In this document: positions 1 through 64,000 of the stretch, piece after piece
Layout: every line of letters begins with the position of its first letter
Position numbering within the stretch: position 1 is the first letter of the stretch
Assembly: GCA_002011035.2 (NCBI GenBank)
Contig: MTLY02000001.1
Location: 375,342-439,341 of the forward strand
Direction of reading: 5' to 3'
Length of the DNA stretch: 64,000 nucleotides
Source of the DNA: Candidatus Hecatella orcuttiae
Lineage (GTDB): Archaea > Thermoproteota > Bathyarchaeia > Hecatellales > Hecatellaceae
The notes under the pieces: model-generated
What the model was told of the DNA's origin: nothing
Database searches by the model: none
What the model saw: only the letters and a program-made list of their open reading frames with translations
Made by a program: the position numbers and the translations under genes

Positions 1-2
1 AC

Positions 3-800
3 AAGGATAGGGCGAAGATAATAGCCGGGGGAACCCAAGTCTACGAAACCGCCATGAAAGGCATGATCCCAAAAGTTGAAAAGCTACTGGACATCAGGAA
101 GCTCGGGCTCAATTACATCAAAGAAGAAGGGGGCCATGTGAAGATAGGCGCCATGACCACCTTCACAGATATGCTGGAGTCAGAACTGCTGAAGAAGGCG
201 CTTCCCATCATAGTCGAGGCGGTTTCCCTCATTCGCCCCGTGCAAATAAGAAACGTAGCCACCATGGGAGGAAGTATTTGCAGCGGGCTTCCCTTCTTCG
301 ACATACCCTCAGCGCTGCTTACCTTAGACGCGACGGTGAAAGCCGTCAGTTCCAGCGGGGAAAGGGTTTTGAATGTAGACGGGTTTTTCATAGACTATTT
401 TCTGACAGCATTGAAGCCGAATGAGCTGATTACAGAGATAGCGATACCGAAACCGCCAGCCAATACGGGGTCGGCGTTTCTGAAGATGGAAAGGACCCTT
501 GTCGACCTCCCCACAGTAAACACAGCAGTAAGGCTGACTATGGATAATGGGCGATGTAAAGTTGCGAGAATAGCCGTGGGGGCGGTAGCTCAGGTTCCCC
601 TAAGGCTCAAGAAAGCTGAGAAAAGATTGGAAGGAAAGGAACTAACAGAAGCAGCCATCGCTGAAGCCGCTGAGGAAGCATACAGAGAAGTTAAACCGGT
701 CAGAGGTGTTCATGCCTCTGCCGAATACAAAAGACACGTGTGCAGAGTCCTAGTTAAGCGCGCTCTAACTCAGGTGAAAGAAAAGCTGAAAGGAGGCTGA
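3..800 (+). CDS. Molybdenum hydroxylase FAD-binding (medium) subunit, 5' end outside window
   Basis: The reading frame stays open upstream of the listed ATG: KDRAKIIAGGTQVYETAMKGMIPK, including the FAD-binding AGGT motif, so the gene is truncated by the window edge. TMGGSIC motif downstream. Confidence 0.9.
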   Translation, partial: KDRAKIIAGGTQVYETAMKGMIPKVEKLLDIRKLGLNYIKEEGGHVKIGAMTTFTDMLESELLKKALPIIVEAVSLIRPVQIRNVATMGGSICSGLPFFDIPSALLTLDATVKAVSSSGERVLNVDGFFIDYFLTALKPNELITEIAIPKPPANTGSAFLKMERTLVDLPTVNTAVRLTMDNGRCKVARIAVGAVAQVPLRLKKAEKRLEGKELTEAAIAEAAEEAYREVKPVRGVHASAEYKRHVCRVLVKRALTQVKEKLKGG

Positions 801-807
801 GTGAGCG

Positions 808-1281
808 TTGAAAAAAACCATAAGATTAACCGTGAACGGGGAAGACTACACCGTATCCATTGAGCCTTTTGACACTTTAAACAAAGTTTTGAGAGAATAC
901 CTTGGCCTAACAGGAACCAAAAAAGGCTGCGATTACGGAGGCTGCGGGTCGTGCACGGTGATCGTGGACGGGAGAGCCGTTTACTCCTGCATGTTTTGGG
1001 CAGGTCAAGCCGATGGGAGGAAGATAACGACGATAGAAGGGTTGGTGAAAAACGGCGAACTGGACCCAATTCAGGAGGCGTTCATTCAGCATGGGGCAGT
1101 TCAATGCGGCTACTGCACTCCCGGCATGATCATGAGCACAAAAGCCCTGCTGGATAAAAAGTCGAACTTCACCGAAATGGAAGCCAGGGAAGCCATCGCC
1201 GGCAACCTTTGCAGGTGCACTGGCTACGTGAAGATCGTGTCGGCGATGATGTCCTTGGCTAAAAAATCTTCGGAGGGATAA
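808..1281 (+). CDS. Molybdenum hydroxylase [2Fe-2S] (small) subunit
   Basis: CDYGGCGSCTV plant-type 2Fe-2S motif and CGYCTPGMIMS...GNLCRCTGY second cluster; TTG start after AGGAGG. Confidence 0.92.
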   Translation: MKKTIRLTVNGEDYTVSIEPFDTLNKVLREYLGLTGTKKGCDYGGCGSCTVIVDGRAVYSCMFWAGQADGRKITTIEGLVKNGELDPIQEAFIQHGAVQCGYCTPGMIMSTKALLDKKSNFTEMEAREAIAGNLCRCTGYVKIVSAMMSLAKKSSEG

Positions 1282-1286
1282 GAACC

Positions 1287-1400
1287 GTGTCTGGGCTGGG
1301 TTATCAGAAATGCCCCAAGTGCGGCTATGAGTTAAACCCGCCTATGGCTAGGTTTTGTGTAAAATGTAAGGCAGTTCTGCCTAGAAAGGTTCCAATGTAA
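1287..1400 (+). CDS. Small zinc-ribbon protein (37 aa) between small and large subunits
   Basis: GTG start; VSGLGYQKCPKCGYELNPPMARFCVKCKAVLPRKVPM*; two CxxC knuckles; not in the supplied ORF track. Confidence 0.6.
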   Translation: MSGLGYQKCPKCGYELNPPMARFCVKCKAVLPRKVPM

Positions 1401-1414
1401 GAAAGGGGATATGT

Positions 1415-3724
1415 ATGACTGAACTGTCGGTTGTTGGGAAAAGGATTCCGAGAGTTGATGCCAAATCTAAAGTTTCAGGAAGAGCCGTATATTTCGGAGA
1501 CACCGTCCTACCTAGGATGGTCTACGGGAAAATACTTCGAAGCCCCTATCCCCATGCACGGATAACAAAAATAGACACCAGCGAAGCGGAAAAGCTACCT
1601 GGAGTCAGAGCCACCCTCACCTACAAGGACGTCCCCCGGGTTATAACCTACATAGGGCACCTGCATCCTCCAGACACCCCGCTCGACCGATACATTCTGG
1701 ATAATGTTGTGCGCTACGTAGGCGACGAAGTGGCGGCGGTGGCGGCGGACAGCCCGGAAACAGCGGCGGAAGCTGTTGAGAGAATCCATGTGGAATATGA
1801 ACGTCTACCAACCGTCTTCGACCCCGAGGAGGCGATGGAACCTGGGGCTCCGAAGCTCCATGATGAAGGAGAATTCATCTTCGATATGGATCGAAACATT
1901 GCGTCCCACATAAAACTGGCTTTCGGCGACGTGGAAAAGGGCTTTAAGGAGTCAGCGGTGGTCGTCGGCCCTGAAAAATTCAAGGTTTCAGCAGCCCACA
2001 CGAACCCCATAGAACTGTACGGCTGCATAGCCCAATGGGACCCCCTAGAGAACAGGGTGACATTCTGGGCTCCCAGCCAGATGATCTTCAGATTCCGCAC
2101 CGTCCTAGCCCACCAGTTGGGCTTGCCGGAAAACAAGGTGCGGGTTATATCACCCTACGTGGGCGGAGCCTTTGGAAGCCGATGCCACGTTTACCCGTTT
2201 CACGCCATCGCCGCTTTTCTCTCCAAGAAAACAGGCGGCAGACCTGTGAAGATCACGCTTTCAAGGGAGGAAACCTACGTAGGCGGCACCAGCAACAGGC
2301 ATCCAGGGACCCTTACGTTGAAAATGGGCGCAGCGAAGGACGGGCTGTTTAAAGCCTTCGATGCGAGGATAGTCTTCAGCGCCGGGGGATACGCCTATGT
2401 GAGCAGCGGCCCCATAGGCTTCTGCTGCTCCATCATCACCTCCCTCTACAGGTTCGGCGCCTACAACGTCGAAGGCTACAACGTGTACACCAACACTCCG
2501 CCGAGCGGAGCCTTCAGAGGATTCGGAGGCCCTCAAGCGCATTTCGCCCTTGAGCAGATCGTCGACATGGTGGCTGAGGAGCTGAAACTTGACCCCATAG
2601 AGTTGAGGAAGAAAAACCATGTCCGCGTCGGAGATGTTATCCACTGGAGCGGAGTGGAGGTCAGAACCTGCGGCTTGGACGAATGCCTCGACAAAGGGGC
2701 GGAGGCCGTAGGCTGGAAGCGGAGATACGACTCAGCCTACCGGGGAACAGGCGTCAAGAGGCGAGGCATCGGTGTTGCTATGATGGAGCATGTCAGCGGA
2801 ACAAAGTATATTCCCGGGGAAGCGGAGATAACCAGCGCGATAATCAAGCTGGATGAAAGCGGAAAGATTACTCTGCTCTCCCCCGCCCACGAGCTTGGAC
2901 AAGGCTCGAGAACGGTTGCCACACAGATAGTGGCTGAGGAGTTGGAGGTAGACCCTGAAGACGTCGTCATACCGGAGCTGGACACGGACTATCTACCTTA
3001 TGGGCTGGGTAGTTTCGGAAGCCGATACACCTACGTCGACGGCACCTTGATCAGGGCCGCGGCGGCTGATACCAAGAGGCAGGTCTTGGAATGGGCTGCT
3101 AAGAAATTCGACACAACGGTGGCGAACCTAGAATACAAAAAGGGGAAAGTCACCGTGAAAGGAGCTCCTGAAAACACGGCTACACTGGCTGAGATTGTCA
3201 AATTTGCTCAATGGTACAATCCCGACGACGTGGGAGCCATCATAGGGAAGGCCACAGGTCCCCCGCTCTACAACGCCCCGCCCTTCGGAGTTCAGTTCGC
3301 AGAGGTGGAAGTGGACGTGGAAACAGGGGTGGTGAAAGTTCTGAAGCTGGTGGCGGCTCACGACGTAGGGAAAGCTATCAACCCCACAACAGCGGAGGGA
3401 CAATTGGAGGGAGGCTTGACCCAAGGGCTAGGCTACGCGTTGACAGAAGGCGTGATAGTGGACCCTGAGACCGGAAAAGTCCTCAACAGCGACCTTATGG
3501 ACTACAAAATCTTCACAGCCTTGGACATGCCGGAAACCAGGGTTTTCCTCATCGAACCCATCGACCCCACCGGGCCTTTCGGCGTTAAAGGCATAGGGGA
3601 GCCTGCGCTGGTTCCCACCGCTCCAGCCATAGCCAACGCCATATATAATGCAATAGGTGTAAGAGTTAAAGAGCTCCCCCTTCTCCCAGAGAAAATTTTG
3701 AAAGCTCTTGAAGAAAAACAGTAA
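1415..3724 (+). CDS. Molybdenum hydroxylase large (molybdopterin cofactor) subunit, xanthine dehydrogenase family
   Basis: GAFRGFGGPQ, SPYVGGAFGSR and GVKGIGEP motifs. Active-site loop is XDH-like, not the AYRCSFR of form I CO dehydrogenase. Confidence 0.92.
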   Translation: MTELSVVGKRIPRVDAKSKVSGRAVYFGDTVLPRMVYGKILRSPYPHARITKIDTSEAEKLPGVRATLTYKDVPRVITYIGHLHPPDTPLDRYILDNVVRYVGDEVAAVAADSPETAAEAVERIHVEYERLPTVFDPEEAMEPGAPKLHDEGEFIFDMDRNIASHIKLAFGDVEKGFKESAVVVGPEKFKVSAAHTNPIELYGCIAQWDPLENRVTFWAPSQMIFRFRTVLAHQLGLPENKVRVISPYVGGAFGSRCHVYPFHAIAAFLSKKTGGRPVKITLSREETYVGGTSNRHPGTLTLKMGAAKDGLFKAFDARIVFSAGGYAYVSSGPIGFCCSIITSLYRFGAYNVEGYNVYTNTPPSGAFRGFGGPQAHFALEQIVDMVAEELKLDPIELRKKNHVRVGDVIHWSGVEVRTCGLDECLDKGAEAVGWKRRYDSAYRGTGVKRRGIGVAMMEHVSGTKYIPGEAEITSAIIKLDESGKITLLSPAHELGQGSRTVATQIVAEELEVDPEDVVIPELDTDYLPYGLGSFGSRYTYVDGTLIRAAAADTKRQVLEWAAKKFDTTVANLEYKKGKVTVKGAPENTATLAEIVKFAQWYNPDDVGAIIGKATGPPLYNAPPFGVQFAEVEVDVETGVVKVLKLVAAHDVGKAINPTTAEGQLEGGLTQGLGYALTEGVIVDPETGKVLNSDLMDYKIFTALDMPETRVFLIEPIDPTGPFGVKGIGEPALVPTAPAIANAIYNAIGVRVKELPLLPEKILKALEEKQ

Positions 3725-3793
3725 AGGCGGCCGACCTCACCCAGCCCTAAGCTGGAGTTTCAGGGGAAAGGTGAAGCCGCGCTTTTCTCTTTT

Positions 3794-5824
3794 TTAGCTG
3801 TGTATTTCTAAGTCCACCGGCTTCAGTTCTTCTGTGTCCGTGAGGCCGAACTCGGTTATCTTGTAGGTTGGGATGAGGGGGTAGGCCATGAACGCTAGGG
3901 TGAGGAAGGGCGCCCTTATGGTGCAGCCTAAGGTCCTAGTGGCTTCCACCGTCTTCTCCATCTCCACGGCTACCTCTTCAATGGGTTTTTCCGAAAGGAT
4001 GCCCAATATCGGCAGTTGCATTTCGCTGAGGATTTTGCCTCCGTCCACGACCACAAATCCTCCGTTCATTTCCTTTATCCTGTTAACGGCTCTTGCCATG
4101 TCTGCGTCGTTGGTTCCCACCACGATGATGTTCTCAGGGACTGGAGCGTAGGATTCGCCTATGGCACCCCTCTTAAGGTTGAAGCCTTTGATGAAGGCTT
4201 TCCCCATCAACCCAGACCCTTTATGCCTCTCGACCAAAGCCACCTTCAGAACATCGTTGTCGACATCGGGCATGATGAGCCCATTGCTGACCTTCAGTTT
4301 AGCGGTTTTCCTCTCGGAAATAAGCGAGCCGTCCACAACACCTATTACTCTCACTTCAACTTCACCTGAGGATTTTGTCTTTATTTCAAAATCCTCCGGG
4401 CGGAAGTCTCGGGGGAGGTTGAAGGTTTTCCTCATGAAATCCGGGTAAACCGGAGTTTTAATCTCGCCTGTGAAGCGCCCTTTCTCAGCCACGACCTTCC
4501 CGTTGGCTATGACCAACTCCGCCCTGAAATCGGAGAGGTCGTTGACGATGACTATGTCGGCGATCTTACCTTGGGCAATGCTCCCTATCTCCTTGTCTAC
4601 CTTAAAGTACTCCGCAGCGTTTATTGTAGCCATTTGGACAGCGACAACGGGGTCTAGCCCCAGCTTCACCGATTTCCTGATCTTATAGTCCAAGTGCCCG
4701 TACTTCGTGAGGTCCACAGGGTCCTCTTCGTCGGTGCAGAACATGAAATGCCGCGGATCCACCTTATGCTCTGTCACGGCCTTGATCACATTAGCCAAGT
4801 CCGTGGCCGCAGACCCTTCCCTCACCATGATCTTTAAGCCAAGCCTCACTTTCTCCAACGCCTCCTCCGCAGCCACGGATTCATGGTCTGAAGAGGGGCC
4901 GAAGGCCATGTAGGAGGCTAGGTTTCTCCCCGAAAGCTCGCAGGCGTGACCTACCACTATCTTATTCTCCCGCAGAGTTTTTCGTATCAAATCCCTGACA
5001 GCTGGGTCAGAGAGGGTGGGCGCTTGAACCTCGCACAAGGCGACGGTGGGCCCCCATCCGATCATGATGGACAACTCATCCGGGGTAACTTTGTCCGTGT
5101 TTCCCAAGGGGTTGTTCTGCAGATACGCCAACAGCGGCACATTGAAGAGGATTTTGAGAGGAGTACCCTGAGACTCGGCTAAGGCAAACTTGATAGCTTC
5201 CACCCCAGCCACAGCGCCGTATTCGTAAAAGTCGCTGGCAGTGGCGGTTGTGCCTCTGGGCAGCAAGGCCTTGGCAAGGTTTGACATGGTCAAATGCGTT
5301 CCAGCCACATGGTAATGAGTGTCAATCAGCCCCGGCACCAGATATTTACCTTTGGCGTCGATGATCCTTGTTTTCTCGCCTACGAGGTCATCCAGTTTTT
5401 CGTCGATCATGGCTATTCTTTCCCCGTAAACAGCTACGCTGGTTTCGTAGATTTCAGCCGTGTGAACGTTCACCAGTTTTCCGTTCTTAACTACGATGTC
5501 CGCCTTCAAACCCTTGTCCAGCAACAGATCCGACAGCTTAGACCTTGCATCGTAGACCTCTTCCCCGGTCTCCGGCCAGACTTCAAACCACACGGGATTT
5601 CGGCCGTCGGGGCACACCAGCAGATACTTGCCCTTCTTGTCGAAGGTAAAGGGAGCCTTCCACCCCAACCCGAAGATAATGTTCCAGAAAGCCACCAGAG
5701 CGCTGGGGCATAAGCCTCCGTGGATTTTTTCATCCTCATCGATCAGGAACTCGTGGCCTACTTCATGCCCTGCATGACAGTAGCCTTGTTTCTTAACAAC
5801 CTTCAGTCTGACTTTCCGAAGCAA
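3794..5824 (-). CDS. Adenine-deaminase-like amidohydrolase with N-terminal TIGR04076-like domain
   Basis: Residues ~1-85 resemble TIGR04076 (CHAGHEVGHEF...GGLCPSALVAFWNIIFGL...LLVCPDGRNPVWFEV). The rest is AdeC-like (PGLIDTHYH, PRGTTATASD, GHACELSGRNLASYMAFGPSSDHESVAAEEALEKVRLG, FCTDEEDPVDL). Confidence 0.82.
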   Translation of the reverse strand: MLRKVRLKVVKKQGYCHAGHEVGHEFLIDEDEKIHGGLCPSALVAFWNIIFGLGWKAPFTFDKKGKYLLVCPDGRNPVWFEVWPETGEEVYDARSKLSDLLLDKGLKADIVVKNGKLVNVHTAEIYETSVAVYGERIAMIDEKLDDLVGEKTRIIDAKGKYLVPGLIDTHYHVAGTHLTMSNLAKALLPRGTTATASDFYEYGAVAGVEAIKFALAESQGTPLKILFNVPLLAYLQNNPLGNTDKVTPDELSIMIGWGPTVALCEVQAPTLSDPAVRDLIRKTLRENKIVVGHACELSGRNLASYMAFGPSSDHESVAAEEALEKVRLGLKIMVREGSAATDLANVIKAVTEHKVDPRHFMFCTDEEDPVDLTKYGHLDYKIRKSVKLGLDPVVAVQMATINAAEYFKVDKEIGSIAQGKIADIVIVNDLSDFRAELVIANGKVVAEKGRFTGEIKTPVYPDFMRKTFNLPRDFRPEDFEIKTKSSGEVEVRVIGVVDGSLISERKTAKLKVSNGLIMPDVDNDVLKVALVERHKGSGLMGKAFIKGFNLKRGAIGESYAPVPENIIVVGTNDADMARAVNRIKEMNGGFVVVDGGKILSEMQLPILGILSEKPIEEVAVEMEKTVEATRTLGCTIRAPFLTLAFMAYPLIPTYKITEFGLTDTEELKPVDLEIHS

Positions 5825-5998
5825 TTTAAACCCTCCTTAATTAAGCTGATTTTTGACTTTTTAAAATTTATGCATTTAATTTCTCAACTGCCAGTTGGTT
5901 CGCTCCACAGCCCCTCCTTTCCGCTAAAAAGAAAAATAGCCTAAAACAATTCTGTCACAAGGCAAGACTTCCCAGCTTCCCTTGGGCGGGCAGATGTT

Positions 5999-6274
5999 AT
6001 GGAATGCATCTTCAAGCATGATGACAGTTGCATGATCTGCGAGGCTCATAGGCTACACGGCAGACCCATCGCCTATGTAAGGGATGAAACTCATAAAGCC
6101 GAGTTCTGCCGTAAGGGACGGTTCCGCGAATGCCCAGTGTACATTGAGGCTAGGGAGAACCCGCTTGCCTGCAGTTTCACCCCATGCCATCACCATATCT
6201 ACTACCCACACTACCTTTGCGTCTCGAAATATCTGAAATTAGTGAAAACCGAGCTACGCCACAATAGAGTTTAG
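5999..6274 (+). CDS. Cysteine-rich small protein of unknown function
   Basis: 91 aa with eight Cys (CMIC, FCRKGRFRECPVY, ACSFTPC, YLC) and several His; intergenic and not antisense to a convincing gene. Confidence 0.5.
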   Translation: MECIFKHDDSCMICEAHRLHGRPIAYVRDETHKAEFCRKGRFRECPVYIEARENPLACSFTPCHHHIYYPHYLCVSKYLKLVKTELRHNRV

Positions 6275-6300
6275 GAGGCCTAAGTCCTTTACCCGTGCTC

Positions 6301-7764
6301 CTAGCTATGTTTTCGCTCTGCGGCTTTCACTATTTCCCTTATTTTGGCTTGAGCTTCTTTGTCCAAAGGTTCAGGTTGATGGACGGACAGAATTTCTTTG
6401 ACTTTTTCCTTCGCCACTTGGAAGAGGTCTTTGCCTCCGCCCTGTTCCCATTCTTCTCTGGTGGTTCTGTCGCTGAGCTGGGGCATCCATTGTTCCTGTC
6501 GGAAGTATTTTTTGGTGTGCTTGTGCTTTATGAAGTTCCCTCCGATGCCGATTTCTTTGATGATGTCTACGGCGAGCGTATCCTCGTTTACCTCGATGCC
6601 TTGCAGTATTCTTCCCGCCAGTTCACATATTTCATGGTTTAACAGTATCTGCGGATAGCTTGAAGCCAAGAGGCTGTCCACCCACCCGGATAACGCTCCA
6701 TGGACGACATCAGCTCCGGACAGGGTTGAAAAGAGGATGCTGGCAGCTTTCTCAAAGCCGGCTTGAATGTCGGAGATTTTAGATTCAGTGGCTCCCGCGG
6801 TTCCTATGTAGGGTACATCGTAGTAGCGGGCTAGTTGCGCCGACGCAGCCACCATCAGAGGCATCTCAGGCCCTCCGGAGGCAAAGCAAGCGTATCTCTG
6901 GTCGAGAACAGCGGCGAAGGAGCCTATCAGCGTACGTGTCCCCGCCCGAGTTGCCTGAGCCAACGTCAACCCGGCTAGAAGCTCAGCGTTCTGCACGACA
7001 AGCGTACCCGCCAAGGTAGCCGGCGCTGTCCCTCCGGCTTGGGGCAGCGTCCAAACGGTTACCGGGAGGCCTTCTTTGCTGAATTCCACGATGCCGCCTG
7101 CTACGCCATCCCCTATTATCAGGGGAGAGGTGAGGGATTCCTGACAGCTTAAGATAGGCTTTTTCCGAAGCTCGGCTTCACCGCCGACGACAGCCTCGCA
7201 CATCTTGATGATGTCCCTCGCCCCTTCCGCATCGTAGGTGTCGGCTATGAGGTGTTTTCCCGTATTATTCAGCAGCGTCTCCACGATGTATCGGTCTGCA
7301 ATTATCCCCGGTATATCTTGGGGAATAGCCTCGGTCATGACCATGTGAGGGTATTTTAGGGCGTCGAGAATCCTGATGATGTTGGCCAGGTCTTCCCGGC
7401 TGGTGGGCCTGCGTCTCCCCGTGTCCATGTCTAAAATGTTGGGGGCTCCGTAACCGTTCACCAAGTAAACCTGACGGGTTCCAAGCGTTACCTCGTTCTT
7501 CGGACTTCTTCCATAGAGGGTAAACCGGTGAGGCGCCTTCTTTACCATCTCCTTAACAATGTGGGAGGAAATCCTCACCACTTGCTTTTGAAAGTCAACT
7601 TCAGCGCCCACGCCGCTCATGATCTTAAGAGCTTCTTCATTTTCTATTCTCATGCCAACTGTTTCAAGAACCTCCAAAGTGGCTTGGTGAATGTCGTAGA
7701 CCTCTTCGCTGCTCAGAGGCTCGACCACCCGTCCATACAGAGGTCTTATTCCCTGCATCTTCAC
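6301..7764 (-). CDS. MttB-family (trimethylamine methyltransferase-like, non-pyrrolysine) corrinoid methyltransferase
   Basis: 487-aa MttB-superfamily protein (SSEEVYDIHQATLEVLETVGMRIEN, LPQAGGTAPATLAGTLVVQNAELLAG) with an uninterrupted frame, so no in-frame TAG; adjacent to its corrinoid protein. Confidence 0.85.
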   Translation of the reverse strand: MKMQGIRPLYGRVVEPLSSEEVYDIHQATLEVLETVGMRIENEEALKIMSGVGAEVDFQKQVVRISSHIVKEMVKKAPHRFTLYGRSPKNEVTLGTRQVYLVNGYGAPNILDMDTGRRRPTSREDLANIIRILDALKYPHMVMTEAIPQDIPGIIADRYIVETLLNNTGKHLIADTYDAEGARDIIKMCEAVVGGEAELRKKPILSCQESLTSPLIIGDGVAGGIVEFSKEGLPVTVWTLPQAGGTAPATLAGTLVVQNAELLAGLTLAQATRAGTRTLIGSFAAVLDQRYACFASGGPEMPLMVAASAQLARYYDVPYIGTAGATESKISDIQAGFEKAASILFSTLSGADVVHGALSGWVDSLLASSYPQILLNHEICELAGRILQGIEVNEDTLAVDIIKEIGIGGNFIKHKHTKKYFRQEQWMPQLSDRTTREEWEQGGGKDLFQVAKEKVKEILSVHQPEPLDKEAQAKIREIVKAAERKHS

Positions 7765-7770
7765 TCCTCC

Positions 7771-8436
7771 TTACTCAGCGCCTAAAAGACGTTTAGCAAC
7801 CTCCACTGCATGCACAGCGTCTCTTCCATAGCCGTCTGCGCCTGCTTCTTCTGTCCATTCCGGTGTGATGGGGGCTCCGCCTAGAATAACCTTGACCTTG
7901 TCGCGGAGTCCAGCTTTTTTCAGCTCTTCGACGACTTCCCGTTGCTTCGGCTTGGTGGTGGTCATGAGGGCGGAGAGCCCTAAAATGTCAGGTTTAATCT
8001 CGCCCACTTTCTGAACGATGACGCTGCTGGGGATGTCTATTCCTAAATCAACAACTTCAAACCCCGAGGCTGCAAGCATGGTCGCCACAATGCTTTTGCC
8101 AATGTCGTGAATGTCGCCTTCCACCGTGGCTATGAGCAGTTTTCCTTTTTTGGCAACAGCTTCCCCGGCGAGAAGATGAGGTGTAACCACTTCGGTGCCA
8201 GCCTTCATGGCCTCACCGGCCATCGCCAAATCCGTGAGAAACATTTCCCTCCTTCCAAAAGCATCCCCCACATATCTGACGCCTTTAGCCAAGCCTTCTT
8301 CCAGTATTTTTAAGGGGTCTATTTTCTGTTCAAGGGCCTTCTTCACTAGGTCGACGGTTTTTTCCGCGTCGCCTTCCACAACAGTTTGGCTGATTTCTTC
8401 CAGAATTTCTTTCTCACCCAATGATAGCCACCTCAT
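7771..8436 (-). CDS. Methyltransferase cognate corrinoid protein (MttC-like)
   Basis: B12-binding motif GDIHDIGKSIV...SALMTT...GGAPITPEW; N-terminal helical cap. ATG at 8436 preferred over the listed TTG at 8445. Confidence 0.9.
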   Translation of the reverse strand: MRWLSLGEKEILEEISQTVVEGDAEKTVDLVKKALEQKIDPLKILEEGLAKGVRYVGDAFGRREMFLTDLAMAGEAMKAGTEVVTPHLLAGEAVAKKGKLLIATVEGDIHDIGKSIVATMLAASGFEVVDLGIDIPSSVIVQKVGEIKPDILGLSALMTTTKPKQREVVEELKKAGLRDKVKVILGGAPITPEWTEEAGADGYGRDAVHAVEVAKRLLGAE

Positions 8437-8454
8437 GTTTTTCAAATGTTGCGG

Positions 8455-8469
8455 GTTTTTTATATATGT
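8455..8469 (-). promoter_or_regulatory. Archaeal TATA box for the mttC/mttB-like operon
   Basis: Minus-strand CATATATAAAAAAC centred about 27 nt upstream of the ATG at 8436, spacing that suggests a leaderless transcript. Confidence 0.55.
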
Positions 8470-8675
8470 GGACTGTTAGGAATATTTAACATAATCGGTA
8501 ACAGCGCCTCGCTTCGCCCATTGTGCGCCTTCAAGCCGAAGATTTTCTTCAAATAATTGAAAAACGGATGATTTCTCGGTCGAGCATTGTTATTATGAAG
8601 AGGACATTACAATATGTGGTGGCCTTAAGACTTTTTAGGCTGGGGATGATAGCGTTTACGAAGTAAACTCCGCGG

Positions 8676-9158
8676 TCAAGTGGTGTAAGTTCTGAAAAGC
8701 CGGCTTATGGGAAGGTTGAGGGATATAGCTGATAGAAAGTACCAAATCCAGAAGGTTAGCTCAGTCTTATCAGGTCCCACTGCCCCGTAGGGAATGGGGA
8801 CAGGAGAATAAGCAACCACGGTAGTTCCGATAAAGCGGAGTAACACCCAGTAGATAACTAAGAAGGGTATGGTTGTGAGAAGCATGACTTTAGACTGCTG
8901 GCCCATGACTTGGGAGGAGTCCTTCATCATCAGCCTCTGTTTTCTCTGAAGCTTCGCCAAAGTCCTTTTATCTCCTTTTTTCCTAGCTTCAGCCATCTGC
9001 TTCCTGAGCTCGCTCATCTGCGACCTCATTTCCCTTACTTTTTCAAAGTCTACAAATTTCCTCTGAACCAGCGAAGACGTAAGGGCTAAGGTTAGCGATA
9101 AACCCATGATGGCGAAGGTCAACAGAGGTATGGGGTAGAGGTCTCCTCCAAAGCCCAC
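8676..9158 (-). CDS. EMC3/TMCO1-like (DUF106) membrane protein, archaeal YidC-like insertase family
   Basis: Three TM segments with a cytoplasmic coiled coil (EKVREMRSQMSELRKQMAEARKKGDKRTLAKLQRKQ); sits beside secY/adkA as usual. Confidence 0.8.
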   Translation of the reverse strand: MGFGGDLYPIPLLTFAIMGLSLTLALTSSLVQRKFVDFEKVREMRSQMSELRKQMAEARKKGDKRTLAKLQRKQRLMMKDSSQVMGQQSKVMLLTTIPFLVIYWVLLRFIGTTVVAYSPVPIPYGAVGPDKTELTFWIWYFLSAISLNLPISRLFRTYTT

Positions 9159-9160
9159 GG

Positions 9161-9760
9161 CTATCCCCCCAGTGCTTCGATCATATTCAAAATTTTTTCA
9201 GCCGCCTTCGCGGCTTCCCCGGGTGGATTTTCTACTATTCCCAAGGGGGCTCCGGAGAGGAGGGAGCATCCGGAGGCTAATGTTCTGGACAAGTGAATTT
9301 CGAACTCCACCTCCTCGGCCACAGCTTTATCCCTCATCCTTCCGGAAGAATCTCTCATCCTCCTAGCTTTAATCTCTTCTGGAGAGGCTTCAATCAAAAC
9401 TATAAGGGAAGGTTGGAGGATGGAGATAATATGGCTTGGAACGCCGGGAAGATAGCCTGAAGGCGTTTTAACCATCATGTGAGTGTCGACGACGAGGACA
9501 CCGTTCTCCATGGATGAGCTTCTCCGCAGAATTTCTTCAGCCGCCATTTTTTGAAGCTTATGCTGGAAGGCTAGAGAGCTTTTTCTCATATCGTCCCTGT
9601 GCATACTGGCTTTCTCCTTTTCAGCCATCTCCACCATGACGGTTCCGTAGTTCACAACTTTCAAGGGAAGGCCTCGCCGGCCAGCTTGTTTTTCTAACTC
9701 GTTTAGCACCGTGGTCTTTCCTACTCCCGGCAGTCCGACGGCGATGATTCTGCTTCCCAC
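9161..9760 (-). CDS. adkA: Archaeal adenylate kinase
   Basis: P-loop GLPGVGKTTVL; archaeal AdkA features (NYGTVMVEMA, DDMRK); downstream of secY. Confidence 0.9.
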   Translation of the reverse strand: MGSRIIAVGLPGVGKTTVLNELEKQAGRRGLPLKVVNYGTVMVEMAEKEKASMHRDDMRKSSLAFQHKLQKMAAEEILRRSSSMENGVLVVDTHMMVKTPSGYLPGVPSHIISILQPSLIVLIEASPEEIKARRMRDSSGRMRDKAVAEEVEFEIHLSRTLASGCSLLSGAPLGIVENPPGEAAKAAEKILNMIEALGG

Positions 9761-9793
9761 GGCTTTTTCACCCTATTTAGATTGGCCCTGTTT

Positions 9794-11197
9794 TTAACCT
9801 CTTCCCAGAAGCCGGCTTAATCCTGGGTACATTTCCTCGATCCTCTCTTTCGCCAGCAGCTGATAATACTGCCATATGATGCTTGTAGTCAGCAATATGC
9901 CTATGCCGGTTCCGAAGGGGTTGAAAAAGTTGGCTACAGCGGCTATCAACCCGACGCTCAGCCCGCTTAACACCGTCATGACAGGGATATACCTGTCGAG
10001 AACCTCCCTGATAGGTTGTTCACTCCGCCTGAAGCCGGGAATCTGCACCCCTGAACCTATGAGCTGCTTCGCCACATCCCTTGAAGTCATTCCGGTAAGT
10101 TCAACCCACAGTTTGGCGAAAACAACGCATATTCCCGCAAATAAAACTGTGTAGACCAAGGCTCTTAAAGGGTCCAGCATTACAGCTTGCAGGTTTCCGG
10201 GAGGAGTTAGAAAGTAGACGATACCCCCGGTGGGCTGCCCGGTTACTGCGTCGACTCTCCCCAAGATCTCTGCGAGGAAACTGTTGGGGAAGCGGCTTGA
10301 TAAGATAGAGGATATAAAATATACATTGGCGAAGAGAGCGGAAGCTAAGATCACGGGTATGACGGAGACGTAGAAGAACTTGATGGGGTAGCTCCCCCGG
10401 AAGCCTCGGAACCGCGCGTGGGAAATGGGCACATCAACCCGGATGCCTTCTGCGTATATCAAAATGACGAAGATGACGAGCATGGAGATGAAGCCTACCA
10501 TGTCCGGAAGCCCCATGGGCCGGATGAGCGTGGCTTGAACGTTGTTAGCCATAATGGACTGAAAGAACGCCAAGATCGCCCCCACAAGATACCCGTCTCC
10601 AGCAGGACCTATGGGGGCGAAAGAACTCCAGTAGATCGATTTGGTGACACCTGCCACGATGAAGAGGCTGATTCCGCTCCCGAGCCCCCAGCCCTTTTGG
10701 ACAAGCTCGTCTAAGAGGATCAATATTATGCCGGCGACCAGCAGTTGGAAGAAGACAAGAAGGGCTATTGAAGTCGAGAGGGGACCGTACATTCCTCCGA
10801 GGATGAAGACTGCCGCCTGAAAGCCGAACATGATGATGGCTAGAACCTTGTTCGCAGCTGCGAACACCGCTCTATCTCGGGCCTTGGAACGGTCGATCTG
10901 GATTATTTTTGACCCTGCGAGCAATTGAAGGATTAAGCCGGCGGTGACAATGGGGCCTATTCCAAGCTCCATGAGGGTGCCTCTTTCAGACGCGAAGATC
11001 ACCCTCATCATAGCGAAGGGGTCGCCTTCAAGCCCCGCAATGCCGTATAAGGGGATCTCAGCCATGATCAGATAGATTATGACTGCGGAGGCAGTCCAGA
11101 ATATTTTCTCTTTAAACTGTACTTTGCGCGTAGGTTTTTCTACTTCAGGAATTACCCGAGCCAGACTGGCAAAAGCTTCAAGCCCTCTTCCAGCCAT
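9794..11197 (-). CDS. secY: Preprotein translocase subunit SecY
   Basis: Multi-TM protein; IPLYGIAG, GLGSGISLFI, RFRGFRGSYPIKFFYVSVIPVIL. Confidence 0.96.
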   Translation of the reverse strand: MAGRGLEAFASLARVIPEVEKPTRKVQFKEKIFWTASAVIIYLIMAEIPLYGIAGLEGDPFAMMRVIFASERGTLMELGIGPIVTAGLILQLLAGSKIIQIDRSKARDRAVFAAANKVLAIIMFGFQAAVFILGGMYGPLSTSIALLVFFQLLVAGIILILLDELVQKGWGLGSGISLFIVAGVTKSIYWSSFAPIGPAGDGYLVGAILAFFQSIMANNVQATLIRPMGLPDMVGFISMLVIFVILIYAEGIRVDVPISHARFRGFRGSYPIKFFYVSVIPVILASALFANVYFISSILSSRFPNSFLAEILGRVDAVTGQPTGGIVYFLTPPGNLQAVMLDPLRALVYTVLFAGICVVFAKLWVELTGMTSRDVAKQLIGSGVQIPGFRRSEQPIREVLDRYIPVMTVLSGLSVGLIAAVANFFNPFGTGIGILLTTSIIWQYYQLLAKERIEEMYPGLSRLLGRG

Positions 11198-11213
11198 CTT
11201 CCCTGTGCCTCTT

Positions 11214-11669
11214 CTATCCCTTGACCTTTATGAGAGCTCCTCCAGCATCGACGATCTTCTTCTCAGCGGCCTTGGACCAGTAGGGTGCCTTCACCACGAG
11301 AGGCCGGTTAACCTTGCCTTCTCCCAAGATTTTCTCATAGCCTAGATTTAAAAGGTCCACCTCAACCTTTTCTCCGTCGGCCTTCAGCTTCCCTTCAGCC
11401 AGCAGGTCTTCCACCATCAGCCCCAGTTCCCCCACGTTTAAAGCCCTCAGCTGGCCGCGGCCTGTGGGGCAGCGGAAGCCCTTTTTACTGAAATATTCAG
11501 GCTCATATTTGACCACGTAAGTCCAACCATGCTTGTGGAGACCCGCCTTACCGCGCCCTCCTTTCATGCCGTGTTTTCGATGTTGACCTACTTGTCCCCA
11601 TCCGTGGGTTCTTGACCCTCGAAGCTTTCTGGTTTTCCTGAGCTTATGCGGCATGTTTTCCACACCCAT
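11214..11669 (-). CDS. rpl15: Ribosomal protein L15 (uL15)
   Basis: HKLRKTRKLRGSRTHGWGQVGQHRKHGMKGGRGKAG. Confidence 0.95.
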   Translation of the reverse strand: MGVENMPHKLRKTRKLRGSRTHGWGQVGQHRKHGMKGGRGKAGLHKHGWTYVVKYEPEYFSKKGFRCPTGRGQLRALNVGELGLMVEDLLAEGKLKADGEKVEVDLLNLGYEKILGEGKVNRPLVVKAPYWSKAAEKKIVDAGGALIKVKG

Positions 11670-11695
11670 TGAAGCCTAGACTATATAGGAGGTGA

Positions 11696-12187
11696 TCAGA
11701 TCATCCTCGCTATGAGCTTGTTTATCAACTCACCCCGGTAGCCGAGTTCACCGCCTTCCGCAAAAGCCTTCTTCAGGGATTTTTTAAAACCTTTGGAGGG
11801 CGGATGAAGGCGGAAAACAGGTTTAACGCCCTTGAGGTCTTTAAGCTTTAACCTGCCTAAAGAAAGTTCTTCGGCAGCCTTTTTGAAGGACGAGAAGCCG
11901 ATTTTTTTCAAGTATGCTTCAGTCAGTTTTCGGCCTCCTTCGATTTCTCCCCGCTTTTTCAGGAGGTGGAGAATAGTCTGTGGAGAGGCTTCGCCCCACG
12001 TTAGATGGTCTTTTGCTTTCTTAAGCATTCCCAGATAGGTCGGCGTGGAGGGGACCAGTGTGGCATGATTCGGCCTGAGCAGGTGGAGCATGGATAGGGT
12101 ATCTTTGACGTCGCCCCGCACGTTGACAGTTCCTCTTACCCTGACCACAGCTAAGCATTTTTTCTCCGCTTCCTCCTTAGCCGGCAT
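11696..12187 (-). CDS. rpl30: Ribosomal protein L30 (uL30)
   Basis: CLAVVRVRGTVNVRGDVKDTLSMLHLLRPNHATLV. Confidence 0.93.
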   Translation of the reverse strand: MPAKEEAEKKCLAVVRVRGTVNVRGDVKDTLSMLHLLRPNHATLVPSTPTYLGMLKKAKDHLTWGEASPQTILHLLKKRGEIEGGRKLTEAYLKKIGFSSFKKAAEELSLGRLKLKDLKGVKPVFRLHPPSKGFKKSLKKAFAEGGELGYRGELINKLIARMI

Positions 12188-12193
12188 CTTCCG

Positions 12194-12814
12194 TCACCTA
12201 GTCCAGTCTTGGGGGGCCACCGTCTTGTAGGTGTTCCGCAAAGCATAGTATACAGCATAAGCTAGGGAGGAGGTAGTCTTGGTGGAGCCGAAGCTTCTGG
12301 ACCAGCAGTCTTTTATTCCGCTGAGGCGAAGGATGGTGGCGGTGGTTTCATTGGCCACTATTCCCAGCCCTCGAGGGCCGGGTATCAGTTCAACCCTGAC
12401 ACTTCCACACTTACCCACGGTTTTGAAGGGAAGGGAGTGGGGTTGATGGCAGGCGCATTCCCAGCTTCCACAGCCCCTTCTCACGGGGGTGATGTTCAAC
12501 TTGGCGTACATGGTTGCTTTTTCAATGGCTCCCCTGATCTGCTTAGCTTTACCAGAGTCGACGCCTATATAGCCGTCTTCGTTCCCCACAGCTACAACGA
12601 CTTTAAACCTAGACTGCTCCCCTGCGTCGGTCTGCTTTTGAACGATGCTCATGGACAAAACCTCTTGGCGGAGGTTGGGCATAAGCCTGTCTACGATTTC
12701 AGTTTCCTGAATCCTCAGGCCTTGGGCGAAGATCTCATCTAATGAGACGATCTTTCCTTCGAGGACCATTCTACCCAGTTTCGTCTTAGGAACCCACTCA
12801 ACCTCAGCTGACAA
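12194..12814 (-). CDS. rps5: Ribosomal protein S5 (uS5)
   Basis: VVVAVGNEDGYIGVDSGKAKQIRGAIEKA, RRGCGSWECAC. Confidence 0.95.
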   Translation of the reverse strand: MSAEVEWVPKTKLGRMVLEGKIVSLDEIFAQGLRIQETEIVDRLMPNLRQEVLSMSIVQKQTDAGEQSRFKVVVAVGNEDGYIGVDSGKAKQIRGAIEKATMYAKLNITPVRRGCGSWECACHQPHSLPFKTVGKCGSVRVELIPGPRGLGIVANETTATILRLSGIKDCWSRSFGSTKTTSSLAYAVYYALRNTYKTVAPQDWTR

Positions 12815-12939
12815 GCCTATTCTTCCTCGACAGCTCCTCGATTCTCGGCTGAATTACAGCTCCTCCGGGTTTTCCAACGGAGCTGATGCAGATGGTAAAA
12901 AATGAAGGGATATAAAGCTTCCGTGAAGAAACCCTCTTT

Positions 12940-13533
12940 CTAGCCTTGACTAAAAGCTTTTCGAATGTTCTCTTTTACATCCTGAAAATGTTTCGCCAAG
13001 TCTTCAGGCGTTAACCCCTTAGCCAGATATTGGGAAAAAAACCGGCTCCGTTGCTCCGGGTCCGTTAGGCTCCGCCAGTGTTCGGCCACATGCTCTCCGG
13101 TAATTCGCTCCTCGCTGGGCAGTACATCCGAGTCGCAGCTGACTTCTACTCCTGCATCCAGCAAGCCTTTGAGGCCTGCGTAGATCTTAGACCCTTTCAC
13201 CGGCTTCTTCACCCCCGCGTCCAGCACAGCCTTCTCGATTCCTTTTCTTTTAGCTTTTAACCCCGCCAGAAACCCTGTGAGGTAGGCTGCGGGCATGTTT
13301 CCGCAGGGAGCCTTCCATCCGTAGTCCCTGACCAGCTCTTGGGAGGCAGCGGAGACGAGAACCCGGTCCCCATTCATTGCAGCCTCAACAAACTGAGCTA
13401 AAGAATTGGAGAGAGAACATCGGAATACGAACCTCGTCAAACCGGAGGCAATAAGCTCCTTCCTTCGACGGTAGTCTGTTTTCGCTTCCCTGCGTCTGCG
13501 GAAAGCCACCTGGTAAGCCGGTCCCCGAGCCAT
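12940..13533 (-). CDS. rpl18: Ribosomal protein L18 (uL18)
   Basis: VAFRRRREAKTDYRRRKELIASG. Confidence 0.94.
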   Translation of the reverse strand: MARGPAYQVAFRRRREAKTDYRRRKELIASGLTRFVFRCSLSNSLAQFVEAAMNGDRVLVSAASQELVRDYGWKAPCGNMPAAYLTGFLAGLKAKRKGIEKAVLDAGVKKPVKGSKIYAGLKGLLDAGVEVSCDSDVLPSEERITGEHVAEHWRSLTDPEQRSRFFSQYLAKGLTPEDLAKHFQDVKENIRKAFSQG

Positions 13534-13991
13534 TATCTAAGCTTCCTCCTCAAAAGCCCTGAGGACTCCAAGTAGCGCATGAGGTGAGACGAATTTTTGA
13601 AGGCACCGCCCTTGGCCATCATGTACACTTTGCGATAATGGGCCCCTGTCAAAACCTTAGCCTCTTTCAGGGCCTTAAGCCGACGCCTTATAGCCCTGAT
13701 GGTATTGATCCACCGACGCTTACTGGGAAGCCGGCTTCCCTTGGAGCCTTCGCGGCTTCCGGGGCCTTTCCTTCTCCCAAGCCGCCTTTTCCTACGGAGG
13801 GCAACAGCCCGACCTCGGCTTACACCTTTTTCCGGGCGGGCTCGAATGACACCCCGTCGAATAAGCCTCTCTATTTCCCTTCTGGTTATAGCTGTCTGAA
13901 CAGCGTCCACTTTTTCCGGGTCTATCCAAACCCTGTTTTCTCCGACCTTAAGGACTTTGGCAGCGAGCATTCTCTGACTTTTAAGGTTCAC
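13533..13991 (-). CDS. rpl19e: Ribosomal protein L19e
   Basis: LKSQRMLAAKVLKVGENRVWIDPEKVDAV; RRKRRLGRRKGPGSREG. Confidence 0.95.
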   Translation of the reverse strand: MNLKSQRMLAAKVLKVGENRVWIDPEKVDAVQTAITRREIERLIRRGVIRARPEKGVSRGRAVALRRKRRLGRRKGPGSREGSKGSRLPSKRRWINTIRAIRRRLKALKEAKVLTGAHYRKVYMMAKGGAFKNSSHLMRYLESSGLLRRKLR

Positions 13992-14437
13992 GGGGAAGCC
14001 TCCTCTTCGCTCTGACTTTTTTCTTTGATGGACTGAGCCTTTTTAGGTAAGGAGGGATTCAGCACCTTCAAACCTAATTTTTCCGCTTCCTTAATTATCT
14101 CCGCTCTTTTTCTCCCGCCGACTCCTCGGGCTATTCTCACAGTCTGACTTTCAGCATCCAACCTTTTGAGGCCCTCAACCCTGTGAACCAAGACCTCTGA
14201 AAGCCCTGAAGGGTGAAGGCCTCGGATGGATTTCGGCACTCTGAATCCCGCGGTGGGCGAGGTAGGTCTGCCCTTTTTTTTAAGCCTCATCTTACTGTCT
14301 ATGCCTTTGGGTTTCCTCCAGCCTGTCTCGATGCGTTTATACCTCCAACTTTCCTCCCTGCGGAAGACAGGCTTGTTTCCTCTGAACTTTTTTATCATCT
14401 TAACTTTTTGAGCGATGCTTTCAGACTTTTTCATCAA
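13988..14437 (-). CDS. rpl32e: Ribosomal protein L32e
   Basis: FRREESWRYKRIETGWRKPKGIDSKMRLKKKGRP. Confidence 0.95.
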   Translation of the reverse strand: MMKKSESIAQKVKMIKKFRGNKPVFRREESWRYKRIETGWRKPKGIDSKMRLKKKGRPTSPTAGFRVPKSIRGLHPSGLSEVLVHRVEGLKRLDAESQTVRIARGVGGRKRAEIIKEAEKLGLKVLNPSLPKKAQSIKEKSQSEEEASP

Positions 14438-14441
14438 CCGT

Positions 14442-14987
14442 TCAGCTTCCTTTCTTTTTCTCGTAGATGTAGATGCCGTCGAGGAAGACTCTTGGGTCTT
14501 TCTTCCTTATCTTGGTGGCTTGCTGAATGTTGGCGGCTGTTTGACTTACATCCTCCAAGCTTAAGCCCTGAATTTCAATGTCATCTCCTTTTATGGAGAT
14601 TTTGACGTCTCCAACGATCTTCGCCACCCGAGCGCTTCTTTCTCCGATGAAGTTTTCAATCAAAACCTTTTTCCCGGAAACTTTGATGGTCATGGGGAAG
14701 TGGGAGGAAACCAGTTTAAGCTTGTAAGTGAAACCTTTGGTAACACCTTCCACCATGTTTTTCACACTGGATGCCACTGTTCCAACCAAAGCCTTTTCAG
14801 TTTTCCCAGCCCAGAAGCAGCGAACCGCCAGCTTATTGTCGAAGATTTCCAACTGAACCGGGGTATGGGAGAAGTCTTTTTTCAGCTCTCCAAGCGGCCC
14901 TTTTACGAAGAGGAGTTTTCCTTCAAGACTGGCGGTTACCCCTTCAGGGAATTCGACGATTCTTTCCTCCAGCGGAACGCGAACCAT
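14442..14987 (-). CDS. rpl6: Ribosomal protein L6 (uL6)
   Basis: KLVSSHFPMTIKVSGKKVLIENFIGERSARVAKIVGDVK. Confidence 0.94.
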   Translation of the reverse strand: MVRVPLEERIVEFPEGVTASLEGKLLFVKGPLGELKKDFSHTPVQLEIFDNKLAVRCFWAGKTEKALVGTVASSVKNMVEGVTKGFTYKLKLVSSHFPMTIKVSGKKVLIENFIGERSARVAKIVGDVKISIKGDDIEIQGLSLEDVSQTAANIQQATKIRKKDPRVFLDGIYIYEKKKGS

Positions 14988-15000
14988 GGAATCAACCTTC

Positions 15001-15393
15001 CTAGTAGACGTAAGCGAGCAGTTTGCCTCCTACATGTTTTTCCAGCATTTCCTTATGAGAGAGAATTCCTTGAGGCGTGGAGACGATGAGGATGCCGATG
15101 TCCCGGGAAGGCAGATACCTCTCCTCAAAGCGCTCTAAGTCCTTTACCTTAACCGGGTGCCGGGGCTTTATAACCCCGCACTTGTTTATCCTGCCAAGAA
15201 GCTGAACTCTGAACTTACCTCCCCGGCCGTCGTCGATGAATTCGAATTCACCGATGTAGCCATGCTGCTGCATCACCTTCAGAATTCCACCTATGAGTTT
15301 TGAAGCTGGCTTAAGGAGGCATTCCCGCTTGTTACGAATTTCGTTGTTGTAGATGCTTGAAAGACTGTCCGCCAGAGGGTCTTGAAGAGTCAA
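15001..15393 (-). CDS. rps8: Ribosomal protein S8 (uS8)
   Basis: [47 protein letters not shown]. Confidence 0.95.
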
Positions 15394-15408
15394 CTTCAGC
15401 TGTCTCCT

Positions 15409-15570
15409 TCAGCAATATTTTTTGAAGCCAAGTTTAGGGGCTATCTCCCTGAAGCATTGCCGGCAGAGATAAAGTCCCAACGTTCGGACGGTAGGCCCGT
15501 AGGCTCCGCATCGATGGCAGGGCCGGCTTCCTTTCCCGAATTTTCTCTCTTTTTTAGGCTTAATCTTCAA
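15409..15570 (-). CDS. rps14: Ribosomal protein S14 (uS14, zinc type)
   Basis: 53-aa product from TTG overlapping the L5 stop: [53 protein letters not shown]. The listed ORF start (15621) is too far upstream. Confidence 0.88.
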
Positions 15571-16121
15571 GCAGGACCACCTTTCACAACTTCCACTCCG
15601 TAAGCTTCTCTGATGAAACACATGGCTTCTTCGGGTGTAACTCTATGCTTAGATCCGACTTGGGACCTGGCTCTTTTCTTGACTTTAACCCTATAGCCCG
15701 GCTTGCTGAGGGTGGCGCAGACGTTCATGCCCACCACGCCCAATTCGGGATCATATCTTACGCCGGGAATTTCGATATGTTCCTTTATGCCAAAGGCAAA
15801 GTTTCCATCCTCATCAAAAGCAGACGCCGGTAGCTTGTTTCCTATTGCTGAGAAGGCTTTAGTCAGAAACTCTACAGCTTTCTGTTTTCGAAGCGTGACC
15901 ACAGCAGCTATGGGCTCGCCTCTTCTAATCCCAAAGTCTTTGATGGTTTTTCTAGCCGGTCGAAGAATGGGTTTTTGACCTGTGAGCTGCTCTAGAATTT
16001 TGCTGGCCTTCTCCAAGGGTTCGCCGGATTTCCCAGTGCAAATGTTCACCGTTACTTTCTCAATCCTAGGCTTCGTCATAGGATTTCTCGACCATTTTTC
16101 GAAGAAAACTTCGCAGGGCAT
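15567..16121 (-). CDS. rpl5: Ribosomal protein L5 (uL5)
   Basis: [39 protein letters not shown]; true start may be slightly internal. Confidence 0.93.
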
Positions 16122-16126
16122 AAGGG

Positions 16127-16876
16127 TCAGCTTCCTCCTAGGGTTATCAAAGGCTTATCTTCCCCAACCACCATGACATACTGGGCGGGGGAACTGAACT
16201 CACCTTCGCTCCCCTTCACCTTCACCATGCTTGGAATGGTGGGGGAGGGTTTTTCCACAGCGGCTATGACTCCATGTTTTCCGATGTTTTTCCCTCCGAC
16301 GATAAGCCCGTACATTCCTTTTCCAAATTTCAAATGAGCTAGAATCTCTCTTTTGGCCAAGCTTAGTTGAAGGACATCCCAGACTTTGTAAACGTCCTCT
16401 TCAGGGTTATTCGGGTTTTCCACCTTCACAAGTAAGGTGCGGCCGTCGTGAAGTGCCAGCTGAATATGTCCTCCTTTGACCGTGACTTTATCCTCAATCC
16501 TGCAAAGTTTGAAGGCTTTCTCCTCCTCCGGTATTTCTTGAAGCCTTAAAATCTTGTGGGGGTCTGGAACTACCCTGTAGGCCTTGCGAATGTCAGGAAT
16601 TTCCAAAAGGTCCATTAAGCCTAGGTGAAAGCCTTTATCCCTTCTTATTTTGCCGTCCACCTTCACTTTACCCTCTGCCAGTATGACCTCCGCCTCTCGG
16701 CTTGTCTTGGCAAGTTTCAGAATGTCTCGCACAGCTATGAGGAGAGGTATGCTTCGACTCCCAGGGTGAGGGCCAGGAATAGGCCTCACAGTCCAAACTT
16801 TCTCCTTCTTGGGAATAGGCCAGAAGGCAGGTGAAGCAAGCCTTTTCAGATGCACATCAGCGCCTTTTTTAGCCAC
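16127..16876 (-). CDS. rps4e: Ribosomal protein S4e
   Basis: HLKRLASPAFWPIPKKEKVWTVRPIPGPHPGSRSIPL. Confidence 0.96.
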   Translation of the reverse strand: MAKKGADVHLKRLASPAFWPIPKKEKVWTVRPIPGPHPGSRSIPLLIAVRDILKLAKTSREAEVILAEGKVKVDGKIRRDKGFHLGLMDLLEIPDIRKAYRVVPDPHKILRLQEIPEEEKAFKLCRIEDKVTVKGGHIQLALHDGRTLLVKVENPNNPEEDVYKVWDVLQLSLAKREILAHLKFGKGMYGLIVGGKNIGKHGVIAAVEKPSPTIPSMVKVKGSEGEFSSPAQYVMVVGEDKPLITLGGS

Positions 16877-17312
16877 TCTCTCCGCCTCCCTGCTTTTTTT
16901 TCTCTTCCATTTCCTCAGCCTCTAATCCAGCCTCTTTTAGACTCGCTCCCAAGCTAAGCCTCTGGCTTCTCCATTTGTCCTCGAGGTTAAGCTTGGTGAT
17001 TAGGAGATTGGAGGGGGCGATGGGAACATGCACCGTTGTGCCGTCGGCTTTTTCCTTCGTCACCCCGTCCACCGTTACCCTTAACCTTTTGAGGTCAACT
17101 TTTGTAACCTTTCCTTCCATCCCCTTGTAGTCTCCTCGAAGAATCTTGACGGTGTCTCCTTTCCGAAGAGGGAGGGCTCTCTTTCCATATTTCTCCATCA
17201 GGCTTAGGCTTAGGTGCGCCGACATAAGCTTGCGTCTTTTGTGTAAGGGCGCAGTCCACATGGCCTTTCTCTGCTTGGACGGCTTCGCTGAAACCAAGGT
17301 CATTCTAGGCAC
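16869..17312 (-). CDS. rpl24: Ribosomal protein L24 (uL24)
   Basis: KYGKRALPLRKGDTVKILRGDYKGMEGKVTKVDLKRLRV; internal ATG at 17312 preferred over the listed start overlapping L14. Confidence 0.92.
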   Translation of the reverse strand: MPRMTLVSAKPSKQRKAMWTAPLHKRRKLMSAHLSLSLMEKYGKRALPLRKGDTVKILRGDYKGMEGKVTKVDLKRLRVTVDGVTKEKADGTTVHVPIAPSNLLITKLNLEDKWRSQRLSLGASLKEAGLEAEEMEEKKKQGGGESG

Positions 17313-17317
17313 TCCTT

Positions 17318-17755
17318 CTAGATCACCATGCTGGAAAGACTGGCTATTCGAGGCCACCTTTCAGCTGCCTCTTTGGCAACAGGCCCCCGGATCTCTGTTC
17401 CCTTCAACTCTCCTTCAGGAGTCATGACCACGGCGGCGTTGTCCTCAAACTGAACCACCAACCCGTCGCTGCGACGGAAAGGCATCCGCTGCCTTATGAC
17501 CACCGCGGGGAAAATCTGCTTCCTCATTTCAGGCGACCCTTTTCTGACTGAGACGTAGATCATGTCACCTACTTTGGCAGAGGGAGACCTTCGAAGTCTG
17601 CCCTTGTATCCTACTACTTGGACTATTCTCAACTCCTTAGCCCCTGTGTTGTCGGCGCATCGGATGATAGCCCCGGTGGGTAGTCCGCGGGAGATTCTAG
17701 GACGATACTCTATGACTCCTCTGGCGCTTACAGCCCTTGTCCTAGGAACCGGCAT
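17318..17755 (-). CDS. rpl14: Ribosomal protein L14 (uL14)
   Basis: [25 protein letters not shown]...[11 protein letters not shown]. Confidence 0.96.
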
Positions 17756-18087
17756 TACCCTTCAGCCTCCGACCTTTTCTCCACCACCACAAAGGAAACA
17801 GTCTTACTCAAAGAGCGGCATTCAGCGATCTTCACCAAGTCTCCCGCCTTGGCTAAGATGCAGGGCGGATTGTGAGCGGGTATCTTACTTCGCCTCCTTT
17901 CAAACCTCATATATTTTGGAACATAGTGAGAATAATCCCGCTGGATCACCACGGTTTTGTTCATCTTAGAGCTTACTACCCTTCCTTCCAAAATCCTCTG
18001 TCTCACGGAAAGCGTCCCATGGAAGGGGCAGTTGCGGTCGTCGCATTTTTGCTTTGGAGCCTTAACAGGAAGCCCTATGTTTCTCAT
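17755..18087 (-). CDS. rps17: Ribosomal protein S17 (uS17)
   Basis: [33 protein letters not shown]. Confidence 0.95.
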
Positions 18088-18088
18088 C

Positions 18089-18376
18089 CTACCACCTTCC
18101 CGGAACTGCCTTCTTCACCCTGTCCTCAGGCCTCCCTACCAGCTGCCGGCCTTCCACTTCCACCTTTCTCCCGTCCGGTAGCTGAATTTGAAAGCGGGAA
18201 TTTTTTTTGGGAGCCTTCTTCAACTTGCCCTCCGAGTTTATGATCAGCATGTTCATGGTTTCGTCAACTATTCTCCCCGAGACGCCTGCAAGCGTTTTGC
18301 TTGAGCTTTCTACTATTTTCACTTCTAATCCTATCAGCTCATGTCTGGTTATGTTTTTGGGAGTTATAGGGGTCAC
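18089..18376 (-). CDS. rnp1: Ribonuclease P protein component 1 (Rnp1/POP4)
   Basis: [36 protein letters not shown]; standard location between S17 and L29. Confidence 0.92.
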
Positions 18377-18576
18377 CGAATTTCTTCCTCCCTCTGAACT
18401 GTGAGGATGCGGGCTATGGTTCTTCTCAGTTCTCTTACAGCGGAGGGGTTCTCCACCTTCCCACGGGCCTTGAGGGTGCTTCGAAGCTTCATCAACTCAA
18501 CCCTGAGCTCTGCAAGTTTTTTCTCCCTCTCAGCTTTGCTCATGCTTCTGATGTCCTTCATCCTCAGAATGGGCAT
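18373..18576 (-). CDS. rpl29: Ribosomal protein L29 (uL29)
   Basis: MKDIRSMSKAEREKKLAELRVELMKLRSTLKARGKVENPSAVRELRRTIARI. Confidence 0.94.
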   Translation of the reverse strand: MPILRMKDIRSMSKAEREKKLAELRVELMKLRSTLKARGKVENPSAVRELRRTIARILTVQREEEIR

Positions 18577-19316
18577 CAGGCTTCACCCTCCTTCCTAGTT
18601 TCCTCAGCTTTGGGCTCTTTTTCCGTTTCCTCTCCGACTGTTTCTTCCTCTTTTGCCTCTTCCATTTTTTCAGCGGCGGCAGCGGCTTCCTCTGAAGGTG
18701 GAGCGGCAACAGTAGCTGGCGGGCTTTCTTTAATTTCTATCTGGTCTGGAGACTTGTAGTCAGGGGGGACGATGGTTACCTGAACTCCGAAGAGGCCTTG
18801 TTTGAGCAGTGTATACACCACAGCCCTAGGGATTTTCTTCAACACTGAGTCGCCTACTTTGGGGAGGTATCCGGCTTTAAACTTCTCATGCCTAGCCCTT
18901 TCGGTTGTAAGCTTCCCTCCGATGACGATTTCCGCCCCCAAGGCTCCGGCGTCCATGATGTTGGTGAGGGCCCAGTAGCAGGCTCTCCTGAAATGAACTC
19001 CTCTCTCCAACGCAGCAGCGATCTTGGAGGCCATGATGTGGGGGTTAAGCTCGGGGACGGGTACCTCCGCCACGGCTATTTGGGGGTTGGAGAGCCCAAA
19101 TTTTTCCTCCAGATTTCTAGCTAAGTTTTTGATGCTTTCTCCACCTCGGCCGATTACCAGTCCCGGCTTAACCACGTAGAGGGTGACTCTAGTGCCGAGG
19201 GGGGTTTTGGCTATCTCCACTCCTCCATAGCCGGCTCTAGCTAAGGCTTTGCGCAGGAACTCGTCTACGTCAACCCGCTTCTTGGACTCTGTTATTATCT
19301 GCTTTATCGCTGACAT
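18576..19316 (-). CDS. rps3: Ribosomal protein S3 (uS3) with acidic C-terminal extension
   Basis: KH-domain motif GLVIGRGGESIKNLARNLEEKFGLSNPQI; Glu-rich tail. Confidence 0.95.
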   Translation of the reverse strand: MSAIKQIITESKKRVDVDEFLRKALARAGYGGVEIAKTPLGTRVTLYVVKPGLVIGRGGESIKNLARNLEEKFGLSNPQIAVAEVPVPELNPHIMASKIAAALERGVHFRRACYWALTNIMDAGALGAEIVIGGKLTTERARHEKFKAGYLPKVGDSVLKKIPRAVVYTLLKQGLFGVQVTIVPPDYKSPDQIEIKESPPATVAAPPSEEAAAAAEKMEEAKEEETVGEETEKEPKAEETRKEGEA

Positions 19317-19450
19317 TGTTACACCTAGGGTGACCCCTTATCTCAGCCTCATCCAGTCCTGACGAATTGTTTATTAACGTGCTTTAAACAATAAGAACAG
19401 GAGAGCTTTAAGTTTTACTTTTAAACCTCCAAAAGCTGGGTAAAAGAAAA

Positions 19451-20527
19451 ATGGCAGAAAAACCCACCGCCGTGATATACAGCGGCCGTTTTCTCGACCA
19501 TAAGACAGGCGTCCACTGTGAAGCGCCCTCTAGGCTTAAAATAGCCATGGAAACCCTTCAAAACCCTGAGTTGAAGGCATCAGGCAAGTTTACCGTGATA
19601 GAGCCGCGGCTGGCTTCCAAGGAGGAAATAGCCCTAGTCCATAGCGTTGACTATATTGAAGAGGTGAGAAGCTTCTGCGCCCGGGGAGGCGGCTACTACG
19701 ACGGCGACACTCCTCTGTCTCCGGAAAGCTTCGAGGTTGCTTCCCTAGCCGTGGGAGGCCTCCTAGAGGCTTGTGAAAAAGTTTTTTCAGGAGACATATC
19801 CAACGCCTTCGCCCTCGTACGGCCGCCCGGCCACCATGCGGGGATCCACGGGCGGGCTTTAGGGGCTTTGACCAATGGGTTCTGCGTCTTCAACAACGTA
19901 GCTGCAGCTACAGCCTACGCGGCGAAGAAAGGATGGGCGAGGAGATCCCTAATCTTCGATTTTGACACTCACCACGGAAACGGAACTCAAGAGATCTTCA
20001 ACTCCGACGCTCAAGTTCTCTACCTCAGCCTTCACCAGAGGGGAATATATCCGGGAACAGGCTACGAGGATGAAATCGGAGTAGGTGCGGGGAGAGGGTT
20101 TAAAGTTAACGTGCCGCTGCCAGCCCGCTCTGATGACGAGGTATACCTTAAAGTCCTGGGGGAAATCGTGGAGCCTGTGGCGGAACAGTTCAAACCAGAA
20201 CTGATCCTACTCTCCGCAGGATACGACGCTCACCACTCAGACATCGTAGGGGGCATGTTCCTCTCCGCGGAAGGCTTCGCCAAAATGGTGGAAAGCATGG
20301 TGAAGTTGGCTCGAAAAAGTTGCGGTGGAAAGCTTCTAGCCTGTTTGGAGGGAGGATATTCCGCTCAAGCTCTTTCTCAGGGGATAGCCTCAAGCTTGGC
20401 GGCCATGGCCGGGATTTCCCTGAGCCTCCGAGACCACGCCCCTCGGTCGCCCTCCCACGTGCAGTCTGCAGCAGCTCAAGTCATTCGGAAGGTTAAGGAT
20501 AACCTAGGAAGCTACTGGAGTTTATAG
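19451..20527 (+). CDS. Histone deacetylase / acetylpolyamine amidohydrolase family protein
   Basis: RPPGHHAG, IFDFDTHHGNGTQEIF, LSAGYDAHHSD, CLEGGY motifs. Confidence 0.93.
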   Translation: MAEKPTAVIYSGRFLDHKTGVHCEAPSRLKIAMETLQNPELKASGKFTVIEPRLASKEEIALVHSVDYIEEVRSFCARGGGYYDGDTPLSPESFEVASLAVGGLLEACEKVFSGDISNAFALVRPPGHHAGIHGRALGALTNGFCVFNNVAAATAYAAKKGWARRSLIFDFDTHHGNGTQEIFNSDAQVLYLSLHQRGIYPGTGYEDEIGVGAGRGFKVNVPLPARSDDEVYLKVLGEIVEPVAEQFKPELILLSAGYDAHHSDIVGGMFLSAEGFAKMVESMVKLARKSCGGKLLACLEGGYSAQALSQGIASSLAAMAGISLSLRDHAPRSPSHVQSAAAQVIRKVKDNLGSYWSL

Positions 20528-20574
20528 TCTGCAGCAAGTTAACAGAAAGCCGGCTGTCTTCCCACCAGTTACAC

Positions 20575-21399
20575 TTACTCTAGGAGGGTGAGAAGTTCCT
20601 CCGGGTTCTTGACAACAAGGTCAGGGAGGATTCCCCAAGATAATTTTGGCCCAAGGCTTTCTCTGGTGAGGTAGATGGAGAAAATCTTAGAGATCTTAGC
20701 ACCCAGCACATCTGTTTCCAGTTTATCTCCCACCATGGCAGCGCCATCCGGCTTGGTTCCGTAGCGTTCCAGCACTTGCTCAAAAACCTCAGGATAGGGT
20801 TTTCCCACATATTTAGGAGGCGTTCCGGAGGCTACAGCTATGGCCTCGCAGAGAGCTTTCCCGCCGAGGAAGTAGCCCTCTTCACCTTCGAAGACCCCTC
20901 TGAAAACAGGGTTAGGCCCTGCGCAGACAAGTCTAGCGCCGGATTTCACCAACTTCATGGCATGGTTAAGCCGCTGGTAGGTTACCTTTCTATCCACAGC
21001 CACTACCACAGCGTCAGCCGGTCCCTCCTCCACCAATTCCAGCCCTGCCGCGCTGAGTTCTTCGACTAAGCCCTCTTCCCCTATGAGGAAGCATCGGGCT
21101 TGAGGTTTCCATGCCCTGAGATAGGAGGCGGTGGCTGAGGAAGCCGTAGTGATGTTATCTGAAGCCACCTTGAAGCCTTGTTGGCGGAGGATTTCAACTA
21201 TCCAGCGCCTAGATTTTCTTGAAACATTGGACAGGATGTGAAGCTTTTTGCCCATGGCCTCCAGCCTATCCAGAAGCTTTAAAGCACCAGCCACAGGTCT
21301 AGGGCGGTCCACACTGTCCATCAGCACGCCTTCCACGTCGAAGATGAAAAGGCTCTTAAGTTTGAGCTTGTTTTCCAAATTCTTCCCAGCCTCCCACAC
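20575..21399 (-). CDS. HAD-superfamily (NagD-like) phosphatase with DxE motif I
   Basis: FDVEGVLMDS, LSNVSRKSR, MVGDKLETDVLGA; motif I reads D-V-E rather than D-x-D. Confidence 0.82.
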   Translation of the reverse strand: MWEAGKNLENKLKLKSLFIFDVEGVLMDSVDRPRPVAGALKLLDRLEAMGKKLHILSNVSRKSRRWIVEILRQQGFKVASDNITTASSATASYLRAWKPQARCFLIGEEGLVEELSAAGLELVEEGPADAVVVAVDRKVTYQRLNHAMKLVKSGARLVCAGPNPVFRGVFEGEEGYFLGGKALCEAIAVASGTPPKYVGKPYPEVFEQVLERYGTKPDGAAMVGDKLETDVLGAKISKIFSIYLTRESLGPKLSWGILPDLVVKNPEELLTLLE

Positions 21400-21494
21400 A
21401 GAACCCTAGAAGAAAAACATTTAAGCCTTTGCCGTGCCAATTTCATGGTTGCTTAAAATCCAGTGGAAGGAGCATTCCGTCAGAGAGCATGCTG

Positions 21495-21590
21495 GCCGCC
21501 GTAACGTAGCCGGGTAGCGTACAGACACTCGAATGTGGGTGGTGCAGGCCTGTGGAGCCTGGAGGCCGGGTTCAAATCCCGGCGGCGGCC
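21495..21590 (+). tRNA. tRNA-His (GTG), probable intron, genome-encoded G-1 at 21494
   Basis: Acceptor GCCGCCG/CGGCGGC, D-stem ACGT/GCGT with AGCCGGGTA loop, anticodon arm CAGGC-CTGTGGA-GCCTG, T-arm CCGGG-TTCAAAT-CCCGG, C73; 23 extra nt upstream of the anticodon loop; no encoded CCA. Confidence 0.9.
21525..21547 (+). other. Putative 23-nt tRNA-His intron (around 29/30; boundary ambiguous within a CAG repeat)
   Basis: Removing ACACTCGAATGTGGGTGGTGCAG restores a perfect 5-bp anticodon stem; CAG occurs at both junctions. Confidence 0.65.
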
Positions 21591-21679
21591 TTCCCTTAAA
21601 GCGTAGGCGAAGCTTGTTGAGGCCGGTGAAAACTTAAAGTTTAAGTGTTGAATCATAGTACATTTAGCGGCGGGAAACC

Positions 21680-22429
21680 ATGTTCAGGCTAGTTATCTCC
21701 GATTCTAGGGCTTGGAAGAATCTGATGGCGGCCATCTCTACGCTGGTGGAGGAAGCCAGCTTCGACGTTAAACCTGAGGGGTTGGCTTTGAGGGCTATGG
21801 ACCCCAGCCACGTGGCCATGGTGGACTTCGAGTACCCTAAAGAGTCCTTTCAGGAATACGAGTGCACGGAGCCTTCGAAGCTCTGTTTGGACATAGGTGA
21901 CATGTTGAAGTTAATGAGGAGAGTGGAAGCGGGGGAAACCTTGGAGCTCACCCTAGACCCTCAAACCAACCATCTGAACATGAAGCTAACAGGAAAGTAC
22001 AAGCGCCGGTTTTCGCTTCCCCTCCTCCAGCCCTCCGTCTCCGAGGTTCCGACCCCTAAGCTTACCTTCGACGCTCAGATTAAGATGGATGCAGACTGCC
22101 TAAACGACGCCATCACTGACATATCCAACGTCAGCGACCAAGTTAAAATCGAAGCCGATGAAGAAAAGCTGGTTCTCACCGGGCTGAGTGAAACTGGAAA
22201 CGTGGTGGTGGAGTTCGAAAGAGCGAACCAAGCTGTCTTGGATTTTCAAGTTAAGGGAGAGGCGAAAGCCCTCTACGGAGTAAGCTTTCTTCAAGACATG
22301 GTGAAGGCAGGGGCAGCCTCCTCAAAAGTAGTGTCTGTGGAGTTCTCCACGGATAAACCTGTCAAGATAGATTTCGAACTACCCCTTCAAGGAAAGCTAA
22401 CCTATTATCTGGCACCCCGGCTGGAATAA
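21680..22429 (+). CDS. pcn: DNA polymerase sliding clamp (PCNA)
   Basis: MFRLVISDSRAWKNLMAAISTLVEEASFDVKPEGLALRAMDPSHVAMVDFE. Confidence 0.96.
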   Translation: MFRLVISDSRAWKNLMAAISTLVEEASFDVKPEGLALRAMDPSHVAMVDFEYPKESFQEYECTEPSKLCLDIGDMLKLMRRVEAGETLELTLDPQTNHLNMKLTGKYKRRFSLPLLQPSVSEVPTPKLTFDAQIKMDADCLNDAITDISNVSDQVKIEADEEKLVLTGLSETGNVVVEFERANQAVLDFQVKGEAKALYGVSFLQDMVKAGAASSKVVSVEFSTDKPVKIDFELPLQGKLTYYLAPRLE

Positions 22430-23515
22430 ATGGAAACCGCTTTCCCTCAAAGCAGCGAAACGGAGGAAAGCTGTCCCTTAACAAAACTTGACCACGCCAA
22501 ATATCCCTTCACGAGGGAAGCTGCAGAATACGTAGGTAGACTTGGGTTCAGTTTGGAGGAAGTATCCAGCCCTGACTATAACACGGTGATCAGGAAAGCG
22601 GCTGAAAGGATCCTGAGGTCTGCCAAAAGCGTAAGAGGCCTCCCCTACGAAGTTTCCCCGCACTGGGATGACGAGCTCTTATCTTTTCCTCTATCTTTGA
22701 TCATGATTAAAGAAGTCGGCGACGCCTACTTTCAGCAAAGATTTACCTTGCAAGAGGCGAAACTGGCTTCCGCCCGCCTGAGAGAAGAGGAGCTGAAAAA
22801 AGTCCTCTGGATTGCTAGGAAAACTTTCAAATGGAAAATATCCGAAGTCAGGGAACCAAGCTCCGTCCCCTATTTTAAGCTACATTTCGTCAACTACCTG
22901 AAAAACGCCATCAGATTCAGGGGAGAGGACAAATGGAAATTAACCAACAGAAAAATGGAATACGGCGAGATTTACCTAAACAAAGCCGAGGTCGTCCGGC
23001 TGCTGGAGGAGGAGATAAGATCCCACATTCAAGAAAGAATAGAGAAAACCCCTCGCCCAGAGTTGCCTCCATCCCTGAAAGAGGCAGTAGGTAAACTGGA
23101 AGATGAACTTAAAAGCCTGAAGAAGACTCTCCCCTCGGAAGAGGTCCTAGGAGCCACAGACAGTAGGGCTTTCCCTCCTTGTATGGCTGAGCTTTACACA
23201 GCCGTTTTGGGGGGAAAGAACGTGCCTCACGCAGGGAGGTTTACTTTAACGGCGTTTCTTCTCAGCACAGGCATGGAAGCTCAGGAAGTGGCTAGGCTTT
23301 ACACCGCAGTCACAGACTTTGATGAAAGACTGACCCAATATCAGGTAGAGCATATAGCTGGACTGACGGGGGGAAGGACCAAGTATAAGCCTCTCAACTG
23401 CGCCAACATGCAAACCCACCGGCTGTGCGTGAACAAGGATGAAATATGCTCCCGGATCAAAAACCCCCTCCAATATTATAGAATAAAACTTAAACGCCTT
23501 CGGCTTTCTCGGTGA
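22430..23515 (+). CDS. priL: DNA primase large subunit
   Basis: Directly follows pcn; FeS-domain cysteines CMAEL...CANMQTHRLCVNKDEIC; GRFTLTAFLLSTGM. Confidence 0.9.
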   Translation: METAFPQSSETEESCPLTKLDHAKYPFTREAAEYVGRLGFSLEEVSSPDYNTVIRKAAERILRSAKSVRGLPYEVSPHWDDELLSFPLSLIMIKEVGDAYFQQRFTLQEAKLASARLREEELKKVLWIARKTFKWKISEVREPSSVPYFKLHFVNYLKNAIRFRGEDKWKLTNRKMEYGEIYLNKAEVVRLLEEEIRSHIQERIEKTPRPELPPSLKEAVGKLEDELKSLKKTLPSEEVLGATDSRAFPPCMAELYTAVLGGKNVPHAGRFTLTAFLLSTGMEAQEVARLYTAVTDFDERLTQYQVEHIAGLTGGRTKYKPLNCANMQTHRLCVNKDEICSRIKNPLQYYRIKLKRLRLSR

Positions 23516-23580
23516 AGCCTCAAAGACAGCTATTCAGCCCTTATTCTTTGCACTTCTAGGTTCAGTTTTCCATCTTTTCT

Positions 23581-25131
23581 ATGAACGTTTTATATTTAAG
23601 AAAATCCTTCAAGATGGGTAGTGTATCAGGTTTGGACACAGGTATCTACAGGTCTAGACTGAATAAGCGCTTGGAAAAGAAAGCCGCCGGCTTCCTTTCC
23701 TCCATCGACGTGGATGAAGAAATCTTTGAAGAAGACATCGACGGCACTCAAGCCCACAACATCATGCTCTACGAGCAAGGCATCATCAAAAAGGAGGACC
23801 TGAAAAAGATCCTAGCCGCTTTGGAGAACATTCGAAACTTAAAAAGAGCGGGAAAACTCAAACTGGACATGAACTACGAGGATGTTCACGAATTCTTGGA
23901 GGCCCAAGTTCTCAGAGAGCTAGGCTACGAAGTGGGAGGAAAGCTTCACACCGGCAGGTCGAGGAACGACCAGGTAGCTTTGGACGTTCGGATGAAACTG
24001 CGGTCTAAACTAAACAGCCTGTCTTCAGCCCTCCTCAGCCTAGTTAGGGAGCTGCAAATCTGCGCCAAGGCTAACCTCGACACCTTGATGGTCCTCTACA
24101 CGCATACTCAACATGCTCAGATAGGGCTTTTTTCCCATTATCTTCTAGCTTATGGAGATGTTCTGCTCCGAGACTTCGAAAGGATTGAAGACTGCTATCG
24201 GAGGGTAAACTTAAGCCCCTTGGGCGCTTCAGCCATCGGAGGGTCCACCTTCAACCTCAACAGGCTTAGGACAGCTGAGCTTCTCGGCTTCGACGGCATC
24301 GTGGAAAACTCCATCGACGCTGTGAGCTCTAGGGACTTCGCCCAAGAAGCTGCGGGAGCGGTAGCTCTCTTGATGGTTAATTTGAGCAGAATCGCTGAAG
24401 ACTTTGTCATCTGGTCCAGCAGCGAATTTAACTATCTGGAACTGCATGACGCCTACGCATCCCCTTCCAGCGTTATGCCTCACAAGAAAAACCCTTGCAG
24501 CCTAGAGCTGATAAAAGCCAAGGCCGGCTTAACCCTGGGCACTTTGACCAACATGCTGGCAACAGTAAAGGGAGTACCCACCGGCTACAGCCGAGACCTT
24601 CAAGAAACCAAGGCTCCCCTTTGGCTTTGCCTAAGAGAGGCTGAATCCGCTCTAGAAGTTTTAACCGGCATTGTCCGCAGTCTCAAAGTGAATAGAAAGC
24701 GAATGCGGGAAGTGGCGATGGAAAGCCATGCTTCAGCCGTGAACTTGGCTGAGGGTCTCGTTAAGGAAACAGGCTTATCCTTCAGGCAAGCGCACATGCT
24801 GGTTGGCAGGCTGGTGAAGGAAACGGTGAACAAAGGACTTAAGTTGACTGACCTAAATCCTAAGGCTTTAGCGAAGCTGTCGAAGGAAATTCTGGGGAAA
24901 AAGATAGAAATTTCTGAAAACCTTTTCACGAAACTTGTCAACCCGAAGCTTTTCCCCAAACGCCTTTCCACCTTGGGGAGTTCGAACCCAGAAGAAATTA
25001 AAAGAATGCTCAAATCTCAAGAAGCAAAGCTTGTCGAGCTTAAAAAAAGGTTGATGCTCCGTCTGAAAAAAATTGAAAAAGCTGAGGAAAGGCTGAGGAA
25101 AACAGTTAAGGCCTACCTAGCCGCGGATTAA
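23581..25131 (+). CDS. argH: Argininosuccinate lyase
   Basis: DVHEFLEAQV, GGKLHTGRSRNDQVALD, SSVMPHKKNPCSLEL, TGYSRDLQETK. Confidence 0.95.
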   Translation: MNVLYLRKSFKMGSVSGLDTGIYRSRLNKRLEKKAAGFLSSIDVDEEIFEEDIDGTQAHNIMLYEQGIIKKEDLKKILAALENIRNLKRAGKLKLDMNYEDVHEFLEAQVLRELGYEVGGKLHTGRSRNDQVALDVRMKLRSKLNSLSSALLSLVRELQICAKANLDTLMVLYTHTQHAQIGLFSHYLLAYGDVLLRDFERIEDCYRRVNLSPLGASAIGGSTFNLNRLRTAELLGFDGIVENSIDAVSSRDFAQEAAGAVALLMVNLSRIAEDFVIWSSSEFNYLELHDAYASPSSVMPHKKNPCSLELIKAKAGLTLGTLTNMLATVKGVPTGYSRDLQETKAPLWLCLREAESALEVLTGIVRSLKVNRKRMREVAMESHASAVNLAEGLVKETGLSFRQAHMLVGRLVKETVNKGLKLTDLNPKALAKLSKEILGKKIEISENLFTKLVNPKLFPKRLSTLGSSNPEEIKRMLKSQEAKLVELKKRLMLRLKKIEKAEERLRKTVKAYLAAD

Positions 25132-25217
25132 GTTACGGTGTTGGTGGGTGACTTTTTCCCTCTCATCAGCCGCTAGGAAACTTTAAGTCTGACTGCGCAC
25201 CCATCCCATCGAGATGA

Positions 25218-26438
25218 GTTAAGACGGAAAGCCGAACCATAAGTTTCCTCCGGGAAAAATTTAGAGAATATTATTCGAAAAACTCCGATAAAATCAAGCC
25301 TCCCAAGGCTTTGGGGCAGAGAGAATTCGGGTTCATCCTTTTTGGAAGAGAAAAGTCCATGGTTCGCCATCGAAGATTCGAAAGCCGCCATCAACTGGTC
25401 GATTTTTTGATAAACTTAACCCCCTCCGATGTCTATTACTCCTCAGCCTACTACGAGAAACCAGACGAAGAAAAAATGAAGGAGAAAGGATGGCTGGGAG
25501 CTGACTTGGTGTTCGACATAGACTGCGACGACCTTCGAACTCCTTGCAAAAAAACCCATGACGCTTGGAAATGTTTAGACTGTGGAAAGACGGATGTGGG
25601 ATTTGAGCCTGAACACTGCCCTAGATGTGAGAGTAGGAGAATCGACGTAGACCGCTGGGTTTGCGACTTATGCCTAGAAGCCGCCAAACAGGAATGTTTA
25701 AAGCTTCTATCCTTTTTGGAAGAAGACTTCGGCTTCCCCAGCCAGAGCATATCCATAGCCTTCTCCGGACACCGAGGCTACCACATTCATGTGGAAGAAG
25801 ACACGGTGAAAAAGCTGGGTTCAGAAGAGCGAAAGGAAATCATCGACTACGTGACAGCCACAGGACTGAAACTCCAATATCCGGAAAAAAATAGGATGCC
25901 GAAGCCTCTTCTATCCGAGAAGGGGTGGGAAGGCCGACTAGCCCGGACGCTCTATACCATGTTCCAAAAAAGAGAAAGTCAACTCTTAGAAAACGGCCTG
26001 AGAAAAAGCATCGTGGCAATTATCTCTGAACAAAGAGATAAACTTCTCGAATGGCTTCACTCAGAAACCGAGACTGAACCGTTGCCTTTAAAGAAGAAGG
26101 TATGGGAGGAACTCTTGGCAAAAGCTGTTGACGATGCAACCGCAGCCGTAGACACGGTTGTTACCACGGATATCCACCGCCTCATCCGAATGCCCACCAC
26201 CCTCCATGGAAAAACAGGTTTAAAAGTAGCAGAAGTAGACGCAAACAGCCTACCCAGCTTCAAGCCTTTGACCGATTCCCTAGTGTTGAAGGGAGAAAAT
26301 GTCAAAATAAAAATTTTACACTCAAAACCTCTAACCTTAGGGGAGAAAGTTTACCAGCTACCAGCCGGAGAATCGGTAAAACTTCCTTTAGCTGAGGCCG
26401 TGTTCTTAGTTGGCACGGGAAAAGCTGTTTTGGCGTGA
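25218..26438 (+). CDS. priS: DNA primase small (catalytic) subunit; start codon unresolved
   Basis: REFGFILFG, VFDIDCDDL, FSGHRGYHIHVE motifs. Frame is open upstream of the listed TTG (25311) back to TGA at 25215 and encodes VKTESRTISFLREKFREYYSKNSDKIKPPKALGQREFGF. Confidence 0.9.
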   Translation, partial: VKTESRTISFLREKFREYYSKNSDKIKPPKALGQREFGFILFGREKSMVRHRRFESRHQLVDFLINLTPSDVYYSSAYYEKPDEEKMKEKGWLGADLVFDIDCDDLRTPCKKTHDAWKCLDCGKTDVGFEPEHCPRCESRRIDVDRWVCDLCLEAAKQECLKLLSFLEEDFGFPSQSISIAFSGHRGYHIHVEEDTVKKLGSEERKEIIDYVTATGLKLQYPEKNRMPKPLLSEKGWEGRLARTLYTMFQKRESQLLENGLRKSIVAIISEQRDKLLEWLHSETETEPLPLKKKVWEELLAKAVDDATAAVDTVVTTDIHRLIRMPTTLHGKTGLKVAEVDANSLPSFKPLTDSLVLKGENVKIKILHSKPLTLGEKVYQLPAGESVKLPLAEAVFLVGTGKAVLA

Positions 26439-26550
26439 AGCCGGCTCTTTCTGCAGGTTTGTTCCTCCAAGATTAGAACACTCCTGACTATCGAAACACT
26501 TAAATTAACATTCGACTTATCGAGAGAAAGTACGCTAAAGGTGATGAAAT

Positions 26551-27852
26551 CTGAGTAAAACGGAAGAAATTCTCAACAAGTATAAAACTTACGTGCAACA
26601 ATGTTACCCGCCGGGGGACACCATAGTTTTTGTAGAAGGAAAAAACGTTATCCTCCAAGACATTGAAGGCCGAACGTATCTTGATTGCTTTTCAGGCGTT
26701 GCAGTTAACAACGTGGGTCAATGCCATCCGAAGGTTGTTAAGGCGATCCAAGAGCAAGCCGCAAAAATGCTCCATGTGGCGTTTCTCTACCATAATGTTC
26801 CCATGATTACACTTGCCGAGAAACTGGTACAGGTCTCGCCTAAAGGTTTAACTAAATGCTTTTTTGCAGGAGGAGGCGCTGAAGCCGTGGAGGGCGCTGT
26901 AAAACTAGCTAAAAAATATGCGGTAGTCAACGGTAAAGCTGGGCTTCAAATAATATCCTTAGAGCATTCTTTCCATGGCAGAACAGCTTTAGCGCTAACA
27001 CTTACCGGGCAGTCAAAATATAAAGTGAATCAGGGAGCCTTTGCGAATGTTCCCGGCGTGATCTATGCGCCTGCACCCTACTGTTATAGGTGTGTTTTGG
27101 AATATCCAGACTGCGGCCTATGGTGCGCTAAGTTCATTGAAGAGGTGATTGAGCTTAAAACAACCAAACAGGTTGCAGCCTTCATCATGGAAACAGTGCT
27201 CGGAGAAGGGGGAATAATAGTTCCTCCAAAAGAATACTTGACAGCTGTTAGAAAAATCTGCGACGAATATGGAATACTGTTGATTCTAGATGAAATCCAG
27301 TCCGGCTGCGGACGGGTGGGGAAAATGTTCGCCTGCGAACATTACGAAGTTACACCAGACATAATGGTTGTCGGGAAGGGGGTCGGCGGAGGTATGCCGC
27401 TTAGCGCAGTCGTTGCAAAGGAGAAAGTTGCCGCAGCATGGACTGCCGGGGACCATACACATACATTTAGCGGTCACCCGGTTGTTTGCGCAGCAGGCAT
27501 TGCCGCTCTTGAGGTTTTAGCTGAAGAGAAACTTCCAGAAAACGCTGAGAAAGTAGGAAGTCATATCCTCCAAGGACTGCATTCCCTGAAAGAAAAACAT
27601 GCGTTAATAGGGGATGTACGGGGACTTGGTCTGATGATAGGAGTGGAACTTGTAAAAGATAGGAAAAAGAAAACGCCAGCAACAGAGGAGGCTTCGAAGA
27701 TTAAAAGCGCAATGGTTAAGCGCGGTATACTGATAGGCGTAGGCGGATTAAAGAAAAACGTTTTAAGAATTCAGCCACCGTTAACACTGACGGTAGAACA
27801 CGCGGACATGTTAATCGACGCATTAGACAAATCGTTCACGGAACTCAGCTAA
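26551..27852 (+). CDS. Class III (PLP) aminotransferase, 4-aminobutyrate / alanine-glyoxylate type
   Basis: CFAGGGAEAVEGAVKLAKKY, LILDEIQSGCGRVGKMFACEH, MVVGKGVGGGMPLSAVV. Frame extends upstream of the listed GTG (LSKTEEILNKYKTYVQQCYPPGD) to CTG at 26551 preceded by AAGGTGATG. Confidence 0.88.
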   Translation: MSKTEEILNKYKTYVQQCYPPGDTIVFVEGKNVILQDIEGRTYLDCFSGVAVNNVGQCHPKVVKAIQEQAAKMLHVAFLYHNVPMITLAEKLVQVSPKGLTKCFFAGGGAEAVEGAVKLAKKYAVVNGKAGLQIISLEHSFHGRTALALTLTGQSKYKVNQGAFANVPGVIYAPAPYCYRCVLEYPDCGLWCAKFIEEVIELKTTKQVAAFIMETVLGEGGIIVPPKEYLTAVRKICDEYGILLILDEIQSGCGRVGKMFACEHYEVTPDIMVVGKGVGGGMPLSAVVAKEKVAAAWTAGDHTHTFSGHPVVCAAGIAALEVLAEEKLPENAEKVGSHILQGLHSLKEKHALIGDVRGLGLMIGVELVKDRKKKTPATEEASKIKSAMVKRGILIGVGGLKKNVLRIQPPLTLTVEHADMLIDALDKSFTELS

Positions 27853-27867
27853 TCGGATTGTAACTTT

Positions 27868-28875
27868 TCATCTGACGACAACATAATCTTCGCTTATTTT
27901 TTCCTCAACCTCTTCCGTCGCTTTTAAGGCTTCGTCTACTGAAACGGGTACAAATCTATGCACATCTCCAGCAAAGGATTGCCCGAGTTTTGAAATGTCA
28001 ATACCAACAACCGTCGCTGGTTTAGCGAATCCTCCCAATGTTATCGCGTCAACAACCAAGCATATCAGTTGTGTGGAACACCATTGAAGACTACCGGGAA
28101 TCGTTGGGTCGTCAACGATATTAGAAGGATCTTTACCTACAACTTTTTGTAGGTATTCAGGTACAGGTTTGAAATCTAGCTTCGGCCCAACGTACCTATA
28201 GCCAACCCTGTCAGCTTTGAGTGAAACTTCCCATTCTGTTTTAAGAAAGAGGTCTATGCTTTCCTCCGTAAACAGATAATCTTGAGGCCCGAGTATTACC
28301 CGGATTTCCTGCCGATGAGGGTAGACTGGAATCTCTCTTTTCTTAAATTCTCTTCCTTCAAGCTCCTTGAGGGGTCTTTTGGGTTCACCTACTTCTATTA
28401 TATCGCCGCTTTTCAGGGGTCTTCCCCCTAGGCCTCCAATTCTCCCCCGAACGTAAGTAGACCTACTCCCAAAGTATTGCGGGACATTTATCCCTCCTGC
28501 GACACAGAGGTAAGCTCTGCAACCACTCCTCGGAAAATTGAAGGATAGAATCTCCCCTTTCCTAAAGGTTATAGCTTTCCACATAGGTACGAATTCATTG
28601 TTTAATATGGGAGTTAAATCTGCGCCAGTTATGCTTATGACCATGTCTTTTAGCGCCCTAACTTTGAATCTAGCCGACATAATCTCTATTCCAGCGTCGC
28701 CTGGTTTTCTACCGAGCAGCGGGCCTCCAGTATCGTTTCCTACAAGTAGGTTTCCAATTCTGAAGGCGAAATTGTCGAAGGCTCCAGAGGGGGGAATACC
28801 TATAGCTTGGTACCCAGCTCGTCCACAATCTTGAATGGTTGTTTGAATCCCCCCGTCGAGGATTTCAAGCATCAA
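27868..28875 (-). CDS. Biotin-dependent carboxyltransferase / 5-oxoprolinase subunit C family protein
   Basis: ILDGGIQTTIQDCGRAGYQAIGIPPSGAFDNFAFRIGNLLVGN; paired with a subunit B homolog. Confidence 0.85.
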   Translation of the reverse strand: MMLEILDGGIQTTIQDCGRAGYQAIGIPPSGAFDNFAFRIGNLLVGNDTGGPLLGRKPGDAGIEIMSARFKVRALKDMVISITGADLTPILNNEFVPMWKAITFRKGEILSFNFPRSGCRAYLCVAGGINVPQYFGSRSTYVRGRIGGLGGRPLKSGDIIEVGEPKRPLKELEGREFKKREIPVYPHRQEIRVILGPQDYLFTEESIDLFLKTEWEVSLKADRVGYRYVGPKLDFKPVPEYLQKVVGKDPSNIVDDPTIPGSLQWCSTQLICLVVDAITLGGFAKPATVVGIDISKLGQSFAGDVHRFVPVSVDEALKATEEVEEKISEDYVVVR

Positions 28876-29744
28876 ATTTTCCCTCCATACTTCTCCAGAT
28901 ATTCTTTTACGTTAAAGGTTTCAGATTTGATGTTAGCCTCATAGTCACAGGTTCCTTCCTCAACTTTTCTCCTTATTTCCCGGTACTCATCTTCACCTAT
29001 GGGAATAAACCTCACACGATCGCCTACTTTGATGAAGACAGGGGAATCTTTGAAGATCCTGTTTTTCTGTTCAGGTTCATAGGTATTCCAAGGAGATATA
29101 CCGATCAGGGGGATGCCTCCCGCCCCCCGGATGGAGTACATGCAGAAAAATATTCCAGCTGTACCTATGGCGCCTGCATTGGGAGGAGTCCATGTTCTCG
29201 GAATCTTGTATTTCGGCCCAACGATTCTCACACTTGGATCTAGAGGAGCCGCCGTCCAGAAACCCGGCGTGAAACCTACAGCCACAACCCACCAATCAGT
29301 ACCTGAATGCTTCTTTATCAGTTCATCGACGGTCATTCCGTTGTATTTCGCCAAAAACTCTATGTTTGTTTCGCACCCTCCCCCATAATCATGAGGCCAA
29401 TTGTCCCAGTGAGCTTTCGCGCATTCCCGGGTGTAAGGGTCATCGTACCAGAAAGGCCATTTGATAAGCCTTGAAGGCAGTTCTTTAAGCTCTTTCATTT
29501 CCGATTCTACTTTTTTTAACTCTTTAACAAGTTTTTCTCTGCTTATTACCTTTGGGTCGTAGATAACAGCTAGAGACCTGATAACAGGGTTAACTTCTAC
29601 AATTCCAGGTATGTCGCTTTCCTTTATGGCTAAATTGAAAGCTACGACACGAAAGTTTAAGAGGAGACTTGGCTCGTCTCCAAATTCGATAAGAACACTT
29701 TTTTCGCCAAGAGGCCTATAGGCTGTTTTCTTGTAGACAACCAT
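28872..29744 (-). CDS. 5-oxoprolinase subunit B / allophanate hydrolase subunit 1 family protein with insertion
   Basis: YRPLGEKSVLIEFGDE, GFTPGFW, AGAIGTAGIFFCMYSIRGAGGIPLIG; 4-nt overlap with subunit C homolog. Confidence 0.82.
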   Translation of the reverse strand: MVVYKKTAYRPLGEKSVLIEFGDEPSLLLNFRVVAFNLAIKESDIPGIVEVNPVIRSLAVIYDPKVISREKLVKELKKVESEMKELKELPSRLIKWPFWYDDPYTRECAKAHWDNWPHDYGGGCETNIEFLAKYNGMTVDELIKKHSGTDWWVVAVGFTPGFWTAAPLDPSVRIVGPKYKIPRTWTPPNAGAIGTAGIFFCMYSIRGAGGIPLIGISPWNTYEPEQKNRIFKDSPVFIKVGDRVRFIPIGEDEYREIRRKVEEGTCDYEANIKSETFNVKEYLEKYGGKI

Positions 29745-29789
29745 ACTGGCACCTTCAATTTATGGTGAAGAAAAAATTTGAAGGGAGCT

Positions 29790-30752
29790 TCAAGGCTTGC
29801 CCTTCTTTTCGTACTCTATACAGAGTTTAAACCCTTCGGTAGGCTGGTATTTTGGCTCGTATCCCAGTTCTCGACGGGCTCTTTCGATACTTATATGCCC
29901 AGTTGCGCAATCCCATTCAGGAACCAATCCCGGCCCAATTTCTATGACGGCGTCCGGTATGAGCTTCTTGATTATCTCCGCAACTTCACCCACAGTATGG
30001 GGTTTACCCAAAGCAATGTTGAAAACTCTGTGTTCAAGCTTATCCGGTTCAACGTCAAGAGCCTTTAAAACTCCTTGAACAACGTCAAAAACACATACCG
30101 GGTCGAACCTTAGATCCCGTCCCCTAGGCAGCTTAGTTGGGATACCGTGGATTGCGTTTACCAAGATCGATAGAGGTTCTTCGCCGGGCGGCTGCCCTGG
30201 ACCGTAGACTGCTGAGGGTCGGATGGATATCACATCTAACCCGTAGAGGGCATAATATAGAGCGCCCCACCTTTCAGCCAAGTATTTTGTCACGTTGTAG
30301 ACACCTTCAAGGGGGTTGCACGGATGGTCTTCATCTACAGGCTCATATTGAGTTTTTCCATAAACCCAGTAAGAACTGAAGTTTACCACCCTTTTAATTC
30401 CTGTGAGCCTCGCAGCTTCAAATATATTCGCTGAGCCTATCACGTTAACGTTTATGGTCCTCATCGGCTGTAGATGGGTTCCAGCTCTCCAACCAATGGC
30501 CGCCGTGTGAACTATTTTTTCAACCTTGTTTTCTCTTAGAGTGGAGATTATGTAAGCGAGGTCTAATAGGTCTCCTCTCACGATTTTCAGGCTGTCTTCC
30601 TTAAGCCCAGCGAATCTTCGCATGTCCGGGGCTACATCGTAGACTACAACCTTATCTCCCCGTTCAACCAGAGCTCTGACTACCTGGGAACCTATGAATC
30701 CTCCACCTGTTAACAAAACTGTTGTCACAGCTTTATTCCTCCGAACCGACAT
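29790..30752 (-). CDS. NAD-dependent epimerase/dehydratase (extended SDR)
   Basis: LTGGGFIGSQVVRALVERG; VYNVTKYLAE (YxxxK). Confidence 0.88.
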   Translation of the reverse strand: MSVRRNKAVTTVLLTGGGFIGSQVVRALVERGDKVVVYDVAPDMRRFAGLKEDSLKIVRGDLLDLAYIISTLRENKVEKIVHTAAIGWRAGTHLQPMRTINVNVIGSANIFEAARLTGIKRVVNFSSYWVYGKTQYEPVDEDHPCNPLEGVYNVTKYLAERWGALYYALYGLDVISIRPSAVYGPGQPPGEEPLSILVNAIHGIPTKLPRGRDLRFDPVCVFDVVQGVLKALDVEPDKLEHRVFNIALGKPHTVGEVAEIIKKLIPDAVIEIGPGLVPEWDCATGHISIERARRELGYEPKYQPTEGFKLCIEYEKKGKP

Positions 30753-30993
30753 TTCTCTATATGAATAGTGAAAGAGTTAGCTTTTTAACTCTTATGCCAT
30801 TTTTTATTATAAAAAACCGGCTACAGTTCTTCCAGCAAATTGTTCGCCTTCGAGCTTCTAAAAGGCTCTTTCACGGTGAAAGTTATCCGGTAAGTTGGAA
30901 CATAGCTGAGAACCTTGCCCTTCTGACGGAGGTGTTCGGAAAGGTTCCGTTTAAAACTTTCGCCTCTAGGGCTACCAGCGGCTGTTTGTTACT

Positions 30994-31371
30994 TTAAGCT
31001 CGCTGAGTAGGAGATGGCGCTTCTTTCGACTCTATTATCTTTAAATTTATTTGCGCCGTGTCCTCGGTTATCATATTACCTCTGATGGTCTTTCTCCTTC
31101 TCTCCCCTTCCCTTTTGGGCTTAAATCCCGTTCCTCCGCTTAAAATCACTTTCGCCTTGACTCCGCCGTGAACGTCTTCTCTTAGGGGGAAGCCGTCTTT
31201 GTCGGTTCCTCCGGTGATCCGCAGTTTAACGCCGCTAAGCCCTACTACTGAGCCGTCTAGTTCTTCCCCCAGCCGTCTCCCCAACAGAGGGACGGCTTTG
31301 GCTCCTTCCAGCTCTACTGAGTTGGATTTTCCTGTTTTAGGGTCGGATATCGCTAGCTTAAATTTGGCCAT
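30994..31371 (-). CDS. rps6e: Ribosomal protein S6e
   Basis: FKLAISDPKTGKSNSVELEGAKAVPLLGRRLGEELDGSVVGLSGVKLRITGGTDKDGFPLREDVHG. Confidence 0.95.
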   Translation of the reverse strand: MAKFKLAISDPKTGKSNSVELEGAKAVPLLGRRLGEELDGSVVGLSGVKLRITGGTDKDGFPLREDVHGGVKAKVILSGGTGFKPKREGERRRKTIRGNMITEDTAQINLKIIESKEAPSPTQRA

Positions 31372-31508
31372 AGGGCTTCTCCTAGGGGCTTTTACATGTT
31401 TCGAGTGAAGTGTAGCATTATGGGTGCAGAAGTATATTAGTTTTCTTGAAAAGTTCGGAGAAACTTTAGAAGAGGCGGCTGCTTAGGTAAAGGTGGAGAG
31501 TAAGCTGT

Positions 31509-32648
31509 ATGAAAGAAAGCATCATGCACATGAGTGTAGATGATCTCAGAACTGAACCTTTGCTGGTTTCTTCTACGGACCCTCTCACCCGGGTGGTGGG
31601 TTTTCTCAAGAAAATGAAATCCTATGAGGCTTTAGTAGTCTCAGAAGGGAAAGTGGGTTTAATTACTACTAGGGATATCATCACCGCCATATATGCGCCG
31701 AACATGAAGGTGAAAAGCTTGGTAAAGATCGTCCCTAGGCTTTCCCGGAAAGATACGGTGGCTAAGGCTGCGAAAATGATGTCTCAACACAGGATTAGGG
31801 TCTTACCTGTCATGGAGCGGGGAGAAATTTTAGGTCAAGTTACAGCTCAGACCATCATCCGCCAGATGCACCAAGCTGGAGCTTGGAAGCTTAAGGCTAA
31901 AGCTGTTATGACCGATAGGCCTGTGACCGTGAAGGCTGAGGACCCCATTGCCAAGGCTCGAAGCCTCATGGTTAAGATGCAGATAGATCATCTTCCAGTT
32001 TTGGAGAACGGTAAGCTTGTGGGAATGCTTACTTCCAGCGATATTGTTTCCAGCCTTTACCCGGTTAAGGCTACTGAGATGGGGGCGTGGGTCATGGAGA
32101 AACAGAAACGGCTGAAGATGCCTGTGAAGGAACTTGCCAGCTCCCAGATGGCGGTCTGTGGGTTGGATGAGAGCCTTTCCTCCCTCATGGAAAAACTTCT
32201 GAACCAAAACTTCACCTACGTCATGGTCACGCTTTGGGATGAACCTCAGGGGATCATTACCTATAGAGATGTCGTAAACCTTGTGGCTGAACCGGCGGCT
32301 ACTCAGGATATCCCCCTCTACATCATCGGACTTCCAGAGGACCCTTTCGAGGCGGAAGCGGCTAAAACTAAGTTTATCAGAACGGTAAGTTTACTGAGCC
32401 GGAGTTATCCGAGGATTATGGAGGCTCGGTCCACCATCAAAACTTCAGCTTCTGGGGAAAACAGGCAAAGGCGCCGATATGAGGTGAAGGTGAAGATAAA
32501 GACTGATAAGAGAGCTTTTGCCTTCACAGAAAGCGGCTGGGAGCTGCCTCAGATTTTCGACCTCGTATCTGGCAGAATTAAAAAGCTTATGGGAAGAAAA
32601 ACCGTCAGAAGGCCTTCCGTCAGATATGATGAAAAAACCGGGGAATAA
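31509..32648 (+). CDS. CBS-domain protein with C-terminal HPF/S30AE-like domain
   Basis: Four CBS-like units, then DPFEAEAAKTKFIRTVSLLSRSYPRIMEARSTIKTS...RRYEVKVKIKTDKRAFAFTESGWELPQIFDLVSGRIKKLMGR. Confidence 0.8.
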   Translation: MKESIMHMSVDDLRTEPLLVSSTDPLTRVVGFLKKMKSYEALVVSEGKVGLITTRDIITAIYAPNMKVKSLVKIVPRLSRKDTVAKAAKMMSQHRIRVLPVMERGEILGQVTAQTIIRQMHQAGAWKLKAKAVMTDRPVTVKAEDPIAKARSLMVKMQIDHLPVLENGKLVGMLTSSDIVSSLYPVKATEMGAWVMEKQKRLKMPVKELASSQMAVCGLDESLSSLMEKLLNQNFTYVMVTLWDEPQGIITYRDVVNLVAEPAATQDIPLYIIGLPEDPFEAEAAKTKFIRTVSLLSRSYPRIMEARSTIKTSASGENRQRRRYEVKVKIKTDKRAFAFTESGWELPQIFDLVSGRIKKLMGRKTVRRPSVRYDEKTGE

Positions 32649-32735
32649 GCTCTCATCTCCTAAGTGCCGGTAGAAAACTTTTTCAACCAGACTTTCTAAT
32701 GCGTGCTTAGAGCAGCCAGCTTCGGGGTAGGAGCT

Positions 32736-32954
32736 ATGGTGAGATGCGCAAGTTGTGGTTTGGAAATAAAGGAGCCTATAAAGACGTGGACGGTTACCCT
32801 TGGGAAAGTGAAGAGAACGAAGATAACCTACGGCACCTTCCAATGTGATAAATGCCGCAGAAAATTTAAAGCTACGATTAAGAAGGAGGAAACCTCCCCT
32901 GAGCCGAGGCAGACATCAGCCTTTCCACCGCCCTACGTGACCATGATAGTATAA
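32736..32954 (+). CDS. Small zinc-ribbon protein
   Basis: MVRCASCGLEIKEPIKTWTVTLGKVKRTKITYGTFQCDKCRRKFKATIKK; internal ATG after TAGGAGCT preferred over the listed start. Confidence 0.65.
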   Translation: MVRCASCGLEIKEPIKTWTVTLGKVKRTKITYGTFQCDKCRRKFKATIKKEETSPEPRQTSAFPPPYVTMIV

Positions 32955-33144
32955 TCCGCAGCCAGATCTAGATTCGCCGAAAAAGTTCAACGAGGCCGGA
33001 CTGTTTTCTGTCTTCGGTCTCCCAACCGGCAAAACTAGCTTGAGTGAATACAGTCTTTAAGCTTCGTTTTTTGGAGTCTAAAGTTCAAAAGATATAAGCA
33101 GAGGAAACATAATTTTTTAGAAGGGCCCGTGGCGCAGCTGGATA

Positions 33145-33160
33145 GAAAGCCCCCCATAAA
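33145..33160 (+). other. Putative 16-nt tRNA intron in the D-loop (about 21/22, boundary ambiguous by 1-2 nt)
   Basis: GAAAGCCCCCCATAAA separates AGCTGGATA from the GCGC D-stem 3' strand. Confidence 0.6.
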
Positions 33161-33176
33161 GCGCATCGGCCCTCTA

Positions 33177-33196
33177 TGCGTAACAAGCTCGGGGGA
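33177..33196 (+). other. Putative 20-nt canonical 37/38 tRNA intron
   Basis: TGCGTAACAAGCTCGGGGGA; flanks can form a bulge-helix-bulge with CCTC/GGGG and bulges TA^T and GA^A. Confidence 0.6.
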
Positions 33197-33348
33197 AGCC
33201 GGGGGTCAGGGGTTCGAATCCCCTCGGGCCCGCCACTTTTTGATGAGGAATCGACTTTAGTTATCTTGATTTTTGGTGTTGCTTGTCGTGGACTTTTATT
33301 CGAGTCATCTTGCTCGTTGCGCTGTGATCTACTGTATGCCCGGATGTT

Positions 33349-34515
33349 TCATGCTAAACCTTTTTCTTTGAGTTCGCCGTAGGCCTTGTCGAAGAGGTCC
33401 ACCGCGCCCCACCTGTTTTGGGAAGCCCACTGTATTAGTTCTTTCAACCCCTCTGTCAAGCTTACTTTTGCTGTAAAATCCAGTAGTTCTTTTGCGCGGG
33501 TTACATTCGCGTAGCAGTGGCGGATATCGCCTTTCCGGTAGGTGTTGGAAATTTTTGGGATAAGATGGGAGCCGGTTGCGGTGATCAGGTTCTCCGCCAG
33601 TTCGTAAATAGTTCGGGGTTGACCTGAGCCGATGTTGACTGCTTGATGGTCGGCGCGGCTGGTTTCCAAGGCTTTCAGGTTGGCTTCAGCTACATCTCTT
33701 ACGTGGATGAAGTCCCGGGTTTGGTTTCCGTCTTCGAATATGTAGGGTTCCCTGTTGTTGAGGATGCGGCTTGTGAAGATGGCGGCGCATCCTGTGTAGG
33801 GGTTTGAAAGGGACTGCCTTGAACCATAGACGTTGAAGTATCGGAGGGCGATGGTGGAGATTCCGTAGGTTTTACCTATCAGGAGGCACATTTCCTCTTG
33901 ATGTCTCTTGGACATGGCGTAGATGGAGGCTGGCATGAGAGGCTTATCTTCGGGGGTGGGTATGGGTTTTAAAGGCGAGCCGCAGGCGGGGCATGGGTGT
34001 TCCCACAGGCTCTTCTTCAACTGGCTTTCGCTGCGCAGGCCTGGATGGGCTTTTGATTCGCATCTTTCGCAGAAGTATTCTCCCTCCCCGTAGATGCTCA
34101 TGGAGCTTGCTACGACGACCTTCTTCACTTCATGCTCCTCGTTGACTAGGACGTCTAACAGTGTGGCTGTGCTCTTGGTGTTGGAGTCTACGTATTTTTC
34201 TATCTGGTACATGGACTGGCCTATCCCCACTGCCGAGGCTAGATGGATTACTGCATCCGCTTCTTTGACCAGGGGCTTTAGGGTTTCTCTGTTCCCCACG
34301 TCGCCTTGGAGAAATTTCGCTTCCTTATTTAGGTAGCTGGGTTTTTTTCCTCGGTGAACTTGGGGTTCAAGGTTGTCGAGGATGGTAATTTGGTAGCCGC
34401 GCTCAGCTAGGAGGTCGGTGGTGTGGGAGCCTATGAAGCCCGCGCCCCCTGTCACCAGAACCTTTTCTATGCCTCTGCTTTTCATGCCGTCCGACCAGCT
34501 TTCCGGATGTCTCAA
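33349..34515 (-). CDS. NAD-dependent epimerase/dehydratase with internal zinc-ribbon insertion
   Basis: VTGGAGFIGSHTTDLL; YAMSKRHQE; inserted CERC...CPAC knuckles between SSSMSIYG and YxxxK. Confidence 0.9.
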   Translation of the reverse strand: MRHPESWSDGMKSRGIEKVLVTGGAGFIGSHTTDLLAERGYQITILDNLEPQVHRGKKPSYLNKEAKFLQGDVGNRETLKPLVKEADAVIHLASAVGIGQSMYQIEKYVDSNTKSTATLLDVLVNEEHEVKKVVVASSMSIYGEGEYFCERCESKAHPGLRSESQLKKSLWEHPCPACGSPLKPIPTPEDKPLMPASIYAMSKRHQEEMCLLIGKTYGISTIALRYFNVYGSRQSLSNPYTGCAAIFTSRILNNREPYIFEDGNQTRDFIHVRDVAEANLKALETSRADHQAVNIGSGQPRTIYELAENLITATGSHLIPKISNTYRKGDIRHCYANVTRAKELLDFTAKVSLTEGLKELIQWASQNRWGAVDLFDKAYGELKEKGLA

Positions 34516-34529
34516 TCCTAGATATTTTT

Positions 34530-34877
34530 TTATCTTTGTTTGAAAAGGAGCTTGTTTTCGTCAACCCATTTTATAAGGCGGGTAACGCCTTCTTTGGGGC
34601 CTACCTTAGGTTTCCAGCCCAGTTTGGCTTTGGCTTTGGATATGTTGGAAACGTAAACTTTCTGGTCTGCGAGGTCTCCTTTTACCAGTTTGATGTTAGG
34701 GTAGTTTGTTTTCAAATAGTTCCAGTTATACGGCTGGTTACCTGTACTTCCGACTAGTAGGTTGTTCCTTGAGAGGTTGTCTAAGACCACCACTACATCT
34801 TGCTGTCGGATGTAGTGTTCGGCGGCATGGGAGCCTATGAATCCGCCTCCGCCTGTGACTAGGATCATTTTAACCAC
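34530..34877 (-). pseudogene. Internally deleted NAD-dependent epimerase remnant
   Basis: 115 aa: N-terminal Rossmann VTGGGGFIGSHAAEHYI...GDLAD joined to C-terminal SKAKAKLGWKPKVGPKEGVTRLIKWVDENK; catalytic core missing. Confidence 0.75.
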
Positions 34878-34927
34878 GCGGAGAGTTTGGGAAGACGTTT
34901 TGGCTGAGTTTTTGTGTTGTTTTTAGA

Positions 34928-35221
34928 TTGGGGGGTTCTTTATTTAAAAGTTGTTTTTATTTTGGATTTTTTTGGTTTTGGGTAATGTTTAAATTTGGTT
35001 GTTTTTTGTTATTTTTTGTGAGATTTGGTGAGGCTGTGTTGGGGGAGTTGTTTGTGGGGAGGGTTTTGAGGGATGGGAAGGTGACCATTCCTAAGCGTAT
35101 CAGGGAGTTGGTGGGGGTGGTTGAGGGGGATTATGTGCGGTTGGAGTTGGTGGGGGTGGTTAAGGCTAAGGTTGCGAGGAGAGGCCGGGGTAGAGTTGGG
35201 AGGGGGCGGGGTCGGGTTTGA
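34928..35221 (+). CDS. AbrB/SpoVT-like DNA-binding protein (true start probably near 35036)
   Basis: GRVLRDGKVTIPKRIRELVGVVEGDYVRLELV is a swapped-hairpin AbrB motif; preceding residues are unlikely coding. Confidence 0.65.
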   Translation: MGGSLFKSCFYFGFFWFWVMFKFGCFLLFFVRFGEAVLGELFVGRVLRDGKVTIPKRIRELVGVVEGDYVRLELVGVVKAKVARRGRGRVGRGRGRV

Positions 35222-35814
35222 GTGCTTTGAAGCATGGGCTCTACCGGTTGGGGTTTATGCTCTGCGACCGCTGTGTTGTGAATGCCACGTGTGGTAGGTT
35301 TCAGCCTGGGGGTGAGTGTGGGTATGAGAAGGAAACCTTCTCCTCCACGGTGGAGAGGCTGGTGGAGGACTACGGCCTCGAAGGGGTGGCGGATAGGATA
35401 ATGGCTGAGAGGGCGGCCATGTACTTGATTCGCATTGCTAGGGCGGAAAACTATGAGGCTAAGGTGGGTGTTTCCGACAGGTCTGCCCTCTGGGGCGGCT
35501 ACATCGCCACCTTGGACCGGATGCTTCAGGCTATCCTGGGCGAGTTGGCTGTTACCAGGAGGCAGCGTATTAAGCTTGAGGGGGAGGAGGCGTTGATGGT
35601 TAACGTTGAAAGCCTGCTCAAGAGGCTTAAAAGCAGCAGGGGGGTGAAGGTGCCCAAGACGGTTTTCAGGCCTGTTGCCCCCTTGGTTGTGTCGAGGATG
35701 AGGGAACGGGAAGCCTTGGAGGTGAGGAATAAGATCCTCGGGAGGCTGTTGGAGGGATGGCTGAGGGAGAAGTCCAGGTTGAAAAGGCTGAGAAAAGCCT
35801 CAAAGGCAGAGTGA
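35218..35814 (+). CDS. Orphan protein with N-terminal Cys cluster; weak resemblance to small-terminase-like proteins
   Basis: ALKHGLYR followed by CDRCVVNATCGRFQPGGECGYE, then helical; overlaps the AbrB stop (TTGA), so translationally coupled. Confidence 0.5.
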   Translation: MSALKHGLYRLGFMLCDRCVVNATCGRFQPGGECGYEKETFSSTVERLVEDYGLEGVADRIMAERAAMYLIRIARAENYEAKVGVSDRSALWGGYIATLDRMLQAILGELAVTRRQRIKLEGEEALMVNVESLLKRLKSSRGVKVPKTVFRPVAPLVVSRMREREALEVRNKILGRLLEGWLREKSRLKRLRKASKAE

Positions 35815-36665
35815 AGATACCTCGAAAAGCCTTGGCGGGGCTTTGGGAGATATGCGAGGGGAAGGTGGAGAGGTTTGAAGAACTTTTAAGTCTGATGGTT
35901 AAATATGCTGACTACTTCCTGGATAGGCCTTGGCCTGAAAAGATGGAAAAAGAGCTGAGGTATGAAGAAGATTTTGGACTTGGTGATGAAGACGTAGAAT
36001 TTCTTGACGAAAGCAAAAACTATGAAGAGAAGGTTCAACGGTTCACCCTGGTATGTTTAAAGAGAAACATCAGCTTGGAAGGCTTCGACGTGGAAGGTTT
36101 CAAGGGAGACTTCAACTCGTATGGAGGCTCTTGGTGTTGGGATTGCACTGTTACAAGGGCTATGGAGCTGAGGAAGGAGGTGGAAAGGCAGGAGCAGTTT
36201 AGAAGGAAAATCGAGAAGGAAATGAAAAGTGAAAAACCGGCTTGGACAACCTTAGAATTGTATAAACACATCAACAAACCTGAAATTGTAAGGGAGGATA
36301 AAATGCGGCAGGTGGAGCTGAGGTTCTACGAGGAGCTGGGATATGCCAAGGATAAAAGCTGCGAGGTGAGAAACTTTTACAGATGCCCCTACGGAGGGGA
36401 GTCTGAGAAGCTAATCCTTCGCGGCATGGCGATCAAGGAGATATGGCAGCACATAGAATGGTACCACCGCCACTGGCACCCCTCCCGGATCACCAGGCCG
36501 CTTGAAAACGAGATGAAATGGTACCACTACGGTGAGCCGGACATCATCGATGTGACAAGCTACGAGGACCTTGAAAAGGCTTCTGAAGATGGAAGGCTGG
36601 ACAAGGTAATAGAGGAGCATGAGAAATACATGAAAGAAACGGGACGCAAAGCTTGGGAGACTTGA
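35757..36665 (+). CDS. Orphan protein of unknown function
   Basis: 302 aa; WCWDC and FYRCPYGGES...WQHIEWYHRHWHPS Cys/His-rich segments; overlaps the upstream gene. Confidence 0.55.
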   Translation: MAEGEVQVEKAEKSLKGRVKIPRKALAGLWEICEGKVERFEELLSLMVKYADYFLDRPWPEKMEKELRYEEDFGLGDEDVEFLDESKNYEEKVQRFTLVCLKRNISLEGFDVEGFKGDFNSYGGSWCWDCTVTRAMELRKEVERQEQFRRKIEKEMKSEKPAWTTLELYKHINKPEIVREDKMRQVELRFYEELGYAKDKSCEVRNFYRCPYGGESEKLILRGMAIKEIWQHIEWYHRHWHPSRITRPLENEMKWYHYGEPDIIDVTSYEDLEKASEDGRLDKVIEEHEKYMKETGRKAWET

Positions 36666-36740
36666 GGTACTCGGAGGCCGACGGCGTTAGGACAGAGTAT
36701 ATGCGGATGGAATGATTTTTATTGAGCTGTGGGATAACTG

Positions 36741-37028
36741 TTGGCTGTTGACGTTGTTGGGGTATTGTTTCTAGCCTACTTTCTAGTGGCTTTGTTCCTC
36801 AGCCTTGATGCCAGATACCCTATAGGGGCGGCGCTGGTGTTGCTGGGGGTTTCCGCGGTTATCTTGGCTTTCGAGCCTCCATGGGAGTTTTCAGCGGAAG
36901 ATACAGCGGTTTACGCGTATTATTTTTTGGTCATCGGCGTCGCTTTGAGGGTTGTAGAGTTTGCGCGGAAAAGCGACAAACCGTTGGCAGTTGTCATTTG
37001 GAGGAAGATTAAGCGGAGAATGTTTTAG
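36741..37028 (+). CDS. Small multi-TM membrane protein, unknown function
   Basis: 95 aa with about three hydrophobic segments. Confidence 0.45.
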   Translation: MAVDVVGVLFLAYFLVALFLSLDARYPIGAALVLLGVSAVILAFEPPWEFSAEDTAVYAYYFLVIGVALRVVEFARKSDKPLAVVIWRKIKRRMF

Positions 37029-37146
37029 GTTTATGCGCAATTCATTTTTATTTTGTGGAAGCCAGATGAGGGTTAAAACTACGCTATGGATGTTATGGCG
37101 GAGGAAGCCTCAAAAAGGGGCCCTTTAGGCTTGTTTGTCGGTTTTG

Positions 37147-39672
37147 CTATTCTTCTATTTCCATTTTTATTTTTCCGGCCAACTCCTTCAGTATGGTCAC
37201 TGCTTTTTCCGGGTTTTTTCTCGCTATTTCTCTCAGAGTGTTTCCCGCTTTCTTTGGGTCTTCGTCGGCTAGGACTCTTAAAGTTTCTACGGCTTTTTCC
37301 GGTGCTGTTCGGTCTAGGATTTCAGCTATGGCAGTGGCCGGGGTTTTTCTGAGTTTTTCTGCAATCTGTTCCGGGGGAAGCGTTTGGATGTCAGCGGGTG
37401 TTGGCGGCGGAGTTGAGGTTGTTGCTCCTCTACGCTGGTAGACGGTGAGGCCTATGCTGGCAACCGTCAGTCCCAGGATTATTCCAACTGCTAGAGATGC
37501 TAGAGGGCTTAAGGTTACCTTGGACTTTGGGGGGACCTCTTCCGGAGTGAGGGGGGTTTCTGGCTCTGTTACGGTAAACAGGAGGGGGGACGTCGTGATG
37601 CCGGTGCCTTTGATGGATGCTTGAAGCATCCAAGTGTCCGGGTTGGTGAAGGTTTGGCTGTCTGTGAAGGAGCCGTCTGGTGCTGTTGTGACGGTGCTCT
37701 GGATTGTTTGGCCTTGGGTGTTGGTGTAGCTTAGGGTAATTTCTACGCCTTCCTTTGGTGGTTGGATGCTGCCGTATACCTTGGTTTCCTCTCCGAGTTC
37801 TACTGTTTTGGAGGATATGGTCAAAGTTAGGGATGTGGCTGGAGGCTGGGTGGTTACCGTCAGTAGGGCTTCGTTGGAGTATATGGCTTGCTCAGGGTTG
37901 TCGGCGAAGGCGATGGCGCGGAGGCTGTAGGTGCCTGTTCGGTTTGGCGCCGCCCATAGGTAGGTGTATTCGCCTGCGAGCGTGGTGTTCACCGTCGTTA
38001 TCGGTGTGTACTCTATTTTTTCGCTGTTTCCTATGAAGGCGTACTCCAGCGTTATGGGCGCGCTTGTGCCTTTCCAGTCTAATGTTCCGCCTATGGTTAC
38101 TTCAAGGCTTGGCGTCGCCGTTGATGGAGTCACGTGTAGGGTTAATGTGGGTATTTCTTTAACCGTAAAGGTTACCGGAATACTGGTAGCTGGGGCGCGA
38201 TGGTCGTCGCCTTTGAAACCAGCTTCAACCCGCCATTCACCCACCATCAAGGGTGTGAAGGTGTCGTTGAAATAGCCCTCCGAGTCTGTGAGAACCGAGT
38301 GTTGCACTGTACTCTCGGAGTGCATGTAGGTTATTGTGAGCGGTGTGTTTGGAAGGTTTGAGGTCCCATGAACGGTCAGCGGGAAGCTGACTGGTAAGCT
38401 ATGTTGAGTGAGTGTTAAAGTTATTTTGGAGACGAGTTTTTCAACCTTAACCTGAATAGGGATGCTTTGAGAGCCTTCATAATTTGCGTTACCTTCCCAC
38501 GTGGAGGCTATGGACCAAACGCCTGTGGTGTCAGGTATGAACACGTCCCTGTAACGTCCGTCAGGAGCTGTTGTTACAGTGCGGCTGGTCGACGTGTTGT
38601 TTGGTGAAGAGTAGGTTATCGTTATGGTTGCGTTTTCCTGCCTAGGCGACAGAGAACCTGTGATTTCTATGGGTTCACCGAAAAACGCGGCTTCAGGCGA
38701 CATATCAAGAGTTAGGATGGAGGACGCCCTTTTCACCGTAAATAATACAGGTTCGCTTGCTGCCTCGGCATAGAGGGGATCTCCTTCCCAAGAAGCAGCT
38801 ACACTCCAGACGCCAACCCTATCCGGAGTAAACGTGTCGGTGAAAACGCCTCTGAAAGCTTGGACAGCCTGTTCGCGGACTGTCAGGTCCGGGGCCACAT
38901 AGGTAAGGAATACGGGTGCATCGGAGTGCTTAGGCTCTAGCACTCCGGAAACGGTGATGCTGTTTCCGTAGGTGATTTCCTCCGGAATCTCTGTTATTGA
39001 AACCGTGCTGGGAGACTTCTCATAGGTTATAACCAGCCTAGGCCAGTAGGGAGGCATACCTCCGCCGGTGTGGTCTTTTGAAACAAACCGCACGTATGCA
39101 TGGGTACTGGGATGCAACACCGTGTCCGGCTCTTTCAAGATGAGTGTTAGGCGTTTGTCCGCTAGGTTGATGGCGCTTATTACAGGGCCGGCGACCTTCC
39201 ATTCGTACCAGTCTGGTTTGGTTACTGTAACGGTGTCGGTTGGGACGGGGTTATAGCTGATTGTTAGGTGCTGCCTGTAGGTTAGAGTTGACTCCTCCCA
39301 CCTATTGTTGAAGGATTGATGAACTCCAACCTCATGGACGTCAAACACGTAATGAGCATACAACTGGAGAGAGGCTTCCGTTATTCTGCTTGTTGGGATG
39401 GAGGATAGATTGAACATCAGATAAACGATGTTTTGTTCGTTGACACGCCGCGCTACATAAAGCCACGCATCAGGGCCGTAGTTTTTATCTATAGAAGAAG
39501 CCATAACACTCACATCCGCTATCGGATATAATGTGACAGTCACATATCGTTCATGGGTTTGCGCAAAACCTACTGAAATTCCAAGAAGCAAGGGGGTTGA
39601 GAGTAACATAAGAAACATAAAGAGGGTTAACTTAAGTTTCATGCACGTCATCAACATATCAGTAGTTTTCAT
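37147..39672 (-). CDS. Membrane-anchored surface protein: DNRLRE/CBM-like domain, tandem Ig-like repeats, C-terminal TM and helical cytoplasmic tail
   Basis: Signal peptide; ADVSVMASSIDKNYGPDAWLYVARR..VYLMFNLSSIP; repeated ITY...DG.Y.D.F.P...G.W...A.W.G..; TM LASLAVGIILGLTVASIGLTVY; MgtE_N-like tail. Confidence 0.8.
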   Translation of the reverse strand: MKTTDMLMTCMKLKLTLFMFLMLLSTPLLLGISVGFAQTHERYVTVTLYPIADVSVMASSIDKNYGPDAWLYVARRVNEQNIVYLMFNLSSIPTSRITEASLQLYAHYVFDVHEVGVHQSFNNRWEESTLTYRQHLTISYNPVPTDTVTVTKPDWYEWKVAGPVISAINLADKRLTLILKEPDTVLHPSTHAYVRFVSKDHTGGGMPPYWPRLVITYEKSPSTVSITEIPEEITYGNSITVSGVLEPKHSDAPVFLTYVAPDLTVREQAVQAFRGVFTDTFTPDRVGVWSVAASWEGDPLYAEAASEPVLFTVKRASSILTLDMSPEAAFFGEPIEITGSLSPRQENATITITYSSPNNTSTSRTVTTAPDGRYRDVFIPDTTGVWSIASTWEGNANYEGSQSIPIQVKVEKLVSKITLTLTQHSLPVSFPLTVHGTSNLPNTPLTITYMHSESTVQHSVLTDSEGYFNDTFTPLMVGEWRVEAGFKGDDHRAPATSIPVTFTVKEIPTLTLHVTPSTATPSLEVTIGGTLDWKGTSAPITLEYAFIGNSEKIEYTPITTVNTTLAGEYTYLWAAPNRTGTYSLRAIAFADNPEQAIYSNEALLTVTTQPPATSLTLTISSKTVELGEETKVYGSIQPPKEGVEITLSYTNTQGQTIQSTVTTAPDGSFTDSQTFTNPDTWMLQASIKGTGITTSPLLFTVTEPETPLTPEEVPPKSKVTLSPLASLAVGIILGLTVASIGLTVYQRRGATTSTPPPTPADIQTLPPEQIAEKLRKTPATAIAEILDRTAPEKAVETLRVLADEDPKKAGNTLREIARKNPEKAVTILKELAGKIKMEIEE
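37545..38985 (-). repeat. Tandem Ig-like repeat-encoding region (about five units of ~90-100 aa)
   Basis: Recurrent GSL/GTL-ITYSS-TAPDGSYTDVF-VGVW-ASWEG pattern; diverged at sequence level. Confidence 0.6.
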
Positions 39673-39766
39673 GTAAGATAGTTAAGCTTTATTTATAAAT
39701 AGAAGGTTAAATTTTGTAAAAATCGATCCGGCATTATCTTCCCTTATCCCGTATGATTTTTTAGCT

Positions 39767-41866
39767 GTGGACATACACTTTAACGATCAGAGCGATTTGA
39801 AGATGTCTAAATCCTGGGAGTATTATATCAGGAAAATATACGTTTGGCGTGGCCTGCCGTGGATAGTGTATTCTTGTGTAAGCCTGATAGTTTTATGGGA
39901 TCTGCTCTTACCCGGCTATATTTTAACGCTAGACATGCAGTTTGCGCGGCATATCAGATTTGAGCACTTTTTTTACGGTTTTGCGACTCCCCTAAGAGGT
40001 ACGCTTCCTTTTATCATGATTCTTAAGGCTTTAAACTACATTTTTCCCACATGGATTATTCAAAAAGCTTTGCTTTTTTTGATTTTTGTATTGGCTGGGC
40101 TGTCGGCGCATAGACTATGCCCTACAGACAATTTAGCCGGTAAGTATTATGCTGGGTTGTTTTACGCTTTAAATCCCTTCGTTTTTGTCAGGTTTATGGT
40201 TGGTCACTTGCTGATCTTGATGGCTTACGCCATTATGCCTCTAGCAGCTAAGGCAGGAATAGACTTCCTTAAGCAGACCAGTTTCCATACAGCTACCCGG
40301 TTGGTAATATTACTAACTCTTGTGGGAATGTTCAGTGCTGAAATTCTACTTTTAACTCTATTTCTTATTTTCGCCATTTTAGCCTTCAGGGCGATAAGGA
40401 AGAGAACCGAGATCACTCATCTCCTAAAGTGGACGGGTATAGTAGCTGTCATGTTCCTTGGAGTTAATTTTTATTGGCTGGGTCCGGCGGCTTTGGGGGT
40501 AAAGGAAACAAGTCTCAGCCTAGTGAGCTATGAGGACCTCCTAGTCTTCACAGCCAAGATGTGGGGTGTGGGTCCAAACTTATTCTTTAGCCTTGCCACC
40601 CTTCACGGTTTTTGGAGGCCGCCTGAAGGTTATGTCTATATCTCCGATATGCTCCCCGGGTGGTTTTTGGTGTACTTTTTTTTGTTATTTTTGTCAGTTT
40701 ATGGTTTCATGTCGAGGAGGGAGACAGAGGATGAGGCTAAAAGTTTTGCGATAGTTGCTATAGTGTCGCTTATATTAGCTACAGGTATCTCTACTGCTTA
40801 TTTTTCGAAATTCTTTCTTTTTTTGTTTGAAAATTTCTTCTTTTTAAAAGCATTCAGAGACTCGCATAAATTTGTTGTTCTACTAGCTTTGGCGTACTCG
40901 TTTCTTGGCGGTTTAGGGGTTGGGGAATTGGCGAGTGCTCTAAAACGTAGAAGCCTTGGGCGTAAGGAAAATTCTTTACAGGTTAAGAAGGCTTTGGGCA
41001 TATTGCTGATATTTCTAGTTTTAGCTGCACCCTTCATTTATTCCGCCAATATGCTTTTTGGTTTGGGAAATAACTTAAAAGTGGTCGATTATCCGGAGGA
41101 GTGGTATGAGGTTAACGAGTATTTTAAGGCTCAAGAAGAAGATTTTAAGGTTCTATTTTTACCTTGGCACCAGTATATGTGGTTAACTTGGGTGGGAAGG
41201 ATCGTAGGGAATCCAGCGGACATCTTTTTTGATAAACCTATCATTCGGGGAAAAAACATAGAAGTGGGCCCTATAGAAACGCAATCAACGGAGCTCGACC
41301 AACGATATATACATTTTCTGTTAAATAAACGAGACCAGCTCACGAATTTTGGGGAGCTCATGGCGCCATTAAATGTAAAGTATATTATCTTAGTGAAGGA
41401 AGTTGATTACAAGGATTATGATTTCCTATACAAGCAAAAAGACTTAGCTGTGGTTATAGATAATTCGCATTTAACACTTTTTGAGAACCTACATGAGACA
41501 CATAAGTTTTATACAGTCGATGACGAGCCTAGTTTTCAGAATTGGAACCAACTTTTAGATCATTCGTTTAGGCAAGTGGAGGCTAAGCCTGTTAAATTTG
41601 AAAAGGTATCGCCGGCGGAATACAGAGTCTGGGGCATCACAGGCAAATATCTTATTTTTGCTCAGCCTTTTGACGGGGGTTGGAGATTTAACGGTCGCCC
41701 ACCAAAACCCTACATGGATCTCACGAACGTGTTTGAGGTTAAGGGTGAAAATGAGGGGAGGATATACTATGAAAACATGAACTTCATGTTTACGGCGTAT
41801 TCCATCTCGGCGACTAGCTGTTTCATAGTCTTGATGTTATCCATAGTTAATAGGAAAAGAAAATAG
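39767..41866 (+). CDS. Multi-TM GT-C-like / YfhO-like membrane protein
   Basis: Many TM segments; AGLFYALNPFVFVRFMVGHLLILMAYAIMPLA parallels the 54.6-58.4 kb protein. Confidence 0.65.
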   Translation: MDIHFNDQSDLKMSKSWEYYIRKIYVWRGLPWIVYSCVSLIVLWDLLLPGYILTLDMQFARHIRFEHFFYGFATPLRGTLPFIMILKALNYIFPTWIIQKALLFLIFVLAGLSAHRLCPTDNLAGKYYAGLFYALNPFVFVRFMVGHLLILMAYAIMPLAAKAGIDFLKQTSFHTATRLVILLTLVGMFSAEILLLTLFLIFAILAFRAIRKRTEITHLLKWTGIVAVMFLGVNFYWLGPAALGVKETSLSLVSYEDLLVFTAKMWGVGPNLFFSLATLHGFWRPPEGYVYISDMLPGWFLVYFFLLFLSVYGFMSRRETEDEAKSFAIVAIVSLILATGISTAYFSKFFLFLFENFFFLKAFRDSHKFVVLLALAYSFLGGLGVGELASALKRRSLGRKENSLQVKKALGILLIFLVLAAPFIYSANMLFGLGNNLKVVDYPEEWYEVNEYFKAQEEDFKVLFLPWHQYMWLTWVGRIVGNPADIFFDKPIIRGKNIEVGPIETQSTELDQRYIHFLLNKRDQLTNFGELMAPLNVKYIILVKEVDYKDYDFLYKQKDLAVVIDNSHLTLFENLHETHKFYTVDDEPSFQNWNQLLDHSFRQVEAKPVKFEKVSPAEYRVWGITGKYLIFAQPFDGGWRFNGRPPKPYMDLTNVFEVKGENEGRIYYENMNFMFTAYSISATSCFIVLMLSIVNRKRK

Positions 41867-42000
41867 AATATTTACGATAGATAATCTCAACACATTGAAG
41901 CTGCGAAGAGTACAGCAAAGCAGATGCTTAACCATGAGCAACCTCAGTGTTGAAAGACAGCGCAGGCTAATACAACTAACTTCAAGGATTTCTTAGCACT

Positions 42001-43647
42001 TTAATCAGATGTTTTTACTGAATATGCGGAATCCATGTTTAAAATTTTCCTTATAATCTTAGAAGCTATGCCGGAACCTTTGAGTGCTGCTTCAATCTTG
42101 CTGAACATGTATTTTCCACCTGGTATCAGCTTACAGATAAACTGAACATCTTGAAGGTTTAGAACTTTCATCACGGAAAGAGCAAGTATATAAATTATGA
42201 GGGCGAAGATTAAATAAAACGGTAAGAATATTATGTGAAAGTCTGTAAAAAGAGCAACAGGATATAATGCCGAAGCCATGATGAGGGAGGAGAAAAGACC
42301 TTTACCCATTGTTTTCCAATCTAAAGATGCTGCCAGAACCTCGGAACTTGCTCGATAAAATAAAAACAACATAACTCCGTACATTACGGAGCGGCCTAAA
42401 GCTGCCCCAGGCATGCCCAATACGGGTATGAGACCTATAGAGACAAAGAATTCGACGATTATGCTGAAAGTAAATATTAACATAACCTTCACCGTTTTAC
42501 CTAAAGCGATCAGCGCAGATATCAGAGCTACGGAGATGCCGTAGGTTGCTATACCTAAGCAAAGTATCGTGAGAAGCATGGCAGCCTCGCTATACGCCTT
42601 ACCGGCTAAAACGTATATTGCTGTAGGCGATAAAACAGCCAGACCGAGTGCAATCGGCAAGAAGAATAAAGCGATATAACGACAGATTGCAGTTAAAGTG
42701 CTGGAAACTTTCGCTGCACCAGTTCGTCCATCTATTTCACTTAAGCTGGGTATTAAGGTTGCGAGTATGGGGGTTGCAAAAATTGCTGTAACAAATGTTG
42801 AGGCAGTTATAGCAACTGTATAGATGCCTAAAGCTTTAACATCTAAAAAAGCAAGCACCACAAAGCTGTCAATTGAGTTGGACACAGAGTTAGCTAGAAA
42901 ATAACCCATCATCGGAAGAGAAAAAACCAAAAGCGACTTCAAGGTCAGGGGAGGTGAATTGTTAAGAGAATTAAATCTTCTTATCCTTAAGAGACCTTTT
43001 ACGATAAAAGGTAGAGCAATTAATATTGTTACTAATGGAAAAAATATGTAACCTAAAAAAATAGCGGCCACACCTAAACCCAGTAGGAGAAGCCAAACCG
43101 AGAAGCTAATTCTGACTATTTGAGATAGAAGCTTAGCAACTGCTAAAATTGTAAAATTTCGAAGCCCCTGTATGAATCCTAAGAAAATCGTCGCTATAAT
43201 GCTTAAAAGAATCGTTACTGAAGCTATTTGCAATATATAAAAATATTGAGGTGTACCAAATAGAATGTTAGATAGAATATCCGAGATAAAAAAGAAAAAT
43301 AAACCTAATCCTAACGCCAATATCAGTGAAATCATAAGTATATGTTTGAAAGTTTGAAACACGTTGCTATAATCTCGATTGCCGTAAAAATATGGAATAA
43401 AACGGGAAGCTGCTGTCTCCAAACCAAGACGGCCAACGATACCGACGATAGAGGAAACCAGCATAACTGCCCCGTAGATGCCCATTTCCTCATGTGTGAT
43501 AACTCTAGCCATGAACACGAAGAAGAAGCCACCGATCAACGTGGTGATAGTACTCTCAAACATTAAGATCCCTGTTCCTCTAGCTGCCCTAAGCAAAGTC
43601 GAGTCTTCGGTCATTAGCTGATTTTCACCGTAGGTCTTAACCACCAA
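42001..43647 (-). CDS. Polysaccharide flippase (Wzx/MOP superfamily)
   Basis: About 12-14 TMs; ITHEEMGIYGAVMLVSSIVGIVGRLGLETAASRFIPYF. Confidence 0.88.
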   Translation of the reverse strand: MVVKTYGENQLMTEDSTLLRAARGTGILMFESTITTLIGGFFFVFMARVITHEEMGIYGAVMLVSSIVGIVGRLGLETAASRFIPYFYGNRDYSNVFQTFKHILMISLILALGLGLFFFFISDILSNILFGTPQYFYILQIASVTILLSIIATIFLGFIQGLRNFTILAVAKLLSQIVRISFSVWLLLLGLGVAAIFLGYIFFPLVTILIALPFIVKGLLRIRRFNSLNNSPPLTLKSLLVFSLPMMGYFLANSVSNSIDSFVVLAFLDVKALGIYTVAITASTFVTAIFATPILATLIPSLSEIDGRTGAAKVSSTLTAICRYIALFFLPIALGLAVLSPTAIYVLAGKAYSEAAMLLTILCLGIATYGISVALISALIALGKTVKVMLIFTFSIIVEFFVSIGLIPVLGMPGAALGRSVMYGVMLFLFYRASSEVLAASLDWKTMGKGLFSSLIMASALYPVALFTDFHIIFLPFYLIFALIIYILALSVMKVLNLQDVQFICKLIPGGKYMFSKIEAALKGSGIASKIIRKILNMDSAYSVKTSD

Positions 43648-43676
43648 TTAAGAGGGAAAGTTATTTGGTTACCCTG

Positions 43677-44726
43677 TTAAAAAACTCTTTGTCTTAAATT
43701 TTTATATAATTCACCAATAAAGGAATGAAATACGACATTAGCTAAGGTGAATGGAAGACTTAAAGGTTCCATAGATACTTTAACGTTTATAGTTTTTGGA
43801 AGCGCCTTAACTAAAACCCCTAGGGGAATAGTATATGGAAACTGGATGATGTTTTGAGGGGATAAACCGTGATAAAGCAGATTTTTGATTTCGCGCAACA
43901 GTGACATTACTAAAAAAAATTCTTTATTCCATCCGTATTTTTCTGTTTCCTCCCTTAAAATACCGAAATCTACACCATTTTTCAACAGAGAATTGATATA
44001 TATAAAGTCAAGAAGGTTAATTTTTCTATCCGTGAAGAAAGAGCTGGCAAGTATGGATAAAAGGTCTGCTTCACGGCTTGGAATCAGACAGTCAATACCG
44101 TGAAACTCTATCAGGCGAGGTCTTTTCCACATAAACTCTTCATCTAAAACAGGTAACCACCACAATAATCCTTTATACATATCTATATCCAACAAATTTT
44201 TTGGTCGATAACCTGGGAATGCTAAACGCAACTTTAAGAGTATATTCAGAAAACGTCCATCTGTTTTTAAAGCTCCTTTATTTTCCATATTACGCATCGC
44301 CTCGCCAAAAGTAGCTTCTCGCAACAAGATGTCTATGTCAAAAGTGCTGTAAGGTAAACCTTTAAACGTTTTTATAAGTAGAAAATCAATACCTTCTGCC
44401 GCAAATGATGAACGTAGAAATTCGACGGTAACCTTAGCTTTAGCTATATTTTTTTCACCCAATCTTATCTCAGCCCGAATAAGTTCGGTAACTAGTTCTG
44501 GTCTATCTTCTGCTATCCGTTTAGAAAAATAGTAAGATAACTTATTTTCTCTAGCCACTTGAAGCGCTTCGTTCACGTTGAATCTTTGTTTCTTAATATT
44601 TTCTGATTTTTCTAATATATCAGGATTATATTTTCGATATTCGTCGTCAACAAAATATAAAATTAAGGAGAGAAGCTTATTGGATTTTTCAAAGCTCTCT
44701 ATATTTTTTGGCAGGCGAGATTTCAC
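43677..44726 (-). CDS. Nucleotidyltransferase-family protein (PF14907-like)
   Basis: LLIKTFKGLPYSTFDIDILLREATFGEAMRNM...DIDMYKGLLWWLPV...READLLSILASSFFTDRKINLLDFIYI. Confidence 0.65.
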   Translation of the reverse strand: MKSRLPKNIESFEKSNKLLSLILYFVDDEYRKYNPDILEKSENIKKQRFNVNEALQVARENKLSYYFSKRIAEDRPELVTELIRAEIRLGEKNIAKAKVTVEFLRSSFAAEGIDFLLIKTFKGLPYSTFDIDILLREATFGEAMRNMENKGALKTDGRFLNILLKLRLAFPGYRPKNLLDIDMYKGLLWWLPVLDEEFMWKRPRLIEFHGIDCLIPSREADLLSILASSFFTDRKINLLDFIYINSLLKNGVDFGILREETEKYGWNKEFFLVMSLLREIKNLLYHGLSPQNIIQFPYTIPLGVLVKALPKTINVKVSMEPLSLPFTLANVVFHSFIGELYKNLRQRVF

Positions 44727-44772
44727 CTATTTTGTTTAAGTTAGATTTTTAACTGATATATTTACTTATTTA

Positions 44773-45450
44773 TTACTTATATTTACTTATAAGTTTCGTT
44801 ACGTAATTGAGAATTATGGAGTTTACTTTATTAATATCCGAGTTTGTACCAATTACGATAAGCTTCCGAGGGTCTAGTTTTTTTATGAGACTTAAATATG
44901 ATTGTCGGTATTTCACGTAAAAATCTATGGAGGCTTCTTTTTTCCGCCAATATGCTGTATTGGGGGAAACGTCGAGTAAAAAGGTCATGTCAGGCGTCGG
45001 AATTAAATGCAGATAACATTTTATTAACCATTCGGGACAGACACTCATATAGTTGACTATGTGGTCGTAAAAGTACCTATCGTATATGAGAAGAAGATCA
45101 TGTCTGTGAGGTCTACATTCTATTATGTAGCCGATAAGAGCTTGTATAAATGCAACAAAAGATAAAAGGATCATAATAATCTTCAATTTCAGAGAACTTT
45201 TAACTGGGGATTTACATAAAGTATCCTGCCCTGTCATGTAGGAGAAATGGTTTTGTAGACGGGTTCGTAGATTGGAAGGTATATAATTTAATAGGCTATA
45301 GGTGTGATGGATATATTTACAATCCAATCCATTAGATTGCATTTTTTCGAATAAGTTTACTGCGTGAGTTGTTTTACCGCAGCCATCCATACCAATGAAG
45401 CATACTAGCACCCGACACAATTTTCTTTCACATACTAACGTTAAACTCAT
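44773..45450 (-). CDS. Thymidylate kinase-like P-loop kinase
   Basis: CFIGMDGCGKTTHAVNLFEKM; YDRYFYDHIVNY; LLDVSPNTAYWRKKE. Confidence 0.75.
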   Translation of the reverse strand: MSLTLVCERKLCRVLVCFIGMDGCGKTTHAVNLFEKMQSNGLDCKYIHHTYSLLNYIPSNLRTRLQNHFSYMTGQDTLCKSPVKSSLKLKIIMILLSFVAFIQALIGYIIECRPHRHDLLLIYDRYFYDHIVNYMSVCPEWLIKCYLHLIPTPDMTFLLDVSPNTAYWRKKEASIDFYVKYRQSYLSLIKKLDPRKLIVIGTNSDINKVNSIILNYVTKLISKYK

Positions 45451-45577
45451 ACTGGTTGGTTGATATGTTAATAGTGCTTTATATAAAATTGATGAGGAGA
45501 TTGCTGATGATAAGTTAAAAGGAATACATGCATTAAGGTCATTATTTCCTTATTTATTTAGAAAACTGTTAAAGAAT

Positions 45578-46390
45578 TTAAGGAAGAACTTTAGCAATAG
45601 CGGTCACATGCCAAGTTCTTTCACTTGGCTCGACATTCAAATTAAGAAATTCACAAAATTTTAGAAGCTGAAAACCTGTCTCTTTTAAATAATGATTTAT
45701 TTCCTCTGGAAAATAAAATCTGACTACATGTTTTTCTTTTCCGTCATATATTATAAGATTCTCCTTAATGACTACAAAATAGTATTCTACCTCGCAAATG
45801 TGATGAAACGTATCTAACTGCGGGTCAGCAAAACGAATTACTTTTATACCATCTTTTTCCACAATTTTCACTCTTGAAGTAGGGCGAATAATTAAAACTG
45901 CAGGGCCATACCAGAAATCGAAAATAAACAGAGAGCCAGTTTTAAGGTGCCTTTTAATTTTAAGCAGAACGCCTAAAAGTTCATCACCTGCAATCACATA
46001 GTTGAGAACAGAAAACATGCAAATGCAAGCATCGAATTTTTTATTCAATTTTAATTCACGTAAATCCATCACATTAAAATTTATTTCAACATGATTTTTG
46101 TTTGCCTTTTCTTTAGCGATTTTAATCATTTTTTCCGATAAATCTATCCCAGTTACTTTGTAGCCTCTTTTCGCTAACAAAATAGCATGATTTCCTGTTC
46201 CGCATCCTGCATCAAGTATTGTTTTTGGCATTGGATTTGAATAGCGCTTAAAAATTTCCTCTAAGAAGTCACATTCTTTCTCGTAGTTTTTGTCCAAGTA
46301 AATTATGTCATAAAAATTTCCGTAAGACTGAAAAATATCATTCATCTCGAAGTACCTATACGAGTCTTTCCCAAGTCCAATGTTTTCCAT
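45578..46390 (-). CDS. SAM-dependent methyltransferase (class I)
   Basis: ILDAGCGTGNHAILLAKRGYKVTGIDLSEKMI. Confidence 0.88.
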   Translation of the reverse strand: MENIGLGKDSYRYFEMNDIFQSYGNFYDIIYLDKNYEKECDFLEEIFKRYSNPMPKTILDAGCGTGNHAILLAKRGYKVTGIDLSEKMIKIAKEKANKNHVEINFNVMDLRELKLNKKFDACICMFSVLNYVIAGDELLGVLLKIKRHLKTGSLFIFDFWYGPAVLIIRPTSRVKIVEKDGIKVIRFADPQLDTFHHICEVEYYFVVIKENLIIYDGKEKHVVRFYFPEEINHYLKETGFQLLKFCEFLNLNVEPSERTWHVTAIAKVLP

Positions 46391-47339
46391 TTTCTATGTA
46401 CCATTCTATAGTACGCTTGAGCCCCTCTCGAATGTCAACCTCAGGTTCCCAGTTAATATAGGTTTTTGCCTTTGAGTAATCGCATTGTAGCAGAGTAACA
46501 TCTCGTGGCCTTAACCTCAAGTTTTCAATCTCTATTTTGATATCATCATAACCAATCAGATTTCCTACTAGATAAGCGATTTCTTTGATAGAGTAAGTTT
46601 TGTTTGAACCTAGGTTAATTATCTCTCCATCAGGAATCTCTGCTTCCATTACATTCACGGCACCTTTTGCTATATCTTCGACATACGTGAAATCTCTCTT
46701 TGCATTTACGTTTCCAAGCTTAACAACGTTTCCTCTTGACAGTTGGGAAACGATTTCGGGTATGACATAAGGCTGAGTTTCTCTAGGTCCATAACAGTTG
46801 AAAGGCCGAAGGATTATGACGGGAATGTTATGCTCGTAATGGAAAACGAAACAGAGTCTATCGGCAGCAAGCTTACTGACAGCATAAGTTGACAAAGGTA
46901 GTGTTGGGTGTTTCTCGTCCATAGGTACGTATTGGGCAGTTCCGTAAACTTCAGAGCTAGAGAAATGTACAATACGTTCGACATCTAACGTCTTACAAGC
47001 CATAAGAACATTCATGGTGCCCTTTACGTTCACGTCGAAAAATTTTTCAGGATTGTCATAACAGTATGGTATAAAGGGTTCCGCTGCTAAGTGAAAGACA
47101 TATTTTACTTTATGTTTCTTTATCGTGTCATATATTTTCCAGCTTAATATATCAGCATTTATGATCTGTATCGATTCATGTATTTCACTTAGGTTAGACT
47201 TATCACCATAGAGAAAATTATCATAAACAATTACATTTGCTCCTTTTTTCAATAATTCTCTTGTTAATGCTGAACCTATAAAGCCGGCACCACCTGTAAC
47301 TAAGACTTTTTCTCCCTCAATATTATTAACGATCATCAA
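46356..47339 (-). CDS. NAD-dependent epimerase/dehydratase (UDP-glucose 4-epimerase-like)
   Basis: LVTGGAGFIGSALTRELLKKG; YAVSKLAADR. Confidence 0.9.
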   Translation of the reverse strand: MMIVNNIEGEKVLVTGGAGFIGSALTRELLKKGANVIVYDNFLYGDKSNLSEIHESIQIINADILSWKIYDTIKKHKVKYVFHLAAEPFIPYCYDNPEKFFDVNVKGTMNVLMACKTLDVERIVHFSSSEVYGTAQYVPMDEKHPTLPLSTYAVSKLAADRLCFVFHYEHNIPVIILRPFNCYGPRETQPYVIPEIVSQLSRGNVVKLGNVNAKRDFTYVEDIAKGAVNVMEAEIPDGEIINLGSNKTYSIKEIAYLVGNLIGYDDIKIEIENLRLRPRDVTLLQCDYSKAKTYINWEPEVDIREGLKRTIEWYIENGKHWTWERLV

Positions 47340-47428
47340 TTATTTTTCCTACCGTTTTAGTTTATTGTTAATTGGTTCAATTTTTCGTCTTCAACTAGAT
47401 TAATAATTTACTGGGACTCTTTTGACCA

Positions 47429-48625
47429 TTAATGATCTTTTTTAATATCTTTAATCTTATTTACAATATATTTAAGCTCTTTTTCTTTGAGTAGGGGGCT
47501 ACTCGGTAAATAGAATCCGTTTCTTGCGATATAGTTAGCAACTGGACACTCATTACCTTTGACCCAACCTTTCTGAATAAAAATTTTTTGCAGATTGTAA
47601 GGAATGAATGCCTCACGTGTTTCTATACCGTGGTCTTTTAGTTTTTCCATTAGTAAATCTCTCGTAAAACCAAAGTTTTCACTATGGACCACCACATGGT
47701 ACATCCAATAGACATTTTTAGCGTAAGATTTTTCGACAGGAAGTTGTAGACCTAGAACATCTTTAAGATTTTCGGTATAATAGTGGGCAATGTGACGTTT
47801 TTTCTCAATTATTTTATCTATTTTTTTTAGCTGAGCACAGCCAATAGCAGCTTGTATATTTGTCATCCTATAATTAAAGCCAATATCTTGATGCATAAAT
47901 TTATTATTTGCTCCAAAAGCTAGGCTTTTAAGGGTACGAGCTTTATCTGCTATTTCAGAGTTGTTTGTAGTTAACATGCCTCCTTCTCCAGTAGTGATTA
48001 TTTTATTTGCGTAAAAACTAAAGCAACCCACATCACCTAAGGAGCCCACTTTTTTCCCTTTATACGTAGCTCCGTGTGCTTCAGCACAGTCCTCGATAAC
48101 ATATAATCCATATTTTTTAGCGATCTTAAGAACAGGATCCATATCGACAGGATGACCGTAAATGTGTGCAACTAAAATGGCCTTAGTGCGTTCGCTGATT
48201 TTTTCTTCAATTAAAGCTGAGTTAATATTCCAAGTGTCAGGTTCTATGTCGATGGGGAGAGGTTTAGCATATTGATAGAGAACAGCAAAAAATGTAGCCA
48301 TATTAGTGAAAGATGAAACTACAATTTCATCTTTTTGTTTGATTCCGAGTGAGGCTAACGCTAGATGTAACGCGGCGGTTCCGCTGCTTACAGCAATACC
48401 GTAAGAGCATCCCACGTAATGCGAGAATTCTTCTTCAAATTTGCCTATATATTCTCCATAAAGGCCTGAAATTTCTCCGCGGGAAATAGCGGAAACAACG
48501 TATTCAATTTCTTCTTCGCCCAATAACGGTTTGTATACTGGAATCTTCATCTTACACTCTTCCTTCAACCAGTGACTCCGACGCGCCAAGCCTGTAAGTG
48601 TCTTTTTCATAATATCGTCCCCCAC
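47429..48625 (-). CDS. DegT/DnrJ/EryC1/StrS sugar aminotransferase (start probably internal, near 48550)
   Basis: YGIAVSSGTAALHLALASLGI; VIEDCAEAHGATYKGKKVGSLGDVGCFSFYANKIITTGEGGM. Confidence 0.92.
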   Translation of the reverse strand: MGDDIMKKTLTGLARRSHWLKEECKMKIPVYKPLLGEEEIEYVVSAISRGEISGLYGEYIGKFEEEFSHYVGCSYGIAVSSGTAALHLALASLGIKQKDEIVVSSFTNMATFFAVLYQYAKPLPIDIEPDTWNINSALIEEKISERTKAILVAHIYGHPVDMDPVLKIAKKYGLYVIEDCAEAHGATYKGKKVGSLGDVGCFSFYANKIITTGEGGMLTTNNSEIADKARTLKSLAFGANNKFMHQDIGFNYRMTNIQAAIGCAQLKKIDKIIEKKRHIAHYYTENLKDVLGLQLPVEKSYAKNVYWMYHVVVHSENFGFTRDLLMEKLKDHGIETREAFIPYNLQKIFIQKGWVKGNECPVANYIARNGFYLPSSPLLKEKELKYIVNKIKDIKKDH

Positions 48626-48947
48626 GAAGCCCCTTCGTTAGGATGAGAAGTTCCGAGTCTTCCAAAGCGATTAGCGCATGTCTCTCCGTGGGGGGTGTGA
48701 AAATCAGGTCTTCAGATTTTACGATTTTAGTTTTAATTTTTCTTCCTGGCATTTGCGTTAAAAGTTTGAGTTTGCCTTTAAGGACGTAAGTATATTGAAT
48801 CGATTTCTTATGATAATGATTTCCGCGAACAGTTCCTTTTTTTGACAATATGAATGTAACATATTCTATTGGCTCATTTTCTAAGATATCAATTATCTTA
48901 CCTCTTTCATCTTCAAATACAGGATTTCTTTTGAGTACTTTCATTTT
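48552..48947 (-). CDS. Cupin-fold sugar epimerase/isomerase-like protein
   Basis: MKVLKRNPVFEDERGKIIDILENEPIEYVTFILSKKGTVRGNHYHKKSIQYTYVLKGKLKL; start placed at the internal ATG. Confidence 0.75.
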   Translation of the reverse strand, partial: KMKVLKRNPVFEDERGKIIDILENEPIEYVTFILSKKGTVRGNHYHKKSIQYTYVLKGKLKLLTQMPGRKIKTKIVKSEDLIFTPPTERHALIALEDSELLILTKGLRGGRYYEKDTYRLGASESLVEGRV

Positions 48948-48975
48948 TTCCAGCCCATACGCGTAATAGTTTAAC

Positions 48976-50211
48976 TCAGTTAACAATACGAGGTCTAGGA
49001 ATAGGAATAATGAATTTACCTCCCGCATCCTCATAATCCTTCAAGTTGTTCATTATTTCATCAGCAAAATTCCACGCTAATAGCAATACGTAGTTTGGCA
49101 TTCTTTTAATTAATTCCGAATCTGGTACAATTGGTATATGGGTTCCTGGCGTATATTTTCCTATTTTTAAAGTTGATTTTTCGGTGATAAAATCTATCGT
49201 ATCTGGACCTATTTTACAGTAATTAAGCAGTGTCATTCCTTTTGCTGGCGCGCTTAACCCAGCAATACATTTACCTTCATGTTTTAGTGACTTTAACATC
49301 CATGTAAGTTCTTCTCGGTTACGTTCAACATTTCTCGCAAAATTTATTAAAGTGTCTCTTTCGTAAAACTTTTTCTCGTTTTTAAGGAATTTATGAACAT
49401 TTTTAGAAACAGGATAAGTATTTTTTCTTGTTACGAAATAACGTAGTGAACCTCCATGAATACTTATTTTTTCGACATCGAATATTTCCATTCTAAACTT
49501 ATGAAACAGTACGTTCAAAGGTTTAATAGATAAATAGGATAGATGTTCATGGTATATGGTGTCATATTCTAGTTTTTCTATCAAATCGACTAAGTAAGGG
49601 GCCTCAATGATGAATACTCCCTCTTTATCTAGCAATATATCTACCGCCCTTGCTAAGGAATGAAGATCATCTATATGAGCGACAACATTTGTTCCGGTTA
49701 TGATTTTTGCTTTTCCTCTGGTCTTTACAATTTCACTTGCAACTTTTTCGTTAAAAAAGTCGTTTATAGTTTCGATACCATTTCTTCTGGCTATCTCGCA
49801 AATGTTAGGAGCTGGATCAATACCTAATACATTGGCTCCTTGGTTCTTGAAACCTTGTAGTAGCACACCAACGTTACTCCCAATGTCGATAACTAAATCT
49901 CCCGAAGAAAGACTGAATTTCGAGTATGCTGTTTTTGCTAAGGAGTGGAAGTGTTCTCTACCAGTTTTGGTAATAGACGACTCATACGGGTAATCTTTTT
50001 GGAATAATATTCTTGGTGAAACTACGTAATTAAGTTGAACCAAAGAACAATTGTTACAGATAAGGACTTTTAAAGGATACCATGTTTCTGGTCTATTCAA
50101 CCTATCTGGGGACAAGAAAGCATCTGCCGGAGGAGTAAATCCCAGATCTAAGAACATTGTTAAGTTCTTATCACGACATATTCTACAAGTCACTTGATAA
50201 TGGCTTCTCAT
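48976..50211 (-). CDS. Sugar C-methyltransferase-like protein with N-terminal zinc-binding domain
   Basis: CRICRDKNLTMFLDLGFTPPADAFL; VIDIGSNVGVLLQGFKNQGANVLGIDPAPNI; YHEHLSYLS; GLSAPAKGMTLLNY. Confidence 0.88.
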   Translation of the reverse strand: MRSHYQVTCRICRDKNLTMFLDLGFTPPADAFLSPDRLNRPETWYPLKVLICNNCSLVQLNYVVSPRILFQKDYPYESSITKTGREHFHSLAKTAYSKFSLSSGDLVIDIGSNVGVLLQGFKNQGANVLGIDPAPNICEIARRNGIETINDFFNEKVASEIVKTRGKAKIITGTNVVAHIDDLHSLARAVDILLDKEGVFIIEAPYLVDLIEKLEYDTIYHEHLSYLSIKPLNVLFHKFRMEIFDVEKISIHGGSLRYFVTRKNTYPVSKNVHKFLKNEKKFYERDTLINFARNVERNREELTWMLKSLKHEGKCIAGLSAPAKGMTLLNYCKIGPDTIDFITEKSTLKIGKYTPGTHIPIVPDSELIKRMPNYVLLLAWNFADEIMNNLKDYEDAGGKFIIPIPRPRIVN

Positions 50212-51302
50212 TCGTTATTCACCAGTTCTAGATAAACATCCATCGTTTTTTTAGCTATATTATCCCAAGATAAACAGTTTGCTTTTTGATAAGCCTTATA
50301 GGCTAACTCTTCTCTTAACGCCTCGTCTGTTAGGACATAACATATCAGTTCAGCTAATTTGTCTACATCATTCGGGAAAACGGTAATGACAGAATCACCT
50401 ACTATTTCTTTTATGTCAGGAGTGTCGCTCGTTATGATCGCTTTCTTACAGGCCATTCCTTCCAGTATAGGTAGGCAAAATCCTATTTTGGAGGGCATGA
50501 CTACTACATCGGCTAAATTGTAGTAGATGGGAAGTTTATCTTCTGGGATGTGCCCTAAGAATCGTATATGCTCAAGAATGCCTAAGTTTTTTGCTAATTT
50601 AATACCATCAAAAAAGAACCATTTCCCGCAGATCCAGAGTTCAACTTTCGAAAACTTCTCCACGACGGTTTTAAATGCTTCCATTAATACATCTGTGCCT
50701 TTTGCCGTGGAAAAACCTCCCACAAAGAGAACGATTTTTTTTCCTTCCTTTTTTTTAAGCATATTATTGCTTAATTTTAGAGGTCTAAAACGGTTAGTAT
50801 TTACTCCATAGGAGATAATCCTAATTTTATTGGGATTCACGCCTAGAGTCGAGATAAGGTCTCGTCGAGTTACTTCAAACGGAGCAATTAATATGTCACT
50901 TCTAACGGCTATACGCGAGCATATTCTCAAATACTGAAACCGAACTGAAGCACTAAAATTCAACTTTTTCTGATAAAAACTTGTTAACGATTCTTTAATC
51001 GGGATCAAGTCATGGAAGGTCGTAACTAGAGGGAATTTATGGAACAGTAAAGCGGCTTTAGCAAGTTGGGGTGAAGCTGCATGATAGACATCTGCTCTGA
51101 CAGGTATAGTTTTTATGGGGAGGATTATTTCTTTTACGCCCCAATACAGAATATTTGATAGAGTGCCTTGGCTCAAGATAGTTAAGTTGAAGTATCTTCT
51201 TACCCTTTCGCTCAACTCAAAACAGTATCTATCAATACCATAGCCTGTATCGGCTACAGGGTTGTTAGCTAACAAGCATACCTTGATAACGTTTCCCTCC
51301 AA
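50208..51302 (-). CDS. Glycosyltransferase family 4
   Basis: IVLFVGGFSTAKGTDVLMEAF; VVMPSKIGFCLPILEGMACKKAIITSD. Confidence 0.9.
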   Translation of the reverse strand: MEGNVIKVCLLANNPVADTGYGIDRYCFELSERVRRYFNLTILSQGTLSNILYWGVKEIILPIKTIPVRADVYHAASPQLAKAALLFHKFPLVTTFHDLIPIKESLTSFYQKKLNFSASVRFQYLRICSRIAVRSDILIAPFEVTRRDLISTLGVNPNKIRIISYGVNTNRFRPLKLSNNMLKKKEGKKIVLFVGGFSTAKGTDVLMEAFKTVVEKFSKVELWICGKWFFFDGIKLAKNLGILEHIRFLGHIPEDKLPIYYNLADVVVMPSKIGFCLPILEGMACKKAIITSDTPDIKEIVGDSVITVFPNDVDKLAELICYVLTDEALREELAYKAYQKANCLSWDNIAKKTMDVYLELVNNE

Positions 51303-51314
51303 TTAATAGTCAAT

Positions 51315-52547
51315 TTAGGTTGGCAAAGTTACTTCTCTTTTTATGATGTCTAAGATTCTTCTAACATTTTTCTCGGATGCACACATTTTCTTAATAGTTT
51401 CTCTGGCTTTTTTACCTACCTCATCTGCTGTTTTAGGATTCTCAAGTATTATCTCAAGTTTATTCGCTATTTCTTCAATATCACCCACTCCTGCAAGAAA
51501 GCCATTTTCTCCGTCGGATATAAGTTCAGAAGTCCATTTTATTCTTGTTGTAACCACTGGTTTTCCTGCCGCCATGGCTTCAATGAGCTTTATTGAAGGC
51601 GTGTCACGGTACGGTAAAGCGATGACGGTGGACGGTAACATTAATTCGTGGTACACATCATTTACTTTGCCTATTCTTATCAAGCGAGACTCCAGCTTAA
51701 ATTTTCGAATAAGCTTATTGAGGTAGTGTTCTGTTAGTCCATGGATGTTAGTAGATGCGATTACCAACTTTGCTTGCGGGTACCGATCAATAATTTTAGA
51801 GAATGCCAAGACTAGGTCGAGTACACCTCTTCCTTGCCACAGATGCCCCAAGTACGTAATTAAGCATTCGTGATTTCTTGCTTCCCAAGTTAAGGTCGGC
51901 AAATCCACATGCGGGTAAACTACGTATATATTGTTTCCTACGGGAATAAATTTTTGAATGAGCCTCTTTACATAGTTTGATGAGGCTATTATCTTTGTGA
52001 CATTTTTCAATCCCCATTTCTGTAGAATTTCTCTTCTGAATAACTCTCTGGGCAACGTATTGATGAATTGGTTAATCTTGTATGTCAGGGGTATTTTATA
52101 ACCCTTTAGAGTTTCACTGTCTCCCTTCCACCACATCCAGGGTTCTGTATATTCAAAGACATAATGAACAGTCGGGATACCTGTTAACCTGCCTAGCAAT
52201 GCGGCGAATACAGCTGAAAACGATGTACCACATGTATAAATCACATCCAAATTTAGCTTTCTTAAAATTCTGGCAGCTTTGGAAATTATTTCAGGAGAAA
52301 ACACTCCAGAAAAATAAGATATTTCTTTGCGATCTAAAAAGGTTCGGCTAAAAGGTGTTATTACACCTGTCAAAGAGGATATTGTATAGAGACCTCCATT
52401 TTCTACGGATGTTTTTCCTTCAGCTAACACTGTCACTTCGTTTCCTAGTTTTGCAAACCATTCCACTTGGTTTTTTAAAAGAACCATGTACGACGGTGAG
52501 TTAGGTCTTGGTGTCAAATATGCAGATTCAAAAACCCCTATCCTCAA
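51315..52547 (-). CDS. Glycosyltransferase family 4
   Basis: ITYLGHLWQGRGVLDLVLAF; IALPYRDTPSIKLIEAMAAGKPVVTT. Confidence 0.9.
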   Translation of the reverse strand: MRIGVFESAYLTPRPNSPSYMVLLKNQVEWFAKLGNEVTVLAEGKTSVENGGLYTISSLTGVITPFSRTFLDRKEISYFSGVFSPEIISKAARILRKLNLDVIYTCGTSFSAVFAALLGRLTGIPTVHYVFEYTEPWMWWKGDSETLKGYKIPLTYKINQFINTLPRELFRREILQKWGLKNVTKIIASSNYVKRLIQKFIPVGNNIYVVYPHVDLPTLTWEARNHECLITYLGHLWQGRGVLDLVLAFSKIIDRYPQAKLVIASTNIHGLTEHYLNKLIRKFKLESRLIRIGKVNDVYHELMLPSTVIALPYRDTPSIKLIEAMAAGKPVVTTRIKWTSELISDGENGFLAGVGDIEEIANKLEIILENPKTADEVGKKARETIKKMCASEKNVRRILDIIKREVTLPT

Positions 52548-52661
52548 AGCCGCTCACCATTCAGAGAAAATCTGTTCTTTACATTACCTGAAAATCTTAA
52601 GATTTAATGCGTATCTCACACTCGGCACTAACAATCTTTGCATGATTTATACCAGTCATCT

Positions 52662-53438
52662 TTATGAAGTTTTTAGTGTTTGAGGGGCTGGAACATCAAT
52701 GTTTTTTGTTATCAAAACGAACTTTCTTGTGGCGTATCTTCTTAAAAATGGAAGCTGCGAAAAGAGACTGTCAAATAATTTTAGGGGCTTGAGTAATATT
52801 TCTGGAATTTTGTCGTAAAGTGTAAGACCTAATAGGAAAGCGCTTGCGGATCCTCGTATAGACAATTCGGCGTCATTTATACAACCTTGTAGTTCTTTGA
52901 GATTAGTAAAATCTCCACGCTTTTCCTTTTGAGCCCCTATAAGCGCTAGTAAGCTTTCACTATCATAATAGTCGAAGACCATGAAGCCTCTTGAATTTAA
53001 TACTCTACTCACTTCTTTAAAGACCACGTATTTGTTTGATAGATGAGAAATTAGCCGTATACTGATTACACCATTAAAGGAAGCTTGTTTAAACGGCAAA
53101 TACCTAGCATCACCTAATACTAGATCCACATTCGGCTTCAAGCTTCTAAAAACCATATTTAAATTTTTTTTAGCCATGCTTAACATAGCCAAAGAAGAGT
53201 CAAGGCCGATATAATTATTCACGGATTTGTTGTTCATTAAATTAAATCCAAATGCACCACTCCCTATCCCTAATTCGACGACCACCTCTTTAGAATTGAC
53301 TTTTTCCATAAGTTGACTTACCGCTTTAACCTCTGTTTCTATGACCACAAGGCCGCGAAGACTGACGCGTTCTTCAATGTATTTCTTTGCTTTGCTTATT
53401 GAGGTATAAGCCTTGGAGTAGGGCTCCATCGTCTTCAA
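52662..53438 (-). CDS. SAM-dependent methyltransferase
   Basis: VVELGIGSGAFGFNLMNNKSVNNYIGLDSSLAML; GVISIRLISHL. Confidence 0.85.
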   Translation of the reverse strand: MKTMEPYSKAYTSISKAKKYIEERVSLRGLVVIETEVKAVSQLMEKVNSKEVVVELGIGSGAFGFNLMNNKSVNNYIGLDSSLAMLSMAKKNLNMVFRSLKPNVDLVLGDARYLPFKQASFNGVISIRLISHLSNKYVVFKEVSRVLNSRGFMVFDYYDSESLLALIGAQKEKRGDFTNLKELQGCINDAELSIRGSASAFLLGLTLYDKIPEILLKPLKLFDSLFSQLPFLRRYATRKFVLITKNIDVPAPQTLKTS

Positions 53439-53446
53439 CCTATTAG

Positions 53447-54622
53447 TTAAGCCCTTGCTACTTCTTTAATTATTTTCAGCATTTCTTTAATGACTAAGTT
53501 CCAATTGCACATTGCCAAGATTCGTTCTCTCGCTCTTTTACCAATTTCTTGAGCTGATTCGGTGTGTAGCAAAGTCATTCTGATCTTCTGGACTAATGCC
53601 TTTATATCCATAACGTCTATAAGAAAGCCTGTTTCACCATCTTTGATAAATTCTTGAATTCCGCCCAGCTTCGTAGTAATTACTGGTTTACCAGTAGCCA
53701 TAGCCTCCAGAATAGTTAAAGGTGGATCTAAAACGTAACTTCGGAAAGGTAAACAGATAGTAGTCGAAGGCATTAAAATTTCTCGATATATATCATTACA
53801 AAAGCCTTTCCATATAATTTTTGAATTGAGGTTCAAATTGTTTATTATTCTTTCACAATAATGTTTAGTAACGGGGTCATCCCGCGGAGAAGCTATCATT
53901 AATCTTACATTATGTTTTTCTTTAGCAACCTGTGAAAAAGCTGTTATTACATCTAGGGGACCTCTCCACATAGCCAAAGCTCCAAAATAGGTCAGAGTAT
54001 ATTTCGAGGACGCAAAAATATCTGTTACTAAGTTTGGTATATAAATTCCTGGCGGTATTATTTTTATGTTAAGAAGATTAGGGGTTATTTTTTGTAAAAT
54101 ACATTTAATATATTTAGACGTGACTACTAATTGAGTTACATTAGATAGACTCCATTTAAGAATAAATTTAAAAGAATGAATCTTGTTATCGAATAGATTT
54201 GGTGTTTTAATTTTTTTAAACAACATAAAAGCAGATAAAAACTCATTAATTGATGTTGGATAATTTATTGTATCAATATGATGAATAACAGGCACGTTTG
54301 TTAATTTTTCTAAAAGTGCTGAAATAATGCTGAATGATATAGAATTGCGGACATAAATAACATCAAATTTTTCTTTTTTAATTATTTTTGAGATTTCAAT
54401 AAATGATTGTAATTTTTCATTATATAATCCTTTTTTTAAATATTTTATTTGAAAAACATTTAAGATGTCGTTTGAAATCGGAAATTTTCCTCGTTCTGTT
54501 AATATGATAATATCAGAATGGGGAAGATGTTCCATAAGATGCAATATGGTACTGAGTAATTGTTTATTGGTTCCATAAACAACATCCTGTAATATTCCTG
54601 GCGCAACGATTCCTATTTTCAT
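53447..54622 (-). CDS. Glycosyltransferase family 4
   Basis: TYFGALAMWRGPLDVITAF; ICLPFRSYVLDPPLTILEAMATGKPVITT. Confidence 0.9.
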   Translation of the reverse strand: MKIGIVAPGILQDVVYGTNKQLLSTILHLMEHLPHSDIIILTERGKFPISNDILNVFQIKYLKKGLYNEKLQSFIEISKIIKKEKFDVIYVRNSISFSIISALLEKLTNVPVIHHIDTINYPTSINEFLSAFMLFKKIKTPNLFDNKIHSFKFILKWSLSNVTQLVVTSKYIKCILQKITPNLLNIKIIPPGIYIPNLVTDIFASSKYTLTYFGALAMWRGPLDVITAFSQVAKEKHNVRLMIASPRDDPVTKHYCERIINNLNLNSKIIWKGFCNDIYREILMPSTTICLPFRSYVLDPPLTILEAMATGKPVITTKLGGIQEFIKDGETGFLIDVMDIKALVQKIRMTLLHTESAQEIGKRARERILAMCNWNLVIKEMLKIIKEVARA

Positions 54623-57600
54623 CTTTTGCCCTTAACAAGATTTAGAATTTTTTTAAAAAAATTAGTTGGAATAGATATTAATAGTGTTAAAACACTAAAT
54701 GATACGAATGACATGTAAAACCCAAATTCGTATAATAGTTGCTTATCAAATTTTAAATACATGTCGAAAGTTCCTGTTTTATTGATAAAAAAGATATTGC
54801 CAAAAGAATACGCAGGATAACTTTTTATGTAAGTTTCGTTATTTAAATAAATTTTCCATGAAGGATTATATCTTTCAGAGAAGAATACATAAAAAGGTTC
54901 AGATGCTCTGGCAGAGATCACGTAGTTTGTTGGGTTAATTTTTTGCGCTCTAAAGTCTGCCGGTTTAGAAGTTTGGGGTCTAAACGATGATTCTATTATT
55001 GTAAGTTGATCTAAATATATAATATTTTTTTTATCAGGTTTAAATTGTATTTTAAAATGGCCTTCATACAAATGTAATTCTCCGATTTTGTACCATTCAT
55101 ATTTGGATGTAGAATTTAATCGAATTGTAAATTTATGGTGGTTGTTGACCTCGACATTCACAGTAGATGGAATTTCACTCAAGCATCTCACGTACAGATT
55201 ATAGAAACCTTGTTTTGGGATATATAGAGAATAGCTGAACGGCATTTCCTTAACAGAAAAAGCAAACCCTTCGCTTGTGTTTACTCCGTAATCTTCTGAA
55301 AGCATTATCCCCGTAACACCCACTCCTCCTTCATCAAGAAACCAACTTCCGGCTTCATACTTTGCGATCCTTATCTTTGCCACATCAGAGAGGTTTGCTG
55401 GATTATGCCAGAAAACATCGGGTTCTTTCAATGGTAAAATAAGTTCTTTCCAGCCAAACCAGTTTTCGATTAGTCGCCATTCCTGAGCTTGGCCTAGCGA
55501 GTCTTCAATTCGGATAGTTAACCGTTCACCTGTGTTTTTTCCATACCACCATAATGAAAGGAAATCGTAACCACTCCAATCTTCAGATGGGGAGTATGTA
55601 TGATCCATTGCCGCATAAGTATAATTACCACCAGAAGGAACTGTAAACTTAAATGCTTTATCTCCCTTTTTTACTATTACTGTTTCAGTTGTTATTGCAG
55701 GAGCACCAAGCTTTCCCTCAGATCCGCCGAATGAAATAGTCCAAAACTCCGCATTCTCATCATCCCATTTTGCGGTGAAGAGAGATTTCTTTAACTTAAT
55801 ATCATCTTGAACCGACCCCATTTCAGAAAATAAAATTATCTGCTTATTTAGCATTATTTCAGTAACTAATTTTTTTGCTTCCTCAACGGCTTCTTTCGGA
55901 ACAACAACTACATTCGTAATAGCATTTTCTCCTTTTTCACTTTCAATTGCAAGTATATGATTGCCGTAATTTAAATTGACATCTCCTACGTGCGCCCATC
56001 TAAAACCCGCGTCAGCTATTCTTTTTGTTCTAATTTCTTTAATTTTTAAATCATCGATGTAAAACTTAATTTTTGATGCTTCGGGACCAAAGTAAAGTTT
56101 TGAGTAAACTTCATAGACCCCTTTTTGTTCTACATAAAATGGAATACGCAAAGTAGAAGGGACAAATGTAAAAGCTACATGTTCTAATTGTGCTTGGTAA
56201 CGCCATTTATACCAAATCCAACCTGTAAAACTCCATCCTTCATCTGGAGAAAATTCTGAGACATAGTGAATAGGGTAAAAAAGGTATTTTTTTGATGCTG
56301 CAGCTAAAATTATATCAAAAAAATGGCCATCTTGAATTATAACTGCAACATTTGGAAGATTAGCAAGGGTAATAAGATCATTTTTTGTTAATTGTTGCAC
56401 GAAAATTAAACCTAAATCATCTAGTTTTAATCCGTCTAAATAACTAAGGCTGATTAAACCATCAAGATCCCCTGCGAATAAACCAATACGACTAATAGGA
56501 AAGGTATGGCCTTGGAATCTTTTATTAACAAAAATTTGTATAGAATCTATTAAGCTAAGTTGCGTTAAGTCTTTCTGCTGTTTTATAGTATTGATAATTT
56601 TTTTATTAGTAAACTCCATTTCGGGAAATTCTAGCGCCCATCCATGGTCTGTTGCTGTTGTGCGTTTATTTAGGTCTAGAATAATATATTTAACGGCTGC
56701 TAAGTTAAGAAGTTCAGCCAAGTATTCTGTTCGATTTTCATACAATGTTTTAATTAAAAACCTTTCAAATGGCGGAGAATTTACCTTCCCGTAATATATA
56801 AAATCTCTGCCTATATATCTGGACATCATGTCATAGCCGGGAGTTGGGCTATATTTTGCGTCATTATATAACGTGGGATAGGGTGCAGGTAATGTAAAAA
56901 CTCTGAAATCGTCGGGTTCGGTGGAAAGCCAATGTAATAACTGTTCATATTTTTCTCCGAATTCATATGTTTGCATTCTACCACCAAAGTTGCCAGTAAA
57001 AAATGGATAAGCATAAGTAGAAATGCTACTTATGAAAATTAAGAATATGATAAGTAATGAAATAATCTTAATTTTGCCATCAGGTTTTAAAGTAGCAATT
57101 CTATTATGATTTCTTATTAAAACTACACGCTTAATTAATTTATAGAGGTAATGTTTGAATGTTTCAGATGATAATCCTAAGAGAACAGCTAGCCCTAAAC
57201 TTTGTAGAGGATACCACTTTTCGACGCTTCTAAAGATCTGTAAGAATGGAATAGATTCTAATATTAAGAACCATAAAGATCCAAGTATTCCCTTTGTCGC
57301 TGAAACTAAAGTAACACCCAAAACTGTTAAAGTAGCAAAAAAAATAATTCTACAATCCTTCTTGGAAAATAAAAGAATAGAAAAAGCAAAAATTACTGGA
57401 ATAAAACTTAAAAGTTGCCATATAGGCGCATCCCTAACTACGAGGGTAAAATAGCCAAGGTGTGTACCTATAAATCGTAGGACTTCATTAGGCTCATATC
57501 CTTCTGAGATAAAAAATCTCATAGGAATATATCCTAACTGAGCTGATATTATTTGCGCTCCCTTGCTTTGGAATATATCTACAATAAAGGGAACAGTCCA

Positions 57601-58380
57601 GTAAGCTTGAATTAAAAACGGAGCAAATAATATGATGAATGTGTTTCTCATGCTCTTTAAGAAGTAATCTTTATTTCTCTTAGCTAAACCGCTATAGATA
57701 AAACAGAATAGTAAGAGCATTATTGATATGACAAAATAATTTGTAATCCGCATACTTGCAATAGCTGACAGTATGCAAGTTAGTAGAAGACACTTAAATT
57801 TATGACTTCCTTCAAGAGAGCATGCGAAAAAAGCGAGGACTAAAGGCAGCAATGCGTAGGTTAATACCATACCAAGATGACCTACTGCGAATTTGTTGAA
57901 AATATCAGGTGTCATCATGTAGAAGACCCCTGCTATAATTGATGAGGAAATCGTGACTTTCATTTGTCTGCATAGATAAAACATGGAATATCCAGCTAAA
58001 ACCATCGCAAATATGCTGACAAATTTAGAGATAGCTTCACCATCCATGCCGAGCAGGGATAGAGAGTAAAGAAATAGCTTATAGTAAAGCCCTGACGAGA
58101 AATGCTCGCTTCCGAAAGAGCCCATTGTACCGCCCCAAACGTAGAGGTCCTCTTCGAACAGTTGCTTAAATTGAATCGAGAATGGCGGGATATTCCATTC
58201 GCCCTCCATAGTGATAACACCAGGGGAAGTGATTACCTTCCGAAACGTGATGAAAGATATGCCTAGAAAAAAGGAGAATACACCTAGATTCTGAACAAAC
58301 GCCCTCATTAATACTTTCTTTTCTAACATTTCTAGATTCTTTCTTTTCGAATATTCAATACAATAGTCTCTCCGCAACAT
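54619..58380 (-). CDS. Giant GT-C/YfhO-like membrane protein with galactose-binding/CBM-like domains
   Basis: N-terminal multi-TM (PDIFNKFAVGHLGMVLTYALLPLVLAF); large extracellular region including a CIA30/CBM11-like segment (WDDENAEFWTISFGGSEG...DWSGYDFLSLWWYGKNTGERLTIRIED); C-terminal TM. Confidence 0.75.
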   Translation of the reverse strand: MLRRDYCIEYSKRKNLEMLEKKVLMRAFVQNLGVFSFFLGISFITFRKVITSPGVITMEGEWNIPPFSIQFKQLFEEDLYVWGGTMGSFGSEHFSSGLYYKLFLYSLSLLGMDGEAISKFVSIFAMVLAGYSMFYLCRQMKVTISSSIIAGVFYMMTPDIFNKFAVGHLGMVLTYALLPLVLAFFACSLEGSHKFKCLLLTCILSAIASMRITNYFVISIMLLLFCFIYSGLAKRNKDYFLKSMRNTFIILFAPFLIQAYWTVPFIVDIFQSKGAQIISAQLGYIPMRFFISEGYEPNEVLRFIGTHLGYFTLVVRDAPIWQLLSFIPVIFAFSILLFSKKDCRIIFFATLTVLGVTLVSATKGILGSLWFLILESIPFLQIFRSVEKWYPLQSLGLAVLLGLSSETFKHYLYKLIKRVVLIRNHNRIATLKPDGKIKIISLLIIFLIFISSISTYAYPFFTGNFGGRMQTYEFGEKYEQLLHWLSTEPDDFRVFTLPAPYPTLYNDAKYSPTPGYDMMSRYIGRDFIYYGKVNSPPFERFLIKTLYENRTEYLAELLNLAAVKYIILDLNKRTTATDHGWALEFPEMEFTNKKIINTIKQQKDLTQLSLIDSIQIFVNKRFQGHTFPISRIGLFAGDLDGLISLSYLDGLKLDDLGLIFVQQLTKNDLITLANLPNVAVIIQDGHFFDIILAAASKKYLFYPIHYVSEFSPDEGWSFTGWIWYKWRYQAQLEHVAFTFVPSTLRIPFYVEQKGVYEVYSKLYFGPEASKIKFYIDDLKIKEIRTKRIADAGFRWAHVGDVNLNYGNHILAIESEKGENAITNVVVVPKEAVEEAKKLVTEIMLNKQIILFSEMGSVQDDIKLKKSLFTAKWDDENAEFWTISFGGSEGKLGAPAITTETVIVKKGDKAFKFTVPSGGNYTYAAMDHTYSPSEDWSGYDFLSLWWYGKNTGERLTIRIEDSLGQAQEWRLIENWFGWKELILPLKEPDVFWHNPANLSDVAKIRIAKYEAGSWFLDEGGVGVTGIMLSEDYGVNTSEGFAFSVKEMPFSYSLYIPKQGFYNLYVRCLSEIPSTVNVEVNNHHKFTIRLNSTSKYEWYKIGELHLYEGHFKIQFKPDKKNIIYLDQLTIIESSFRPQTSKPADFRAQKINPTNYVISARASEPFYVFFSERYNPSWKIYLNNETYIKSYPAYSFGNIFFINKTGTFDMYLKFDKQLLYEFGFYMSFVSFSVLTLLISIPTNFFKKILNLVKGKR

Positions 58381-58402
58381 GATGTCAAAAACTTGATTTT
58401 TC

Positions 58403-59596
58403 TCAACTAAAAACTCCGCCTGCTTCTACACCCAATTTAATTAGGTTTAACTCCCTTTCCGCTGTAACCTCCCAATCATATTGTTCTGCTATCTTTTTTG
58501 CTTTTTCGCCTATTCCAGCTCGCAGTTTCTCGTCTGAAAGAAGATTTAATACCGCTCCCGAGAAAGCTTTTTTGTTGCCTACTGGAATTTTGATTATTGC
58601 ATCTCTAAAGACCTTATAAGCCGGCAAATCATAAGCCACCACAGGCAATCCACAGGCCATAGCTTCGCATACCGCAATACCCCAACCCTCCTCATAACTC
58701 GGGAAAATAAAGATCTTGCATGTCTTAAGAAAAGCATACTTCTCATCCTCAGGCAATACCCCAAGCAATTTAATGTTTTTCTTAAGCCCTTCTATTTCAA
58801 TCTTTTTTCTTAACTGTGAGACATATTTTTCTAACTCAGTTCCGATGATTAGTAATTGTGCATTAGGATAGCTCCGACATACAATCTTCCAAATATCGAT
58901 CAAATCAAAAGCCTTAAATGGCGATAATCTTCCGAGAAAACATGCATCATATTTCTTCTCTTCTTTATTAACTCGACGGATTCTTTTAATATCTATGCCT
59001 TGCTGCATAATCCTAATTCTCTCCATCGATACTCCTAACCTTGATACCTGTTTCTTGTCACGGGGGTTTATGAAAACAAGATTAGCATTTTTCTTTATTA
59101 ACATAAGACTGACATTTTGGGAGATCCAGGTAAGAAGACTTGGTAGAAAGGGATGATATTTATTTCTTTCCAAAGGTTTGGGTTCTAAGTGGTGAATGTA
59201 AACAATTAATTTAGAAAATGGAAATCTTCTAGAAATCATTACGGCAGGTAAAATATTGACTAAGAAGTGGGAGAACGTGCATATTATGTGAAAATTTTCA
59301 CGTAACCCGAATGAGAAAAATGAGAAGAGTGACTTTACCATACGGATAAGATAGAGTATGGCAAGCCCGATAATGGTCTTACATAAAATTTTTTCAAAAG
59401 GGACTGAGACTATATGGGTTTTCATACTAATGCCATACCACTTAACAATTTCAGCTCCAGTTTCACTTGTTAATAAAGTACTATCATAATTATAATCTCT
59501 GAGCCGCTTGCATACCTCAAGCATGTGCCGGTCTCCACCACTCACAAAGCTAGCAAAAAGAGGGTAAACAGAAAGATCAATAATTAATATTCTCAA
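58403..59596 (-). CDS. Glycosyltransferase family 4
   Basis: ACFLGRLSPFKAFDLIDIW; IFIFPSYEEGWGIAVCEAMACGLPVVAYD. Confidence 0.9.
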   Translation of the reverse strand: MRILIIDLSVYPLFASFVSGGDRHMLEVCKRLRDYNYDSTLLTSETGAEIVKWYGISMKTHIVSVPFEKILCKTIIGLAILYLIRMVKSLFSFFSFGLRENFHIICTFSHFLVNILPAVMISRRFPFSKLIVYIHHLEPKPLERNKYHPFLPSLLTWISQNVSLMLIKKNANLVFINPRDKKQVSRLGVSMERIRIMQQGIDIKRIRRVNKEEKKYDACFLGRLSPFKAFDLIDIWKIVCRSYPNAQLLIIGTELEKYVSQLRKKIEIEGLKKNIKLLGVLPEDEKYAFLKTCKIFIFPSYEEGWGIAVCEAMACGLPVVAYDLPAYKVFRDAIIKIPVGNKKAFSGAVLNLLSDEKLRAGIGEKAKKIAEQYDWEVTAERELNLIKLGVEAGGVFS

Positions 59597-59772
59597 GTTA
59601 CTATTTCACTTTCTTCAAATTATAAATCAGGGTGATTTAAAAATTCCCTTTCTATAATGTTTTCGGTTGAAATCATATATGATCCCACCCCTGAATACGC
59701 TAAAACCATAGCCGAAATCAAATTTTGAATCAGAGTATAAAAATTAATCATTTATATTTTGCAACAAATAAA

Positions 59773-60630
59773 TTACTTTCTCCCGATGACAATAACACAG
59801 CTACTTAATCCAAGCTTTTTCAGCGGATTGTCTAAAAAAGCTATTACTCTGAGAAAACGTAGAAAAACTTTCTGATATATTTGGGTCCAAGGCTTTCTTA
59901 TTAATAGCTGACTAAATTTTGGAAGTATTATAAGGTCAAAAATAGCACTTATAAAAACAAAAATATATGCTTCTCCTTCAATCTGCAAACCATTTTTTAC
60001 AAAATAACTTTTAATCTCATAGATACTATAATACCGATTTTTTGAATGACCCATAGCTCTAAAATACCCTGGTAATAACATTTCATAAATCTTACGAAAG
60101 GGATACCTCCTATTAACAGTATAAAGGAAAATCTTACCCCCGTTTTTTAGAATCCTTGATGCCTCAGATAAACTAGCTTCAGGATTATCTACGTGTTCCA
60201 AGACCATTGAATGAATGACTGCATCAAAACATTCACTATTAAACGGTAAATGGTTTACATCCGCAACAACAATATGAAATGAGCCGGAAAAATTCGATCT
60301 GGATGCATTTTTTTTAGCGCGTTTTAAACCTCTCACTGATAGATCTACACCAACAGAAAAGCAAGATATATTAAACGCGTAGATGCAAGTGAGAGGTTGA
60401 TCACCGCAGCCTATATCCAAAACTGAAGAGGAATTCCTTAATTCAAGTCTATTAAACATTTTTGCTATTTCAAAGTCACTAATATTAAAACGATCTTTGT
60501 AAAATCTTGACCAGTAACTTTCCCACGCCCACTTTATATACTTCCTATCAAAGAAGGCTTTTTGAGATTTCTTAATGTCAGAAATATTTTTATGTCTCGT
60601 GTACTTATCCACCTTTGTAGCTTTCTTCAA
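59773..60630 (-). CDS. SAM-dependent methyltransferase (UbiE-like)
   Basis: VLDIGCGDQPLTCIYAFNISCFSVGVDLSVRGLKRAKKN; MVLEHVDNPEASLSEASRILKNGGKI. Confidence 0.88.
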   Translation of the reverse strand: MKKATKVDKYTRHKNISDIKKSQKAFFDRKYIKWAWESYWSRFYKDRFNISDFEIAKMFNRLELRNSSSVLDIGCGDQPLTCIYAFNISCFSVGVDLSVRGLKRAKKNASRSNFSGSFHIVVADVNHLPFNSECFDAVIHSMVLEHVDNPEASLSEASRILKNGGKIFLYTVNRRYPFRKIYEMLLPGYFRAMGHSKNRYYSIYEIKSYFVKNGLQIEGEAYIFVFISAIFDLIILPKFSQLLIRKPWTQIYQKVFLRFLRVIAFLDNPLKKLGLSSCVIVIGRK

Positions 60631-61762
60631 TTATTTTTGCATTACGTTCACTAAATAACATCTCTGCAAATTTCCTACAGTTTTTACTCATTTGTAATAA
60701 TTCATTCCGATTTTTAAAGAAATATATAATTTGACTTTTAATTTTATCAACATCCGGCTCAACAAGCACACTAACAGATGGCTCTAAGATTTCAGAAATT
60801 CCGCTTCTGTTAGTAGCTATGACAGGTGTACCACAAGAGAGAGCTTCAGGGAGAACCCTACCAAAAGGTTCATCATATATCGAGGGAACAACTACAAGAT
60901 CTGCGGCGTTATAACAGATAGCTAAATGTTTTTCGCCGACATTCCCTAAATAAATTACATTTTTATAAAAATTGGATCTTAACATATCTTTTACCAGAGG
61001 GCCTTCACCGATAAAGACAAAGTATACGTTTTTTTCGCAACTAAACTCCTTGGCAATATCAATTAATAATCTAACACCTTTTATCTCCACAAGACGCCCA
61101 ACAAAAAGTACAATAAATTTATCATTCCAACCGAGCTTTCTTTTACACCAGATTTTATCTAATGGTTTAAATACTTCTTGGTTAACCCAGTGTGTGAAAA
61201 CTTTAATTTTTTTATTATCTAATCCTATATAAGTTAATTCTTTTTTCGACCTATTAGATAAAGTTAATATAGTATTAAAAGAGTTTAAAATTGTTTTTAA
61301 CATTTTAATAAGTATAGGTTTTTTATCTACATTATAAATAGTGTGAAGACTAATAATAGTTCTTTTTTTAAAAAACTTAACAAGTATCTTAACAATGAAA
61401 GCACTAATAATGCCATGCGCATGAATAACATCAATTTTTTTATGATATTTAAGCATAAAAAATAAGGAGTAAATCAGTAACATCGGTGCAAAATAAAGAA
61501 ACTTAAGCTGAGGATAAGATTCCAGTTTATAAAATAAGTGACCAAACAAATAAACTCTATGGATTTCTAAATTACTTTTTCTTTCGATTCTTTCACCTAA
61601 TACTTTTGTTATTGTAGGTTGAGGAGCAATTACATAAACTCGATAATTACGCTTTATTAAATAATTACAAAGATCATCTAGATGAGTTTCCAATCCTCCA
61701 ATATTCGGCCTAAAACCAGTAGTAATAAATAAAATAGTTTTTAAAAAGGTATTAGAGGACAA
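60605..61762 (-). CDS. Glycosyltransferase family 4
   Basis: FITTGFRPNIGGLETHLDDLCNYL; IVLFVGRLVEIKGVRLLIDIA; VVPSIYDEPFGRVLPEALSCGTPVIATN. Confidence 0.92.
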   Translation of the reverse strand: MSSNTFLKTILFITTGFRPNIGGLETHLDDLCNYLIKRNYRVYVIAPQPTITKVLGERIERKSNLEIHRVYLFGHLFYKLESYPQLKFLYFAPMLLIYSLFFMLKYHKKIDVIHAHGIISAFIVKILVKFFKKRTIISLHTIYNVDKKPILIKMLKTILNSFNTILTLSNRSKKELTYIGLDNKKIKVFTHWVNQEVFKPLDKIWCKRKLGWNDKFIVLFVGRLVEIKGVRLLIDIAKEFSCEKNVYFVFIGEGPLVKDMLRSNFYKNVIYLGNVGEKHLAICYNAADLVVVPSIYDEPFGRVLPEALSCGTPVIATNRSGISEILEPSVSVLVEPDVDKIKSQIIYFFKNRNELLQMSKNCRKFAEMLFSERNAKIIEESYKGG

Positions 61763-61814
61763 CTTTTTTCTTTCTCTCCTGTGTAGATGAAGTTTCCCCT
61801 TTAAAAAGACCTAT

Positions 61815-63356
61815 TTATTTCGATTTTCCGCCTTCTAAACGAGTTTTCGAAAAATAATCAACTTCACCTGTGACTAAAGCATTTAATACTATTTTTAAGC
61901 CGTTTAATCCAATTTTTAACATATACCTTAAATCTTCAACAGACCCCAGTTTATTTGATAATTTAACTAGGTTATTAGGTTTGAAATAATTAAGTATACG
62001 ATATTTTAAAAATTCGATATGTGCCTTGTTGGCTAATTTTATCAATTCTTCACTCTTAAAGTATCTAGTATTATGTGAAGTCTTGGTCACAGAATCGTAT
62101 AAACTCTCATTTTTTATCAAACCATTTTTCTTAAAAATACCATATAAATCTGTGCCGGGATACGGGGTCGCTATATAAAATGTTGCAAAGTCAAGCCCTG
62201 ATTTTTTTGCGAATTCTATTGTTTGATTTATTGAGTCTAAAGTTTCGTTAGGAAATCCTATTACAAATGTTGAATGAGTCCATAACCCTATATCATTACA
62301 GAATTTTATCACTTTACGCGCGTAATTCAGATTTACTGGCTTTCTAACGAAATTTAATGTTTCTTTACAGCCTGATTCAATACCAAATGTTGCTCTATAA
62401 TATCCACTTTTTTTCATCATTGTTAATACTTCTTTATCTAATGTCCAAAAAGCAATCCCGTTTGGTGTTGACCATTTTATATCAATGTGACGCGTAATAA
62501 TTTCATTACAAATTCTCATAACTCTTTTCTTATCTAAAGTAAAATTATCATCTAGAATTGCTAACTCCCTAATTCTATATTTTTCTACTAAAAATTCTAT
62601 TTCATCAGCAACATTTTTTGGGCTCCTTGCTCTCCATTTACGTCCCCATACAGAATGGATTGAACAAAATACACAATTAAAAGGACAACCTCTACTAGTG
62701 ATTATTGAAGTGCGAGGAGAACGAACTGCATACATATGGGCACGTGGATCGTTGAGATAAATATGCATAGGTAATAAATGTCTAGCCGGAAACGGTAAAA
62801 TATCTAAATGCTGAATAAACTCTCTTGGGGGGGTTTTTATAATTTTTCCATTTTTTTTAAAAACTATCCCTTTTACTTCTGAGATATCTTTTTCCATCAG
62901 TACGTTATCAACTATGTTTAGAAAGGTCATTTCTCCCTCTCCTATGACAACAATATCTATGCTTTCATCTTTTAGTATAATTTCAGGTATCGCTGAGGCA
63001 TGCGCTCCGCCAAAAATTATGTGGGCTTTTGGATAAAGCTCCTTAATTATTTTTGCAACTTTATGTGCTTCCATGGCAGATGACGTATAAGGACAGCTAA
63101 TTCCAACTATATCCGGGTTAAGTGATTTAACCCGCTCTTTAAGACTCTCTATATTTAACCCAACTCTGATTAAACCATTTTTTAAAACTTTAATAATGTT
63201 TGATCCCTCAGCTAACGAATCTATCAGATGTACATTAACTTCTTTTTCTTCAAGAACTGCAGCAATATAGGCTAATCCAAGAGGGGGAAATAATTCGGGG
63301 AGGTCTGTGGGTGCACATATTGTTGGAGGGAAAATTAATAAAATTGTTAAAGAAAT
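61815..63356 (-). CDS. B12-binding-domain radical SAM protein; start codon unresolved
   Basis: CPFNCVFCSIHSVWGRKWRARSP (CxxxCxxC). Frame extends upstream of the listed ATG (63074): ISLTILLIFPPTICAPTDLPELFPPLGLAYIAAVLEEKEVNVHLIDS...VGISCPYTSSAMEAHK, completing a B12-binding fold. Confidence 0.88.
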   Translation of the reverse strand: MSLTILLIFPPTICAPTDLPELFPPLGLAYIAAVLEEKEVNVHLIDSLAEGSNIIKVLKNGLIRVGLNIESLKERVKSLNPDIVGISCPYTSSAMEAHKVAKIIKELYPKAHIIFGGAHASAIPEIILKDESIDIVVIGEGEMTFLNIVDNVLMEKDISEVKGIVFKKNGKIIKTPPREFIQHLDILPFPARHLLPMHIYLNDPRAHMYAVRSPRTSIITSRGCPFNCVFCSIHSVWGRKWRARSPKNVADEIEFLVEKYRIRELAILDDNFTLDKKRVMRICNEIITRHIDIKWSTPNGIAFWTLDKEVLTMMKKSGYYRATFGIESGCKETLNFVRKPVNLNYARKVIKFCNDIGLWTHSTFVIGFPNETLDSINQTIEFAKKSGLDFATFYIATPYPGTDLYGIFKKNGLIKNESLYDSVTKTSHNTRYFKSEELIKLANKAHIEFLKYRILNYFKPNNLVKLSNKLGSVEDLRYMLKIGLNGLKIVLNALVTGEVDYFSKTRLEGGKSK

Positions 63357-63371
63357 TTTTTACAACCTTTT

Positions 63372-64000
63372 TTATATTTTCAATGATGAAATCTTTGAGT
63401 AAACTAGGCCAGCAGTCCCAGCGATGTATTCAACAAACTTTATGAAGAGCATGCCGCAGGCATATAAAGGTTGATTAGCAAGTATTCTCCATTTCCTTAT
63501 AAAATTTAACCTTATAGGCATTAGTTGAACCATAGCCCTTTTGGGTTGCTTTTTGGCATAATAAATATAGGTTTTGCCGTACCGATAACTCCTAATTACT
63601 AGCTCCCTTAACTTTACATGTCCTTCAAGATGTTTCATAATTGCCTTAACGGAGATTATTTTGTATTTTGCATCTTCTACACGCGCATGCAACTCTTTAT
63701 CTTCACCAGCTTCGAGCATCTCATCATATCCACCTAACTTCTCGAAAACACTCTTTCTATAAAATCTAGCGCTTTCAACTAGAGGATCGCCTATATATGT
63801 GAGGCGTTCCAAAGCCCTACACTTTGCCCAAAAACCTTCACCAACTCTTACTTCCGGGATCATCACAGCATCAACACAATCATTCACCACCTTTTGAACA
63901 CATTCTTCGATAACTTTTGGGGTTAATTTCTGATCTGCATCTAAAAAAATCAGAAACTCTCCTTTTGCCTTCCATGCCCCATAATTTCTTGCCTGGGACC
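63372..64000 (-). CDS. Glycosyltransferase family 2, 5' end outside window
   Basis: The open frame continues to the window edge: SQARNYGAWKAKGEFLIFLDADQKLTPKVIEECV...; GGYDEMLEAGEDKELHARV. Confidence 0.88.
   Translation of the reverse strand, partial: SQARNYGAWKAKGEFLIFLDADQKLTPKVIEECVQKVVNDCVDAVMIPEVRVGEGFWAKCRALERLTYIGDPLVESARFYRKSVFEKLGGYDEMLEAGEDKELHARVEDAKYKIISVKAIMKHLEGHVKLRELVIRSYRYGKTYIYYAKKQPKRAMVQLMPIRLNFIRKWRILANQPLYACGMLFIKFVEYIAGTAGLVYSKISSLKI

Follow-up and report, generated by a model that had tools for sequence, protein, structure and literature searches.

The tRNA-Arg(UCU) gene at positions 33123-33235 (plus strand) of the window, by which we mean the whole 64,000-nucleotide stretch of Candidatus Hecatella orcuttiae DNA under analysis, is interrupted by two short introns, and the question raised by this locus is whether such a gene still produces a tRNA. 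With a probability of roughly 0.92 we consider it a single-copy functional tRNA-Arg(UCU) gene carrying two BHB-type introns, at sites 37/38 and 20/21, that would be cut by an (alpha-beta)2 endonuclease and the exons joined by RtcB.

In standard mode ARAGORN calls no tRNA in the unspliced gene, and removal of the anticodon insert alone results in an erroneous tRNA-Ala call. When both introns are removed, the program reports tRNA-Arg (tct) over positions 1-77, and this in silico spliced product of 77 nt forms a full cloverleaf with an encoded CCA. The Rfam tRNA model aligns to 33123-33232 (43 bits, E 8.6e-6), with insertions relative to the model in the D-loop and 3' of the anticodon. Both programs are therefore in agreement with the first-pass annotation, according to which the stems form once 16 nt and 20 nt are removed and leave a 77-nt tRNA ending in CCA. 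Exon 1 (33123-33143, plus strand; GGGCCCGTGGCGCAGCTGGAT) holds the 5' strand of the acceptor stem, positions 8-9, the 5' strand of the D-stem and the D-loop up to 20a, and was assigned from the Rfam match, the alignment of orthologues and the ARAGORN recognition of the spliced product. Exon 2 (33160-33176, plus strand; AGCGCATCGGCCCTCTA), assigned from the orthologue alignment and ARAGORN on the spliced form, contains the 3' strand of the D-stem, the 5' strand of the anticodon stem, C32, C33, the anticodon UCU and A37. Exon 3 (33197-33235, plus strand) starts with A38 and continues through the 3' strand of the anticodon stem, the variable loop and the T-arm to the 3' acceptor strand, G73 and the encoded CCA, and was assigned from the Rfam match and ARAGORN on the spliced form. 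A TATA-box-like sequence read 25-33 nt upstream of the tRNA (AGATATAAG, 33090-33098, plus strand) presumably serves as an archaeal tRNA promoter, and the T-run read directly 3' of the CCA (33237-33241, plus strand) is a possible archaeal terminator.

The canonical 37/38 intron (33177-33196, plus strand, 20 nt; TGCGTAACAAGCTCGGGGGA) is placed exactly where it was first annotated. Its BHB motif has a CCTC/GGGG central helix (CCUC/GGGG in RNA) and the bulges TA|T and GA|A, with the minimum-energy fold favouring a helix slid by one base instead. At this site the orthologues have introns of 12-31 nt or no intron at all. Position 33 of the tRNA (33172 in the window) is a C and not a U; U33 is near-universal, and C33 is unusual in an elongator tRNA. 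The same C33 recurs in Arg(UCU) orthologues with and without introns from several families of Bathyarchaeia, including the intronless gene of G001, and it has been remarked on as unusual in tRNA-Cys of Sulfolobales (PMC7668247). It is also present in tRNA-Gly(UCC) and tRNA-Gly(CCC) of the host genome (loci L011 and L015), and C-to-U editing at position 33 is possible. Shifting the loop to obtain U33, and thereby the anticodon CUA, was rejected, since the stem would break and the orthologues with U33 have CUUCUAA, i.e. UCU.

The D-loop intron (33144-33159, plus strand, 16 nt; AGAAAGCCCCCCATAA) lies between 20a and 21, i.e. at site 20/21. Its size and the mature product are as originally described, but its boundaries had to be moved one base to the left because this position fits the alignment of relatives and the BHB geometry; the earlier boundaries were replaced accordingly. 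The central helix of its BHB motif consists of the three TGG/CCA pairs and a mismatched C x U, with the exon strand CTGG (33138-33141, plus strand) forming three of four pairs with the intron strand CCAT (33154-33157, plus strand). The bulges, AT|A and AA|A, are the most frequent forms across 31 orthologous D-loop introns. A BHB or relaxed BHB motif is defined by a 4-bp central helix and two 3-nt bulges, and with three of four central pairs and an inner helix of 1 bp the motif in the window is relaxed at best. The opposite BHB orientation, where the 5' end of the intron pairs with the 3' exon, was not used, as it is the other one that suits the canonical introns of the class.

Comparison of 31 distinct 20/21 introns from Bathyarchaeia showed near-constant exons and variable introns of 13-28 nt in which the BHB core is kept. 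The layout common to all is that exon bases 6-3 from the end pair with intron bases 6-3 from the end, and the bulge consensus is A(U/C)|N and A(A/G)|A. In this register 118 of the 124 central-helix cells are paired versus 31-73 when the register is slid, where it should be noted that the search pattern itself demanded TGG, CCA and an A-rich 3' bulge, so that their conservation is not independent evidence. The outermost pair was left free by the pattern; it is paired in 27 of the 31 introns, as U-A, C-G, A-U or U-G, and the covariation has a permutation p of about 1e-4, uncorrected for relatedness and shared ancestry. The D-loop intron of the window is among the four exceptions, having the C x U mismatch. 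These data bear on a very unlikely alternative, in which the anticodon intron alone is spliced and the D-loop insert is retained as an enlarged D-loop. Such a tRNA is conceivable, as the D-stem is unbroken by the insert and the other arms could still form, but the inserts vary in length and sequence while the splice motif persists and one of its pairs covaries, the D-loop is of normal size in intronless orthologues, and many orthologues have the D-loop intron alone in a class that has a suitable enzyme.

The reading with both introns spliced was further examined among the relatives of the host genome (G000; 1.75 Mb in 3 contigs, 97% complete, listed contamination 4.25%), which include G022, G012, G052 and G059 within the same class. 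When 84,980 bacterial and archaeal species were scanned with the D-loop intron pattern for tRNA-Arg, 30 loci in 30 species were found, every one titled Candidatus Bathyarchaeota or Bathyarchaeia. In silico splicing of 36 Bathyarchaeia genes gave nearly identical products of 74-76 nt, with a mean column identity of 89% in an alignment of 12 of them. Two genomes from the same family as the host, G001 and G002, have contiguous, intronless tRNA-Arg(UCU) genes, to which the spliced product of the window gene is identical at 68/74 and 65/74 positions, respectively; the D-loop intron is missing from the intronless family orthologues L210 and L209. It belongs to a family of introns found repeatedly within Bathyarchaeia, and the claim that the gene has several introns, including a non-canonical one in the D-loop, in a host outside Thermoproteales holds, given the placement of the host in Bathyarchaeia and the pattern matches.

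The introns of tRNA-Arg(UCU) are scattered over the families of the class. Genes without introns are found in families f1 and f5, the 37/38 intron alone in f4, f18, f19 and part of f8 and f16, and the 20/21 intron alone in f6 and f22. Both the 20/21 and 37/38 introns are present in f1, f14, f16 and f23, whereas f11 combines 22/23 with 37/38 and f10 combines 9/10 with 37/38. Such a patchy pattern suggests that Arg(UCU) introns were gained and lost repeatedly in the class. In one tRNA-Arg(UCU) gene (L211, G025:C24:6700-6940, reverse strand) the D-loop insertion is about 60 nt and the exon sequence CTGGATA is repeated at its end, which may indicate that it was inserted recently. That the split structure is an artefact of assembly or binning of a metagenome-assembled genome has an almost negligible probability: the uncultured relatives are indeed MAGs and the host assembly has the listed contamination given above, but it consists of only 3 contigs with the gene located mid-contig, and the same structure is seen in independent assemblies from other studies.

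If the gene is functional, a demand for its product should be expected from the codon usage. AGA is the commonest Arg codon, accounting for 178 of 551 in 24 sampled ORFs of the window, and a second Arg(UCU) gene was found neither among the 41 host tRNA genes from the Rfam and T-arm searches nor by an anticodon-arm pattern, with the reservation that this inventory is incomplete (Phe, Tyr, two Gln, Ser-CGA and Pro-UGG were not found by these searches). These observations weigh against an exceedingly improbable reading, namely that of a decaying copy which suffered two chance insertions and is left unspliced. The weak BHB motif of the D-loop intron, C33 and the low covariance model score of the unspliced gene would be in line with decay; against it speak the intact stems after intron removal, the encoded CCA, the heavy use of AGA with no other Arg(UCU) gene in these searches, and the finding that 30 other species have a D-loop intron at this site. 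Neither broken stems nor, in these searches, a redundant copy, the hallmarks of a pseudogene, are seen here, and decay, which had been kept open as an alternative from the start, is disfavoured by the copy number, the codon usage and the shared D-loop intron. The window gene is very probably functional and spliced.

The host genome contains two genes for PF01974 (tRNA-splicing endonuclease) with subunits of 184 and 189 aa, located around G000:C2:15840 and C2:374760. The 184-aa subunit keeps the Y121/H129/K160 triad and matches A. pernix EndA (3p1z) over its full length (E 1.2e-46), and its K40 aligns with Lys44 in the crenarchaea-specific loop of that enzyme. The conserved lysine of this loop is described as needed for broad substrate specificity (PMC6379350). 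The 189-aa subunit has a proline at the catalytic histidine (KEP versus KEH in M. jannaschii), as expected for a structural subunit. The heteromeric endonuclease that the first-pass annotation had suggested looking for is thus represented by two subunits having the triad and the loop lysine in sequence, and it probably has broad specificity. An RtcB ligase gene (PF01139, 589.8 bits) is also present, so the gene content accounts for both cutting and joining, and the window gene is probably processed by the ordinary archaeal tRNA-splicing enzyme. The gene's own promoter would drive synthesis of the precursor, and the two-subunit (alpha-beta)2 endonuclease, which would tolerate imperfect BHB motifs, would cut both introns. 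The anticodon intron probably leaves first and the D-loop intron after it, since the in silico formation of the D-loop BHB depends on prior removal of the former: Vienna assigns its central helix a probability of about 0.05 in the intact precursor, rising to 0.70-0.75 when the anticodon intron has been taken out. The C-run of the D-loop intron pairs with G-runs elsewhere when the full precursor is folded to minimum energy, which gives only a hint about the splicing order. The exons would then be joined by RtcB and the mature tRNA charged.

The interest of the window gene stems largely from the surrounding genome. A BHB-aware decomposition gave, by a conservative count, about 45 introns in about 41 host tRNA genes, several of which (Lys-UUU, Ser-GCU, Ser-UGA and Trp) have three introns. 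The tRNA-Lys(CUU) gene (L028, G000:C1:85094-85254, minus strand) has four, and its spliced form is identical at 72 of 73 positions to a contiguous intronless gene of G002 (L217); the published maximum in the literature consulted is three introns per tRNA gene (PMC8450103, PMC4033280). Published means are 0.84 introns per tRNA gene in Thermoproteales and 0.21 in all archaea studied, and Pyrobaculum calidifontis has 71 introns in 46 genes (PMC8450103). The tRNAs absent from the host inventory (Phe, Tyr, two Gln, Ser-CGA and Pro-UGG) may be encoded by genes that are disrupted still further, or that are split or permuted. 'Twintrons' suggested by the solver in tRNA-Trp, -Glu and -Asp are not claimed, as single longer introns may explain these genes equally well. 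The window itself contains a tRNA-His(GUG) at 21495-21590 with a 23-nt intron at 29/30 (21525-21547), for which ARAGORN gives tRNA-??? with a wrong anticodon. Neither of the two tRNAs of the window is correctly found by this program, illustrating how intron-rich tRNAs of this kind escape or mislead standard gene finders.

All five host genes with an intron at 7/8, 8/9 or 9/10 have a heptamer 12-16 nt upstream that is able to pair with the 3' acceptor strand along its whole length, as compared with 1 of 35 among the other host tRNA genes (Fisher p 9e-6). Four of the five heptamers repeat the 5' strand exactly and the fifth has a G-U pair. The leader-bearing loci, which lie outside the window, include L126 (G000:C2:30210-30490), L137 (G000:C3:346590-346850) and L144 (G000:C3:415560-415800), as well as L030, L141, L188-L195, L201-L204 and L038. 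When 257 Bathyarchaeia were searched for tRNA-Thr genes interrupted at 8/9, with the leader ignored, eight real genes were obtained, six with exact leader copies and two with five-base copies, and in the f10 tRNA-Arg(UCU) with its 9/10 intron the leader is complementary to the 3' strands of both T-stem and acceptor. Folding of the precursors predicted that in most genes the 3' acceptor strand is bound by the leader (0.87-1.00) instead of by its own 5' strand, the pairing being weakly predicted for L126, L141 and both genes with partial copies. The leader may act as a placeholder that occupies the 3' acceptor strand for as long as the true 5' strand is engaged in the intron BHB, and is swapped out after splicing. 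We give even odds to this model, in which the leader is a new precursor element accompanying extreme intron expansion. If functional, the leader copies would explain how a tRNA tolerates an intron that captures its acceptor strand, and the two-intron tRNA-Arg of the window would be one case of the accompanying expansion to up to four introns per gene. No report of leader copies of the acceptor strand was found in the literature searched.

Massive tRNA disruption is tied mainly to Thermoproteales. The intron load of this Bathyarchaeon beside intronless orthologues within its family provides a second, apparently recent, case of intron expansion, and with such close relatives one can compare how introns were gained and lost and how they co-evolved with the splicing enzyme. 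Introns in the D-arm occur in Thermoproteales, Aigarchaeota and other archaea. That the D-loop intron is notable merely for lying outside Thermoproteales, as had been proposed, is not supported, since 20/21 is among the archaeal tRNA intron sites listed in PMC4090602 and Caldiarchaeum is reported to have D-arm introns (PMC3293823). For Bathyarchaeia no report of D-arm introns and no tRNA-intron survey was found in the literature searched, and the window gene is a known kind of intron-bearing tRNA in a lineage where it seems undocumented. Its D-loop intron resembles the non-canonical 20/21 introns of Thermoproteales and other archaea in site, size and a BHB-type motif that is at best relaxed here, and also in sharing its gene with a 37/38 intron (PMC4090602, PMC6379350), but differs in that its host belongs to Bathyarchaeia. 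The endonuclease resembles the (alpha-beta)2 EndA of A. pernix (3p1z, 3ajv) in the full-length match, triad and loop lysine of its catalytic subunit, whereas the best PDB sequence matches of the 189-aa subunit, 5x89 (an EndA fusion chain) and M. jannaschii EndA (1a79), rank above A. pernix. Another close parallel outside Thermoproteales is the aigarchaeal Ca. Caldiarchaeum subterraneum, which likewise has D-arm introns and multi-intron tRNAs, although there it is other tRNAs that have several introns, and 13 of 45 genes contain introns as compared with roughly 25 of 41 in the present host (PMC3293823).
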